Part shown: positions 1 through 48,925 of the stretch, piece after piece
Position numbering within the stretch: the stretch's first letter is position 1
Layout of the letters: each line of letters begins with the position of its first letter
DNA from: Thermoproteota archaeon
GTDB taxonomy: Archaea; Thermoproteota; Thermoprotei_A; Sulfolobales; Ignisphaeraceae
Assembly (NCBI GenBank): GCA_013154235.1
Contig: JAADCV010000082.1
Span: forward strand, 1-48,925
Length of the DNA stretch: 48,925 nucleotides
Direction: 5' to 3'
Notes under the pieces: generated by a model
What the model saw: the letters and a program-made list of their open reading frames with translations, nothing else
Databases searched by the model: none
Told to the model about the DNA's origin: nothing
Translations under genes and position numbers: made by a program

Positions 1-140
1 AGGTACCTAGCGAAGAGCCTAACACCATCACCAACAACACACGCCTTAACGCCGCAACCCTCGAGAAAACCCTTGAGGAACCTAGCAACGCTAGACTTAC
101 CAACACCAGGTCCACCCTCCAAAACAACAGCTATAGACAA
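1..140 (-). CDS. P-loop NTPase or kinase, N-terminal fragment cut by window edge
   Basis: Reading the minus strand from a TTG at 140 gives about 46 residues running off the window start. They open with a hydrophobic beta-strand and a Walker A loop, GGPGVGKSS, followed by a helix (VARFLKGFLEG). A glycine-rich loop this close to the N-terminus is typical of small nucleotide kinases such as dTMP kinase-like proteins, but the fragment is too short to choose a family. The frame stays open upstream of the TTG to a TGA at 177-179, with no ATG or GTG, so TTG is the most likely start. It is divergent from the HEPN/MNT pair. The P-loop call is firm; the product is unknown. Confidence 0.55.
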   Translation of the reverse strand, partial: MSIAVVLEGGPGVGKSSVARFLKGFLEGCGVKACVVGDGVRLFARY

Positions 141-231
141 TGCTCTACACCGAGAGTAACAGCGACACGACTCGAATCATAAGCACTTAGCTAGAGAAGA
201 CACTATCGCTAGTAGAGGCTGGGTAGAGCTC

Positions 232-628
232 GTGAGAGAGGAAGCGCGCCGACTATGGATACAGGCTCTAGAGGATCTAAAGACGTCGGAGATACTGCTG
301 GAGAGCAAGCGCTACCACGCATCTGTATTCTTTGCTGAGCAAGCAGCCGAGAGAGCGCTAGAGGCTCTCTACATCCATCTGAAGAACGATCTTCCCCCCA
401 AGAACGCGCAATCTCTTAGAGCTCCTAAAGGCTCTCGGAGTGGAGCGCGAGGATCTAATTGATGCAGCAATGGATCTCACTCCAGAGTACGTAACTACTC
501 GATATCCAGACGCAGCCAATGGGGTTCCAGCGCATCTATACAACGAGAGAATGGCTAGAGAGCACCTAGAGAAGGCTAAGCTCATAGTCAGCTACTGCAA
601 GAGGTTCCTAGAGCATGAAGGAGGTTAG
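232..628 (+). pseudogene. HEPN-domain protein of a HEPN/MNT pair, frameshifted
   Basis: Two overlapping ORFs in different frames, 232-462 and 440-628, together make one HEPN-type helical protein of about 130 residues. The first begins MREEARRLWIQALEDL and contains the helix YHASVFFAEQAAERALEALY typical of the family. The second ends KAKLIVSYCKRFLEHEGG. If one C is removed from the run of six C at 394-399, the reading continues LPPRTRNLLELLKALGVERED, which resembles the family's central segment. The adjacent MNT nucleotidyltransferase overlaps the 3' end, as in HEPN/MNT toxin-antitoxin operons, where HEPN acts as the RNase toxin. As sequenced, a full-length protein needs frameshifting or a sequence correction. 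Confidence 0.7.
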
Positions 629-938
629 CGAGGAGATTAAGAGGATAGCTAGCGCCATAAGGAAGCGCCTACCGGACGCAAAGATACTGCTCTTCGGATC
701 GAGAGCTCGCGGAGACTACCTAAGGTCTTCGGACATAGACCTCATAATCGTCTCCAGCAGGTTCAGAGGCATACACTTCACAGACAGAGCGTCTCTCATA
801 CTCAAAATACTTTGGGAAAGCGATACACTTCCTCGCACAGGAATAGACCTACTATGCTATACGCCAGAAGAGTTCGAGAAGAAGAGCAAGGAGATAAGCA
901 TTGTTAGAGAAGCGCTCAAACACGGAATAGAGCTCTAG
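615..938 (+). CDS. MNT-family nucleotidyltransferase (antitoxin of HEPN/MNT pair)
   Basis: This is a 107-residue minimal nucleotidyltransferase. The signature is clear: GSRARGD at about residues 28-34 followed by SSDIDLII, giving the GS...D.D metal- and nucleotide-binding arrangement of the Pol-beta fold. The length suits stand-alone MNT domains. ATG 615 lies 14 bases inside the end of the HEPN frame, so the two genes are translationally linked. In known pairs MNT neutralises HEPN by binding it or adding AMP residues near its active site; that role is inferred from the family. Because the HEPN partner is frameshifted here, the MNT may be an orphan unless the frameshift is an error. Confidence 0.85.
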   Translation: MKEVSEEIKRIASAIRKRLPDAKILLFGSRARGDYLRSSDIDLIIVSSRFRGIHFTDRASLILKILWESDTLPRTGIDLLCYTPEEFEKKSKEISIVREALKHGIEL

Positions 939-1341
939 AGACTACATTCAAGTACTGCAGACAAAGCTGTAGAAGATGCTCAATAAGGACTAGCTAGCAT
1001 AGCGCCGTAATACGTAAATAAACCTCTACGCTTCTCTAAACGAGATCATCATCCTTGCCGAACTCAACGGAAGTGACAAGCTAGCGCTCTTTAAAGTGGT
1101 GTTTAACGCTGTAGAGCCGAGCACTAGAGGCCTCTATTTCGATCTAGTCCAATGAGTTCGAAACCACTATGTGCAATGGCTAACGGGGTCTCTAAGCTGT
1201 TTATACTTTCAACTACGTTAATTGAGTTACTCGATATTACGATAAGTACGTTGAGATCATCGCTACAACGTTACTGTAAGGAGTGACTTCAAATGAGTAG
1301 AGATAGATTGGAGACCTTTAGGGGACTTCTAATAACTGATC
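939..1341. other. Intergenic stretch with one relic-like open frame
   Basis: No ATG/GTG/TTG-started gene of convincing length is present in these 403 bases. On the plus strand, 1018-1155 reads as about 45 codons without a stop (NLYASLNEIIILAELN...RGLYFDLVQ, then TGA) and has protein-like composition, but it is preceded directly by a stop codon and has no normal start. It is best read as a decayed gene fragment of unknown origin. No repeat, tRNA or clear promoter was seen. Confidence 0.3.
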
Positions 1342-1809
1342 CTACTGCTCTTTGTACTGCTTAATGAAATCCTCTTCGAGGATCACAGTCGTAATATCCT
1401 CACCTACCTCCCTTAGAAACTCTGCTAGCTTCTCGTCTCTCGTTAGAAAGCTTAGTCTTCGTGTTTTTGACGTTGTGTACAGAAGGAGATCTATGAGGTC
1501 TTTGAATCCTTTTCTACGCAGCTCTAGCGCCTTCAAGTAGCCCCTGATCGTCGGGTGCGTAACTCTAAACGCTTCTCTAATTGACTTTAACCCTAGTTCA
1601 ACTCTCTTTCTATCGAAGTTCATTCTCGATAACTTACCAAGGATCTCAAGTATGTTGAATGGCGTGTAGAAGATCTCGATATTCCCTAACCTGTGTAGTT
1701 CGCTAAGTACTCTCAGAGGCTTTTCAATGCCTTCTACATCAATTCCTACGATTGGTAGCAGGTAGGTCGTATCTAGCAAAACCCTTAGCTTACTCCCCGA
1801 AGAGCTCAC
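1342..1809 (-). CDS. vapC: PIN-domain RNase toxin, VapC-like
   Basis: The 155-residue protein has the layout of a PIN-domain endoribonuclease. The N-terminal strand LRVLLDTTYLLP carries the first acidic residue (D13). The C-terminal half has FKDLIDLLLYTTSKTRRLSFLTRDEKLAEFL, where relatives carry the remaining metal-binding acidic residues and the final strand-helix. VapC toxins cleave RNA, often initiator tRNA or rRNA, when released from their antitoxin; the target here is unknown. The GTG start at 1809 overlaps the end of the upstream AbrB-type gene by 20 bases, the usual antitoxin-first order. The middle is helical and somewhat longer than in minimal PIN toxins, so a non-toxin PIN nuclease is possible. 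Confidence 0.8.
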   Translation of the reverse strand: MSSSGSKLRVLLDTTYLLPIVGIDVEGIEKPLRVLSELHRLGNIEIFYTPFNILEILGKLSRMNFDRKRVELGLKSIREAFRVTHPTIRGYLKALELRRKGFKDLIDLLLYTTSKTRRLSFLTRDEKLAEFLREVGEDITTVILEEDFIKQYKEQ

Positions 1810-2038
1810 GCTGCATCTCCTCAGACTCCCTCTCGAACTCCTCGAACCTCACCTTAGCGAACTTTGGGTACTTCAGCGCGAGCTCGAAGGGATCTGGCAC
1901 GACCTCAATAACGATCCTGCTGCCCTTAACCCTAAGCTTAACGACACTACCCTCTTTCAAACCAACGGCTTCAGCAATTGCCTTAGGTATGTAAAGCATG
2001 TTCTTCTTACTAACTCGGGTCTTAATGACTAGACCCAC
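1790..2038 (-). CDS. vapB: AbrB/SpoVT-type antitoxin, VapB-like
   Basis: This 82-residue protein carries a swapped-hairpin AbrB DNA-binding domain in its first ~45 residues: TRVSKKNMLYIPKAIAEAVGL followed by GSVVKLRVKGSRIVIEVV. An acidic helical tail follows (VRFEEFERESEEMQRELFGE), the part that normally wraps the PIN toxin. The start is a GTG at 2038. A TATA-like stretch lies about 25-35 bases upstream on the minus strand, so this gene probably leads a two-gene transcript with the PIN gene. As in other VapBC pairs, the complex is expected to repress its own promoter; this is inference from the family. Confidence 0.85.
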   Translation of the reverse strand: MGLVIKTRVSKKNMLYIPKAIAEAVGLKEGSVVKLRVKGSRIVIEVVPDPFELALKYPKFAKVRFEEFERESEEMQRELFGE

Positions 2039-2158
2039 TAGCCTCGCCCCAGACCAGAAAAATGGTTTTAGACGCTAAAAACAGTCCTAGACAATGAGAA
2101 CGGGAGGCGGGTCTCTTTCTGTGGCGCTAGGCGGAGTGCAGGGTGTTAGAGCTACGTT

Positions 2159-2669
2159 TTGCTGATTAGGGTGGTGAGGTGTTTTGTTGTTGGGTTAGTG
2201 GTGTTGGTTAGGTTTGTTGATCGTATTGAGGAACGCAATGCCTTGAGTCGTTGGGTGTTTTGTTCTGAGGTTTGTCCTCTATACCTACATACCTATGGTA
2301 CTGGGAGTTGTGATGAGACTAAGTTGGTTAATAAAAGAACTTGTTGTCCGCGTTAAGAAGCTTCTCAGCGGTGATGCTATCGTTATCTATATCAATATTC
2401 TCGTTTTGGATATCGGTAAAGCTATCGGCTTGTACCCATCGATATCAAGGGATTCTGCTAGGTTCGTTCTAGATGCTATCCCTAGTTACTTAGCTAGCCT
2501 AGACCTCGTGTCTAGACATAGATACGTCGGGGTAAGGCTTCTAAGGAGTATGAATAGGGATAGCTTCTAAGAACTATTCCATGAACTAGGTTCCTCACCA
2601 AGCATAGACTTTGAAACCATATGGAAACTACTCAGAAGTAATCTTGTGAAGCTAGCAACGAGGTTCTAG
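2159..2669 (+). pseudogene. Decayed archaeal AAA ATPase remnant
   Basis: Frame 2159-2356 contains VRFVDRIEERNALSRW, very like the F(V/I)xRxxELxxL opening of archaeal ATPases. It then has YLHTYGTGSCDETKLVNK where the family has a Walker A loop of the type YGxxxxGKTxL, so the loop is corrupted. The matching continuation lies in another frame (2295-2570): KELVVRVKKLLSGDAIVIYINIL and onward. That frame meets an in-frame TAA at 2568-2570 but stays open beyond it (ELFHELGSSPSIDFETIWKLLRSN...) to TAG at 2667-2669. One frameshift, one nonsense codon and a broken P-loop together indicate a dead gene. Only the N-terminal ~170 codons remain; an intact archaeal ATPase lies at the other end of the window. 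Confidence 0.5.
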
Positions 2670-2948
2670 TGAAGCATCGATGAAATGATCTAATCATACG
2701 CATATCAGAATGATTAAAATAATGTAGGAAACTGCAAATAGAAAAACACCCTTAGTAAACTCCTAGAATTAGCCAAAACATAGCGAGAAAGAGAAAGCAG
2801 GTGAGAGAATAAACGAAGACATAGACTACCTAATTGACAAAATCTGTTAACGTACAGGAAATAGTCGCTACTAACGTAAAATCTTTACATATCGAAGCCT
2901 AAACTCGGAATAGGGAAGAGATATGCATGGTGGGTACCATTGTATAGG

Positions 2949-4016
2949 TTAATTACTCCGAAAGTAGTAGCGCTGACGATTTAGCTCTTGATTAATGAAT
3001 TCAAGACTTAGCTTAGCTAGGCCGTAGCCCCTACTAGTTGCTCCACCTATCAAGATATCGAGATTCTCTAAGTACTTCATCAATGCTTCGAAGAGTTTCT
3101 GAGCGCAATCCAAGGCCTTGCTATACTCGCTGCTAAGCACTGAATCACTATCTTCAGCTTCTGGAGGAGCCGGTGGTAATAACAAGTATGCTAGCCCTTC
3201 TAGAATCGTGCCAGGCTCCATACATTCAATGCTATACAGCTTACCTTCAGCCCTAATACCTCTACTGCGCTCTATGGCTACATGATATCTCCTAGCTAGT
3301 TCGACTCTAAGTCCTGCAGGAAGCAATGCTGTGAATCTTAACGCACTACCACGGAATGGACTTCCGAACAATATGCATATAGGGCATAATGTTGAGGCCC
3401 AGATCTCGAAGAGTTTATCAGCTCCAGCTTCGAGCCCCTGAAGCATGATCGCCAATCTCTCGCTAGGTTTCGCTTTTAGGCTCCTCAAGTATTCCTGAAA
3501 TGCTTTCTTCAAGCTCTCGTCTTTAGGTATCGCAATCCTTAGTCCCTTATCGACCCCTAGCGGAATCCTATCCATAACCCCATTGCGTTCGAGCTCTTCA
3601 AGAGTTTGTATTTCAAAGCCTAGTGTAGCTACATCTCTCATATCGCTGTGCACGGTGTTAATTACGAGTAAATTACTCCTACGCCTAGCGTCTTCCTCAA
3701 AGGGAGTGGGCTGGTGATGGAGTATCGCGAGCTTCTCCGGAATGCTACTACCTGTAAACAAACGCTTTGCGATTTTCTCAGCTATCGACCTTAGGACTCC
3801 CTTGATACTGGTTGGGGGTACTAAAGGCATTAACTTACAGTGCACACTAGCGATAGAGCCCTTACCTAGTTTCACTCGCTCTATAATCATGTCTTTGACG
3901 TGCTCAATGACGTTACCTACCCTTCCTCCCCCGATCAATGTGTAGGCCTTGAGCTCTAAGCGAACCCTAAGAGCGGTCATGAAGCTTGGAGCCCGTGATA
4001 AGCTCAAGGCTTTCAC
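2949..4016 (-). CDS. Type III CRISPR RAMP protein (Cas7-like), last gene of cassette
   Basis: The 355-residue protein has RAMP (RRM-fold) hallmarks. The glycine loop GGGRVGN follows the first strand; PPTSIKGVLRSIAEKI near residue 70 matches the conserved (I)PGSSxKGxLR motif in degraded form; CPICILFGSPFRGSALRF around residue 210 matches the C..C.LFG...RGS..RF element of Csm3/Cmr-type Cas7; GGATSRGYGLAKL near the C-terminus is the last glycine-rich loop. About 60 extra residues (HHQPTPFEEDARRRSNLL...) sit between the first two motifs. It overlaps the preceding Csx10-like gene by four bases (4013-4016), so it belongs to the same transcript. It probably lines the crRNA backbone or caps the effector; which position is not clear from sequence. 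Confidence 0.8.
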   Translation of the reverse strand: MKALSLSRAPSFMTALRVRLELKAYTLIGGGRVGNVIEHVKDMIIERVKLGKGSIASVHCKLMPLVPPTSIKGVLRSIAEKIAKRLFTGSSIPEKLAILHHQPTPFEEDARRRSNLLVINTVHSDMRDVATLGFEIQTLEELERNGVMDRIPLGVDKGLRIAIPKDESLKKAFQEYLRSLKAKPSERLAIMLQGLEAGADKLFEIWASTLCPICILFGSPFRGSALRFTALLPAGLRVELARRYHVAIERSRGIRAEGKLYSIECMEPGTILEGLAYLLLPPAPPEAEDSDSVLSSEYSKALDCAQKLFEALMKYLENLDILIGGATSRGYGLAKLSLEFINQELNRQRYYFRSN

Positions 4017-5107
4017 CTGAGATCCTTCGTGAGTTGCGGAAGAATTCTCCGGGTCTCCACTAGACTTGGGGGTAGGAGTTCACGTGAATGGATTCTCTCT
4101 GCTTGACCCCATGGAGGCTCTAAGCCTCTAGCCCTAGCCTTCTCTACACTTCCATGCACCCATACTACGACTCCAGGTCTTAACGCTATCACAGAGGCTC
4201 GAGGTTTATCTCTATGCTGAGACCAGCTAGCTAAGACCGTGAATCCCTTATCGCTAGGCGTGAACGCCATTACCTTATTCGATGCTGGTAAGGGTGACCA
4301 AAGCACGAACCACCGTGAATCGCCTTCCTTCAACTCGATTACATTAAAGACTATCCTAGCTCTTCCAAAACCCTTACTACATCCCTTCCCGATACAAATC
4401 TCTAAGGGGTTACGACATAACTTATTAGCTAGCTCATCCGGTATCTCAGCTATACCCCACCACATGTTTCCAGGCGATAGAGCTTCGTAACTGAATAGCA
4501 TGCCTTCTTCAGCACGCCTAGCTAGGGGATTTATCGCTACTGAAGTCCTAACCTCGATCCCTAACTCTGAAACCACATCGATTTCGTCCATAGCTAATAC
4601 GTCTAGATCGCTGAGTCGCGCAGTTCTCAGGGGTACGACGGGTACGGATATCACGGGCTTTACGAGTCCAGCGTAAGCAATACCCTCGCTTATTAGGTAC
4701 TCGTTTAACGCATCCAGGTACTGCTTGAATGCCTCTGCGTATTTATCGGGATCTAGATTCGTAAGACCCTTGACGAAGCACAGCACCGATCCCTCGATTC
4801 TTAGGTTCTTGAGCACCCTACGAACCTTAAGCTTTACGCAAAAGGCGGGTGCTGGCATACTTGGGTATAGGTGACCACCTTCTGCTACACGGATAGGATA
4901 GGCATCGCCTATGACGAATTCGCCTCTTGCAGCACGAATATGGAGTTCGCTAAGACTCAAGTTGAACTCCTTAGCTAGAACTCTCGCTAAAGCTCCGGCT
5001 ATGCTGGATCCGGGTATACGCTCCATTACAGGTCTAGGCCCGGTCTTCGTGTATGTTGACGCTACTAAGAGGGGAGATTCTACCTTGAGTACGTAAGCTA
5101 ATTCCAC
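4013..5107 (-). CDS. csx10: Csx10-like RAMP (Cas5 role) of type III effector
   Basis: This is a 364-residue RAMP. MERIPGSSIAGALARVL at about residue 28 is the RAMP glycine motif, and the following FVIGDAYPI resembles the (S/G)DAYP element seen in Csx10 proteins of type III-D systems. GKGCSKGFGRARIVFNV near residue 240 is the C-terminal glycine loop. The ~100-residue tail after this is predicted alpha/beta. In III-D complexes Csx10 takes the Cas5/Csm4 position, holding the crRNA 5' tag beside Cas10. The gene lies three bases after the 256-residue RAMP and overlaps the next by four bases. Csm4 is the main alternative; the DAYP element favours Csx10. Confidence 0.7.
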   Translation of the reverse strand: MELAYVLKVESPLLVASTYTKTGPRPVMERIPGSSIAGALARVLAKEFNLSLSELHIRAARGEFVIGDAYPIRVAEGGHLYPSMPAPAFCVKLKVRRVLKNLRIEGSVLCFVKGLTNLDPDKYAEAFKQYLDALNEYLISEGIAYAGLVKPVISVPVVPLRTARLSDLDVLAMDEIDVVSELGIEVRTSVAINPLARRAEEGMLFSYEALSPGNMWWGIAEIPDELANKLCRNPLEICIGKGCSKGFGRARIVFNVIELKEGDSRWFVLWSPLPASNKVMAFTPSDKGFTVLASWSQHRDKPRASVIALRPGVVVWVHGSVEKARARGLEPPWGQAERIHSRELLPPSLVETRRILPQLTKDLR

Positions 5108-5110
5108 TAG

Positions 5111-5881
5111 CTACCACCTCCATACGCGAGGTGCAGAAAGCTCTTTAAGCAAGTCGAGCTCAGGTTCGGGAGGAAGGTGTAGTTCGCGGTAAAGCTTCAC
5201 GGTTAGCTCAACCTCACTAACGCTTCCATAAGCTTGCGTTAAGGCTTTTCGAAGATCGTTCTCATCTTTAACCTCAAGTTTTTTCTTGCCAATGTCTCTA
5301 AACTCCAAGCTCTCGAGGTACGCTCTCACGATACCTCCTCTTCCCATGCCCACGTACTCGAGTATATACATTGACGATAAGACGAGCGTTAAGTCCACGG
5401 GTCTCTCCATCTCGAGCTCAAGCATGCCTCTAAATAGTGTGCCGGCCGGGACGTAGTCCATTACGTAGAGCGCTCCCTCCTTAGCCCTACCGGTGTAATC
5501 GTCTATCTCGATATGCGTTAGCCTAAGCATAGTTGTTGGGATCCCATCTACAAGCACGAAGTCTGTAACCGAAAGCATACCTCTATGTCCGGGGTAACCC
5601 CAGATCCTACATACATCACATGGCATTCCCATCTTGCTATGTCTATCAACTATCTCGGTAGGCTCTTTAGCCCAGCAACACGTAGCTCCCACAAGCTTAG
5701 CTACATAACATGCAGCAGTTCTAAGTACGCCCTTAACAGTTGATCCAGGAACATACGGCACATAGTTTCTATATGTACGTCTAACTACTATCGTTTCCTC
5801 ATAGCCGAACCGCCCTTCATCGCCACCTACATGAAGGGGGCTTAGGGCTAAGAGGTAGATCCCCATCCTAGCCGTAACCAT
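5111..5881 (-). CDS. Cas7-like RAMP (Csm3 type) of type III effector
   Basis: A 256-residue RAMP with the canonical order: LSPLHVGGDEGR near the N-terminus, YVPGSTVKGVLRTAACYVAKL at about residue 45, CDVCRIWGYPGHRGMLSVTDF around residue 95 (the C..C.(L/W)G...S...F element), HIEIDDYTGRAKEGALYVMDYVPAGT around 130-155 (the Csm3-type ID..TG...G.L...E.V..G block), and GMGRGGIVRAYLE as the last glycine loop. This full set fits a backbone Cas7. In Csm3 an aspartate in the first loop cleaves target RNA; here GGDEGR offers acidic candidates but the alignment is uncertain. It follows Cas10 with a two-base gap. Confidence 0.85.
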   Translation of the reverse strand: MVTARMGIYLLALSPLHVGGDEGRFGYEETIVVRRTYRNYVPYVPGSTVKGVLRTAACYVAKLVGATCCWAKEPTEIVDRHSKMGMPCDVCRIWGYPGHRGMLSVTDFVLVDGIPTTMLRLTHIEIDDYTGRAKEGALYVMDYVPAGTLFRGMLELEMERPVDLTLVLSSMYILEYVGMGRGGIVRAYLESLEFRDIGKKKLEVKDENDLRKALTQAYGSVSEVELTVKLYRELHLPPEPELDLLKELSAPRVWRW

Positions 5882-5883
5882 AG

Positions 5884-8856
5884 CTATCCACCCATGAGCT
5901 TCGAGACCGTGTATAGTTCCAAAAGTAGCCTAGGTACGAGCTTGATGTCATTAGCTGATACCTCAATTACTAGCCTGTAGAGCGGATGCCTACCACCATC
6001 TTCCTCGGCTAAGATGAAGGGTAACGCGTATATCGATGGATATATCGTGAGTATTCTATTCAATTCCTTCATATTCTCTAACGCCTTCGTGCTAGAGAGA
6101 CTATTCCTAAGGATATTCGCGAGAAGTTTCTCGAGTTCCTCATCCCTACTAAGAGTCAATGGGAACTCCTGTGGAGATACCTCGAGGCTCATTAATGCTG
6201 CTGCAATGTGTAACAGACATTTCCACTGACGACTGAAAAGCGGTAGGGGCCCTAGCCTTTCTTCGCGTAATTTTCTAATGGCCTTTGTCCAAGTTAGAGC
6301 TCTTCTTGAATAATCGTAGCATAGAGATGCTACGCTCTCGAGTGGACGTACGCTTAGGAGTGAGGTTAGGACTAGCTCTCTAGCATTGGATTTCGCTTCC
6401 TCTAGCAACTTATCAGCTGCTTCATAGAGCCACCAGATCGGTTGATGCCTAGGACCAGCAGCTATACCTACGGATAGACTCGCTAGGAATCCTAGTTCGG
6501 CCGCAAAAGTGTAAGAGAGAAGCATTGCGAAGGGTAGTGCTAGCCCTGCCGGTAGTATTGCTGCAACGTCATCACCACCAGCATATAATAGACTTAGCGT
6601 TAATGTTGAGGCCGCTGCCACGGCTTCTCGTTCGTTTGCTCCGCGTCTAAGCATGGTGTTGAGAATTTCCAAGACTGTCTGTAGTCCACGCCGTAGAGCT
6701 AGATCTACGCGAACGCTCTTCTCGTAATAAGTCGAAGGTGTGATAGAGGCAGACATGAGTACCGACGTTAAGTTCCCATCGGCTTTGAGGAACGCTATGG
6801 AGTCTCGGTATGGTAGTGCTAAAAGCCTTAAGGGGTCCTTGAGGTAGGACCTAAGCCTATCTATAAGCTTGGGATCCACGCTTTCAAGCAAGTGCTCAAG
6901 CCTCCGAAGGCGGTGGTTGTAACCCATGAGTTCAGAAGCCTTATATCTGATGAAGCATGTTAAGCACACTGCATCACTACCTAGACGTAGCTGAGCGGGT
7001 CTCACGTAGCAATATGCGCATGGCTTCGTAAAGCGCTGTAAACCCGCATTCAATCTAAGACCGTTAACTTTCTTCACGCTAATGCGCTCAGCATCGATAG
7101 CGCTATAGGCTCGCGATATAGCGAACGCGTATCCGAATGGTGCATCTAGATCAATATCCGATAACCCGATCCTTATATGTACTCCCGGCAGTACAAGTCC
7201 AAGTAGACCCTCGAGGGCACGCCTTCTAACCCTATCCCCACACGACGAATCAGCATCCGGTCTCACGATAGCGTGAAGGGTACCCCCACCAGCAAAGACT
7301 ATGGATTCGATCGGTGCTCCAAGCACTTCATCTATCGTTAGCGGTATCGCGACATAGGTAAGGTAATCAATTGCTAGACTAATCCCTGCTAATACCCTAA
7401 GCTTTAGGGTTTCTCGAATCGACGTCTGAATACCACCGATATCGACTACTAGGAGCTTAACCCTAGCGGATCCATCACTACTTCGACTGTTAGTTCCTAG
7501 CATCTGTGGGCTAAGCTTGTATAATGCCTTGGCTAAAGCCCTAGATACCTGAGTGAGAAGGTCTTGACGTTGAGCCCATAAGTTTTTCCATAAGCTCCAT
7601 AGGACTTGTCTCTTACCGCGTTCTATTCTACCCCTATACGCTATATCTAAGGCTTGAGGCCCCTCCTTTATCGCTATCCCAATCTTCCTAAGTTCCTCTA
7701 TTATCGCTTGAGCGAGCTCCTTGATCGAGCTAGTTAATTCTAGTTCTTCGAGAATTCGACAAAGAGCTTTGTCTCTCTTACCCGTAGCGCAGTCGTAAGC
7801 ATGCATTACTAAGTCTACAAGCCTATCTACGCTAGCCGAATACCTATCGCCATTGATTACGGCATTACATACAATTCTAGCGTTTCCGTCTAACGCTGAG
7901 CTGAGAGCATCGATGCACTCAAGTTCATTATGATGAGTCTCAATGAGCTTGAATACGATCTCTAAATACCTAGTTATACCTTCTAGCTCTAAGCTAGCAA
8001 GAGGCTCTAGGATTCGCTTTGCATAATTGACGGACTCTTCTACGTGATGCTCATAATCAAATGGCTTACCAACATCATGTAAAAGTGCAGCGAGTCTAAC
8101 GATGGGTCTTAACTCATCATTGCTTCCCATGAAAGCTGAGGCTATCGCTGAAGATAGTAGTAAGTGTAGATTTAGGCTAGAAACGTTTAATCCCGGTCTT
8201 GTATCCGCCGGTATTGTATAGAGGATGTATTCAAGTAGTTGCTGAAGGCTCTTGGCTCCAATTCTTACGCCTGCAAGCTCGCTAATTATCGCGCCAAGCT
8301 CGCTTAGAGCCTTAGTTATTACTTCATCACTTGAACCACAAAGTCTCTCTGCATTGGGTTTAGCATGCATTATCCATTCGTATGCTTGGTGATATATCGT
8401 CAAGCGGTCTTTCTTCTCTACGAAATCCCTACATACTAACCTAAGTAATTTGTAGGCTATAACTCCAATATGAGGCGCGAGAATGTTGGTATGTCTAGCT
8501 CCATAACCATAGAGAGGCCACTTCAATGCATATGCTATAATGTCTGCTGTAGCATCTAGTACAGCGAGGATCTCACTTCTATCCTTACCCATCTTGTTAT
8601 TGCTGATGAGAACCCTCACAGCGCTAGCAAGGTGCTCTAGGAGCCCCCTAAGCCTCTCAAGGAATTCGTTCCAAAGCATCTTGGCATGTGCATCGCTTAG
8701 ACCTACAATCCAGCTCGACTGAATGCTAAAAGCATTACCATCAAGTACGAGAGTCCTTTCAGGCTGGCTAACGCTTAAGACTTCCCTAGATAGTTCAAGT
8801 AGTCTCTTTACTCGAACGGGAATAACATTAGCCTTCACGATCACCATGTTCATCAC
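5884..8856 (-). CDS. cas10: Cas10 (Csm1-type), HD nuclease plus cyclic oligoadenylate synthase
   Basis: This is the 990-residue signature protein of type III CRISPR. The HD nuclease motif LAALLHDVGKPFDYEHH is at residues ~255-271, with a further ETHHNE. Palm 1 starts LLVVDIGGIQTSI. A four-cysteine zinc site (CAYC ... CLTC) lies at about 613-635. Palm 2 carries LLYAGGDDVAAILP, with GGDD at ~760-763 intact, so both single-strand DNase and ATP-to-cyclic-oligoadenylate activity are expected. The C-terminal ~200 residues are helical, as in domain D. The HD motif is ~260 residues in, behind an extra helical N-terminal region. It overlaps the 121-residue acidic gene by four bases. Csx1 and the APE2256-family CARF protein in this window are the obvious receptors of its messenger. 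Confidence 0.95.
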   Translation of the reverse strand: MMNMVIVKANVIPVRVKRLLELSREVLSVSQPERTLVLDGNAFSIQSSWIVGLSDAHAKMLWNEFLERLRGLLEHLASAVRVLISNNKMGKDRSEILAVLDATADIIAYALKWPLYGYGARHTNILAPHIGVIAYKLLRLVCRDFVEKKDRLTIYHQAYEWIMHAKPNAERLCGSSDEVITKALSELGAIISELAGVRIGAKSLQQLLEYILYTIPADTRPGLNVSSLNLHLLLSSAIASAFMGSNDELRPIVRLAALLHDVGKPFDYEHHVEESVNYAKRILEPLASLELEGITRYLEIVFKLIETHHNELECIDALSSALDGNARIVCNAVINGDRYSASVDRLVDLVMHAYDCATGKRDKALCRILEELELTSSIKELAQAIIEELRKIGIAIKEGPQALDIAYRGRIERGKRQVLWSLWKNLWAQRQDLLTQVSRALAKALYKLSPQMLGTNSRSSDGSARVKLLVVDIGGIQTSIRETLKLRVLAGISLAIDYLTYVAIPLTIDEVLGAPIESIVFAGGGTLHAIVRPDADSSCGDRVRRRALEGLLGLVLPGVHIRIGLSDIDLDAPFGYAFAISRAYSAIDAERISVKKVNGLRLNAGLQRFTKPCAYCYVRPAQLRLGSDAVCLTCFIRYKASELMGYNHRLRRLEHLLESVDPKLIDRLRSYLKDPLRLLALPYRDSIAFLKADGNLTSVLMSASITPSTYYEKSVRVDLALRRGLQTVLEILNTMLRRGANEREAVAAASTLTLSLLYAGGDDVAAILPAGLALPFAMLLSYTFAAELGFLASLSVGIAAGPRHQPIWWLYEAADKLLEEAKSNARELVLTSLLSVRPLESVASLCYDYSRRALTWTKAIRKLREERLGPLPLFSRQWKCLLHIAAALMSLEVSPQEFPLTLSRDEELEKLLANILRNSLSSTKALENMKELNRILTIYPSIYALPFILAEEDGGRHPLYRLVIEVSANDIKLVPRLLLELYTVSKLMGG

Positions 8857-9173
8857 CCCCTACAGACCCTATCAAGATCTTGGTAAAGCCTCGTAGTGTC
8901 ATCGAGGTACCCTAAAAGACTTGAAAGCATAGGGTCGCTAACTAGGAGCTTTAGCTTCTCTGCGTTGCTAAGTACCCTCTCGAGAAACTCTTCGTCACTC
9001 TTGCCTTCAAGCTTCCTTAGTATATCATCGAGCCCTTTAATCTCATCGATATCGTATTCCCGCTGTTCTTCGGGACTTGCTAACTCAATCTCAGTCTCAA
9101 TCTCAGTACCGTTGCATGTTACGTCTAGTAACTTATTTATCGCGAGGACTCGGTGCCCTATTTTCACCTGCAT
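8853..9173 (-). CDS. Small acidic protein inside type III cassette, function unknown
   Basis: I do not recognise this protein. With the ATG at 9173 it is 106 residues: a short beta-like start (MQVKIGHRVLAINKLLDVT), a strongly acidic middle (IETEIELASPEEQREYDIDEIKGLDDIL) and a helical end (EEFLERVLSNAEKLKLL...LDDTTRLYQDLDRVCRG). The longer ORF from ATG 9218 would overlap the upstream RAMP gene by 38 bases; the internal ATG sits eight bases after that stop and fits the tight spacing of the operon better. Its place directly before cas10, with a four-base overlap, argues for a structural or accessory subunit. A second small subunit or a complex-specific adaptor is possible; neither is shown by motif. 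Confidence 0.65.
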   Translation of the reverse strand: MQVKIGHRVLAINKLLDVTCNGTEIETEIELASPEEQREYDIDEIKGLDDILRKLEGKSDEEFLERVLSNAEKLKLLVSDPMLSSLLGYLDDTTRLYQDLDRVCRG

Positions 9174-9180
9174 GACTCGG

Positions 9181-10197
9181 TCACACCCTACATGGCTCAA
9201 TAAGTCTCTTCCTTTCAACTTCGTCGAAGCACTTACGTAAACCTGGATAGGTCTCGAGAGCTTTTTCGACGAATTCCTTGATCACTTTACTTACGCTAGA
9301 TGCGCCAAGTAATTGGTTAAGAGTTTCCTTACACCATGGTGCAGGCTCAATGCTTTCAATCTCTACCTTAACCACTCCAAACTCGGCCTTAACACCACCC
9401 TTAGAGACAACAGTCCTGCAGCGATACTTAGAGGCTCCTAATAGCATTAGGGGTTCACGTTTACATAGAAGTTTGTCCTGCGATAAGCCGTAGAGCAGGA
9501 GTCCTAGCTCTGCACTCGATAGACCTAGAACCACTATTTCACCTTCAAATACAGAACCCTTGACTGCAGCCTCTAGCTTTTCGTTGTGATCAAGAACTAG
9601 ATTGTCGAGCTTAACCGACGTACCTAGGAGTGTTCCGAAGTATACTCGCGAACCTATGGCTTGAGCTCCTCTTCCAGCGTACCCGAGCAAGTTCTCGAGG
9701 ACACTATAGCCTTTAAACCTATCTATGCTTCGCACCTCAAATATGCTCTCACACCATATTCTAGCATGCCTCCATCCATGAAAACCCTTCGGCGGTAAGG
9801 AGTTCAGCACGGTATCGCCACCATACGAGAATGTAGCCACAGTTTGCGGACCATGACTAGCTAGCTCTATCCTACTTCGAACAGCGCCCTTTAATGTAGA
9901 ACCTGGTATTGCGGGCCTACCTTCAGCTCTGTAGAACTCCTTGAACTCTTCGACACCCTTAAGTAGTACTGGATTACGATATAGTTCTTCACCACCGTAT
10001 CTCTTAACGGCATCCTCTAGATACGTGTAGCGGATCCTTCCGGAGCCAACGAAGAGATAGTCCGATACCACGGTAATCTTAACGCGTAGCTTAGCACTGA
10101 TCCTATCGGGCTCGGCAACAGCCTTAACCCTATCAATCGGGGATTCAACTAGGACCTCGCTCTTTGTAAGAGTGGGTATGCAGATCTCTCGCTCCAT
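9181..10197 (-). CDS. RAMP protein (Csm5-like position) of type III effector
   Basis: A 338-residue RAMP. After an N-terminal extension of ~35 residues comes the first strand and loop VSDYLFVGSGRIRY. RPAIPGSTLKGAVRSRIELA at about residue 95-115 is a clear RAMP glycine motif. The middle lacks the C..C.LFG element of Csm3-type Cas7 and instead has a divergent block (FHGWRHARIWCESIFEVRSI). GASKYRCRTVVSKGGVKAEFG may replace the last glycine loop. This divergence and the large size suggest a terminal capping subunit like Csm5 rather than a repeated backbone unit. It follows the 329-residue Cas7-like gene by two bases. Confidence 0.75.
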   Translation of the reverse strand: MEREICIPTLTKSEVLVESPIDRVKAVAEPDRISAKLRVKITVVSDYLFVGSGRIRYTYLEDAVKRYGGEELYRNPVLLKGVEEFKEFYRAEGRPAIPGSTLKGAVRSRIELASHGPQTVATFSYGGDTVLNSLPPKGFHGWRHARIWCESIFEVRSIDRFKGYSVLENLLGYAGRGAQAIGSRVYFGTLLGTSVKLDNLVLDHNEKLEAAVKGSVFEGEIVVLGLSSAELGLLLYGLSQDKLLCKREPLMLLGASKYRCRTVVSKGGVKAEFGVVKVEIESIEPAPWCKETLNQLLGASSVSKVIKEFVEKALETYPGLRKCFDEVERKRLIEPCRV

Positions 10198-10199
10198 AG

Positions 10200-11189
10200 C
10201 TAACCACCAAATGTTAAGATGCTCACGATTTTCTGGGTAGCCTTGAGGCGCGACTCGTAGATCTCCTTCAGCTTACTACAGTACTTTTCATGCCAAGCGT
10301 TAGCCAAGGTCTCTAAAGCTTTGAAACCCTTAGTACCCTCACATATCAGTGTATCCCCTTGCACTACGCACATGTCCAATGAATGACTCTCATCCATATC
10401 TTTATCAAGGGGCTCGAGAGTATTGCCATTAACAGGGTTTATCGCAATCTTTACGCTTTCCTCAGCGATCTTAACTCTACCCATACCCCTGCTCTTGAAA
10501 CCTCCGAGCTTTAGAAATCCATTATGAATAAGGAGTATGCTCGCTGAGAGCAATGCTAGCATCCAGTTAGTCACGTTTTTAGCCATTATCGTTCCGTGAA
10601 ACCTTGAGCCTGACTCTATGTACTCAACGTTGTACAAATATCCGTGAGCAGCGGTTCCCACTCTCCTATTAATAGCTACACCTGTCTTGATCCCCGTAGC
10701 AATATTACCTCGAGGTGCGAAATCTCCTACAATTACGTGAGAGGCGTAGCTCTTAGTGCCGTAGAGTAGGCATGTAGGGCAGAACCCAAGGATTACCCTT
10801 TTGAGATCGATAATCCTAACACTCTTCCTAATGTTGTCGAAGGTACTTGATGAGCCGCATAGAGCTGTTACGCAATCATCATCTCCAACACCGCTATGCA
10901 CGTTGCTCATTCCGCAAGTTGCAACAAGAAGCATGGATGCAGTCCTTAATACACCCTTGAAGCTCGATCCTGGGATTACGGGAGCTCGAATAATGCCATT
11001 ATCAGTAACGACGTTGTATCTAAGCACGGGAAGATCTACTGGTGAGTAGGGGTCCGTAGTTTTTCCAACTCCTATCCTTAGCGGTTCTAGAATCTCAATA
11101 TCGAATTCTATCTCTACTGATCTACAGATCACTCTATGTCCAAGCCACTCGAGATCTTCTACACATATATTGTGTAAGAGGTTCACCAT
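10200..11189 (-). CDS. Cas7-like RAMP (Csm3 type), paralogue of the preceding gene
   Basis: A 329-residue RAMP with IGVGKTTDPYSPVDLPVLRY, then VIPGSSFKGVLRTASMLL at about residue 70-88, FCPTCLLYGTKSYASHVIVGDF around 135-155, VAINRRVGTAAHGYLYNVEYIESG and GGFKSRGMGRVKI. It shares the unusual DPYSPxDxPV block with the neighbouring 308-residue Cas7, so the two probably arose by tandem duplication. The aspartate of that block lies where Csm3/Cmr4 have their RNA-cleaving aspartate, so target RNA cutting is plausible; the exact residue is inferred. The C-terminal ~80 residues after the glycine loop are an extra helical tail. It lies four bases after its paralogue. Confidence 0.85.
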   Translation of the reverse strand: MVNLLHNICVEDLEWLGHRVICRSVEIEFDIEILEPLRIGVGKTTDPYSPVDLPVLRYNVVTDNGIIRAPVIPGSSFKGVLRTASMLLVATCGMSNVHSGVGDDDCVTALCGSSSTFDNIRKSVRIIDLKRVILGFCPTCLLYGTKSYASHVIVGDFAPRGNIATGIKTGVAINRRVGTAAHGYLYNVEYIESGSRFHGTIMAKNVTNWMLALLSASILLIHNGFLKLGGFKSRGMGRVKIAEESVKIAINPVNGNTLEPLDKDMDESHSLDMCVVQGDTLICEGTKGFKALETLANAWHEKYCSKLKEIYESRLKATQKIVSILTFGG

Positions 11190-11193
11190 GTGT

Positions 11194-12120
11194 TCACCTC
11201 CTTAGCAACTGGTTAAGGGGCTTGGGCCCCTCAACTACAAGACCTTTGTCTGGTGTAACCCTCACGATTTTGTAAGTGGGTTCGACAAGCTTTACGAGCC
11301 CTAGACCAACACTTCTTCTACCCCCAATCTGAATACCTTCTATGAGAATTTCAAGCATTGACTTTATCAACTCGATCCTAATATCACTACTACCACTCTC
11401 TAGATCCACGTTAACGATCTTCATCTTGAATAGCCACTCAGCTCCAGGTTCAACAGCTTCGAGCGAGTATAGAAGCCCTGGCTTCTGAGTGCCCGTAAAC
11501 CTGTCTATCGCTACCCTTTGCAATACTATCGTTCGAACCTCTGACGTAGGATAGGCATCGAGTATCGTTACGTGGCTAGCTAACCATGGACCACCAAAAA
11601 GCCCTACCACTGGTGAGCATAGACACTTACAGATTAAATCGCTGAGTGTTGCCTCGTCAAGATTCAAAAGGGCGCGCCTAACTTCATCCCTACTAAGTGC
11701 ACTATATGCATCAGATAGACTCTCCCCAGTACACCCGATTTCTATTTCTTGAGATCCTACAATCCTAATCCTTACGTAGGGTTTCATGACTCCTCGTGCA
11801 ATAGCTAAACGTTCAATAAAACCTCTAAGTACACCCCTGAGCGAAGAGCCAGGAATGTAAGGGGTCAAACCTCGTATTTTAACGATAGGCTTATCTATAG
11901 GTGAGTAAGGGTCTTCAGCACTTGTACCAATGTGTGTTGGTGAGAACGTTATGAGTTTACCCTCGATGATATATTCAACCCTATACTCATCGAAATCTGC
12001 ATATCCTAGCTTTCTAAGAGCGGCATGCAGAGCCCTATCGAGCACATTACGAGTAGCTAATTGCTCGTGAAGCGTGTCCTTAAAGGCTCTTATAACCTCA
12101 TCGATACGCACGCTAGACAC
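11194..12120 (-). CDS. Cas7-like RAMP (Csm3 type) of type III effector
   Basis: A 308-residue backbone RAMP. A ~45-residue helical N-terminal extension precedes ITFSPTHIGTSAEDPYSPIDKP, then PYIPGSSLRGVLRGFIERL near residue 90. CLCSPVVGLFGGPWLASHVTI around 165-185 is the C...LFG...S element. RVAIDRFTGTQKPGLLYSLE is the Csm3-type thumb-like block, and GGRRSVGLGLVKL is the C-terminal glycine loop. All elements are intact, making this the best candidate for the repeated crRNA-binding subunit; the aspartates of AEDPYSPID are candidate RNA-cleavage residues. It is the second gene of the cassette, ten bases after the small subunit. Confidence 0.85.
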   Translation of the reverse strand: MSSVRIDEVIRAFKDTLHEQLATRNVLDRALHAALRKLGYADFDEYRVEYIIEGKLITFSPTHIGTSAEDPYSPIDKPIVKIRGLTPYIPGSSLRGVLRGFIERLAIARGVMKPYVRIRIVGSQEIEIGCTGESLSDAYSALSRDEVRRALLNLDEATLSDLICKCLCSPVVGLFGGPWLASHVTILDAYPTSEVRTIVLQRVAIDRFTGTQKPGLLYSLEAVEPGAEWLFKMKIVNVDLESGSSDIRIELIKSMLEILIEGIQIGGRRSVGLGLVKLVEPTYKIVRVTPDKGLVVEGPKPLNQLLRR

Positions 12121-12130
12121 CTAGACCACC

Positions 12131-12565
12131 TCAAACCCCTAGAACTCGCGAGATCACAGCCTCAACACTAGCGAACTGATTTAGAAGATCGCTGAACATA
12201 GTTCTATCTACGTTGATGCCTCTACAGACGTAACCACGACCACGGCTAATGGCTTGATATACCCACCTAGCCATACCCAATACTTTCAGCAATTCATCTC
12301 TAGATAGCTTTGCGCCCTTCATATTGCTTAACCCCTTTAAGCACTCGATGAACCTACGAGCAACACCATCCCTTACATATCCCCTACCTACTTGGTAAGC
12401 GATGAAAGCTAGCAACATATCGTACGCAACCTCGGGATAAGCACTCACAATCTCAATCAGTTTCTGCACTTGAGACCTCTCGATGTTACCGCATCCCAGT
12501 ACGAATCCTAATACAGCTCCGTAATGATGCAAAATTTCATCATTAAGTACAGCGTGAGAAGCCAA
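12131..12565 (-). CDS. cas11: Small helical subunit (Cas11, Csm2-like), first gene of cassette
   Basis: This 144-residue, almost all-helical protein heads the type III operon, where csm2/cmr5-like small subunits are usual. Segments such as QVQKLIEIVSAYPEVAYDMLLAFIAYQVGRGYV and LLKVLGMARWVYQAISRGRGYV show the repeated amphipathic helices with basic patches that stack along the crRNA-target duplex. No catalytic motif is present, as expected. The start is a TTG at 12565; no in-frame ATG lies nearby. A TATA-like TTTTAATT sits about 30 bases upstream on the minus strand, so the mRNA may be leaderless. The call rests on size, helicity and position more than on a motif. Confidence 0.65.
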   Translation of the reverse strand: MASHAVLNDEILHHYGAVLGFVLGCGNIERSQVQKLIEIVSAYPEVAYDMLLAFIAYQVGRGYVRDGVARRFIECLKGLSNMKGAKLSRDELLKVLGMARWVYQAISRGRGYVCRGINVDRTMFSDLLNQFASVEAVISRVLGV

Positions 12566-12693
12566 GGTACTGCCCCATTATACGAGCGTTGGGAGAAATT
12601 AAAAGGCTTTGGATTAAATGAGTATAAGAAAGGAGCAGGTGCATTAGGAACTAAAGCAATTCTTATTTACGTGTATCGTGAAGGTGAATCGTG
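12566..12693. promoter_or_regulatory. Divergent promoter region between type III cassette and Cys-rich/ATPase pair
   Basis: This AT-rich spacer separates the minus-strand type III operon from the plus-strand Cys-rich gene. On the minus strand a TTTTAATT box around 12595-12604 is placed for a start near the TTG at 12565. On the plus strand TTCTTATTTACG near 12659-12670 could be a TATA box for ATG 12694, with AGGTG about eight bases before the start. The shared promoter region is the main hint that the two transcripts are co-regulated. No clear operator palindrome was seen. Confidence 0.45.
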
Positions 12694-13407
12694 ATGTCAC
12701 GCAATACAGTAGTTGTAATTGTAGATCCTCAAATAATAGAGTGGTTAAGGCGAGCACTCGGAGAGTTTATTTATTACAAAAGTAGGAGGCTTAGCGAGAA
12801 TCATAGCAAAAGCTATAAGTTCTTGAAGGAATTGGCAGATGTAATAAAATTCATTAAGAAAGTATTCGGTGACGTTATATATAAGACCCCGTATTATGGT
12901 GTTATGCGAATACTAGATAGGGATACGAGACTGCAAGACTTCGAGTATATTGCGAAACGAAGGAACCTCGATAAATTCTTTAAGCTCATTCATATCTTAG
13001 GCATAGGACCTTTAGAATATTTATTAACGTCATTAATTAGAAGCGATCCAGTAGTAAATTCGTCAATATTAAAAGTATGTTTAGGAAGTTGTAAAGAGGT
13101 GTTTCGTGGCGTTCAGAATTCTGTGAATTGTTTAGTATGTATTGAGGATTACTTCAAGTCATGGCACAAGGATACTATTGAAGCCTTTAAATATTTAGCT
13201 TGTATTGCACACTGCAACGAGTACATTAAGAAGGTTAGTAAAGGAACTAAACTATGCATGCTTTTAGTGGATTGCTGTGGCTTTAGATGTGCTGAAAACC
13301 TTTGTCATAATAATAATTTCACTATAGAGATATCCTCTGGTGCTTGTGACGTCATGGATTGCGAAGGTGAGGCGTTATTTATTCTGTGTTGCAAGTTCTT
13401 AAAATAG
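12694..13407 (+). CDS. Cysteine-rich protein of unknown function, next to type III cassette
   Basis: I do not recognise this ~237-residue protein. The N-terminal half is helical and lysine-rich (KFLKELADVIKFIKKVFGDV), with EYIAKRRNLDKFFKLIHILGIGPLEYLL after it. The C-terminal ~110 residues hold about 15 cysteines, many in CxxC or CC spacing: CLGSC, CLVC, CIAHC, DCCGFRCAENLC, ACDVMDC, LCC. That density is odd for a cytoplasmic protein and suggests zinc or Fe-S sites or disulfides. ATG 12694 follows a GTG by three bases; either may be used. The downstream ATPase overlaps its end by 22 bases, so the two are probably made together. AT-rich codon use contrasts with the purine region. Confidence 0.75.
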   Translation: MSRNTVVVIVDPQIIEWLRRALGEFIYYKSRRLSENHSKSYKFLKELADVIKFIKKVFGDVIYKTPYYGVMRILDRDTRLQDFEYIAKRRNLDKFFKLIHILGIGPLEYLLTSLIRSDPVVNSSILKVCLGSCKEVFRGVQNSVNCLVCIEDYFKSWHKDTIEAFKYLACIAHCNEYIKKVSKGTKLCMLLVDCCGFRCAENLCHNNNFTIEISSGACDVMDCEGEALFILCCKFLK

Positions 13408-14462
13408 GTTTTAGGAGTTTAAAAGTTAAAGGCACTGGGTTTAGGTGTAAAGTCATGGTATTGTGCAACATTAAGGGATCTCTTCCTGGTACTACTAAAT
13501 CCCTCATTTTTGAGGGTGCAATAGATGTATGTATAGATGGCACTACAGTGATACTTGGCCCCAATTCAACTTTGAAGAGCATTACTGCTTGTTGCTTAGC
13601 TATTAACTCGGTTAGAGGAGATTATGGCAGTCCTTTGAGGTATCGATGCATCTTAGAGACTAGTTGCGAAGAAAGAATCTTTGACGATTTTTTGTGGATA
13701 GGGCCAGAGAGAGTCATAGCACCGTATCTAGGAGTTCTTCAGAAAGCAGCTGATACGCTGAGAGAAAACAACCTTCCAGGATATGAGGAATTAGAGTACC
13801 TATACCCGTGGGTAAGGCTCTTGCAAGAGAGCGCTAGTGTAGGTTATGGTCTTGAATATGTTGTGCGTATTTCTGAGGATTGTAAGCGAAGAGTTGAGGA
13901 GTTACTTGAGGTTTCGTGGGATTTCGATATTATGCCTCTAGACCTAGTTGTCGTAAAAGACCGTGTAGAATTTGTCGATAAGCGTACACATGCCAGGCTA
14001 AATCCGTTCCTCATAAGTACGGGCATTGCTGCAACGATAGTATATAGAGTCCTTCTAGTAGCAACAATTAATGCATTCGTTAATCGTGATCGTAGATTGC
14101 TAGTAGTTGTTGAAGAGCCCGAAGAGCAAGCTCATCCCTATGCACAATTTGCACTTGGATATTTGCTTGGCTATATACCTTACCGCTTAGCAAGGGATGG
14201 TGCGAAGCTATCTACGCTAGTCACTACACATAGCGAGTACGTATTGACGGGGATATTTGTTGGAGCTAAGGATGGTGGAGCTACGATAAACAATAGACCT
14301 AGAGTGTACGTTATGAAACCTAGTGTAGAAGGACAAGGCATTAAGATATATGCTAAAGCATGGGAACCTGGAGAAAGTATACCAGGATTCTTCGATGAAT
14401 CACTTAAAATGCTTAGCGAGAGATTCGAAGCATATGAATCCCTTTGGGCAGGAACAGAATAG
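13386..14462 (+). CDS. AAA/ABC-type ATPase with degenerate Walker A, partner of Cys-rich protein
   Basis: A 358-residue protein of the RecF/OLD/AAA_21 ATPase kind. TVILGPNSTLKSITACCLA near residue 55 is where the P-loop GPNxxGKS(T) belongs, but the glycine before lysine is leucine. Walker B is well formed (RRLLVVVEEPEEQAHPYAQ, about residue 235-255), and a histidine-switch segment follows (LSTLVTTHSEYVLTGI). The short middle resembles the reduced lid of AAA_21 proteins. Start TTG 13386 lies inside the Cys-rich gene; a later ATG at 13455 would cut the first strand. Related ATPases work with nuclease partners in phage defence; whether this one hydrolyses ATP with its altered P-loop is open. Confidence 0.8.
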   Translation: MLQVLKIGFRSLKVKGTGFRCKVMVLCNIKGSLPGTTKSLIFEGAIDVCIDGTTVILGPNSTLKSITACCLAINSVRGDYGSPLRYRCILETSCEERIFDDFLWIGPERVIAPYLGVLQKAADTLRENNLPGYEELEYLYPWVRLLQESASVGYGLEYVVRISEDCKRRVEELLEVSWDFDIMPLDLVVVKDRVEFVDKRTHARLNPFLISTGIAATIVYRVLLVATINAFVNRDRRLLVVVEEPEEQAHPYAQFALGYLLGYIPYRLARDGAKLSTLVTTHSEYVLTGIFVGAKDGGATINNRPRVYVMKPSVEGQGIKIYAKAWEPGESIPGFFDESLKMLSERFEAYESLWAGTE

Positions 14463-14664
14463 ACCATCGAGTATCTTCGCTAGATACGCTTAGCTAAGCT
14501 TTCTGTTCAATAGTGGTGTTAACTGTATCACTAAGCTCATTCACTTCGGCTCTTCATGATACCGTTTTTGAATATTCTTTGCACCGTCTTATCCTAGCAA
14601 TAGTGGTTACATTAACTGAGAAAGGAATTTATTCTTAGGAGTATGCATGTCATGCGTATATCCT

Positions 14665-14756
14665 TTTCAATTCAATTTAGAATTTTCGTACACATTGGGT
14701 TACTCAAAAGGAAGGCTCGAGGTATTTTAAACATTCAATTCCATTTTATTGGATTC
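14665..14756 (+). repeat. Two degenerate CRISPR-like repeats, 68 bp apart
   Basis: TTTCAATTCAATTTAGAATTTT (from 14665) and ATTCAATTCCATTTTATTGGATTC (14733-14756) both resemble the repeat TTTCAATTCCATTTATGGGATTC found twice at 25031-25130. Their 68-bp offset equals the repeat-plus-spacer length usual in crenarchaeal arrays. The second copy shares about ten further bases (TG[C/T]TTCATGGT) with the flank of the 25108 repeat, so the two loci have a common origin or share a leader edge. Decay is inferred from the mismatches. Confidence 0.4.
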
Positions 14757-14918
14757 TGTTTCATGGTCATTTGCTCTAACGTAACTTCTATCGCTCCTAA
14801 TACAAAGGTTAATTTGATACATAGAATTCATACGCTAGTTAAATACTACAAAAATTAACTTTGAAAATAAACTTTTATGCCAAGAACAATGAGAGCTTCC
14901 TCGGAGTGAAACATTAAA

Positions 14919-15210
14919 ATACAAAGAATGGAATTGAAAGCTAACAACTAACAGCTTCAGTGCTTTGGGGATGAAAGTAATGAGAAATTCGGAAATTGAA
15001 TTGAAGGTTTATAGCTTCCCCTAAGCATATTTGTAATCACGGAATTCTAAGAGTGAATAATGAATATCGAGAGTGTTACCTTAATTGGGTATCTCAATGC
15101 TTAGCTGTAATCTTAGTCCAAGATTAACAGAATTGAGCGTTAATGGGGGTTATATGCGTAACAACTTTAATATGGTTTCGATGAAGAGTATAGAAAGGAG
15201 TAATTGAAGG
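14919..15210 (-). repeat. Possible decayed CRISPR array in reverse orientation
   Basis: Reading minus-strand repeats as ...GGAATTGAAAG on the plus strand, matches end at 14940 (AATGGAATTGAAAG), 15007 (GAATTGAAGG), 15139 (GAATTGAGCG) and 15210 (TAATTGAAGG), with a weak one near 15073. The offsets are 67, about 66 twice, and 71, close to one repeat-spacer unit each. The 5' halves of the repeats are poorly kept. Individually the matches are weak; the regular spacing is the argument. Confidence 0.35.
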
Positions 15211-15267
15211 TTTTGTGAGAATTAAAACCAAAATAAGTTGAGTATGAAGCTAGATATCTTGATGGCT

Positions 15268-17277
15268 TTACGTCAAGTTACGCAATTCCTTTAGCTTCTC
15301 GCGAGGAAATGGTGCAGCTATACAGAATGCACTAGCCTTACACTCCTTTTCACCACTATCTTTCTGTACATTCTTAAATGCTATAGCAACAAATCTGTGT
15401 ACAGCAGTTAACCCAGCGTGCGCTAGTATATTGCGTAGCTCGATCTGTACCTTCATTGGTGTTAAATAGTAATAACCATAATTGTCACTCTTAGTCCTAA
15501 GGATCTGCGAGCATTCATGTTTCCTAAATTTCTCAACTTCTATTTCTATACTAAATACTGGTGGAGCGAAGTACAATACCCTCCCAGTGGCGTTATTTAG
15601 CCATTCTCCTACTTCATTACTCAGAATAACTTTTGCTATGTTCTCGATTACTTCTCGTAAGAAGTCTAGGGTTACTTTACTAATGGCTAATCTCTCGAGA
15701 TCTTGATTGCCATAACCTTTGGGATCGGATCCCGACTTAGTAATTGCATTTACAATTTTCATGAGCTTCTCAAAGTCGTAACACTTAACACGATCATACT
15801 CTATAACCTCATCCCAACAGCTCGATCCATTCGCACTTATAGCTTTGGATACTTCTTCGATGAGATCCCTAGCTAGTGATGTTAGCCAAGCACCAATCTC
15901 TATTTTATCAGCAACTTCGGCTCTCTCTCTATTGCCTATAACACTTAAGTTAATGTGTATTGTGTTATTATCTTTACTCCTAATCGATATACTTAACCAC
16001 TTGGGAGAAATTATATAGTCTCCCTTATACGTATCAAATACGTATAAACCCCATACTACAAGACCGCGACTAATTAGGTACAATGCCTCTAAGTATCGTC
16101 CGAGGCTCTCTAGATCCTTGCTTTCGATGATTCTTCCTTCGAATATCAAATCTTCAATTCTTTTAATCACTTCTCCTATGCTTCCAATCCTTTTGTAGTC
16201 CTCAAGCGTAAAGTAGTAACTAACGTTACTCTCCACGGTGATGTTAAGCGATTCCCAGTTTTGCTTCCTGAGCCCTAGGACTGGATCGCTATTGTATAGA
16301 TACACCTTAATTATCTTCTTGAGGTCTTTACCGTGAGCACTATCCCGATTCGCGAGGGCCTTGTAGAGCTCGAATTTGATTAATGGCAATGTATCTCTAA
16401 GGGCTTGCATAAGCATGGTGGTAGCTATATTTAGCCCGTGGGTGGTATCTATCAGCACTTCGGCTCTATCGACATCACACTTCCTAAAGATATTGCTATG
16501 CACGAACCTTGTTGAGAAGCTAATAGCTCTAATGTAAGCCGCCTTTAGAACATTGTTAAAGACCCTAACATCGGCAACATGCTTCTCTCTAAACAACCCA
16601 ACTATGTTCTTAGCGCCTACTCTCTTGCTATATCTACCCGTTTGCGGAACTAGTGATAGTCCCATATATCCTGAATACTCATGCTCCTTAGAAGAGCAGA
16701 TATCGTGTACAATTAGCTTAATTTTCTTTGCAATTACTCCCGTCTCCTCTCTTCTACCTTCATTCTCATTCTCTACGACTATGCGTTGAGCTACGAGTTC
16801 CGGCTCACTAAGTGAAACCTCGCCGCTGAGTTCCATGGTTACAGCGTGGACCTTTCTGTTGATTTCCTTGCATAGGAGATCGACCTTCTCGCGATTTTCC
16901 TTAATGTACTTCTGTACATCTTCGTAATTACTACGGATGTTATTAACTAATTCCTCACTAACCTTATTTAAGAAAATACGAGGATTAGCGAGAATGTTTT
17001 GAAAATCCTCAAGCGAGTTTGCTATTGCTATTGTTAAGGTCATAGGCGTTACGAACCCCAAGAAGAACTCTGCAACATTTAAACCTGAACTGGTTAGGTA
17101 CACTAGGCGTGCTGCTAAAGGTGCTAAAGGACCTAGATTCGTAGCGACTACTATGGGTACTCGGCTACCATCTTCCTTCTCAACATAGACCCTATAGAAT
17201 ACCGGGCTATACTTAGCGAAATCTCCAAGTGTTGATAAGGACATGACTGCAACCTTATCCAAGGTTACCCCGTACAC
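15268..17277 (-). CDS. csx1: Csx1-type CARF-HEPN ribonuclease, long form
   Basis: A 669-residue type III ancillary RNase. The CARF signature LIDTTHGLN is at residues ~275-283, the DxTHGxN motif of Csx1 that binds cyclic oligoadenylate. The C-terminal HEPN active site is LRNILAHAGL at ~614-623, giving the RxxxxH pair R615/H620. Typical Csx1 proteins are about 450 residues with the DTHG motif near residue 100-130; here ~130 extra charged, helical residues (about 100-230) separate the first CARF strands from it. On activation by Cas10 product it would cut RNA non-specifically. It faces the ATPase gene across the repeat relics. Its own promoter lies in the AT-rich gap upstream. Confidence 0.88.
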   Translation of the reverse strand: MYGVTLDKVAVMSLSTLGDFAKYSPVFYRVYVEKEDGSRVPIVVATNLGPLAPLAARLVYLTSSGLNVAEFFLGFVTPMTLTIAIANSLEDFQNILANPRIFLNKVSEELVNNIRSNYEDVQKYIKENREKVDLLCKEINRKVHAVTMELSGEVSLSEPELVAQRIVVENENEGRREETGVIAKKIKLIVHDICSSKEHEYSGYMGLSLVPQTGRYSKRVGAKNIVGLFREKHVADVRVFNNVLKAAYIRAISFSTRFVHSNIFRKCDVDRAEVLIDTTHGLNIATTMLMQALRDTLPLIKFELYKALANRDSAHGKDLKKIIKVYLYNSDPVLGLRKQNWESLNITVESNVSYYFTLEDYKRIGSIGEVIKRIEDLIFEGRIIESKDLESLGRYLEALYLISRGLVVWGLYVFDTYKGDYIISPKWLSISIRSKDNNTIHINLSVIGNRERAEVADKIEIGAWLTSLARDLIEEVSKAISANGSSCWDEVIEYDRVKCYDFEKLMKIVNAITKSGSDPKGYGNQDLERLAISKVTLDFLREVIENIAKVILSNEVGEWLNNATGRVLYFAPPVFSIEIEVEKFRKHECSQILRTKSDNYGYYYLTPMKVQIELRNILAHAGLTAVHRFVAIAFKNVQKDSGEKECKASAFCIAAPFPREKLKELRNLT

Positions 17278-18445
17278 TAAAGTAATGACTAGTAACTATA
17301 TAAGATTACTGCTTAATGCGTAGTAATGTAAGCGAGATAATCATATGCAAATAGTACATTCATTGTTCCGCGCAACTTACAGAGCACTCCGGCGAAGAGC
17401 TTTCCTAAGCTTCCTGTCTAAGCTAAGATTTATCCTTAGGATCAGGTTAGGAACGTGTTTTTATACACCTAAGGCCTCAATAGCCTCTCTTCAAAACTCT
17501 CTCTAAATGCAATTCAGTAACATTCTTTTAATTAATACCTATGCTTCTCAATAAGCAAATCCGTCGCAACTCTATTAAAGTTCATGAATTATACCTACGC
17601 TTACCAAAGAAGATTATAGCTAGTTAGTAAATAATTTACTATGGGTTAAACACTATATCCCCAACATTACTAACTTGAACTTCTGATAAAGTAATCATGT
17701 TTTAGACCATTGTTTAGTAACACCTTCATTTTGTTCTTGAAATTTAGCTTGGGACACAGGCTTATCATGCGAATAAAAAGAATTGATTGTAGGGTGAAGG
17801 GTTAGTGAGTAAGTAAAGTAAGGAACAGGTTTCGCAGCACTTGATAGCCTTCCAACACGTTCTTCTTATATCCATATCTGTAAGCAACTATCATCGATGG
17901 AGGCATTGACTCCTCCTTACACCTGATGAATATCTTCTCGTTACAATTTTTCTATAGAGCTCTGTACCTAAACTAAGGATCACATTACTCTCAAGATCTT
18001 ACCTCCACTAAAACCTATACATTTGATGTAACTACCATCTATGCTAAAAACATAAAGTCGTAGAGCAAGTGCGTTAAGGTGATGTGTTTACGCTTTATTG
18101 ATTAATGGTGTTGAGCTTCGGGAGTGATGTGTAGCTCGATATAGAAATGCTAGCCTTTCATCTGTAGGAGCTTGGTAATACCTGCTTTGCTTAGCTCACA
18201 CCCTGCCTGTTGAGTCAGCTATATCGCGAGATGCTAGAGTCGCGTACCCCTTATTCAGCTGTAAGCTGTTGAGTAGTACTGGTGAAAGAGTTGAGGCAAG
18301 AGTCGTGGTGAGATATTCGGTAACGGTCTTCGTATCTCCGTGTGATGTCAATCTACGCGTAGTATTTCTACAATCTATATGTATAGCGCTGAATAAACTA
18401 GGCTTTTTTACTCAGAGCGCAGGTAGATACTACCGGTAGAGCTCC
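17278..18445. other. Long AT-rich intergenic region upstream of the type I-A operon
   Basis: About 1.17 kb without a convincing gene. On the minus strand 17802-17906 reads as a 34-residue ORF (MPPSMIVAYRYGYKKN...) with a strong GGAGGAG site five bases before ATG, but the site can pair with CCTCC inside the ORF. Near its right end a TATA-like CTTTTTTACT (about 18402-18411) and a perfect 10-bp palindrome CTACCGGTAG (18430-18439) sit just before the csa5 ATG and probably belong to the type I-A promoter. No repeats of the CRISPR type were seen here. Confidence 0.4.
18402..18445 (+). promoter_or_regulatory. Promoter and palindrome before csa5
   Basis: A T-rich TATA-like element at about 18402-18411 lies ~35 bases before the csa5 ATG. 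Between them is GGTAGATACTACCGGTAG, containing the perfect palindrome CTACCGGTAG at 18430-18439, seven bases before the start. Its position over the start site suits a repressor or a Csa3-type regulator, but no regulator gene is in the window. Confidence 0.35.
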
Positions 18446-18796
18446 ATGGCTAATACATCAGCTGTGCGGCATGTTTCGGTGTGTAGCGAACTTAGAAGGT
18501 TGCGCAGTGATCGAGAGCTCCTTGATAGTGTTGCTGAGTTGATCTATGGCGAGTTCCTTAGGGAGGAGCGTGGTTTTGCTGTAGTTGATAGGCTTGCAAC
18601 GGGTGTGAGTACGCCAGTAGTTAAGTTTGCTCTATACGAGCTTCTGAGAGCTGCTGAGGCAAGGGGAGATTCTCGCATAGAAGAGGTCGTATCTAAGATT
18701 CTCGCTGGTCTAGATTCGGAGGAGTGCCTAGAGCTTGCACTTGAGCTTTCTCGATCCATAGCGGTTCTCGCGCTTGCCAAGAGGTTCAGGGGGTGA
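18446..18796 (+). CDS. csa5: Csa5, small subunit of type I-A Cascade
   Basis: A 116-residue helical protein, first gene of the type I-A operon, as csa5 usually is. It begins MANTSAVRHVSVCSELRRL and has the helices ELLDSVAELIYGEFLREE, TPVVKFALYELLRAAEARGD and LELALELSRSIAVLALAKRF. There is no catalytic motif; Csa5 (Cas11a) contacts the non-target strand and helps R-loop formation in the archaeal complex. The ATG at 18446 is well placed behind a T-rich box. Its stop overlaps the start of cas7 (GTGATG), so translation is coupled. The assignment rests on size, helicity and on the unmistakable Cas7 and Cas5 that follow. Confidence 0.75.
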   Translation: MANTSAVRHVSVCSELRRLRSDRELLDSVAELIYGEFLREERGFAVVDRLATGVSTPVVKFALYELLRAAEARGDSRIEEVVSKILAGLDSEECLELALELSRSIAVLALAKRFRG

Positions 18797-19968
18797 TGGC
18801 CGTGGTCCTCCAGAAGAATAGGTTCGTATCCATCGGGCTTCGAATGCTCATAAACGTAGAAGCGCTTAACATGGTTGAGAGCGTAGGTAACGTGGTTAGG
18901 CACCGGGTAGTGCCCTACGTGCTTCGCATTAGGCCAGGTCACTACGTGCTGAGGTGGGTACCGGCGATAAGCGGGGAAGCTCTTGCACACGCGTACCAGC
19001 TTCACCTAGCTGAAGTCGCTAAGAGTAGGGGTCTACCTGTATGCTACTGGTGCTCGCGTGGAGAGTTCGTTAAGCACTTCGATCTGCTGTTCTGGCTGAG
19101 AACCATGGATGCGCTACCCTATAGCGATGAGGAGAAGAGGATAGCTCAGAGCTACGCGTCGAAGCAGCAGTTCTCGCTTAGCGATATACAGGATATAGAG
19201 AGAGCTATCGTTAGTAGCTGCGTAGTTGAAGACGTGTGCGGATTCCTAGTTCAGCAAGGGCCCACGAAGAGGACTTCGAGGTTCTATGCGTCGTTCGCTC
19301 TACCAACGGAGGAGAGCGTGAAGAGCGGTGCCGTTGCTCTAGACAACCAGTTCTTCGTTAGGCACGCTCCAGAGGCTGAGGCCAAGAGAGCAACCATGTC
19401 TGAGGTGCGCGCGGCTGCGCAAGCACCTTACTACGTACAGATCGGCTCCGCGATCTACGGAGTGACCATGAACTTCGAGATCGATGGTATAGGCATTAGC
19501 TCCGTGACTAGCGAGAGTATCGTTAGCGATGACGAGGCTAAGAAGAGGAAGAGCGCTGCTCTCGACGCGCTGAAGGAGATGCTCGATACCAAGATGTTCG
19601 GAGCTAAGCTAACGAGATTCAACCCAGTAATAGACTACGAGATCGCCTTAGCCATTGCTCAGAGGAATGTTTCGCTAACCGTATCTCCGCCGACTAAGAG
19701 ATTCGAGGAGTTCATCGAGCATAGCGTAGTGCGGATATTCCGGGCACTAAAGGATGTAAGTGATGCCAAGGCGAGGGTGTTCCTATGGGCGCCGACCAGC
19801 GACATAGCTAGGGAGGTTGAGAAGATCCTAAACGATGTGGAGAGCAAGCTAGGCGAAGAGTACAAGAAGATGATCGAGAGCGGTAGGCTAGGAATAGAGC
19901 TACTAGTATCGCCATCGATTAGAGACTTCATCGATAGGATCAAGCACAGCCTAGGGCTATCAAGGTAG
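18796..19968 (+). CDS. cas7: Cas7 (Csa2), type I-A backbone subunit
   Basis: A ~390-residue DevR/Csa2-family protein. The opening strand FVSIGLRMLINVEALNMVESVGN followed by VLRWVPAISGEALAHAYQLHL is characteristic of Cas7 of type I-A, as is the late block ALKEMLDTKMFGAKLTRFNP. It would form the helical filament along the crRNA spacer. It contains an extra CWCSRGEF segment near residue 75 and a central segment around VQQGPTKRTSRFYASFALPTE. The start is ATG 18796 or the GTG three bases earlier; both overlap the csa5 stop. Cas5 follows after 23 bases. No nuclease motif is expected or seen. Confidence 0.92.
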   Translation: MAVVLQKNRFVSIGLRMLINVEALNMVESVGNVVRHRVVPYVLRIRPGHYVLRWVPAISGEALAHAYQLHLAEVAKSRGLPVCYWCSRGEFVKHFDLLFWLRTMDALPYSDEEKRIAQSYASKQQFSLSDIQDIERAIVSSCVVEDVCGFLVQQGPTKRTSRFYASFALPTEESVKSGAVALDNQFFVRHAPEAEAKRATMSEVRAAAQAPYYVQIGSAIYGVTMNFEIDGIGISSVTSESIVSDDEAKKRKSAALDALKEMLDTKMFGAKLTRFNPVIDYEIALAIAQRNVSLTVSPPTKRFEEFIEHSVVRIFRALKDVSDAKARVFLWAPTSDIAREVEKILNDVESKLGEEYKKMIESGRLGIELLVSPSIRDFIDRIKHSLGLSR

Positions 19969-19991
19969 CTCGGTCGCAATGGGCAGGGTCT

Positions 19992-20840
19992 ATGAAGATC
20001 GCTAGGATTGAGCTAGAGCTACACTGGGGTTTCAGCGTAAGGCCCTTCCCCGGCTCCGCTTCCCAACCGAGCTACCTCGTCCCTCCACTAACAACGGTCT
20101 TCGGAGCTCTTGCGAGAGCTTACAGCTGGTGCTTCGAGAAGAGCTTCGCGGAGATACGCCTTGAGAGCGGGAGGGTTGTGAGCGCGACAAAGAAATTCAT
20201 CGATGCTTTCGGGGCTCCCTACGTCGCGATAGGTCTATTCTCTGGAGAGGGGGAAGACGAGGAGGCACCCCCGCTAGTGCGTGTTTCACAGATCGTTAGG
20301 ACGTTTACTGGCCACTACCAAGCTAAGGTAAACATTGATCAGTGGGCTCAGAGAAGAGTCCTATCCGAAGCCTTTGGCCCCTACAGCTTTGGATACACCA
20401 TGTGTAACCATGGAAGGATGTACCTCTACATAGCTCCAGAGAACGGCGTGGAGATCCCTAGGTGCTGCCTATGGTCGTTGACTAGGCTAGGCTCTAAGGA
20501 ATCTATTGTTTCAGTGAACCGCGTGGATACCCTTCAATGCACTGAGCTCGAGGAGGTGGAGAGCGGTACCGTGGAGAACGTCATCGCTTCGTTCTTCCGC
20601 GAATGGTGCGAACCCGTCGATCCGTACTACATCGAGGAGACGACCTTAGCTCCAGAGAGCGTCGATGACTGGATACACCTGCTATCGCTATCGATCGAAA
20701 CGAGGTTCGTACCACCGCAGAAGCTCGTCGTTGTCCCTAGGAAGCCCATAGCCGTCGAGGTGAAGAGGAGAGTTAGGGTCTGTAGGCTCGAAATCGATGG
20801 AAAGATCTTTAGCTTGATTATACCGGGTGAACGATCTTGA
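19992..20840 (+). CDS. cas5: Cas5 (type I-A)
   Basis: A 282-residue RAMP of the Cas5a family. The N-terminus (MKIARIELELHWGFSVRPFPGSASQPSYLVPPLTTVFGALARAY) shows the ferredoxin-like first strand, the loop with PGS and the P-P-TT-x-GALA helix start typical of Cas5. FGPYSFGY and the following MYLYIA fit the later core strands. Cas5 holds the crRNA 5' handle and joins Cas7 to the large subunit. Cysteine pairs (RCCLW) in the second half are unusual but of unknown meaning. The next gene, cas8a2, starts at a TTG that overlaps this stop (TTGA). Confidence 0.88.
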   Translation: MKIARIELELHWGFSVRPFPGSASQPSYLVPPLTTVFGALARAYSWCFEKSFAEIRLESGRVVSATKKFIDAFGAPYVAIGLFSGEGEDEEAPPLVRVSQIVRTFTGHYQAKVNIDQWAQRRVLSEAFGPYSFGYTMCNHGRMYLYIAPENGVEIPRCCLWSLTRLGSKESIVSVNRVDTLQCTELEEVESGTVENVIASFFREWCEPVDPYYIEETTLAPESVDDWIHLLSLSIETRFVPPQKLVVVPRKPIAVEVKRRVRVCRLEIDGKIFSLIIPGERS

Positions 20841-21997
20841 GCTCCACCGTTCTACGCATAGCGATCCCACCACCAACGCTTCACGCGTTTCGCGATGCGT
20901 ACCTCACAGCGATGATATACCCGTTGACGGCTGTGGTGAACGAGGTTGAGGCGCTGAACTATCTCTACGATCGTAGTAGGGGGATCGAGTACTTAGAGAT
21001 CCGGTTCCAAGATGAGTCAGGCCTCGATAAGTACGTCGATGCTTTGAAGCAGCTCAACCCGCGTATCGATAAGAATACTCTTCAAACCGTGTTCAGCGAT
21101 TGGGAGTTCCACTACGATAGCGTTAGCCATTCCTACATACTTCGATGTGCGCAGAGGAGGTTCCAACGGTTTGTGTATGGCGCGAAACTGGTAGAGGTAT
21201 CGAGGCTCTTCTACTCTAGGGACTGGAAAACCTTCGTTAGGGAGGAAGAGATTTCTAGGGGTACTCCGAGGCGCAGGAAGGGTTTCCTCGACGTATATCT
21301 AAACAGCGTGATAGACTATACTGTGAGTCGTATCCGCGGAATAAGAATCGAGGAAGTCGGTAGGGAAATACTCTTAGTGCTATCATCGGTACCTACCTCG
21401 AAGGATCAGCTAAATTCTCTAGCAGCTATATTCAGCGAACTTTACGCAATGCCTCGAAACAGTATAGAGGTTAGGGATAGGCTACGCAGAGTTCTGGGCA
21501 CGAAGCTAAGCGCTGAGTACCCCGATATCGCTACGCTCTACGTGAAGCTCCGCATGATCGCTGCGCTAAGTAGGCAGGGGATTGACGTTAGCCGAAGCGT
21601 ATTCGAGTTTAGGTTCTACGACATTGAGTATCGTGGGAGGGGAAGGAACGTTGAGTACAAGTACGTCTACGTAGGGGACAGCGTGTCGAGCAGCGATGTG
21701 CACATGCTTAGCGAAGCCATAGCTAGCGCAGCGTTGATGCTTGGCGTGTCAAGCTCGTCACTACGGAGCGCTTTGGAGAGAGTTATCGAGGCCCTAGCTC
21801 AACTATTCGAGAACGGGATGGATAGCGTTGCCGAGAAGCTAATTCAGCCTCTTAGGCTCGTGATAGATTCCGTATCTCGCGGAGCAATAGATCTGGAGGA
21901 CCTCTACAGATTCCTTAGGGTATGCGAGCTCGAGTCGCGCAACCTTCCTCAGGGCATTGCGCAGAACCTAGTAGGTGCATGCGCATCACTCGTCTAG
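20837..21997 (+). CDS. cas8a2: Cas8a2 (Csa4), large-subunit protein of type I-A
   Basis: A 386-residue protein assigned to Cas8a2/Csa4 from its place between cas5 and cas3 and its length. It opens MSSTVLRIAIPPPTLHAFRDAYLTAMIYPLTAVVNEVEALNYLY, with further segments YVDALKQLNP, GFLDVYLNSVIDY and a helical C-terminus (ALERVIEALAQLFENGMDSVAEKLI). The large subunit reads the PAM and recruits Cas3. No catalytic residues are expected. The TTG start at 20837 overlaps the cas5 stop; there is no ATG nearby in frame. In many crenarchaeal I-A operons cas8a2 comes after cas3; here it precedes it. Family divergence keeps this below certainty. Confidence 0.75.
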   Translation: MSSTVLRIAIPPPTLHAFRDAYLTAMIYPLTAVVNEVEALNYLYDRSRGIEYLEIRFQDESGLDKYVDALKQLNPRIDKNTLQTVFSDWEFHYDSVSHSYILRCAQRRFQRFVYGAKLVEVSRLFYSRDWKTFVREEEISRGTPRRRKGFLDVYLNSVIDYTVSRIRGIRIEEVGREILLVLSSVPTSKDQLNSLAAIFSELYAMPRNSIEVRDRLRRVLGTKLSAEYPDIATLYVKLRMIAALSRQGIDVSRSVFEFRFYDIEYRGRGRNVEYKYVYVGDSVSSSDVHMLSEAIASAALMLGVSSSSLRSALERVIEALAQLFENGMDSVAEKLIQPLRLVIDSVSRGAIDLEDLYRFLRVCELESRNLPQGIAQNLVGACASLV

Positions 21998-22012
21998 ATA
22001 GGGCTTGTAGAG

Positions 22013-23875
22013 ATGCAGAGGCTCGCCATAGCTAAGCTACTTGAGGAGCTCGAGCGTAGAAACGTTGTTTTCGCGGTGCTTCCCACGGGCTATGGAAAAT
22101 CGCATCTCGTAGTACACAACCCCTGGCTTCTAGATAGGTTCGGTAGGTTCGTACACGTACTACCTCTGCGCGCGCTAGTTCAGCAGCTCGTTGAAAGAGC
22201 TAGGGAAAGGCTTGGCGATGTATCTTACCAAGCTGGTATGGTTCTTAGCGACGTCGTTAAGACCCCCTTCCTAAGCGGTAGGTATGTAGTTTCTACAGTG
22301 GATAGCTTCTCGCTAAACTTCTTCGGTATACCGGTAGCCGAGCTATGGAGAATGTATTGGCATAGCGATGTTGCTTACCTACTCGCTAGGACTACCAACG
22401 TCGTTCTCGATGAGGTTCACCTCGTCGTGAATCCCGATGCTGGTGATAGCGACGGTGTTGAGTTCGAGGAGGTTGCTAAGGTTGTAGAGTTCGTTAGGAG
22501 GATCGCTTCGTGGTGTTGTAGGTACGGTACGAAGCTCGTAACCGTATCCGCGACCCTGTGCCCATCGATGATCAAGGTCGTTGCTGAGGGGCTCGGTGAT
22601 TACGGTGTTGTCGTGTATGCGCCTCCGAACCATCGATACGTAGAGAAGCTGAGGAACGATCTCGGTAGCGATAAGGTCGTTACCGTGTGGAGCGATGGTT
22701 GGTTAGCGAATGCTTCTAGGCTATGCATAGACCTCGAGATTGTTGAAGACGAGGACCTAGCTCATGTAGTTAATCGGGAGCTCGAGGAATCGTGGCATAG
22801 CCTAGCCGTATTCCTCAATAGCGCTCGAAGAGCTGTAGAGCTCTATCAGCACTTGCGCAGGTACGTCTCGAAGGGAGACATCGATCTATTCCTTCTACAC
22901 GGTAGGATGCCTAGGGATACGAGATCGAGTCTCGTGGCTCGCATGCTTCGCTCTCTAGAGAGCGGTAGGAAGGTGATTCTCGTAGCTACTCAGGTAGTTG
23001 AAGCTGGTATCGATGTTTCGTTCGATGTAGCGATCACCGAGATCGCTTCTCCTCTATCTATCGTTCAGCGCTGCGGTAGGGTTGCTAGGTACTTCGAGAG
23101 GTGCGGGAGGTTCGTAACCGTCGCGAAGGATTTGAATGAGATGATTAGGGGTATCTACGATCCAGAGATCGTTAGTAGGGGTCTCGAAGTACTGAAGAGG
23201 ATCTCCTCTCGCGGTAGGTGTAGCGGTAACCGTTTAAGGGTTCCGCACGCCGATGGCGATGACTACCTAGAGCTCCTTCTAAGCATAGACGATTGCGTAG
23301 AGGCTCGCCTAAGGAGATTCGTACCAGAGGTTAGTCGTAAGCTCAGCGTTCTCGAGAACACCGTTGGCACGTCTAGAGTAGCTCTAAGGATTCTAGATGA
23401 TCTCGGTGGTTCGATAGTTAGGAGAACCTCGCTGCTTAGCGTCGTTCCGCGCGAGCGCATCGCTAGCTACATCGATGCGGATGCTGATCACTGCTGCAGC
23501 GATTACCTAGATCATCACCTCATCAACTCTATCCTTGAAAGCGTTGTGGAAGTGGATACGCTATTCATCGAGAGGTACAGGAGTAGGGTTCTCGAAGTAC
23601 CTCTCAAGGTGGTGTACCTCTACGAGGATGAGAATGGCGTTCGTCTATGCGTATCGAAGACCTCGCTCGACGACGTGTCTAAGCTTCGTAGGAAACCGCT
23701 GACGAGCCTGAGGAGGGTTCTTCACGAAGTAGTTGCTTCGATAGGTATGGAGCTCGAGGAGGCGTCGGAGCGCTTCGCGCATAGAAGTGTTTCACTAGCA
23801 GGATTCCTATCGAGGTACAGCGCCTTCGCTAGGCTTGGAGATGTTCAGGGCGTCGAGATCCTTAGCCTAAGGTGA
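22013..23875 (+). CDS. cas3': Cas3' helicase (type I-A, split Cas3)
   Basis: A 620-residue SF2 helicase. Motif I is LPTGYGKSH (residues ~23-31); motif II is VVLDEVHLV, a DEVH box at ~132-135; motif III is VSATL at ~178; VATQVVEAGIDVSFD and motif VI IVQRCGRVAR (~350-359) complete the set, and all key residues are present. It unwinds or translocates on target DNA after Cascade recruits it. The HD nuclease is a separate downstream gene, as in archaeal type I-A. The start is an ATG 15 bases after the cas8a2 stop. The C-terminal ~150 residues are the accessory domain. Its end overlaps cas3'' (GTGATG). Confidence 0.93.
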   Translation: MQRLAIAKLLEELERRNVVFAVLPTGYGKSHLVVHNPWLLDRFGRFVHVLPLRALVQQLVERARERLGDVSYQAGMVLSDVVKTPFLSGRYVVSTVDSFSLNFFGIPVAELWRMYWHSDVAYLLARTTNVVLDEVHLVVNPDAGDSDGVEFEEVAKVVEFVRRIASWCCRYGTKLVTVSATLCPSMIKVVAEGLGDYGVVVYAPPNHRYVEKLRNDLGSDKVVTVWSDGWLANASRLCIDLEIVEDEDLAHVVNRELEESWHSLAVFLNSARRAVELYQHLRRYVSKGDIDLFLLHGRMPRDTRSSLVARMLRSLESGRKVILVATQVVEAGIDVSFDVAITEIASPLSIVQRCGRVARYFERCGRFVTVAKDLNEMIRGIYDPEIVSRGLEVLKRISSRGRCSGNRLRVPHADGDDYLELLLSIDDCVEARLRRFVPEVSRKLSVLENTVGTSRVALRILDDLGGSIVRRTSLLSVVPRERIASYIDADADHCCSDYLDHHLINSILESVVEVDTLFIERYRSRVLEVPLKVVYLYEDENGVRLCVSKTSLDDVSKLRRKPLTSLRRVLHEVVASIGMELEEASERFAHRSVSLAGFLSRYSAFARLGDVQGVEILSLR

Positions 23876-24822
23876 TGGTCTTGATTTGGTCTAGATACGA
23901 ACGCTACGGAGTCAAGGAGCTTCTACACGTACATCTCTTCTTAGCGACGTGCTGCTCCTACGCTATCTCTAGAAACTTGCTGAAAGGCTTGGATTTGCGG
24001 ATCGCTAAGTTCGTAGGATTTGTATCGATCCTAGCCTCAGCACTGCACGATGTTGGCAAGTCATGTAGTTTCTACCAGCGTCAGAGAGCAGAGGTTGATG
24101 AAGGTCTTCGTCAACGCATGTCTTTCTCCGATCCCCCGCACGAAATCGTATCGACATTGTTGACTGAGCAACTCTTCAGAACTGTTTCGAGCTCTAGAGA
24201 AACCTTCGAGTCGTGGAAACAGTTGAAGAGGCATGTTAGTGAGGCTCTAGGGATTGATCTAGAGCTCATCAAGAGATTCGTTCTAGCCTCAATAGCATCG
24301 CATCACCAAGGTCTTCGATGGTGGCTTAACATCTACGAGCTTAGGGATAGAGTTGCTCGTAGCCCTAAGTTCGTTGGGGTGGAAGATCTTAGATCCCTAG
24401 GTGAAGAACTTCGAAGCCTAGCTACGTTGCTAGGGCGTCTAGACGTACCAGAGCTTCGCACAGTTGCGAACATCGTCGAGATTCTTAGTCGTGGAACCGA
24501 GGTGCTTGCACAACGAGGTTCTAGAGTTGACGTCTGCAACGTTCATAGCTTTGCGAGGGTGTTCGAGCTACCCGACATATCTAAGTACCTTCCTCAGGTA
24601 AATGAGCGAGAGATCAAGCGCTTAGCGAGCGGAATCGTCATGGCGAGCGACATCATCGCGGTAGACCTGTACGTAGAGAAAGTATGCGCCCTACACACCC
24701 ATGCAACGCATAGATCTAGGTACAGAGCCGAGATGCAGAAGCTCATTACAGACCTAGGCATCGAAAACGAACTAACTAAATACCTAGAGAAAGTTGCTAA
24801 TAAGATCACCTGCGTAAAGTAA
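23875..24822 (+). CDS. cas3'': Cas3'' HD nuclease (type I-A, split Cas3)
   Basis: A ~315-residue HD-domain protein. The metal site begins with VHLFLA near residue 20, then ALHDVGKSCSFYQRQR at ~56-72 (the HD pair with GK), and continues with ASHHQGLRW around residue 143 and later ASDIIAVDLYVE, giving the H...HD...H/HH...D arrangement of Cas3''. It cuts target DNA single strands made available by Cas3'. Start ATG 23875 (or GTG three bases before) overlaps the helicase stop. This is the last gene of the operon; the CRISPR-like repeats begin ~140 bases downstream. Confidence 0.9.
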   Translation: MVLIWSRYERYGVKELLHVHLFLATCCSYAISRNLLKGLDLRIAKFVGFVSILASALHDVGKSCSFYQRQRAEVDEGLRQRMSFSDPPHEIVSTLLTEQLFRTVSSSRETFESWKQLKRHVSEALGIDLELIKRFVLASIASHHQGLRWWLNIYELRDRVARSPKFVGVEDLRSLGEELRSLATLLGRLDVPELRTVANIVEILSRGTEVLAQRGSRVDVCNVHSFARVFELPDISKYLPQVNEREIKRLASGIVMASDIIAVDLYVEKVCALHTHATHRSRYRAEMQKLITDLGIENELTKYLEKVANKITCVK

Positions 24823-25461
24823 CGAACACAAATCTTCACATTAATTTCGGCGACAATAAATTGCCTATTCATAGCTAGCTACGAAAACTGTAAGAAACTA
24901 GCAATTCATGAAAGTCCATAGCAAAGGCACCGGCCTACCGCATCGAAACAATCAAGAGGCTCTCTTAATTCCATTCTTTTGATCTCCGATTAGTCCCTAC
25001 ATGTATTCACGATACATACTGACAATAACATTTCAATTCCATTTATGGGATTCCTGAATATCGTAGCGCACATTACCCACCCTCAGCACCAAGTAGCTGT
25101 TATAATATTTCAATTCCATTTATGGGATTCTGCTTCATGGTGCTGCTTTCCGGGGTTCTTCATAGTGTTGCTCATATATAAATTGATTTGGTTCATCAAC
25201 ACTCTTAAGCAGGTTTCTGTCCATAGCCATCTAATGATAATCACACCTTGGGGAGCTAAGGATTCATCAGGTCATTTAGCTACCTGCTAAGAAGTTACTA
25301 CGAGACATGGAGAAAACTCAAGAAGATCATCGATAGTCAATGGTTCATAACCATCGAGCGAAAACCTCTTAAAGTACTGAATATGTTGGCAGGAGAGGTC
25401 TTGCCCTGTGTTTCTATGTGGTTTTTAGGGGTGTGGATGTTTTCTTTGGTTGGTGTTGTGT
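24823..25461. other. Spacer with short CRISPR remnant and an ORF relic
   Basis: Between cas3'' and the CARF gene there is no intact gene. It contains the two-repeat array at 25031-25130 with a degraded copy near 24963. After this, about 25270-25400 on the plus strand reads as an open frame following a stop, GFIRSFSYLLRSYYETWRKLKKI..., of protein-like composition but without a start codon, so probably a fragment of a lost gene. The 81-codon ORF at 25045 is only the array read through. Confidence 0.4.
24963..25130 (+). CRISPR. Minimal CRISPR array: two identical repeats plus one decayed
   Basis: TTTCAATTCCATTTATGGGATTC occurs exactly at 25031-25053 and 25108-25130; if ATAAYA before it is counted, 28-29 bases match with one change. 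The spacer between them is 54 bases. A weaker copy, TCTTAATTCCATTCTTTTGATC, lies at 24963, 68 bases before the first, with 11 of its first 13 positions matching. The sequence type (TTTCAATTCC...GGGATTC) is that of crenarchaeal CRISPR repeats of type I-A/III systems, and the place beside cas genes fits. The spacing of the last unit is longer than usual, and only two repeats are perfect, so this is a remnant or a near-empty array. Confidence 0.55.
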
Positions 25462-26331
25462 ATGGGTTATCGGAATGTTGTTGTTAGTCCTGTTGGTACT
25501 TCGCTTCTCGGTAATTTTGTTGGTGCTGCTAGGTCTGGTCGTTGTGGTTACTGTTTGGAGGTTGTTGAGAGGTTCGAGGGTTTGGGTATTGATGGGTGGG
25601 CTAGGCTTGGTCTAGATGATGAGAGGAATAGGTATCCGGATGGTTTGCTGTGTGGTTTTGTTGAGGGTAGTGATGTTGTTGAGGCTCTAGCTAGGTTTGT
25701 TGAGGAGTGGGGTGCTAGATCCTGTGCTGAGGTTAGTGGTATTGAGGCTATTCGAAGTATGTACTCTATCAATCCGAGCGAAACGCTAGTTGTGCTGCTC
25801 CCCACGAAGACCTGTAACTCTCTGCTTTGTTCGCGAGCTATCGAGAGGTTCCTAAGGGCTAGGTACGTCGGTGTCGAAACGGTTCCTCTTAGATACGTTG
25901 GTAGCGAAGACGATTTCGATGAGTTTGCGCTCGAGGTTCTAGACAAGGTTGTCAAGCGTGTTAAGAGTGAGAGAGCTAGGGGTAGGAGGGTGTTCGTAAA
26001 CGCTGCTCCCGGATTCAAGGCTGAGGTATCGTTCCTCGTGCTAGCCTCCATTCTAGCGGGTGCCAACGCTGTGGTTTATATCCACGAGGCGTTTAGGGTT
26101 GGTGTATCGCTACCGATACCACCCATAGCAATAGATAGGAACTACCTATCTAGGATAGCGAAGGCGTTTAGTGATAGGCAATGCATAGATCTAGGCATAG
26201 CCATGCAGATCCTAAGCGAGGAAGAGATCGTCGAAGCAATCGATAGAGGGATACTCAGGAAGAAGCACGGCGAGATATGCATAAGGAACTGGATCAAGTA
26301 CCTACTCAGAGAAGTAGAGACAGGTGGATAG
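25462..26331 (+). CDS. CARF-domain protein, APE2256 family (Csm6-like or ring nuclease)
   Basis: A 289-residue protein starting MGYRNVVVSPVGTSLLGNF, a Rossmann-like first strand with the PxGTSL loop of APE2256-family CARF proteins. The second ligand motif FVNAAPGFKAEVSFLVLASILAGAN at about residue 175-200 matches the NxxxGFK element of the same family. The C-terminal ~60 residues (SEEEIVEAIDRGILRKK...) look like a small helical, perhaps winged-helix, domain; no HEPN RxxxxH pair is seen. Without an effector nuclease, a role as cyclic-tetra-adenylate ring nuclease or transcription regulator is more likely than an RNase. ATG 25462 is preferred to the upstream in-frame codon at 25450. The 5' third is notably G/T-rich. 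Confidence 0.8.
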   Translation: MGYRNVVVSPVGTSLLGNFVGAARSGRCGYCLEVVERFEGLGIDGWARLGLDDERNRYPDGLLCGFVEGSDVVEALARFVEEWGARSCAEVSGIEAIRSMYSINPSETLVVLLPTKTCNSLLCSRAIERFLRARYVGVETVPLRYVGSEDDFDEFALEVLDKVVKRVKSERARGRRVFVNAAPGFKAEVSFLVLASILAGANAVVYIHEAFRVGVSLPIPPIAIDRNYLSRIAKAFSDRQCIDLGIAMQILSEEEIVEAIDRGILRKKHGEICIRNWIKYLLREVETGG

Positions 26332-26364
26332 ACGTAGCGAAGAAGTTTAGCTTACACAACTCAG

Positions 26365-26532
26365 TCAAGACATGAACAGGACGATTATTATCACCACGAG
26401 GATAGTCATAGCGATTATCACCATCCGCAAAATCCTTAACTTTCTCTTTAACTCCCGCACAAGTTCCTCTAGTTCCCTTTCCAGTTCTTCCAGCTCTTCC
26501 CGCAACTCTTTCAACGATCGTTTTAGCCCCAT
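26365..26532 (-). CDS. Small coiled-coil membrane protein (55 aa)
   Basis: This ORF is too short for the supplied track. From ATG 26532 it encodes 55 residues: a charged heptad-like helix (SLKELREELEELERELEEL) followed by a basic linker and one membrane-spanning segment (MVIIAMTILVVIIIVLF) at the C-terminus. The pattern, with no frameshift and a clean stop, is unlikely by chance in a non-coding strand. A GGGAG lies seven bases before the ATG. It is convergent with the CARF gene, 33 bases apart. Tail-anchored coiled-coil proteins next to CRISPR ancillary genes could be membrane effectors, but nothing here proves a link. Function is unknown. Confidence 0.5.
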   Translation of the reverse strand: MGLKRSLKELREELEELERELEELVRELKRKLRILRMVIIAMTILVVIIIVLFMS

Positions 26533-27017
26533 AACGTCTCCCTGAAGCCCCAGAGGTTCGTAACTGTGAAATCCTCTTCGATGTTCTCTACCTCTCCCTT
26601 CGAATCTCGAGAATCATCTCGATTCAAGAGCTTCCCCACGTAGGTGGGTTCTACGGAGTTTATGTATCTCGCTTTACCCTAGCTACATAGAGCTAGGTTT
26701 TGGGTTTGGACACAGGTAGCTTACCGTGCTCCCCGCTTCCACAGGGATTCCAAGGTTCTTGCTCGGCGGAAATCTGTGAGGGGATCTAGGTGAGGTAGCA
26801 CCTTCTTACTAAAGGAATTAGTGTGCGTGGGTAGCTAATTCTCTAGCTACTCTTCTGGCTACTCTTCTGGAATGTGCTCAACGATGAATGCCTTTCCTAT
26901 CTCTATTCGGCCCACTTCACGCTTCACGTTGATGATAGTAGAGCCGTCTCTATGTATGTAATGAAGATCCCTTTGCGCGTTTGGGGTCATGCATGTCTAG
27001 ACGAGGGGTCTATGTAT
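26533..27017. other. Spacer between accessory region and purine cluster
   Basis: About 480 bases with no large gene. It contains a possible 43-residue minus-strand ORF (26859-26990) and a tandem 12-bp repeat CTACTCTTCTGG (26847-26870). On the minus strand a second open stretch (ARYINSVEPTYVGKLLNRDD...) of about 50 codons lies at 26520-26680, following a stop and lacking a start, which may be a decayed gene. This spacer marks the change from the AT-richer defence region to the GC-richer purine genes. Confidence 0.35.
26859..26990 (-). CDS. Possible small protein (43 aa) downstream of purP
   Basis: From ATG 26990 the minus strand encodes MTPNAQRDLHYIHRDGSTII followed by NVKREVGRIEIGKAFIVEHIPEE, a plausible all-beta mini-protein. 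It lies 27 bases after the purP stop on the same strand and could be on its mRNA. There is no clear ribosome-binding site. The last codons and stop (CCAGAAGAGTAG) are tandemly duplicated just beyond, giving PEE-stop twice. I recognise no family; it may be chance. Confidence 0.3.
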   Translation of the reverse strand: MTPNAQRDLHYIHRDGSTIINVKREVGRIEIGKAFIVEHIPEE

Positions 27018-28085
27018 TCATGTCACTACTTTGTGTAGGGCGTTCTTCTCTATGGCTATTCTGATTTCTCGTGCTATTCTTCTTCCGACCGACATTGGCT
27101 CGTTCCAGTAGAGGTGCGTGTAGGGGCTTCCCGCTACGTATAGGTTTGTTCCTGCTACTATTCTTCCGGAGAACTCGAATACTACGATCTCTAGGTTTGG
27201 TGTTGCTATTGCTTCTAGGCAGTATGGGCCTATGATTCCCGGGGGTAGCTTTCGTTTCGTTGCTTCAGCGAATCTCCTGCCGTAGTCTAGGGCTTTAACC
27301 AGCATGCTCTCTCTGAGAACCACCGGTATGTTTCCTACGACTACGAAGCTTGGCTCGATCCCTATCTCCTCGAGTATGCGTGGGGGTAGTCTTCGTAGTC
27401 CATCGACGTTCGTCTCGTACCTTATGTCTGCCCCGGTTATCTCGACTCTATCTAGGGTCGGGCTGTAGAAGTAGTGGATGTATATCGGGACCCCAACGAT
27501 GTACTTCTGGATGAGGGCCTCCCTAGGATCCTTGATCAGCCCCCTCTCGACGAGCTCTCTAAGCCTCTGCCTAACTTCTCGAGAGCTCATGGCTATGAAG
27601 TACCCCTTCCCACCCTTAGCGCCAGGGAGCTTAACTATGACTAGGTCCTCGAAGTCCTCGTCGATGCTGTAGCTAGGTGGCGTTGGTATACCAGCGTCTC
27701 TAAGGAGCTCCATCTTCTCTCGCTGGCTAGCCTCTACGCGGAAGAGTGTGCGGAGGCCGAAGATGGGGAGCTCTATGTTTTCGGCGCACTCGTGCCCAAC
27801 GTACTCCACGAGGCTCCCGTGGGGGACGAGGATCGCGTTGCTCTCCCTAAGCCTCTTCACCACGTCCTGCCTGCAGAGGTCCCTCCACCTATCCACCACC
27901 ACTATCTCGTCGATTATGTGGCTGAACTCGCGGTATAGGGGGAGCCTCTCCCTAGTGGATACGAGTAGGGTGCGGAGGCCCTCAGCCTTAGCCCCGTGCA
28001 TTATCTGGAGGGCGCTGTGGCTAGCTAGGGTGGCTATGGAGAGCCTATCTAGGTCGTAGCTAGACGCAACATCCCTCCCTATCAT
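27018..28085 (-). CDS. purP: PurP, formate-dependent FAICAR synthetase
   Basis: A 355-residue ATP-grasp enzyme that makes 5-formamidoimidazole-4-carboxamide ribonucleotide from AICAR, formate and ATP. Family features: [22 protein letters not shown] near the N-terminus (the PurP SHSAL..GAK.EG block), [15 protein letters not shown] in the ATP-grasp nucleotide site, [17 protein letters not shown], and [31 protein letters not shown] at the metal and catalytic end. The ORF track begins at a TTG 39 bases further up, but ATG 28085 lies about 25 bases after a TTTAAAC box, which points to an almost leaderless mRNA. It is divergent from purC and shares the regulatory region. All motifs look intact, unlike the second copy in the cluster. 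Confidence 0.93.
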
Positions 28086-28254
28086 GGCTAGCCCCGCTGC
28101 GCACAGCTGTTTAAACTGGGGCAAAAAGCCTTTGACCAGCCATTCATCTCTAAAAAGATGTTTTTAGACAGCTATGTATATTTAGCTGGCCGTGGAAAAA
28201 GAGGGTTAAATACCGGGGATATACATAGCTCAAGCTCTGGAGGTCGAGGAGATA
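28086..28254. promoter_or_regulatory. Divergent purP/purC promoter region with inverted repeat
   Basis: This 169-base spacer holds TTTAAAC (28110-28116) as TATA box for purP and GGTTAAATACC (28204-28214) as TATA box for purC; GGAGGT (28239-28244) is the purC ribosome-binding site, ten bases before ATG 28255. AGCTATGTATAT (28170-28181) and ATATACATAGCT (28219-28230) form a perfect 12-bp inverted repeat around the purC TATA box. The left arm also sits in a local palindrome, CAGCTA(8)TAGCTG (28169-28188). A purine-responsive repressor binding both arms is inferred. Confidence 0.55.
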
Positions 28255-28992
28255 ATGAGGCTCGTGGCCGAGGGAAAGAGTAAGCTCGTTTATGAAAAAG
28301 ACGGTGAGCTCGTGCTCGAGTTCAAGGACGAGGTAACGGCTATGGATGGAGCCGTGAGAGCCACAGCCCCCGGAAAAGGCGTTCTCAACGCTAGGATCTC
28401 AGCCTACCTCTTCTCCCAGCTCGAGAAGCGGGGCATCGAGACCCACTTCATAGAGTACGACGGCGGTAGGAGGCTGAGGGTTAGGAAGCTCAGGATGATA
28501 CCCCTAGAGGTCATAGTTAGGAACTACGCCTACGGATCCCTACTGAGGAGGATGCCGCTCATAGAGAGGCTAGCACCCCTATCCCCACCCATAGTCGAGT
28601 TCCACCTCAAGAACGACGAGCTTCACGACCCCCTCGTGCTGAGGGAGGACATCCTAGCAGCGAAGCTCCTAACACCCCAGCAGCTAGACGAGGTTGTCTC
28701 CATAGCCATACGCGTGGACGACGTGCTGACCGAGGTCTTCAGGAGCAGGGGGCTGAAGCTCATAGACATGAAGCTGGAGATGGGGTTCGACCCCAGCGGA
28801 AGGATACTGGTAGCTGACGAGATATCGGGGGACACGATCAGGGTGATGGACGAGAGGGGGAGGCACCTAGACAAGGAGGTGTTTAGGAGGAGCGGCGACC
28901 CGAAGCTCCTCATCGAGGCCTACACCGAGCTAGCTAGAAGGCTAGGGCTCGAGGTGAGCGACGTCGCTCGAGGTAGAGGTGGTGATAACTAG
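28255..28992 (+). CDS. purC: PurC, SAICAR synthetase
   Basis: A 245-residue enzyme joining aspartate to CAIR with ATP. The N-terminus MRLVAEGKSKLVYEKDGELVLEFKDEVTAMDG is the standard PurC nucleotide-binding lobe. EVIVRNYAYGSLLRR (around residue 85-100) is the (E)V(I)VRN.A.GS signature, and KLIDMKLEMGFDPSGRILVADEISGDTIR near residue 180-205 is the (D).K.E.G......(L)(A)DE..(P/G)D..R block. Length matches archaeal and bacterial enzymes. It is first in the plus-strand purine transcript, with a good ribosome-binding site. PurS overlaps its end by about 14 bases. Confidence 0.96.
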   Translation: MRLVAEGKSKLVYEKDGELVLEFKDEVTAMDGAVRATAPGKGVLNARISAYLFSQLEKRGIETHFIEYDGGRRLRVRKLRMIPLEVIVRNYAYGSLLRRMPLIERLAPLSPPIVEFHLKNDELHDPLVLREDILAAKLLTPQQLDEVVSIAIRVDDVLTEVFRSRGLKLIDMKLEMGFDPSGRILVADEISGDTIRVMDERGRHLDKEVFRRSGDPKLLIEAYTELARRLGLEVSDVARGRGGDN

Positions 28993-29215
28993 CAAGAAGG
29001 GGGTTAGGGACCCGGAGGGCGAGGCTATCCACAGGCAGCTCGTGCTGAAGAAGGGGTACGACAGGGTTAAGGGGGTTAGGGCTGGCAAGTACCTCCTGTT
29101 CCTAGTCGATGAGGAGGATCCCCAGCGAGCCCTAAGCTACGTGAGGGAGCTCTGCGAGAAGCTCCGGATCTACAACCCGGTGGTGCACGACATCGAGGTG
29201 AGGATCCATAGCTAG
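28979..29215 (+). CDS. purS: PurS, FGAM synthase small subunit
   Basis: A 78-residue PurS. The sequence contains KKGVRDPEGEAIHRQLVLKKGYDRVKGVRAGKYLLFLV, matching the K.G..D(P)(E)G..I...L...G...V..V..GK signature of this bridging subunit. PurS links PurQ and PurL in the FGAM synthase complex and helps pass ammonia between them. The start is a GTG at 28979 (a second GTG follows at 28982) within the end of purC. purQ begins over its last codons: the AUA used by purQ lies at 29208, inside the purS frame, so the three subunits purS-purQ-purL are physically coupled. Confidence 0.93.
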   Translation: MVITSKKGVRDPEGEAIHRQLVLKKGYDRVKGVRAGKYLLFLVDEEDPQRALSYVRELCEKLRIYNPVVHDIEVRIHS

Positions 29216-29885
29216 GGTAGCCATAGTCAAGTTCCCGGGGACGAACTGCGACGAGGATGTTCTCTACGCAGCTAGGAGCGTAGGGCTAGACGCTAGGATC
29301 GTGTGGCACCGAGACTTCGACCCTAGGGGCTGGGACGCGGTGATAATCCCCGGGGGGTTCAGCTACGGGGACTGGCTAAGGGCTGGAGCCATAGCTGCTA
29401 GAACCGAGGCTGTCGAGAGGATCGCTGACTGCATCGATAGGGGGATACCCGTTCTAGGCATATGCAACGGGTTCCAGATACTCGTTGAGGCAGGGCTCCT
29501 ACCCGGGGCCCTCCTACCGAACGAGAGCGGTAGGTTCGTCTGCAGATGGGTTAAGCTCGTAGCTAGAGACCCTAGGGGCCCATGGCTAAAGCTCGTTGAG
29601 GACGGGCAGGTTCTGACCATGCCTGTAGCGCACGCTGAGGGTAGGTACGTAGCTGCCGACCCCAGAGGGATCGAGGGGGCTCCTAGGATACACTACCTAG
29701 ATGGCTGGAACCCCAACGGGAGCGAGATGAACATCGCTGGCGTTGGCTCTAGAAACGGCGAGGTTCTTGGGCTGATGCCCCACCCAGAGAGGGCTGTGGA
29801 CAGGGTTCTGTGCCCAAGGGGGTTCGAGCCTAGCGGGAGGATCATCTTCGAGAGCCTAGCGTCCTCACTTCGCGAGGGGTGGTGA
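29208..29885 (+). CDS. purQ: PurQ, FGAM synthase glutaminase subunit, apparent AUA start
   Basis: A glutamine amidotransferase supplying ammonia to PurL. The ORF track starts at GTG 29301, which loses the first strand. The frame is open from 29202 and reads ARVAIVKFPGTNCDEDVLYA, the invariant PurQ N-terminus. The catalytic cysteine lies in PVLGICNGFQ, and the His/Glu pair in LMPHPERA. The only start that fits is ATA at 29208-29210, six bases after a strong GAGGTGA ribosome-binding site. That gives 225 residues, the usual length. Either AUA initiates here or one base is wrong; no ATG, GTG or TTG is available before 29301. It overlaps purS by eight bases and ends five bases before purL. Confidence 0.9.
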   Translation: MARVAIVKFPGTNCDEDVLYAARSVGLDARIVWHRDFDPRGWDAVIIPGGFSYGDWLRAGAIAARTEAVERIADCIDRGIPVLGICNGFQILVEAGLLPGALLPNESGRFVCRWVKLVARDPRGPWLKLVEDGQVLTMPVAHAEGRYVAADPRGIEGAPRIHYLDGWNPNGSEMNIAGVGSRNGEVLGLMPHPERAVDRVLCPRGFEPSGRIIFESLASSLREGW

Positions 29886-29889
29886 GGAG

Positions 29890-32091
29890 GTGCCGCTGAG
29901 CAGGGAGGACATCGAGGAGATCAGGAGGATTCTGGGTAGGGAGCCGACTAGGGAGGAGCTAGCGATGTTCGAGGCGCAGTGGAGCGAGCACTGCTCGTAT
30001 AGGAGTAGCAGAAGGCTGCTGAAGCTCCTACCCGAGGAGGGGTCTAGGACTAGGGTTCTCGTCGGTAGGGGTAGGGATGCTCCAGCCATCGAGCTGTTTC
30101 CCGGGGTAGCCATAGTCTTCAAGATCGAGAGCCACAACCACCCATCAGCTGTAGACCCCTACAACGGGGCTGCTACGGGCATAGGTGGGATAGTTAGGGA
30201 TGTTCTCACGCTAGGAGCTAAACCCATTGCCCTCCTAGACATGCTCTACCTAGGCGACCCGAGGAACCCCCACGCAAACTGGATAGCGAGAGGCGTCGTG
30301 AAGGGGATCAGCGACTACGGTAATAGGATAGGTGTTCCCACAGTAGCTGGAGACACGTGGTTCGACCCAGCCTTCAACAAGCAGCCGCTGGTCAACGTCG
30401 CGTGCGTAGGCATAGTGGATACGAAGACCCTCGCCTCGGTTCTCCGAGGGCCTAGGGAAGGGGATCTCGTGCTCATAGCTGGAAACCCAACGGGTAGGGA
30501 CGGGCTTCTAGGAAGCAGCTTCGCCTCGAAGCCCCTCGAGGATAGCGATAGCGACATCGCTGCTGTGCAGGTTGGGGACCCGCTAATGGAGAAGCTCCTC
30601 ATAGACGCAGTCACGGAGATCGCTAGGAGGGGGCTAGCGAAGCTCATCAAGGACCTTGGGGGCGGCGGGCTAACGACAGCGATATCGGAGGTGGCTGCTG
30701 ACCACAACCTAGGTGTTGAGCTCCACCTAGACGCTCTGCACACGAGGCAGGAGCTAACTCCCCTAGAGATCCTCGTTTCGGAGAGCCAGGAGAGGATGCT
30801 TCTTGTAGTCGACGAGAGCTCGCTTCCAGAGGTCGAGAAGATCCTTAGGAGGTACGAGGTTCCCTACAGCATCATCGGGCGCTTCGATGGGAGCGGGAGG
30901 ATAAGGGCGTTCTTTAAGGGTAGGCTGGTTGCTGATGTTCCAGCTAGGGAGCTAGCTAAGCCTAGAACCCTCTATAGGGAGGCTAGGCCACCTATAGAGG
31001 CTCTCAAGGGAATAGCTCCCCCGCCACCCGTTAGGGAGCCAGAGGATCTCGCTAAGGCTGCTCTAAAGGTTCTTAGCTCCCCCAACATCGCCTCGAAGAG
31101 GTGGATCTACGAGCAGTACGACCACGAGGTTGGGATCAGAACTGTTCTCAAGCCGGGGTACGGAGACGCTGCTGTCCTAAGGCTCCTAGACGGCTCTGGC
31201 AGAGGGCTAGCCGTTAAGGGCGATGCTAACCCGAGGTACACGTCCCTCAACCCCTTCAGCGGAGCTGCTAACTCTGTAGCTGAGTGCTTTAGGAACCTCG
31301 TGGCTACCGGGGCTCAGCCCCTAGCCATAGTGGACGAGATAAACGCTGGCAACCCCGAGAAGCCGCACCACTACTGGTTCTTCGACCAGATGGTTAAGGG
31401 GGTTGCGTGGATGGCTAGCGAGCTCGACCTCCCCGTGGTGGGGGGCAAGGTCAGCTTCTACAACGAGGATGCTAGCGGCAGGCAGGTGAAGCCAACAGCG
31501 ACCATAGTGGGCGTTGGGAGGATCGATAACGTTGAGAGAGCCCTACCAGCGTGCTTCTCCCAGCCCCGCAACCTCATAGCTATCGTTGGAGTGACCTACC
31601 CGGAGCTCGGCGGCTCGGAGTACCTCTACGCTGTCCACGGTATCGAGGCTGGCGAGGTTCCTAGGCCTAGGCCAGCCTCAGAGCTTAGGGCAGCATCCCT
31701 AGTGCTGGACCTAGCCTCTCGGGGAGCGATAGCCTCCGCCCACGATATTGGTAGCGGCGGGCTAGCAACAGCAATCCTCGAGGCCTGCGTTTGCAGCGGT
31801 CTAGGAGCCTCTGTAGACCTAGACATGGTTCCGAGCCGAGGCATCGAGAGGCTTGACCAGCTCCTCTTCTCCGAGACCCAGGCTAGGTACATCATCGAGG
31901 TTCCGAGAGAGGCTCTGCCAACCCTCGAGAGGCTAGCTAGGGAGCGCGGCGCTAGGGTGGCTGTGATTGGAGAGGTGAGGGACAGCGGCGAGGTGGAGCT
32001 GCGCTCGGGCGGAAAGAGGATCGCCTCGATAGGGCTCGAGGAGGCTAGGGAGGCCTACGAGTCGTCTCTCCCTAGAGCCCTCGAGTGGTGA
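29890..32091 (+). CDS. purL: PurL, FGAM synthase large subunit (small archaeal form)
   Basis: A 733-residue PurL of the SPQ-dependent type, converting FGAR to FGAM with ATP and ammonia from PurQ. Signatures: FEAQWSEHCSYRSSRRLLK near residue 28-46, IVFKIESHNHPSAVDPYNGAATGIGGIVRD at ~78-107, and GGGGLTTAISE around 257. The second half repeats the fold with GDANPRYTSLNPFSGAANSVAECFRNL and SAHDIGSGGLATAILE. The start is GTG 29890 behind GGTGAGGAG. It lies five bases after purQ and eight before purF. No part is missing compared with the family. Confidence 0.96.
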   Translation: MPLSREDIEEIRRILGREPTREELAMFEAQWSEHCSYRSSRRLLKLLPEEGSRTRVLVGRGRDAPAIELFPGVAIVFKIESHNHPSAVDPYNGAATGIGGIVRDVLTLGAKPIALLDMLYLGDPRNPHANWIARGVVKGISDYGNRIGVPTVAGDTWFDPAFNKQPLVNVACVGIVDTKTLASVLRGPREGDLVLIAGNPTGRDGLLGSSFASKPLEDSDSDIAAVQVGDPLMEKLLIDAVTEIARRGLAKLIKDLGGGGLTTAISEVAADHNLGVELHLDALHTRQELTPLEILVSESQERMLLVVDESSLPEVEKILRRYEVPYSIIGRFDGSGRIRAFFKGRLVADVPARELAKPRTLYREARPPIEALKGIAPPPPVREPEDLAKAALKVLSSPNIASKRWIYEQYDHEVGIRTVLKPGYGDAAVLRLLDGSGRGLAVKGDANPRYTSLNPFSGAANSVAECFRNLVATGAQPLAIVDEINAGNPEKPHHYWFFDQMVKGVAWMASELDLPVVGGKVSFYNEDASGRQVKPTATIVGVGRIDNVERALPACFSQPRNLIAIVGVTYPELGGSEYLYAVHGIEAGEVPRPRPASELRAASLVLDLASRGAIASAHDIGSGGLATAILEACVCSGLGASVDLDMVPSRGIERLDQLLFSETQARYIIEVPREALPTLERLARERGARVAVIGEVRDSGEVELRSGGKRIASIGLEEAREAYESSLPRALEW

Positions 32092-32098
32092 TAGCGGG

Positions 32099-33484
32099 TT
32101 GTGCGGGATAGCAGCTGCCTACCCCGTTGACAGCAGGGGGGTTGTGGAGTCCCTAGCATCCATACTACTAGAGCTCCAGCATAGGGGGCAGGAGGCTGCC
32201 GGGATAGCTGTGGTAACTAGGGATGGAAGGCTCAAGCTCCTAAGGGGCCCAGGAACCATCTTCGAGGCGATGCCCATCGAGAGGCTCCGCGAGCTAGCTT
32301 CTGAGGAGCCTGTGTGCGGCATCGGACACGTGAGGTACTCGACGAGCGGTGGATACATGGAGTACGGCGCTCAGCCCATCGTCGCTGGGAAGAGGCCTAG
32401 GATAGCCCTAGCGTTCAACGGAAACATAGTTAACTACGCCGAGATAGCGAGGATAGCTGGCCTAACCCACGTCCCTAGCGATGCCTACGCCCTAGCTGGG
32501 CTCGTGAGCTACCTAGCTACTGAGCACGGTGGGGACGTTATAGAGGCGCTGAGGGAGCTACCTAGCTACGTTGTCGGTAGCTACAGCCTAGCCATACTAA
32601 CTGACGAGCCTAGGATCGTGGTCGCTAGGGACCCCATAGGCTTCAGACCCCTATCGATATCGCTAGGCCCCGGGCTCTACGCAGCCTCCGAGAACCCAGC
32701 TCTCGAGGCTATAGGGCTAGAGCGGTGGAGAGAGGTCGAGCCCGGGGAGATAGTCTCCTTCGACGGCTCTTCGCTAGAGGTTACTAGGGCTAGGGGCGGC
32801 TCGGGAAGGGTAGCTCCCTGCATCTTCGAGTACGTCTACTTCTCGAGGCCGGACTCCGTGTTCAACGGCGTCGAGGTGTACAGCGCTAGGCTGAGGATGG
32901 GTATGGAGCTAGGCCGCAACGCTCCCGCCGAGGCAGACATAGTTATCCCGGTTCCAGACAGCGGTAGACCAGCAGCCATAGGCTTCAGCAGGGTTACTGG
33001 GATACCCATCGGGGAGGGCTTCGCTATAAACAAGTACCTTGGAAGGGGCTTCATATCGCCCCCATCGATTAGGGGAGCTGTAACGAGGCTGAAGTACGGC
33101 GTTATAAGGAGCGAGGTGAGGGGGAGGAGGGTTGTTCTCGTCGACGACTCGATAGTTAGGGGAACTACGATAAGGGCTCTCGCCTCTAGGATCTACCGAG
33201 CTGGAGCTAGGGAGGTTCACGTTAGGGTTGCCTCACCTCCCTTCCGCTACCCGTGCTTCATGGGTATAGACGTTCCGGTTAGGAGGGAGCTAGCTGCGTG
33301 GAGGAAGAGCCTAGGGGAGCTAGCGAAGGATCTCGGAGTGGATAGCGTTGCCTACAACACGCTCGAGAGCGTGGTTAAGGCAGTTGGGCTCCCGAGCGTG
33401 TGCCACGCCTGCTTTTCTGGGCTCTACCCCCTTCCCGGGATAGACCTTGAGGAGGTTGAGAGGGTTCTCGGGGTGAGGAGATGA
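32099..33484 (+). CDS. purF: PurF, glutamine PRPP amidotransferase (active copy)
   Basis: A 461-residue enzyme catalysing the first committed purine step. The TTG start makes the protein begin MCGIAAAYPV, leaving Cys2 as the N-terminal nucleophile after Met removal. Glutaminase elements follow: LQHRGQEAAGIA, GIGHVRYSTSG and AFNGNIVNY. The phosphoribosyltransferase half has CIFEYVYFSRPDSVFNG, the PRPP loop VVLVDDSIVRGTTIR (around residue 345) and the terminal CHACFSGLYPLPGID. A GGTGAT site precedes the TTG by eight bases. The next gene, a degenerate paralogue, overlaps the stop by four bases (ATGA). Confidence 0.96.
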   Translation: MCGIAAAYPVDSRGVVESLASILLELQHRGQEAAGIAVVTRDGRLKLLRGPGTIFEAMPIERLRELASEEPVCGIGHVRYSTSGGYMEYGAQPIVAGKRPRIALAFNGNIVNYAEIARIAGLTHVPSDAYALAGLVSYLATEHGGDVIEALRELPSYVVGSYSLAILTDEPRIVVARDPIGFRPLSISLGPGLYAASENPALEAIGLERWREVEPGEIVSFDGSSLEVTRARGGSGRVAPCIFEYVYFSRPDSVFNGVEVYSARLRMGMELGRNAPAEADIVIPVPDSGRPAAIGFSRVTGIPIGEGFAINKYLGRGFISPPSIRGAVTRLKYGVIRSEVRGRRVVLVDDSIVRGTTIRALASRIYRAGAREVHVRVASPPFRYPCFMGIDVPVRRELAAWRKSLGELAKDLGVDSVAYNTLESVVKAVGLPSVCHACFSGLYPLPGIDLEEVERVLGVRR

Positions 33485-34737
33485 GCGGTCTCCTAGCTAT
33501 AGCCTCGTTCAGCGAGGACGCTCCGGTTGGTAGGAGGGCTCTCTACGCGCTGAGGGCTCTCGAGCATAGGGGAGGGTCTAGAGCTGTAGCGTGCTTCGCT
33601 ACCGAGAAGGGGATCGAGTGCTCGTCCGGCGAGAGCGTGAGGGCATTGAGCGTGAGCCCCGGGGCTAGAGCTGTAGTGGCGGCTGTCTACAGCTCTCCGA
33701 GCGACTGCAGCGTCACTAGGATAGAGGCTGGTGGCGAGGAGGCTATAGCCCTCTGCTCAAGACCCTGCCCTGGCGCTAGGAGGGCTATCGAGGAGGCTGT
33801 TAGCGAGGCGCTTAGGGGGAGGAACCCGGTTATAGACACCGAGATACCGTCCTTCGTCGCCCTAACCAGCAGCGGGAGCATAGTTGCTGTTAGGGATAGC
33901 GCTGGCCTAACCCCCCTATCCGTAGGTGGGCTAGGGTTCGACGCTGCCGTGATAGCCTCGGAGACCCCAGCTATCGAGGTCAGCGGAGCTAGCCCAAGGG
34001 ACTGGCTGAGGCCTGGCGAAGGAGTTGTGGTCTCTAGGCATCTAGCTAAGAGGGTGGAGGTTAGGGGTGCTGCTAGGCGGGGCCACGCTCTATGCAGCTT
34101 CGAGCTCCTCTACATCGCTAGGCACGACGCTATCGTCGACGGTGTCCCGGTCTACAGCTTCAGGAAGATGCTTGGGTACGAGCTGGGTAGGGTCGCTAAG
34201 CTAAGCAGCATAGATGTGGTTACCGGTATTCCGGAGACAGCCATACCCTACGCGATAGGCCTATCGCAGGCTATAGGAAAGCCCTTCGAGATAGGGTTCG
34301 TTCCAACAGGTGGTGAGAGGATCCGGGCAGCGCTGCAGGGTGATCCGCTAGCTAGGCTTGTAGCGATACACATGAAGATGAATCCCGTTGCAAAGGCTCT
34401 GGAGGGCAAGAGCGTTGCGCTCGTCGACGACAGCATGGTTACCGGGGCTACGGCGAAGACCGTTTCGCAGATCCTTAGGTACCGCGTCGGCGTTAGGGAG
34501 CTCCACCTATTCATAGCTAGCCCGCCGCTCGTGAGCGACTGCCCCCACGGCGTGCTCAGCTACGATAGGGGGAGCCTCCTAGCGGCGAACATGAGCGCTA
34601 GGGACGCTGCTAGGTACCTAGAGGTGGATAGCCTCCACTGGGTCGATAGATCGTCGCTAGAGCTAGCCGCTAGAGTCTTTGGCGTGCCCCTCTGCGCGAA
34701 GTGCTTCGGCATCGGTGTAGTGGGTGGGTCTAGATGA
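33481..34737 (+). CDS. PurF-like protein, predicted inactive amidotransferase paralogue
   Basis: A 418-residue PurF homologue directly after purF. It starts MSGLLAIASFSEDAPVGRRALYALRALEHRGG, aligning with MCGI...LQHRGQ, but Cys2 is serine, and no GHxRY or NGxIxN elements are visible. In the transferase half CSFELLYIARHDAIVDGVPVYSFRKMLGYELG aligns well with PurF, while the PRPP loop reads VALVDDSMVTGATAKT, with R-G-T-T changed to T-G-A-T. The C-terminal CxxCFG is kept. Both active sites look lost although the frame is intact, so a structural or regulatory partner for PurF is more likely than an enzyme. ATG overlaps the purF stop; purD overlaps its stop. Confidence 0.85.
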   Translation: MSGLLAIASFSEDAPVGRRALYALRALEHRGGSRAVACFATEKGIECSSGESVRALSVSPGARAVVAAVYSSPSDCSVTRIEAGGEEAIALCSRPCPGARRAIEEAVSEALRGRNPVIDTEIPSFVALTSSGSIVAVRDSAGLTPLSVGGLGFDAAVIASETPAIEVSGASPRDWLRPGEGVVVSRHLAKRVEVRGAARRGHALCSFELLYIARHDAIVDGVPVYSFRKMLGYELGRVAKLSSIDVVTGIPETAIPYAIGLSQAIGKPFEIGFVPTGGERIRAALQGDPLARLVAIHMKMNPVAKALEGKSVALVDDSMVTGATAKTVSQILRYRVGVRELHLFIASPPLVSDCPHGVLSYDRGSLLAANMSARDAARYLEVDSLHWVDRSSLELAARVFGVPLCAKCFGIGVVGGSR

Positions 34738-36227
34738 AGGTGCTTATCGTTGGCTCTGGAGCTAGGGAGCACGCTCTAGCCCTCATGATGGCTAGGAGCA
34801 GCAGCGAGCCGAGGATCTACGTGGCTTCAGACTACGCTAACCCAGGGCTCAGCAGGGTTGCTGAGGAGAGCGGCGGCAAGCTCATGATCGCTAGGAGCAG
34901 CGATCCCGAGGCTGTCGCTAGGGTAGCTGAGGCAGTGTCGCCAGACCTCGTGGTCATAGGCCCTGAGGAGCCCCAGTTCGCTGGGGTTGCTGACGAGCTT
35001 AGGCGCAGGGGCTTCACCGTGTTCGGGGCTGGGAGGAGGTGCGCTGAGATCGAGAGGAGCAAGGTGTTTGCGAGGGAGCTCATGTGGAGGCACTCGATAC
35101 CGGGGAGGCTGTACTTCGCCGCCTTTAGGAGCGTTGAGGAGGCTCGCGAGTTCTCTAGGTTCGCTGGAGAGGTTGTTATCAAGCCAGCTAGGCAGGCGGG
35201 TGGCAAGGGAGTTAGGGTTCTCAGCGGGTACCGAGCCTACCTGCACGAGGACTACGAGGAGATGGCTAGGAGATCGATCGAGAGCGTTGCTAGCGGCGTG
35301 ATGAAGAGCTACAGCGACACGAAGTACACGGTGCTCGTGGAGCAGCTCGTCGAGGGAGTAGAGTACACAGCCACGCTGATCACCGACGGCAGCTACCACC
35401 TACCCCTACCGCTAGCCCAGGACCATCCCCACGCCTTCGACTTCGACATAGGTCCCGAGACAGGGGGCATGGGAAGCATCTCGGGGCCAGGGTGGCTCCT
35501 CCCGTTCATAGAGAGGGGTGAGTTCGAGAGGAGCGTCGAGATAGTGAGGAGAGCTGTTGAGGCTCTGCAGAGCGAGGTTGGGGAGAGGTACGTGGGGGCC
35601 ATAGCCGGGCAGATGATGCTCACAGGCCTCTGGGGGCCGACCGTGATAGAGTTCTACAGCAGGTTCGGCGATCCGGAGATAGCTAACCTCCTTCCAGTGG
35701 TCGAGAGCGACATGCTGGAGATACTCGATGCTGCTGCTAGCGGTAGGCTAGCATCGAAGAAGCTCGAGATCGACGAGACTCGGGCTGTCGTGGTGAAGGC
35801 TGTTGCTCCAGCGGGGTACCCGCTTAGGAAGAGCTTGGGTAAGGGGCACCCGATAGCTGTTGACGAGGCTAGGGCTAGGGAGCTCGGGTGCGTGGTTCTC
35901 TACGGAAGCGTCGAGATGAGGGGGAGCGAGATGGTTACGAGGGGCTCTAGAGCTATAGAGATCGTGTGCACAGCTAGCTCCCACGAGGAGGCTGCTAGGC
36001 TAGCTAATAGGGTGGCTGCGGAGTGCGTTAGGAGCCTCGACGGCTGGCCACTGTTCTTCAGGAGCGATATAGGGACCTCTAGGCTGCTCTCGAAGAGGGT
36101 TGAGCTAGCTCAGCGCGTTAGGAGAGTGTATAGGTCTAAGGAGGCTGCTGGAACCCTCGGAGAGTTCTACGTGTGGGTACCTGGAAAGGGATTCTTCTCG
36201 AACCCCATACTCGCTCGAGGGAGGTGA
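34734..36227 (+). CDS. purD: PurD, GAR synthetase
   Basis: A 497-residue ATP-grasp enzyme joining glycine to phosphoribosylamine. MKVLIVGSGAREHALALMMARS is the classical PurD start. LVVIGPEEPQFAGVADELRRRGFTVFGAGR (about residue 74-103) matches the GPE.PL..G..D.L...G...FGP block. VVIKPARQAGGKGVRVLSGY is the ATP-grasp loop. ETGGMGSISGPGWLLPF and the metal site GLWGPTVIEFYSRFGDPEIANLLP follow. It is about 60 residues longer than bacterial enzymes, with the extra length near the C-terminus. ATG overlaps the end of the PurF-like gene, and purT starts over its stop behind GGGAGGTG. Confidence 0.95.
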   Translation: MKVLIVGSGAREHALALMMARSSSEPRIYVASDYANPGLSRVAEESGGKLMIARSSDPEAVARVAEAVSPDLVVIGPEEPQFAGVADELRRRGFTVFGAGRRCAEIERSKVFARELMWRHSIPGRLYFAAFRSVEEAREFSRFAGEVVIKPARQAGGKGVRVLSGYRAYLHEDYEEMARRSIESVASGVMKSYSDTKYTVLVEQLVEGVEYTATLITDGSYHLPLPLAQDHPHAFDFDIGPETGGMGSISGPGWLLPFIERGEFERSVEIVRRAVEALQSEVGERYVGAIAGQMMLTGLWGPTVIEFYSRFGDPEIANLLPVVESDMLEILDAAASGRLASKKLEIDETRAVVVKAVAPAGYPLRKSLGKGHPIAVDEARARELGCVVLYGSVEMRGSEMVTRGSRAIEIVCTASSHEEAARLANRVAAECVRSLDGWPLFFRSDIGTSRLLSKRVELAQRVRRVYRSKEAAGTLGEFYVWVPGKGFFSNPILARGR

Positions 36228-37444
36228 TGCGCGTGGTTAGCTGGACTAGCCCAATGGTTGGGAGCCCCGCTAAGATACTGCTGCTGGGATCCGGCGAGCT
36301 CGGGAAGGAGGTTGCTATCGAGGCGCAGAGGCTAGGCGTTGAGGTGGTTGCGGTAGATAGGTACGACTGGGCTCCAGCGATGCACGTAGCTCACAGGAGG
36401 TACGTTATCGACATGATGAATCCCAGGGCTGTTAGGGCTGTTGTCGAGAGGGAGAGGCCGACAGCGATAGTGCCGGAGATCGAGGCTGTGAGCACCGAGG
36501 CCCTCGAGGAGCTCGAGGCTGAGGGCTACAGGGTTGTGCCTAACGCTAGAGCCGTGAAGATAGCTATGAATAGGATAGAGCTGAGGAGGTTCGCAGCTGA
36601 GCAGCTTGGGCTCCCAACAACTAGGTACGCCTTCGCATCGAGCGCTGAGGAGGCCTACGAGGCTTGCGAGAAGGTTGGGTACCCATGCCTGCTGAAGCCA
36701 GAGATGAGCAGCAGCGGACATGGACACGCGCTGGTGAGAGAGCCCAGTAGGGAGGGGGTTGAGGAGGCTTACCGCTACGCTGTTACCCACGCTAGGGGGA
36801 GGAGCGGCAGGGTAATCGTGGAGGAGTTCGTTAAGCTGAGATCCGAGCTTACGGTGCTAGCCTACAGAGCTGTGGATCAAGATGGCGCTGTGCGAACCGA
36901 GGCCTGCGAACCTGTTGAGCACTGGAGGTACGGAAGGTTCCACTACGTGGAGTCGTGGCAGCCAGCAACACTTCCGCAGGATGTTCTGAGGAGGGCTGAG
37001 GAGATGGGTAAGAGGGTTGCTGAGGCCCTAGGGGGCTTGGGGATCTTCGGCGTCGAGATCCTCTACACCGAGGATGGTAGGGTGCTCTTCAGCGAGGTTG
37101 CTCCTAGACCCCACGACACGGGGCTCGTGACCATAGCTAGCCAGGAGATCAGCGAGTTCGCTATACACGTTAGGGCAGCGCTAGAGCTCCCCGTGCCCAA
37201 GCCAAGGATAGTGTCTCCAGCAGCTAGCTACGCTATCTACGCTGAGGAGGATGGTGTCTGGGCTCCTAGGATCGAGGGCTTGGAGAGAGCGCTATCCATA
37301 CCCGGGGTCACGGTGCTCGTCTTCGGAAAGCCGTTCACCTACCGCGGCAGGAGGATGGCTGTGGTGATAGCTAGGGGGATGAGCGTGGACGATGCTAGGA
37401 GGAGGGCTAGGGAGGCAGCTGAGCGAATCTCGATTGTTGGGTGA
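36227..37444 (+). CDS. purT: PurT, formate-dependent GAR transformylase
   Basis: A ~405-residue ATP-grasp enzyme making FGAR from GAR, formate and [45 protein letters not shown] is the PurT N-terminal signature. The nucleotide loop is [18 protein letters not shown] (about residue 150-170), and [27 protein letters not shown] gives the metal-binding and catalytic region. The ORF track begins 54 bases earlier inside purD; ATG 36227 is preferred because it overlaps the purD stop and follows GGGAGGTG. With PurP it frees the pathway from folate. purE follows over the stop codon region. Confidence 0.94.
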
Positions 37445-37449
37445 TCCCC

Positions 37450-37857
37450 ATGGCGTGCAGGGGTAAGGTGGCTATAGTCGTGGGTAGCCAAAGGGATCTC
37501 GAGTTTGCTGAGAGAGCAGCTAAGATACTCGTGGAGCACGGGGTGGACGTCGATATACAGGTGCTTAGCGCTCATAGGAACCCTAGGGAGCTCGAGAAGT
37601 ACATTGCTGAGAGCGACGCCGACGTGTTCATAGCTATGGCTGGGCTAGCAGCCCACCTACCGGGGTTCATAGCCTCTAGAACCAAGAAGCCCGTCATCGG
37701 CGTCCCCCTAAACGTTGCCCTAGGGGGCCTAGACGCGCTGCTGAGCATAGTCCAGATGCCTAGGGGAGTCCCCGTAGCAACCGTAGGCATAAACAACGCT
37801 GAGAACGCAGCTCACCTAGCCCTAAGGATCCTATCGCTGTGCAGGGAAGAGCGTTGA
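37450..37857 (+). CDS. purE: PurE, AIR carboxylase / N5-CAIR mutase
   Basis: A 135-residue PurE starting [27 protein letters not shown]. The conserved [12 protein letters not shown] (usual SAHRTP) and [10 protein letters not shown] plus [42 protein letters not shown] complete the family pattern. It converts AIR to CAIR, directly with CO2 (class II) or from N5-CAIR (class I). No purK is in the window, so the class is open; high CO2 or a class II enzyme would make PurK unnecessary. ATG 37450 is preferred over GTG 37441. The purM TTG overlaps its stop (TTGA). Confidence 0.92.
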
Positions 37858-38873
37858 GCAGCTGGACCTATGCCAAGGCTGGGCTAGACCTCTCGAAGCA
37901 CTGGGAGATGCATAGGTACGCTAGGCAGCTAGCTGAGGAGATAGCTAGGGAGCTAGGGATCGAGGTTAGGGAGAGCGGTGGCTATGCCACAAGCATAAGG
38001 GTTGGGGACCTAGAGCTGTGCCTACACATAGACGGTGTCGGGACCAAGACTCTCGTCCTCGAGAAGCTGGGGAAGCTGGAGGTAGCTGGGTGGGACTGCG
38101 TAGCTATGAACGTCAACGACGTTGCGTGCGGAGGCTTTAGGCCAGTAGCTCTCGTAGACTACGTTGCTCTGCCTAGCGACGATGTCGAGACCTTCTCCAA
38201 GGTGATGCACGGCGTCGCAGCTGCAGCTAGGGAGAGCAGGGTCGTTATTCTAGGTGGTGAGACAGCTGTGCTTCGAGACCTAGCTAGCGGTGTTGATGCT
38301 GCGTGCGCAGTGCTAGGCACGAAGATCCGCAAAGACTTCGAGAACCGCGCTAGGGATGGAGACCTTGTTATAGGTGTCGAGAGCTGGGGGCTACACGCGA
38401 ATGGATACACCCTAGTTAGGAGAGTTCTCGAGAGCCGCGGAATAGGGTATAGAAGCGTTGTTGAAGGCGTTGACCTAGGGGAGGAGCTGTGCAAGCCAAC
38501 AGCTATCTACTCGAACCTCCTCGTCGACGCGATTAGGAGGGGGCTACTAACCTCAGCTGCCCACATAACCGGGGGCGCCTTCACCAAGGTTAGGAGGGTT
38601 CTTGGAAGCGAGCTAGATGCTAAGCTAAGCATGCCTGAGCCCCCACCTATCTTCAAGGTGGTTCAGGAGCTTGGGAGAATCCCGACGAGCGAGATGTACA
38701 GGGTTTTCAACATGGGTGTAGGGCTCGTTCTAACAGCTCCCCCCGCTAGCGTTGAGGAGCTGGGTAAGCTCATCGAGAGCTACGGCTTCAGGTGGTGGGT
38801 TCTAGGAAGGGTTTTTCGAGGCTCTGGACGCGTCCTGTTAAAGACTTTCGATGGTGAGAGGATTGAGTTCTAG
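37854..38873 (+). CDS. purM: PurM, AIR synthetase
   Basis: A ~339-residue PurM closing the imidazole ring of [21 protein letters not shown] is the Y..(A)G(V)(D)(I) N-terminus; [49 protein letters not shown] gives the T..D(G)VGTK and D.V(A)MN.ND....G..P..F.DY blocks; [11 protein letters not shown] and [13 protein letters not shown] complete it. TTG 37854 overlaps the purE stop and is preferred to the GTG 15 bases earlier. All ATP-binding residues seem to be present. The gene is followed by a second purP-type gene over its last codons. Confidence 0.94.
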
Positions 38874-39981
38874 GCCCATAGACGTAGAGTCCATTCTAAG
38901 GGGATACGATCTATCGCCTAGGAGCGTGACCGTAGCTGCTATAGCTAGCCACTCAGCTCTAGACGTGTTCGACGGAGCTAAGGACGAGGGTCTTAGGACG
39001 CTAGCTATCTGCAGAAGGGATAGGGTTAGGGCCTACAGGGAGTTCTCGAGGGTTGTCGACGAGCTGATGGTTCTCGATAGCTACGCTGACATCGTTAGGG
39101 AGGAGAACGCTGAGAAGCTGAGGAGGATGAACGCTATACTTGTCCCCAACAGGAGCTTCTCGGTCTACGTTGGGTACGACGCTATAGAGACTAGGCTGCG
39201 CGTACCGGTGTTCGGCAACAGGTACCTCCTTAGGTACGAGGAGAGGCACGGGGAGAGGAGCTACTATAGGCTGCTGGACGAGGCTGGGATTAGGAGGCCT
39301 AAGACGTTCTCGTCTCCAGACGAGATAGATAGGCCAGTAATGGTGAAGATGCCCCACGCTAGGAAGAGGGTCGAGAGAGGATTCTTCGTCGCTGTCGATA
39401 GGGATGACTTCTGGAGGAAGTTCAGGAAGCTTGTTAGCGACGGCGTTGTTAGGGAGGAGGATCTGCCTAGAGCATCCATCGAGGAGCTGGTGCTAGGGGC
39501 TCACTTCAACGTCAACTACTTCCGCAGCATTGCTAGGGATAGAATAGAGCTCCTCAGCATCGATAGGAGGATCCAGACAAACCTAGACGGCGTGCTCAAG
39601 CTCCCAGCCCCGATCCAGCAGGAGGTTCTGGAGGTCTTCGACGTCGAGATGATCGAGATAGGGCACGAGGCTGCGACCATTAGGGAGAGCATGCTCCACA
39701 AGCTCTTCGACGTCGGCGAGGCGTTCGTTAGAGCTAGCGAAAGGATAGAGCCCCCTGGGGTCATAGGGCCATTCACACTGCAGCTCATGGTGACCCCGGA
39801 CCTCGATATCGTGGTGTTCGACGTCGCGCTGAGGATAGGGGGTGGGACCAACATATACATGGGTGTAGGGAGCCAGTACAGCAAGCTGTACTTCGGCAAG
39901 CCCATCAGCATGGGTAGGAGGATCGCTATGGAGATCCGGGAGTGCCTAGAGTCGAGCTGCATCGACAGGATCGTTACCTAG
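38863..39981 (+). CDS. purP: PurP paralogue (PurP2), divergent ATP-grasp
   Basis: A ~372-residue protein related over its whole length to the PurP at the other end of the cluster: VAAIASHSALDVFDGAKDEGLRTLAI, the central grasp region, GPFTLQLMVTPDLDIVVFDVALRIGGGTNIY and SMGRRIAMEI. The nucleotide loop is changed, from [12 protein letters not shown] to KMPHARKRVERGFF, losing its glycines. It may have another substrate or be inactive; archaeal genomes with two purP-type genes often carry one such divergent copy. TTG 38863 is preferred because GGTGA lies five bases upstream; ATG 38851 is the alternative. It overlaps purM. Confidence 0.85.
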   Translation: MSSRPIDVESILRGYDLSPRSVTVAAIASHSALDVFDGAKDEGLRTLAICRRDRVRAYREFSRVVDELMVLDSYADIVREENAEKLRRMNAILVPNRSFSVYVGYDAIETRLRVPVFGNRYLLRYEERHGERSYYRLLDEAGIRRPKTFSSPDEIDRPVMVKMPHARKRVERGFFVAVDRDDFWRKFRKLVSDGVVREEDLPRASIEELVLGAHFNVNYFRSIARDRIELLSIDRRIQTNLDGVLKLPAPIQQEVLEVFDVEMIEIGHEAATIRESMLHKLFDVGEAFVRASERIEPPGVIGPFTLQLMVTPDLDIVVFDVALRIGGGTNIYMGVGSQYSKLYFGKPISMGRRIAMEIRECLESSCIDRIVT

Positions 39982-40002
39982 GCCTAGAGGTGCTCTAACG
40001 CT

Positions 40003-41346
40003 ATGGAGCTACCCTTCGTGTGCCCCCTAGACTGGAGGTACGGATCCGAGGAGATGAGGAGGCTCTTCACCCTAGACGCTATGGTTAGGAGGCTGGTCGA
40101 GGTCGAGAAGGCTATCTACCTAGGGCTCGTCGAGGCTGGGATAGCTCCTAGGAGCTGCCTAGAGGTCGTAGAGAAGTGCTTCAGCGTCGATCCTAGGGAG
40201 GTGTACGAGCTCGAGAAGAGGATCGGGCACGACGTTGCCTCGCTCACCTACATCCTAGGCGAGAGGTGCGGGGAGTGCGGCAACTACGTGCATCTAGGGG
40301 CTACGAGCTACGACGTTGTCGACACAGCGTGGGCTCTAGCGATACGCGACGCCCTAGCGATAATCAAGGAGAGGCTCCGCAGAGTGGTTAAGCTCCTCGA
40401 GGATGCTGCTAGGAGGTACATCGACCTTGTCATGGTTGGGAGAACCCATGGTCAGCACGCGCTTCCCATAACCCTAGGCTTCAAGTTCGCTAACTACGTC
40501 TACGAGCTCTCTAGGAGCTACGAGAGGCTGTGCTGCGCTGAGGAGAGGGTTGCTAAGGGCAAGGTCTCTGGAGCTGTTGGAACGATGGCTGGGTGGATGG
40601 GTAGGGGGCTAGCTGTGGAGGCTGCTGTCTCTAGAGCTCTTGGGCTACCGATGCACGAGATATCGACTCAGGTAGCTCCTAGGGATGGGTTTGCCGAGCT
40701 CGTAGCTGCTCTAGCTATCTTAGGGAGCTCCCTGGATAGGCTAGCTCTAGAGGTTAGAGAGCTGAGCAGGCCGGAGATACACGAGGTTGTGGAGGTTCAT
40801 GGAGGTGTGGGCAGCAGCACGATGCCCCACAAGATGAATCCGGTTATAGCTGAGAGGGTGAGCGGGCTAGCTAAGGTTCTTCGAGGGCTCGTGATCACGG
40901 CGCTCGAGAACGTTCCGCTTATGCACGAGAGGGATCTGACGAATAGCAGTAGCGAGAGGATACTGATTCCCCACGCCCTCCTCGTAGCGGATCAGATGCT
41001 CATAGACTGCGAGAGGATGCTTAGGAGCCTCCGAATCGATGAGGATGCTATCGATAGGAACCTTAAGCTCTCTAGGGGTTGGAACATGGTTGAGTGCATC
41101 ATGGTTAAGCTGGTTGAGAAGGGCGTTCCTAGGCACGAGGCTCATAGGCACCTAGCTAAGCTAGCTAGGGAGCTCAGCGGGGAGAGGAGCGCGCTAGAGG
41201 CTCTATCTAGCGACCCGCTAGTATCCCAGAAGCTGAGCCCCGAGGAGATTAGGTGGTGTCTCGAGCCCCGGAACTACCTAGGTAACTACCGGGAGCTTGT
41301 TGAGAGGGCTCTGAGCTACGCGGAGAGGGCTCTCTCGAGGTGCTAG
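40003..41346 (+). CDS. purB: PurB, adenylosuccinate lyase
   Basis: A 447-residue lyase of the fumarase/aspartase superfamily acting twice in purine synthesis, on SAICAR and on adenylosuccinate. Conserved region 1 is HLGATSYDVVDTAWALAIRDAL (about residue 97-118), region 2 is MVGRTHGQHALPITLGFKFANY with the catalytic His, and region 3 is the signature GSSTMPHKMNPVIAERVSGLAK (about 270-291). SNSSERILIPHALL follows, as in archaeal enzymes. ATG 40003 is preceded by GAGGTG. It follows purP2 by 21 bases and precedes purA by four. Confidence 0.96.
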   Translation: MELPFVCPLDWRYGSEEMRRLFTLDAMVRRLVEVEKAIYLGLVEAGIAPRSCLEVVEKCFSVDPREVYELEKRIGHDVASLTYILGERCGECGNYVHLGATSYDVVDTAWALAIRDALAIIKERLRRVVKLLEDAARRYIDLVMVGRTHGQHALPITLGFKFANYVYELSRSYERLCCAEERVAKGKVSGAVGTMAGWMGRGLAVEAAVSRALGLPMHEISTQVAPRDGFAELVAALAILGSSLDRLALEVRELSRPEIHEVVEVHGGVGSSTMPHKMNPVIAERVSGLAKVLRGLVITALENVPLMHERDLTNSSSERILIPHALLVADQMLIDCERMLRSLRIDEDAIDRNLKLSRGWNMVECIMVKLVEKGVPRHEAHRHLAKLARELSGERSALEALSSDPLVSQKLSPEEIRWCLEPRNYLGNYRELVERALSYAERALSRC

Positions 41347-41350
41347 CTAG

Positions 41351-42370
41351 ATGACCGTGTCGATAATAGTGGGTGGGTTCTTCGGCGACGAGGGTAAGGG
41401 GAAGATAGCGTCGTTCCTAGCCCTAAGGGATAGGCCCTCCATAGCGGTTAGGTGCGGAGCTGTTAACGCTGGGCACACGGTGGTGATGGGAGACAGGGTG
41501 TATAAGCTGAGGATAGTTCCCTCCGCCTTCGTCTCGAAGAGCACTAGGCTACTCATAGCCCCCGGGGCTCTAGCTAGGCTAGACGTGCTGTTCCGAGAGA
41601 TGAGCGCTACCGAGACGCGGGGAAGGCTCTTCATAGACGAGAGGACGGGGATAATCGAGGAGAGGCACGTTGAGGAGGAGCGCAGGAGCGCCCACCTAAG
41701 CAAGAAGATAGGGTCTACTCTCCAGGGGGTTGGGGCTGCGATGGCTGATAGGGTTCTCAGGAGGCTTAGGCTTGCCCGCGACTTCGAGGAGCTTAGGGGG
41801 ATGCTAACGGATGTGGCTGCCGAGGTTAACGAGGCTGCTGACCGAGGGGAGGTAGTTCACGTTGAGGGTACGCAGGGGACGTTCCTAAGCCTCTACCACG
41901 GCACGTACCCCTACGTTACGAGCAGGGACACGACAGCATCGGCATTCGCCTCAGAGGTTGGTCTAGGGCCTAGGAAGGTGGATCACGTCATTGTGGTGTT
42001 CAAGGCGTACGTAACTAGGGTTGGGGCTGGGCCCCTACCAGGGGAGCTGAGCGACGACGAGGCTGAGAGGATGGGTCTCGTGGAGTACGCTACGGTTACC
42101 GGGAGGCGGAGGAGGGTAGCGCCGTTCAACATGGAGCTAGCTAGGAGGGCGATAATGCTGAACTCAGCTACCCAGATAGCCATAACTAGGATAGACGCCC
42201 TCTTCCCCGAGGCTAGAAACGTTAGGGAGTGGAGCAAGCTTCCGCTAGAGGCCCGCAGGTGGATAGAGAGGATCGAGAGCGAGCTCCGGGTTCCGGTAAC
42301 CATAGTTAGCACGGGAGAGGATGTGGAGGTAGCTATAGATAGGAGGAGGGAGCTAGGTGTAGAGCCTTGA
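41351..42370 (+). CDS. purA: PurA, adenylosuccinate synthetase (short archaeal form)
   Basis: A 339-residue GTP-dependent enzyme linking IMP and aspartate. IIVGGFFGDEGKGKIASFLA is the PurA P-loop signature (usual GxQWGDEGKGK), with the catalytic Asp and Lys present. VRCGAVNAGHTVVMG is the GG.NAGHTV block, VHVEGTQGTFLSLYHGTYPYVTSRDTTASAFASEVGLGPRKVDHVI is the middle signature, and GPLPGELSD and TGRRRRVAPFNMELARRAIMLN follow. Archaeal thermophile enzymes are ~340 residues, shorter than the ~430 of bacteria, so the length is normal. The downstream FAD gene starts with TTG over its stop codon. Confidence 0.95.
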   Translation: MTVSIIVGGFFGDEGKGKIASFLALRDRPSIAVRCGAVNAGHTVVMGDRVYKLRIVPSAFVSKSTRLLIAPGALARLDVLFREMSATETRGRLFIDERTGIIEERHVEEERRSAHLSKKIGSTLQGVGAAMADRVLRRLRLARDFEELRGMLTDVAAEVNEAADRGEVVHVEGTQGTFLSLYHGTYPYVTSRDTTASAFASEVGLGPRKVDHVIVVFKAYVTRVGAGPLPGELSDDEAERMGLVEYATVTGRRRRVAPFNMELARRAIMLNSATQIAITRIDALFPEARNVREWSKLPLEARRWIERIESELRVPVTIVSTGEDVEVAIDRRRELGVEP

Positions 42371-43788
42371 CAGAGCTGGACGTAGCTATCGTTGGGGCTG
42401 GGCCAGCTGGGCTATTCGCAGCCTACGAGCTATCTAGCTACGTAGCTAAGGGAGCGATAAGGGTCGCTGTCATAGACAAGGGTAGGCACGTGGATAAGCG
42501 TAGGTGCCCGCTATTCAACCAGAGGAGGAAGGTTAGGGAGGGAACGTGCAACTCCTGCAACCCGTGCAACATCCTCTACGGCTTGGGCGGCGCTGGCGCT
42601 CTAAGTAGCGGAACCATAAACCTGAGGCCAGATGTTGGCGGAGATCTGGATAAGCTTGTTGGGAGCTGGGAGGAGGCTGAGGAGCTCATTAGGTACATCG
42701 ACAGCGTCTTCGTGAAGTTCGGTGCTCCAAACAACGTGTTTAGGATAGATAGCTCAGCAGCTTCAGAGCTAGAGAGGCTAGCTGCTAAGGCTGGGGCTAA
42801 GTTCGTTCCAACGCCTCAGAGATACATGGGTTCAGACAACACGCCTAGAGTCATAAAGAACATGTACGACCACCTCGTTAGGTGCGGGATAAGGTTCTAC
42901 CTAGAGACAGAGGTTCTCGACATAGCTAGGGCTAGCGACGGCCTCTACGAGCTTAAGACGAGTAGAGGCGTTCTGAGGGCTAGGTACCTAATACTGGCTC
43001 CCGGTAGGGGAGGAGCTCCGTGGTTCTCAGAGGTTGCTAGGAGGCTAGGCATAGAGGTTGAGCCTGGGCCTCTAGACATCGGTGTTAGGGTGGAGGTCCC
43101 AGCGTACATAACCGAGCCGGTTACGAGCATCGTTAGGGATCCGAAGATAATTATGTACACGCGTGTCTACGACGATAAGGTTAGGACCTTCTGCACCAAT
43201 CCAAACGGCTTCGTGGTTAAGGAGCTGTACAGCGACGGAACCACCGGGGTCAACGGGGAGAGCTACGAGACCATAAAGTCAAAGAACACTAACTTCGCCC
43301 TCCTAGTAACGATAAAGCTCACAGACCCCCTAGAGGATACGATAGCCTACGGCAAGTACATAGCTGGGCTAGCAACCAAGCTAGGGGGTGGAAAACCGAT
43401 AATCCAGCGCTTTGGCGATCTAGAGGCTGGTAGGAGAAGCACATGGAGTAGGGTTGAGAGGAGCTCGGTAGAGCCCACGCTAAAGGACGTTACCCCTGGA
43501 GACATAGGGATGGCCTACCCCTACAGGGTTATAGCCAACATCATAGAGGCTATGAAGAGGCTCGACACGATAATGCCTGGAGTAGCATCACAGCAAACGC
43601 TTCTCTACGCACCCGAGATCAAGTTCTACAGCGTTAGAGCAGTGGTGAATAGGGATCTAGAGACAACAGCTAGCAACGTGTTTGCAGCTGGCGACGGAGC
43701 TGGGCTATCAAGAGGAATCAACGTGGCTGCAGCAACGGGAGTGATAGCAGCTAGGGGAGTGCTCAAGAAGATGGGTCTATCAAGCTAA
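42367..43788 (+). CDS. FAD-dependent oxidoreductase (COG2509-like), coupled to purA
   Basis: A 473-residue flavoprotein. VAIVGAGPAGLFAAYELSSY is the dinucleotide-binding GxGxxG at residues ~6-25, and VFAAGDGAGLSRGINVAAATGVIAARGVL near the end is the second FAD motif. KRRCPLFNQRR...GTCNSCNPCNILYGLGGAGALSSG carries a cysteine cluster (CxxCxxC) like that of FAD-dependent dehydrogenases of the COG2509 group, which are of unknown substrate. TTG start overlaps the purA stop by four bases, so it belongs to the purine transcript, although no known purine step needs it. Its A-rich final ~300 bases differ from the GC-rich middle of the cluster. Confidence 0.85.
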   Translation: MTELDVAIVGAGPAGLFAAYELSSYVAKGAIRVAVIDKGRHVDKRRCPLFNQRRKVREGTCNSCNPCNILYGLGGAGALSSGTINLRPDVGGDLDKLVGSWEEAEELIRYIDSVFVKFGAPNNVFRIDSSAASELERLAAKAGAKFVPTPQRYMGSDNTPRVIKNMYDHLVRCGIRFYLETEVLDIARASDGLYELKTSRGVLRARYLILAPGRGGAPWFSEVARRLGIEVEPGPLDIGVRVEVPAYITEPVTSIVRDPKIIMYTRVYDDKVRTFCTNPNGFVVKELYSDGTTGVNGESYETIKSKNTNFALLVTIKLTDPLEDTIAYGKYIAGLATKLGGGKPIIQRFGDLEAGRRSTWSRVERSSVEPTLKDVTPGDIGMAYPYRVIANIIEAMKRLDTIMPGVASQQTLLYAPEIKFYSVRAVVNRDLETTASNVFAAGDGAGLSRGINVAAATGVIAARGVLKKMGLSS

Positions 43789-43810
43789 AACCGCTTTCTA
43801 CCCTCTACCG

Positions 43811-43993
43811 CTACACCGCAGCGCAGTGAAGATTCCTAACCCATTTAGGCAGGGCCCTATCCTCTTTCTTCTCCTGCTCTTCATCCTCTTCCTTAAGCAC
43901 CTCATCGACTGGAACCCTCATAGCGATCACAACCCAGTAGTACCCACCGAACTTCCTAGCAATGCTATTAGTATTGAGAACCCACGTCGCCAT
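43811..43993 (-). CDS. Small hypothetical protein (~60 aa)
   Basis: I do not recognise it. From ATG 43993 the minus strand encodes MATWVLNTNSIARKFGGYYW followed by a hydrophobic strand (VVIAMRVPVDEVL) and a charged tail (KEEDEEQEKKEDRALPKWVRN). The composition is protein-like, whereas the opposite frame (43826-44053) is a leucine-rich shadow of the charged tail. A few bases separate it from the convergent FAD gene. It may be a small conserved archaeal protein; the evidence is composition only. Confidence 0.45.
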   Translation of the reverse strand: MATWVLNTNSIARKFGGYYWVVIAMRVPVDEVLKEEDEEQEKKEDRALPKWVRNLHCAAV

Positions 43994-44056
43994 AATCACT
44001 TAGCCAAAGCGCTTTATGCTTGCATTCAGTATAGACTATCCAGAGGTTTTTAAATT

Positions 44057-45171
44057 ATGTGGGTCAAGAAGCTTTGCCTCTCTGGATTCAGGGGCTCGAT
44101 GGATGTGTCGAGCTAGGGCCGGGACTGAATATAGTAGCTGGACCTAACTGCTCGGGCAAAACAGCCATAGTTGAAGCTCTAGCGTACCTGCTAGCGCTAA
44201 GCTACTCTAACCTTAGGGAAGCTCACGGATACCTAGCGCTACTGCACGCCGCTAGAGGAAGTTCTCCGCACTCAATAGCGTCGCTTGTTCAAGATAAAGG
44301 AAGCGTTAAGGGGATTGTGCAAACGAGGGATAGAGAAGAGGTTGTAGAGCTAGAGCTTGAGAGAGAGGTGTCCTACGAAGCTGTTGGATCTACCATAAGA
44401 CCTGTGGTAGAGGTAAAGATGGTTTCTAAGCCTCGAGGCTGCGAAATTGTTTACAGACTTCTAAGTAATGGCCATGTAAATCTAGGGATGCATGCTAGGT
44501 GCGTAGAAGGGTCACGTGTGTCCGTAGCGGTTGTAACACCGGGTATGTATCCCTACGACTTCTTCGACAAGCTCGTAGGAATGGCTAAGAGGAACAGAGA
44601 CAGAGTCTGGAGTACGTTATCTAAAGGCATAGAAATCGATGGAACTACTTACGCAGTTGACGTAGCTTCAGATGATTGGGGGCAGCTAGCAGCGTACGTA
44701 ATAGAGCACGGACAGCCAGTAACGTTTTACGCGGTAGGTCGTGGACTTCAGAGAGCGCTTATCATGCTAGCAGCTCTTGAGTACGCTGATATAGTTATGA
44801 TAGATGAAATCGAGTCGGCAATGCACCCAGAACTGCTTATGAACGTAGCTGAGAGAATAGCTCGCATAGCTAGGAATAGTAAGCAGGTTATTGTAACAAC
44901 GCAGTCGCTTGAAGCCGCGCGATCTCTAGCTGCTGCATCTATGGGGCTACACAGATCCGAGTGGCGCCAGCTATCGAGACTTGCTGAAAGGCTAGAGCAA
45001 GTGTGTAAAGAGAACGAAGAGCAGAATTACGAAGGTGATTTAAGGATATCTCTAGTGTCATTGAAGAAGGAGAAGAGGCGTCTGAAATCCGTTACCATGC
45101 ATGGGTGTAGCGCGCTACGCGAAATTGTTGCTGGTGAAGACATGAGGTTGATCTACACACTAATATCTTAG
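44057..45171 (+). CDS. AAA-type ATPase (AAA_21/OLD-like), N-terminus frameshifted
   Basis: A ~370-residue ATPase. Walker A is intact in LNIVAGPNCSGKTAIVEALAYLL (about residue 24-46); Walker B is IVMIDEIESAMHPELLMNVAERIA (~250), and a switch segment follows (QVIVTTQSLEAARSL). ATG 44057 begins MWVKKLCLSGFRGSMDV, the canonical first strand and hairpin of this family, but then runs into a stop. The P-loop frame is entered properly only if GT is removed from GATGTGTCGAG near 44104. The track uses a GTG at 44059 that produces an unrelated first ~17 residues. It pairs with the TOPRIM-like gene downstream, as OLD-type ATPases and nucleases do. The ATPase may be translated from GTG or be dead. Confidence 0.75.
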
Positions 45172-45203
45172 ACCACGAAACGTGTACTCCTTAGACGTAT
45201 TGA

Positions 45204-45913
45204 ATGGAGCTCAAACCTCACACCGCGGTAGAGGGTGTAGGTAATGAGTTTACGCAGGAGAGTAAGAATCCATGTCGAGGTTGTCTCGACGCCGTACCTG
45301 TTTCAGTTCTTCTAGAGGATTTAGGAATTCGTAGAGAGCTATGCGAAATCCCTATGCCTAGTGGGGGATGGCGCGGATCACTACGAAGGTTAAGAAATGA
45401 CCTAGATAAGGGGATTAGAGCTATAGCTTTTATAGACGCAGATCAGAGCGTAGAGGACGCCCTAGCCGTGTTGCTAGAGAGCTAGGTAATGTTACACCCG
45501 AGCTTAACTTGAGCCCAGCACCGTATGTACTGATAAAGAGGGATAACGTAGTAGTGTCAGCAGTAGTTGTATGGGCTGCTCCTCCAGACTTCTCGAGAGG
45601 AACAATAGAGGATCTCGTATGTGAAGCAGTGGGAGCTGACATATGCTCGGAAGCTGAAGCAAGGCTTAGTCAGCTCGCATCAGTGATGCTGCAATCAAGG
45701 CTCTCGAAGAAGACCGAGCGCTGGATTAAGAAGATTGCACCCTTGCTAATACCGGCTTTAGAAATGGGTGGTGGCACAATAGTTTGGTCGCCCGGCTACG
45801 ATAGGTGCGGTATAGATCTAGCTCCAGTACTGCGAAGGTGTCTCGGTAGAGAATGCATGCAGATGTACAAGGGGGTTCTCGATAGATGCCTTAGGCTCAT
45901 CGGCTTTCTCTAG
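45204..45913 (+). pseudogene. TOPRIM-like (DUF3226-type) partner of the ATPase, frameshifted
   Basis: Frames 45204-45485 and 45509-45913 form one ~236-residue protein if a single base is restored near 45473: the reading then runs IAFIDADQSVEDALAVL...RELGNVTPELNLSPAPYVLIK. The first frame has VEG and FIDAD, the two acidic TOPRIM motifs, and the second has RGTIEDLVCEAVGAD, like the G.(L/I)E(D/E)L of DUF3226 proteins. Such proteins often follow AAA_21 ATPases in archaea and resemble the split OLD nuclease; the role is inferred. The frame break puts a TAG after ~93 residues, so this is a pseudogene or a sequence error. It is convergent with the transporter, overlapping it by 17 bases. Confidence 0.6.
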
Positions 45914-46823
45914 CTCTTAGCCTCTGCTGCACGAGTTTTACGTAGCTCATCGCTATTATTGGCTGTATTACTGGGGCTAGGGCTGGTGCTAGGGATGCTG
46001 CTCCTCCGGCAGCTGTTACGGCTATGGCTGCTGCCACGCTCTGGTTCTTCGTTGCTGACAGTATTGATATCGCTACCCTTCTTCTTGGGCATAGCCTAGC
46101 TGCTCTGGACAGAGCCTCTGCTAGCGCTAGTGCTGCAGCTATCGATGCTCCTAGGAGCCCAGCTATCTCTGCTGCCTGGGCTGGGTCTGCCGCTAGTGCT
46201 CTAGCTCTCGATGCTACTAGGGTTGCTACGAGGGCTAGGATGCTGCTAACCGCGATTAGCTGGAGTGCTGGCCTCGCTCTCTCTAGCGCTCTTCTGCGCA
46301 GTAGCAGCGCTCTAGCCCCCTGCCCTAGGGCTAGGGGTAGGAGCATTGTTAGTGCTAGGGATCTGGCTATGGCTGCTAGCGGCACGCTCAGCGATACTAT
46401 GGAGGAGTAGAGCTCGATGTAGCTGGGCACGGCTATCGCTGCTATAGCTATGCTGAGCATCGCTAGGGCTGTGGCTAGCTCTAGGTCTCCGCCAGCTATC
46501 ATTACGTATGCTAGGGAGGCGCTGCTAGCTGGAACAACGCTCGATAGCACGAAGCCTAGGGCTAGGAGCTTGTCTCTTATCGCTGTCGATAGAGCTATGG
46601 ATATCGCTGGGGCTGCTACGAATGTTAGCGCTAGGCCTAGAGCTACCTCTCTACCCCTTCTAGACGCCTCTAGGATTCCGCGGGCGCTCACCAGGGTCAT
46701 CGATGGGGTTACCGCTGCTATTGCTAGGCACGTAACCGCTATCCTAAGCGCGCTCTCGCTAAGGTGGGTGCGCTGGCCGACCGCAGCCCCTATGGCTATG
46801 GCTAACGCTACTAGGTACAGCAT
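45897..46823 (-). CDS. Bile acid:sodium symporter-family (SBF-like) membrane transporter
   Basis: A ~308-residue, alanine- and leucine-rich membrane protein with about nine or ten hydrophobic segments, e.g. MLYLVALAIAIGAAVG, LRIAVTCLAIAAVTPSMTLV and LALGFVLSSVVPASSASLAYVMI. The last matches the (P)..(A)(S)....(A)(G)(D) region of SBF proteins, and ISILSATKNQSVAAAIAV resembles the conserved late segment. Relatives export or import organic anions or arsenite; the substrate here is unknown. The track starts at TTG 46889, which would place the operator palindrome inside the gene; ATG 46823 is preferred. It is divergent from a TetR gene, the usual arrangement of a ligand-controlled exporter. Confidence 0.75.
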   Translation of the reverse strand: MLYLVALAIAIGAAVGQRTHLSESALRIAVTCLAIAAVTPSMTLVSARGILEASRRGREVALGLALTFVAAPAISIALSTAIRDKLLALGFVLSSVVPASSASLAYVMIAGGDLELATALAMLSIAIAAIAVPSYIELYSSIVSLSVPLAAIARSLALTMLLPLALGQGARALLLRRRALERARPALQLIAVSSILALVATLVASRARALAADPAQAAEIAGLLGASIAAALALAEALSRAARLCPRRRVAISILSATKNQSVAAAIAVTAAGGAASLAPALAPVIQPIIAMSYVKLVQQRLRARESR

Positions 46824-46858
46824 GTTGCTTCTAGCTAGCTTAGCTACCCGCTGAAGCA

Positions 46859-46878
46859 CTTTGACCGACCGGTTAAAG
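46859..46878. promoter_or_regulatory. Near-palindromic operator between transporter and TetR gene
   Basis: CTTTGACCG-AC-CGGTTAAAG is a 20-base inverted repeat with 9-bp arms and a single mismatched pair. It lies 36 bases before the transporter ATG (46823) and about 52 before the regulator GTG (46931), with a TATA-like GATATTAACC (46892-46901) between it and the regulator. Size and position are those of a TetR-family operator controlling both genes. Confidence 0.55.
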
Positions 46879-46930
46879 GTTGTCCCCAAGCGATATTAAC
46901 CCAGCGGTCGAGAACCCCGAAGGAGCGGCC

Positions 46931-47461
46931 GTGGACACAGCGCAGAGGATCCTAGAGGCAGCTAGGAGGGTGTTTGCCGAGAAGGGGTTCGAGGCAGCTA
47001 GCCTAAGGGAGATCGCTGAGGAGGCGAGGGTCTCGAAAGCGCTCGTGCTCTGGTACTTCAAGAGCAAGGAGGAGCTCGTCAAGAGGATCGCTATGGAGTC
47101 TCTTCCAACAGGTGTAGCGGCAGCATGCATCGATAGGGGTTTGAGGGGCTCTGAGCTGGTGGCGTGCATCATAGACACGTTTCTCGATAGGTACCGCAGC
47201 GAGACCCAGAGGAGGCTCCTTATCCACAGCCTATCCCTAGCGCTCCGAAGCCCGGAGATCGCTAGGGAGCTTAGGGAGCTCTGCAGGAGGATGACTATAG
47301 AGGTGGCTGAGAGAGCCTACGGCTCTCGCACGCCTCGAGACATGGCTAGAGCTAGGAGCTTGTTCGGGGCTCTGCTTTGCCACGCGATAAGCCCAGTGGA
47401 GGAGATGGGTGTGGAGGAGCTTAGGAGAGCTCTCGTAGAGCTCTTCTCGCCAGCTACCTAG
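46931..47461 (+). CDS. TetR-family transcription regulator
   Basis: A ~176-residue regulator. The N-terminal helix-turn-helix is standard TetR: AQRILEAARRVFAEKGFEAASLREIAEEARVSKALVLWYFKSKEEL, within the first ~50 residues. The rest is a helical ligand and dimer domain (ELVACIIDTFLDRYRSETQRRLLIHSLSLAL...). GTG 46931 is preferred since AGGAG lies five bases upstream; the ORF track begins 51 bases earlier at a TTG. Divergent from the SBF-like transporter and beside a near-palindromic site, it probably represses both genes until its ligand binds. It is convergent with the archaeal ATPase at its 3' end, overlapping by four bases. Confidence 0.88.
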   Translation: MDTAQRILEAARRVFAEKGFEAASLREIAEEARVSKALVLWYFKSKEELVKRIAMESLPTGVAAACIDRGLRGSELVACIIDTFLDRYRSETQRRLLIHSLSLALRSPEIARELRELCRRMTIEVAERAYGSRTPRDMARARSLFGALLCHAISPVEEMGVEELRRALVELFSPAT

Positions 47462-48558
47462 AGAAGCTCTCTAGCTACGTACCTAACCATGGGGTCAGGG
47501 ATCTCGTAGCGCGTACCCCTCTTCTCTAGGTAGCCGTACCTAACGAGGTTCTTTATGAGTGTACTGAGCCTCTTGTCGCTTATGGGCCCAGCTCTAGCCA
47601 CGACAAACGCCTTAATGCTGCTCCAGCTAGACGCCCCTAGCGCAACAGCCTTGAGTATAGCTGCGTACCTAGCTCTGGAGGGGGCTATCACGCGCTCTAG
47701 CTCAGCTAGCACGAGCCTAGCGCCCTCCTCAACAACCCTCTCCAGAGCCTCCCTATGACCAAGCCTCTGAACAGCCCTGTAGTAGCCGTAGAGCGTTAGC
47801 CATCCCGGAACCCCGTCTAGAACGCTAACAGCCTCAGAGATCTCCTCGCGGCTCGCTGGAACCCTAGCCTCCTCCATCCCCCTACGCAGAAACTCCTCGC
47901 TTTGCTCCACGCTAAACCTCTCAAGCCCTATCTCCCTCCTAGCCCTCCCGAAGAGAGGCGCCTCCGGATCCTCAAGCCTTAGAAAGTCCCTTAGGACCCC
48001 CACCTCGCTACCAGTCAAAACAATCGTGACCCTATCTAGGTTATCCACAGCCCAGGCAATCAAGCCGTCGTACCTAGCGTTCGAGAACCTAGCGTACTGA
48101 GCCTCGTCTAGAACAAGAACGAACCTCGTACCCTTCTTAGAGCAAAGCGCGCTGAGCTGCCTCAGCAGGTCCACGAACCTGAGCCTCCTAGCTATAGATA
48201 GGTCTACCTCTACAAGCGGGAGCGATATCCTCAAGCCCTTAGCAACCTCCCTTACCGCTAGCCCAAGCCTCTCGAGAAGGCTAGCTCTAGACGCAACATC
48301 CCTAAGGATCGCTCTCACGAGAGAGCTCTCCTTAACGACACCCTCCGAGAAGTAGAGCTCCCTAACATCCACTAGAGCAAATGGCTTGCCGCAGAGCCGT
48401 AGAGCAACCCTAACAAGGCTAGACTTCCCCACTCTGCGAACGCCATAGACTATGATGAGCCTCTCGCCAGCCTCAATAGAGTCTAGGAGCTCCCTAAGCT
48501 CGCGCTCCCTATCGAAGAAGTCCCTAGGATCCTCCTTGGGCGCAGGGTCGAACAGCAT
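47458..48558 (-). CDS. Archaeal ATPase (STAND/AAA, ATPase_2 family)
   Basis: A 366-residue protein. DFFDRERELRELLDSI is the family's N-terminal box and IIVYGVRRVGKSSLVRVAL the Walker A loop (residues ~36-53). VLVLDEAQYARFSN around residue 145 is Walker B, TIVLTGSEVGVLRDFL is the sensor strand, and SVLDGVPGWLTLYGYY the typical GxPxxL element. The C-terminal ~85 residues form a winged helix (KRLSTLIKNLVRYGYLEKRGTRYEIPDPMVRYVA). These ATPases are abundant in Thermoproteota and poorly understood; defence or DNA-linked roles are suspected. ATG 48558 follows a GC-rich repeat region. The decayed gene near 2159 belongs to the same broad family. Confidence 0.88.
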   Translation of the reverse strand: MLFDPAPKEDPRDFFDRERELRELLDSIEAGERLIIVYGVRRVGKSSLVRVALRLCGKPFALVDVRELYFSEGVVKESSLVRAILRDVASRASLLERLGLAVREVAKGLRISLPLVEVDLSIARRLRFVDLLRQLSALCSKKGTRFVLVLDEAQYARFSNARYDGLIAWAVDNLDRVTIVLTGSEVGVLRDFLRLEDPEAPLFGRARREIGLERFSVEQSEEFLRRGMEEARVPASREEISEAVSVLDGVPGWLTLYGYYRAVQRLGHREALERVVEEGARLVLAELERVIAPSRARYAAILKAVALGASSWSSIKAFVVARAGPISDKRLSTLIKNLVRYGYLEKRGTRYEIPDPMVRYVARELL

Positions 48559-48600
48559 TACTGGCTCCCCCCGCTAGCAGCTAGCTCCCCCCGCCAGTAA
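48558..48600. repeat. Inverted and direct repeats at the ATPase gene start
   Basis: TTACTGGC (48558-48565) and GCCAGTAA (48593-48600) are perfect 8-bp inverted repeats, and inside them GCTCCCCCCGC occurs twice in direct orientation (48564-48574, 48584-48594). The left arm overlaps the ATPase start codon. On the minus-strand mRNA this would fold into a hairpin or serve as an operator covering the GGGGGGAG ribosome-binding region. Confidence 0.45.
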
Positions 48601-48925
48601 ATACCTTCGCACCTAACATCCCCTCAACTACATCACCTAAGAGAACCAGCACCGCGAACCGCACAGCTCACGCTCCTCTACACCCATTGTTTTCCACGGG
48701 CACCGAAAGAGCCCTTCATCTAGCCCAACCCGGGTTCTTGGGTTTGGAGGGTGCGCAGAGCGGTACTGATGAAATTGAATAGAGTGCCTCGATCTTCGCC
48801 GATGGCGTTGCAGGCCATCGCTGGACTTACCCCCGGTACTTATAGGGGGGTGTATATCTGCGCTGCGCTGCGGGGTTTCCTCGCTGGATTGGGTACTGGT
48901 CGTGGTGGGTACGGGGATTTAAAAG
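48601..48925. other. Terminal non-coding region with several hairpins
   Basis: No ORF of convincing composition occurs here. Several pairings are visible: CCCAA...TTGGG around 48724-48742, GCGCAGA (48753-48759) with TCTGCGC (48857-48863), CGATGGC(7)GCCATCG (48800-48820), and ACCCCC(11)GGGGGT (48829-48851). The last two are nested in the second, as in a structured RNA. GGGGATTTAAAAG at the very end looks like a promoter for a gene beyond the window. Neither an SRP RNA, RNase P RNA nor tRNA could be recognised. Confidence 0.35.

Follow-up and report, generated by a model that had tools for sequence, protein, structure and literature searches.

A probable AUA start codon for purQ in an archaeon of the Ignisphaeraceae, with near-cognate codons recurring at the purQ start across its order

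Introduction

On which codon does translation of purQ begin when its reading frame offers no ATG, GTG, or TTG (here, the usual starts) ahead of the conserved N-terminus of the protein? The question is raised by a 48,925-nucleotide stretch of DNA from a heat-loving Thermoproteota archaeon (the whole stretch that was analyzed, referred to as the window). There, purQ, encoding the glutaminase subunit of phosphoribosylformylglycinamidine synthase, stands third in the row purC-purS-purQ-purL. A sequence-only reading of the window had proposed that the gene starts at an ATA codon six bases past a GAGGTGA Shine-Dalgarno sequence, a start that would be rare in archaea, and had called for a comparison of that codon among relatives.

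Results

The purQ start and its surroundings

Read from the ATA at 29208 to 29210, purQ occupies 29208 to 29885 on the forward strand and ends on a TGA codon (29883 to 29885). Its product matches TIGR01737 (E value of 8.7e-78; 260.8 bits against a cutoff of 177.8) over profile positions 2 to 226 of 228, which bears out the earlier statement that ATA yields a PurQ of normal length. Pfam GATase_5 matches the same long protein from residue 3 (E value of 1.6e-41). In a comparison with the Thermotoga maritima PurQ structure (PDB entry 3d54), for which the queried frame began one codon ahead of ATA, residue 4 of the structure aligns with residue 4 of the query. This alignment reaches the first PurQ residues after ATA.

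The purQ frame is closed by an in-frame TGA at 29199 to 29201 and open from 29202, with only the codons GGA and TCC between that stop and the ATA. Because the stop lies two codons ahead of ATA, no usual start exists upstream in the purQ frame, and the N-terminus of PurQ is indeed encoded ahead of any such codon. Downstream, the first usual codon is GTG 29301, 31 codons on; a start there loses residues 1 to 31 (the sequence-only reading had estimated ∼31), including the FPGTNCDED motif region, and the GATase_5 match then begins at profile position 49 rather than 3.

The GAGGTGA itself lies on the forward strand at 29195 to 29201, inside the Glu-Val-Arg codons of purS (GAG GTG AGG), and is separated from ATA by the six nucleotides GGATCC (29202 to 29207), exactly the arrangement proposed. 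It matches the anti-Shine-Dalgarno sequence at seven exact bases, with a duplex energy of −11.8 kcal/mol. Duplex energies throughout were computed against AUCACCUCCU. The 16S rRNA tails used came from relatives in the order (GGATCACCTCCT in G024 and GGATCACCTCC in G022) and do not include that of the window genome, which was not found in the contigs examined or by a pattern search of the whole genome. RNA structure at the purQ start is nothing special (z-score of 0.8).

The neighboring genes all lie on the forward strand. The first, purC, occupies 28255 to 28992 (Pfam SAICAR_synt; E value of 1.2e-62), and purL, which has an ordinary GTG start and served as a control gene, occupies 29890 to 32091 (Pfam AIRS, AIRS_C, and FGAR-AT_linker). 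Between them, purS (28961 to 29215; Pfam PurS, E value of 2.1e-23) ends on TAG at 29213 to 29215; its last 8 nt are therefore shared with the start of purQ, an overlap that is common in the family. The purS gene of the window also has a conserved N-terminus without a usual start (28958 to 28981; TGA GCG ACG TCG CTC GAG GTA GAG GTG). Of its two candidate starts, ACG 28961 gives a normal PurS-like N-terminus but has GAGGTGA just 3 nt ahead, while GTG 28979 gives an N-terminus shorter by ∼6 residues.

The codon at the purQ start across the order

A purQ gene is present in 72 of the 214 genomes of the order, and a class-level search returned the same 72 genomes; 61 loci were read. At the aligned start, the codons are TTG (n = 19), GTG (n = 12), ATG (n = 10), CTG (n = 7), ACG (n = 5), ATC (n = 4), ATA (n = 3), and ATT (n = 1), giving usual starts in 41/61 loci and near-cognate codons in 20/61. 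These counts are less objective in 22 of the 61 loci, where we placed the start position by spacing and by alignment with sister loci. In the 39 loci whose position is fixed by the alignment, a start-like codon (usual or near-cognate) occupies that position in every case (39/39), compared with 2/39 at codon −2, 3/39 at codon −1, and 0/39 at codon +1; codon +2 is AGG or AAG (Arg or Lys) in 17/39. The start-like codon at this position is not due to chance.

In 11 of the 20 near-cognate loci, there is no usual start upstream and none within 15 codons downstream. These strict cases span four families, and all carry GGTGA six nucleotides before the codon. They comprise the window (L001) and L005 with ATA, L007 and L013 with CTG, L114 with ATT, L133 and L134 with ATC, and L019, L139, L140, and L144 with ACG. 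The other nine near-cognate loci, among which the window is not found, have a usual start 2 to 6 codons downstream (L117 also has one upstream) and may use that start. The PurQ tree, from which the start codon was left out, requires no fewer than 13 switches between canonical and near-cognate codons. Judged from these alignments, the putative AUA start is no one-off: near-cognate purQ starts recur over much of the order. Thus, the comparison with relatives supports AUA, with strong backing, as probably the sole plausible start for a full-length PurQ.

The recurrence also bears on whether the ATA might be a sequencing or assembly error that conceals an ATG or GTG. While the window assembly is fragmented and incomplete (107 contigs, 79% complete), L005 comes from another genome of the same family and has the identical ATA in the identical CCATAGCTAG context; L008 likewise has ATA, and the complete genome G006 has CTG at its purQ start. 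Since an independent relative carries the same ATA, resequencing is unlikely to return ATG, and we regard the chance of such an error as negligible.

Beyond the order, near-cognate purQ starts as a general feature of the gene were considered and rejected: in a contig search covering bacteria and archaea, with nearly all loci outside the order, 0 of 76 purQ loci were without a usual start near the motif.

In two loci of the order (L017 and L031), purS extends well past the purQ start, giving a long overlap rather than one of 8 nt. Both have ATC at the aligned start and a usual start 2 to 3 codons on.

Where purS and purQ overlap, a PurS-PurQ fusion might make a purQ start codon unnecessary. Relative to purS, purQ is read in the +1 frame; if a ribosome made a +1 frameshift at the purS stop (AGC U AGG) by skipping the U of UAG, PurS would continue straight into RVAIVKFPG. 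We consider this highly improbable. A usual start is retained at the aligned spot in 41/61 relatives, and a fusion leaves unexplained why the codon elsewhere remains one mismatch from AUG. The shift site is also incompatible with a fusion in L017 and L031: their purS stop lies well inside purQ, so that shifting there would cost PurQ its N-terminus, although both loci also have the nearby usual start.

Translation of the stretch ahead of the first usual start

Selection on the stretch between the near-cognate codon and the first usual start was measured on pairs of near-cognate relatives; in pairs that include the window, synonymous sites are saturated. Between L139 and L140, both with ACG, there are 21 synonymous changes over 20.3 sites versus 3 nonsynonymous changes over 63.7 sites. 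The dN/dS ratio is 0.16 for the pair L005-L013 and 0.20 for L019-L144. Purifying selection thus acts on this stretch in close relatives, which argues that it is translated.

These values weigh against a shorter, functional PurQ that begins at GTG 29301. That codon has in its favor that it is the first usual one in the frame. A start there would drop the FPGTNCDED stretch, which is common to T. maritima PurQ and the relatives in the order, and the equivalent stretch is the one under purifying selection in near-cognate relatives. Furthermore, the fallback start falls at inconsistent places, with the first usual start after the near-cognate codon varying from codon 16 to codon 70. We find this alternative hardly tenable.

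Shine-Dalgarno strength and the start codon

Among the loci of the order, the mean duplex energy is −11.3 kcal/mol for near-cognate codons, −9.6 for GTG, −8.2 for TTG, and −5.7 for ATG. Near-cognate and ATG loci differ with a P value of 3e-5 (2e-4 for the strict 11 against ATG and 1e-3 for genus means), values that assume independence of related genomes to differing degrees. When nine independent pairs on supported branches of the tree were compared at an energy cut of −8.45, on average 6.3 agreed and 0.1 disagreed with the association (median P value of 0.031); at a cut of −9, the sign test gave 5.8 versus 0.5 (P value of 0.063). The association of Shine-Dalgarno strength with the start codon is therefore strong by count and borderline, as well as dependent on the cut, once relatedness is removed.

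Individual contrasts between related loci show the same pattern. L009 and L011 combine GAGCTGA with ATG, and the corresponding purS codons read Glu-Leu-Arg, whereas their sister L005 has GAGGTGA and ATA. Similarly, L115 and L119 have ACGTGA with ATG and L114 has GAGGTGA with ATT; L122 has a weak Shine-Dalgarno sequence with ATG, and L121 a strong one with CTG.

The nature of the codon also bears on the alternative of termination-reinitiation, in which a ribosome ending purS would step back within the 8-nt overlap and start on AUA; the codon would then matter less, as the ribosome is already present. The overlap is common in the family, and coupling of this kind is known in archaea and bacteria (PMC6728339 and PMC10666635). 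The purS-purQ pair resembles the archaeal cases in these papers in having an overlap. Unlike purQ, those cases have ordinary starts, with a noncanonical ATT named just as something that might underlie rare −5 overlaps (PMC6728339 and PMC10666635). However, coupling across −8 overlaps is weaker than across shorter ones (PMC10666635), and the purQ codon is still limited to one-mismatch codons and tracks Shine-Dalgarno strength. We therefore rate reinitiation as possible and somewhat unlikely. It could act alongside direct reading of AUA, and the likelihoods assigned to the two are not mutually exclusive.

Gene-specific or genome-wide

In the same loci of the order, a usual start is present in 56/57 purS genes and 57/57 purL genes, and the single purS exception is that of the window. 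The near-cognate habit is thus a trait of the gene and not of the genome. As a genome control, 1.19 Mb of the window's own genome was set against 0.4 Mb of the complete relative G006, yielding 152 nonoverlapping gene pairs, 145 of them scorable on the own-genome side. Of these 145 orthologues, purQ alone clearly lacks a usual start at its conserved N-terminus; a few further entries in the control amount to weak matches, likely shadow frames, or minor shortfalls. Loose starts throughout the genome are accordingly rejected for the part examined, where other hits are mostly wrong-strand shadow frames.

Loss of the initiation factor aIF1 was likewise rejected as a cause. Its gene (SUI1 domain) is present in the own genome and in relatives, which excludes a general loss of fidelity through absence of aIF1.

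On the G006 side of the control, purQ and one other gene are without a usual start. This second gene, from position 86745 onward (locus L257, offset of ∼6745), has 518 aligned residues and no usual start before codon 36; its frame opens TAG GTT TGT TTC GAA ATA. By its N-terminus, it resembles archaeosine tRNA-guanine transglycosylase. Either a near-cognate start or an erroneous frameshift could account for the missing usual start.

Discussion

The best overall explanation, to which we assign a probability of roughly 0.8, is that purQ initiates on AUA 29208 with the ordinary Met initiator tRNA, that the Shine-Dalgarno sequence embedded in purS enables this, and that the two signals are traded off. 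On this model, GAGGTGA and its six-nucleotide spacing would hold the small subunit with AUA in the P site. The normal initiator tRNA would pair with two of the three AUA bases and read the codon as Met; the mismatch at the third position would be tolerated, with initiation, and presumably output, lowered. The Shine-Dalgarno sequence would stay strong because it is written in conserved C-terminal codons of purS that are kept for PurS, and the purQ start codon would therefore be free to weaken. Where changes in purS break the Shine-Dalgarno sequence, purQ has ATG. The pattern suggests that start codon and Shine-Dalgarno sequence offset one another in determining the amount of protein, which would hold PurQ output near a set point. 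We infer that such a set point is selected; alternatively, the weak start may be the product of drift that a strong Shine-Dalgarno sequence allows.

Near-cognate starts that limit expression have precedence in Escherichia coli, where infC and pcnB begin with AUU and infC is autoregulated by IF3. The likeness to purQ lies in the near-cognate start; unlike for infC, we know of no link between PurQ and the fidelity of initiation. For Staphylococcus aureus, AUA starts of infC, ccpN, and citZ and an AUU start of cvfC1 are reported together with extended Shine-Dalgarno sequences; the three of these starts that were tested gave ∼10 to 30% of AUG output (PMC13009471). The purQ locus shares with these genes an AUN start combined with a strong Shine-Dalgarno sequence, and some of the S. 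aureus cases are also conserved in relatives (PMC13009471). It differs in being an archaeal gene for a purine enzyme rather than a bacterial gene for initiation factor 3, a regulator, citrate synthase, or a small protein, and its codon shifts among ATA, ATC, ATT, ACG, and CTG within one order.

Compensation between the two signals is also known: genome-wide, AUG genes tend to have weaker and GUG or UUG genes stronger Shine-Dalgarno sequences (Belinky 2017; PMC5622118). Unlike that analysis of AUG, GUG, and UUG, the purQ trade-off appears to include near-cognate codons at a single orthologous site. Our search of open-access papers found no case of an AUA or near-cognate start in archaea. A table in a manually curated survey of archaeal purine genes lists a few miscalled starts, apparently none of which is in purQ (PMC3261824). 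In addition, papers that cite the original work (PMC6237735 and PMC8211752) state that Sulfolobus solfataricus aIF1 discriminates against noncanonical starts in vitro; such discrimination would oppose initiation on AUA.

Dependence on the initiation machinery has been proposed earlier for the AUA starts of some bacterial genes. By analogy, the near-cognate purQ start might be an actively kept, order-wide translational dial that is read according to start codon fidelity (aIF1 and growth state). The level of PurQ, and with it the ratio of PurS to PurQ in FGAM synthase, would then vary with the condition of the initiation machinery. We regard this extension as doubtful.

For annotation, any gene finder limited to ATG, GTG, and TTG is bound to shorten or misplace purQ in no fewer than 11 of the 61 genomes of the order. 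For the biology of the order, purQ provides a natural series at one orthologous site, in which ATG, GTG, TTG, CTG, ACG, ATA, ATC, and ATT are set against Shine-Dalgarno sequences of graded strength. This series makes the stringency of start codon selection in archaea, and its compensation, directly testable.
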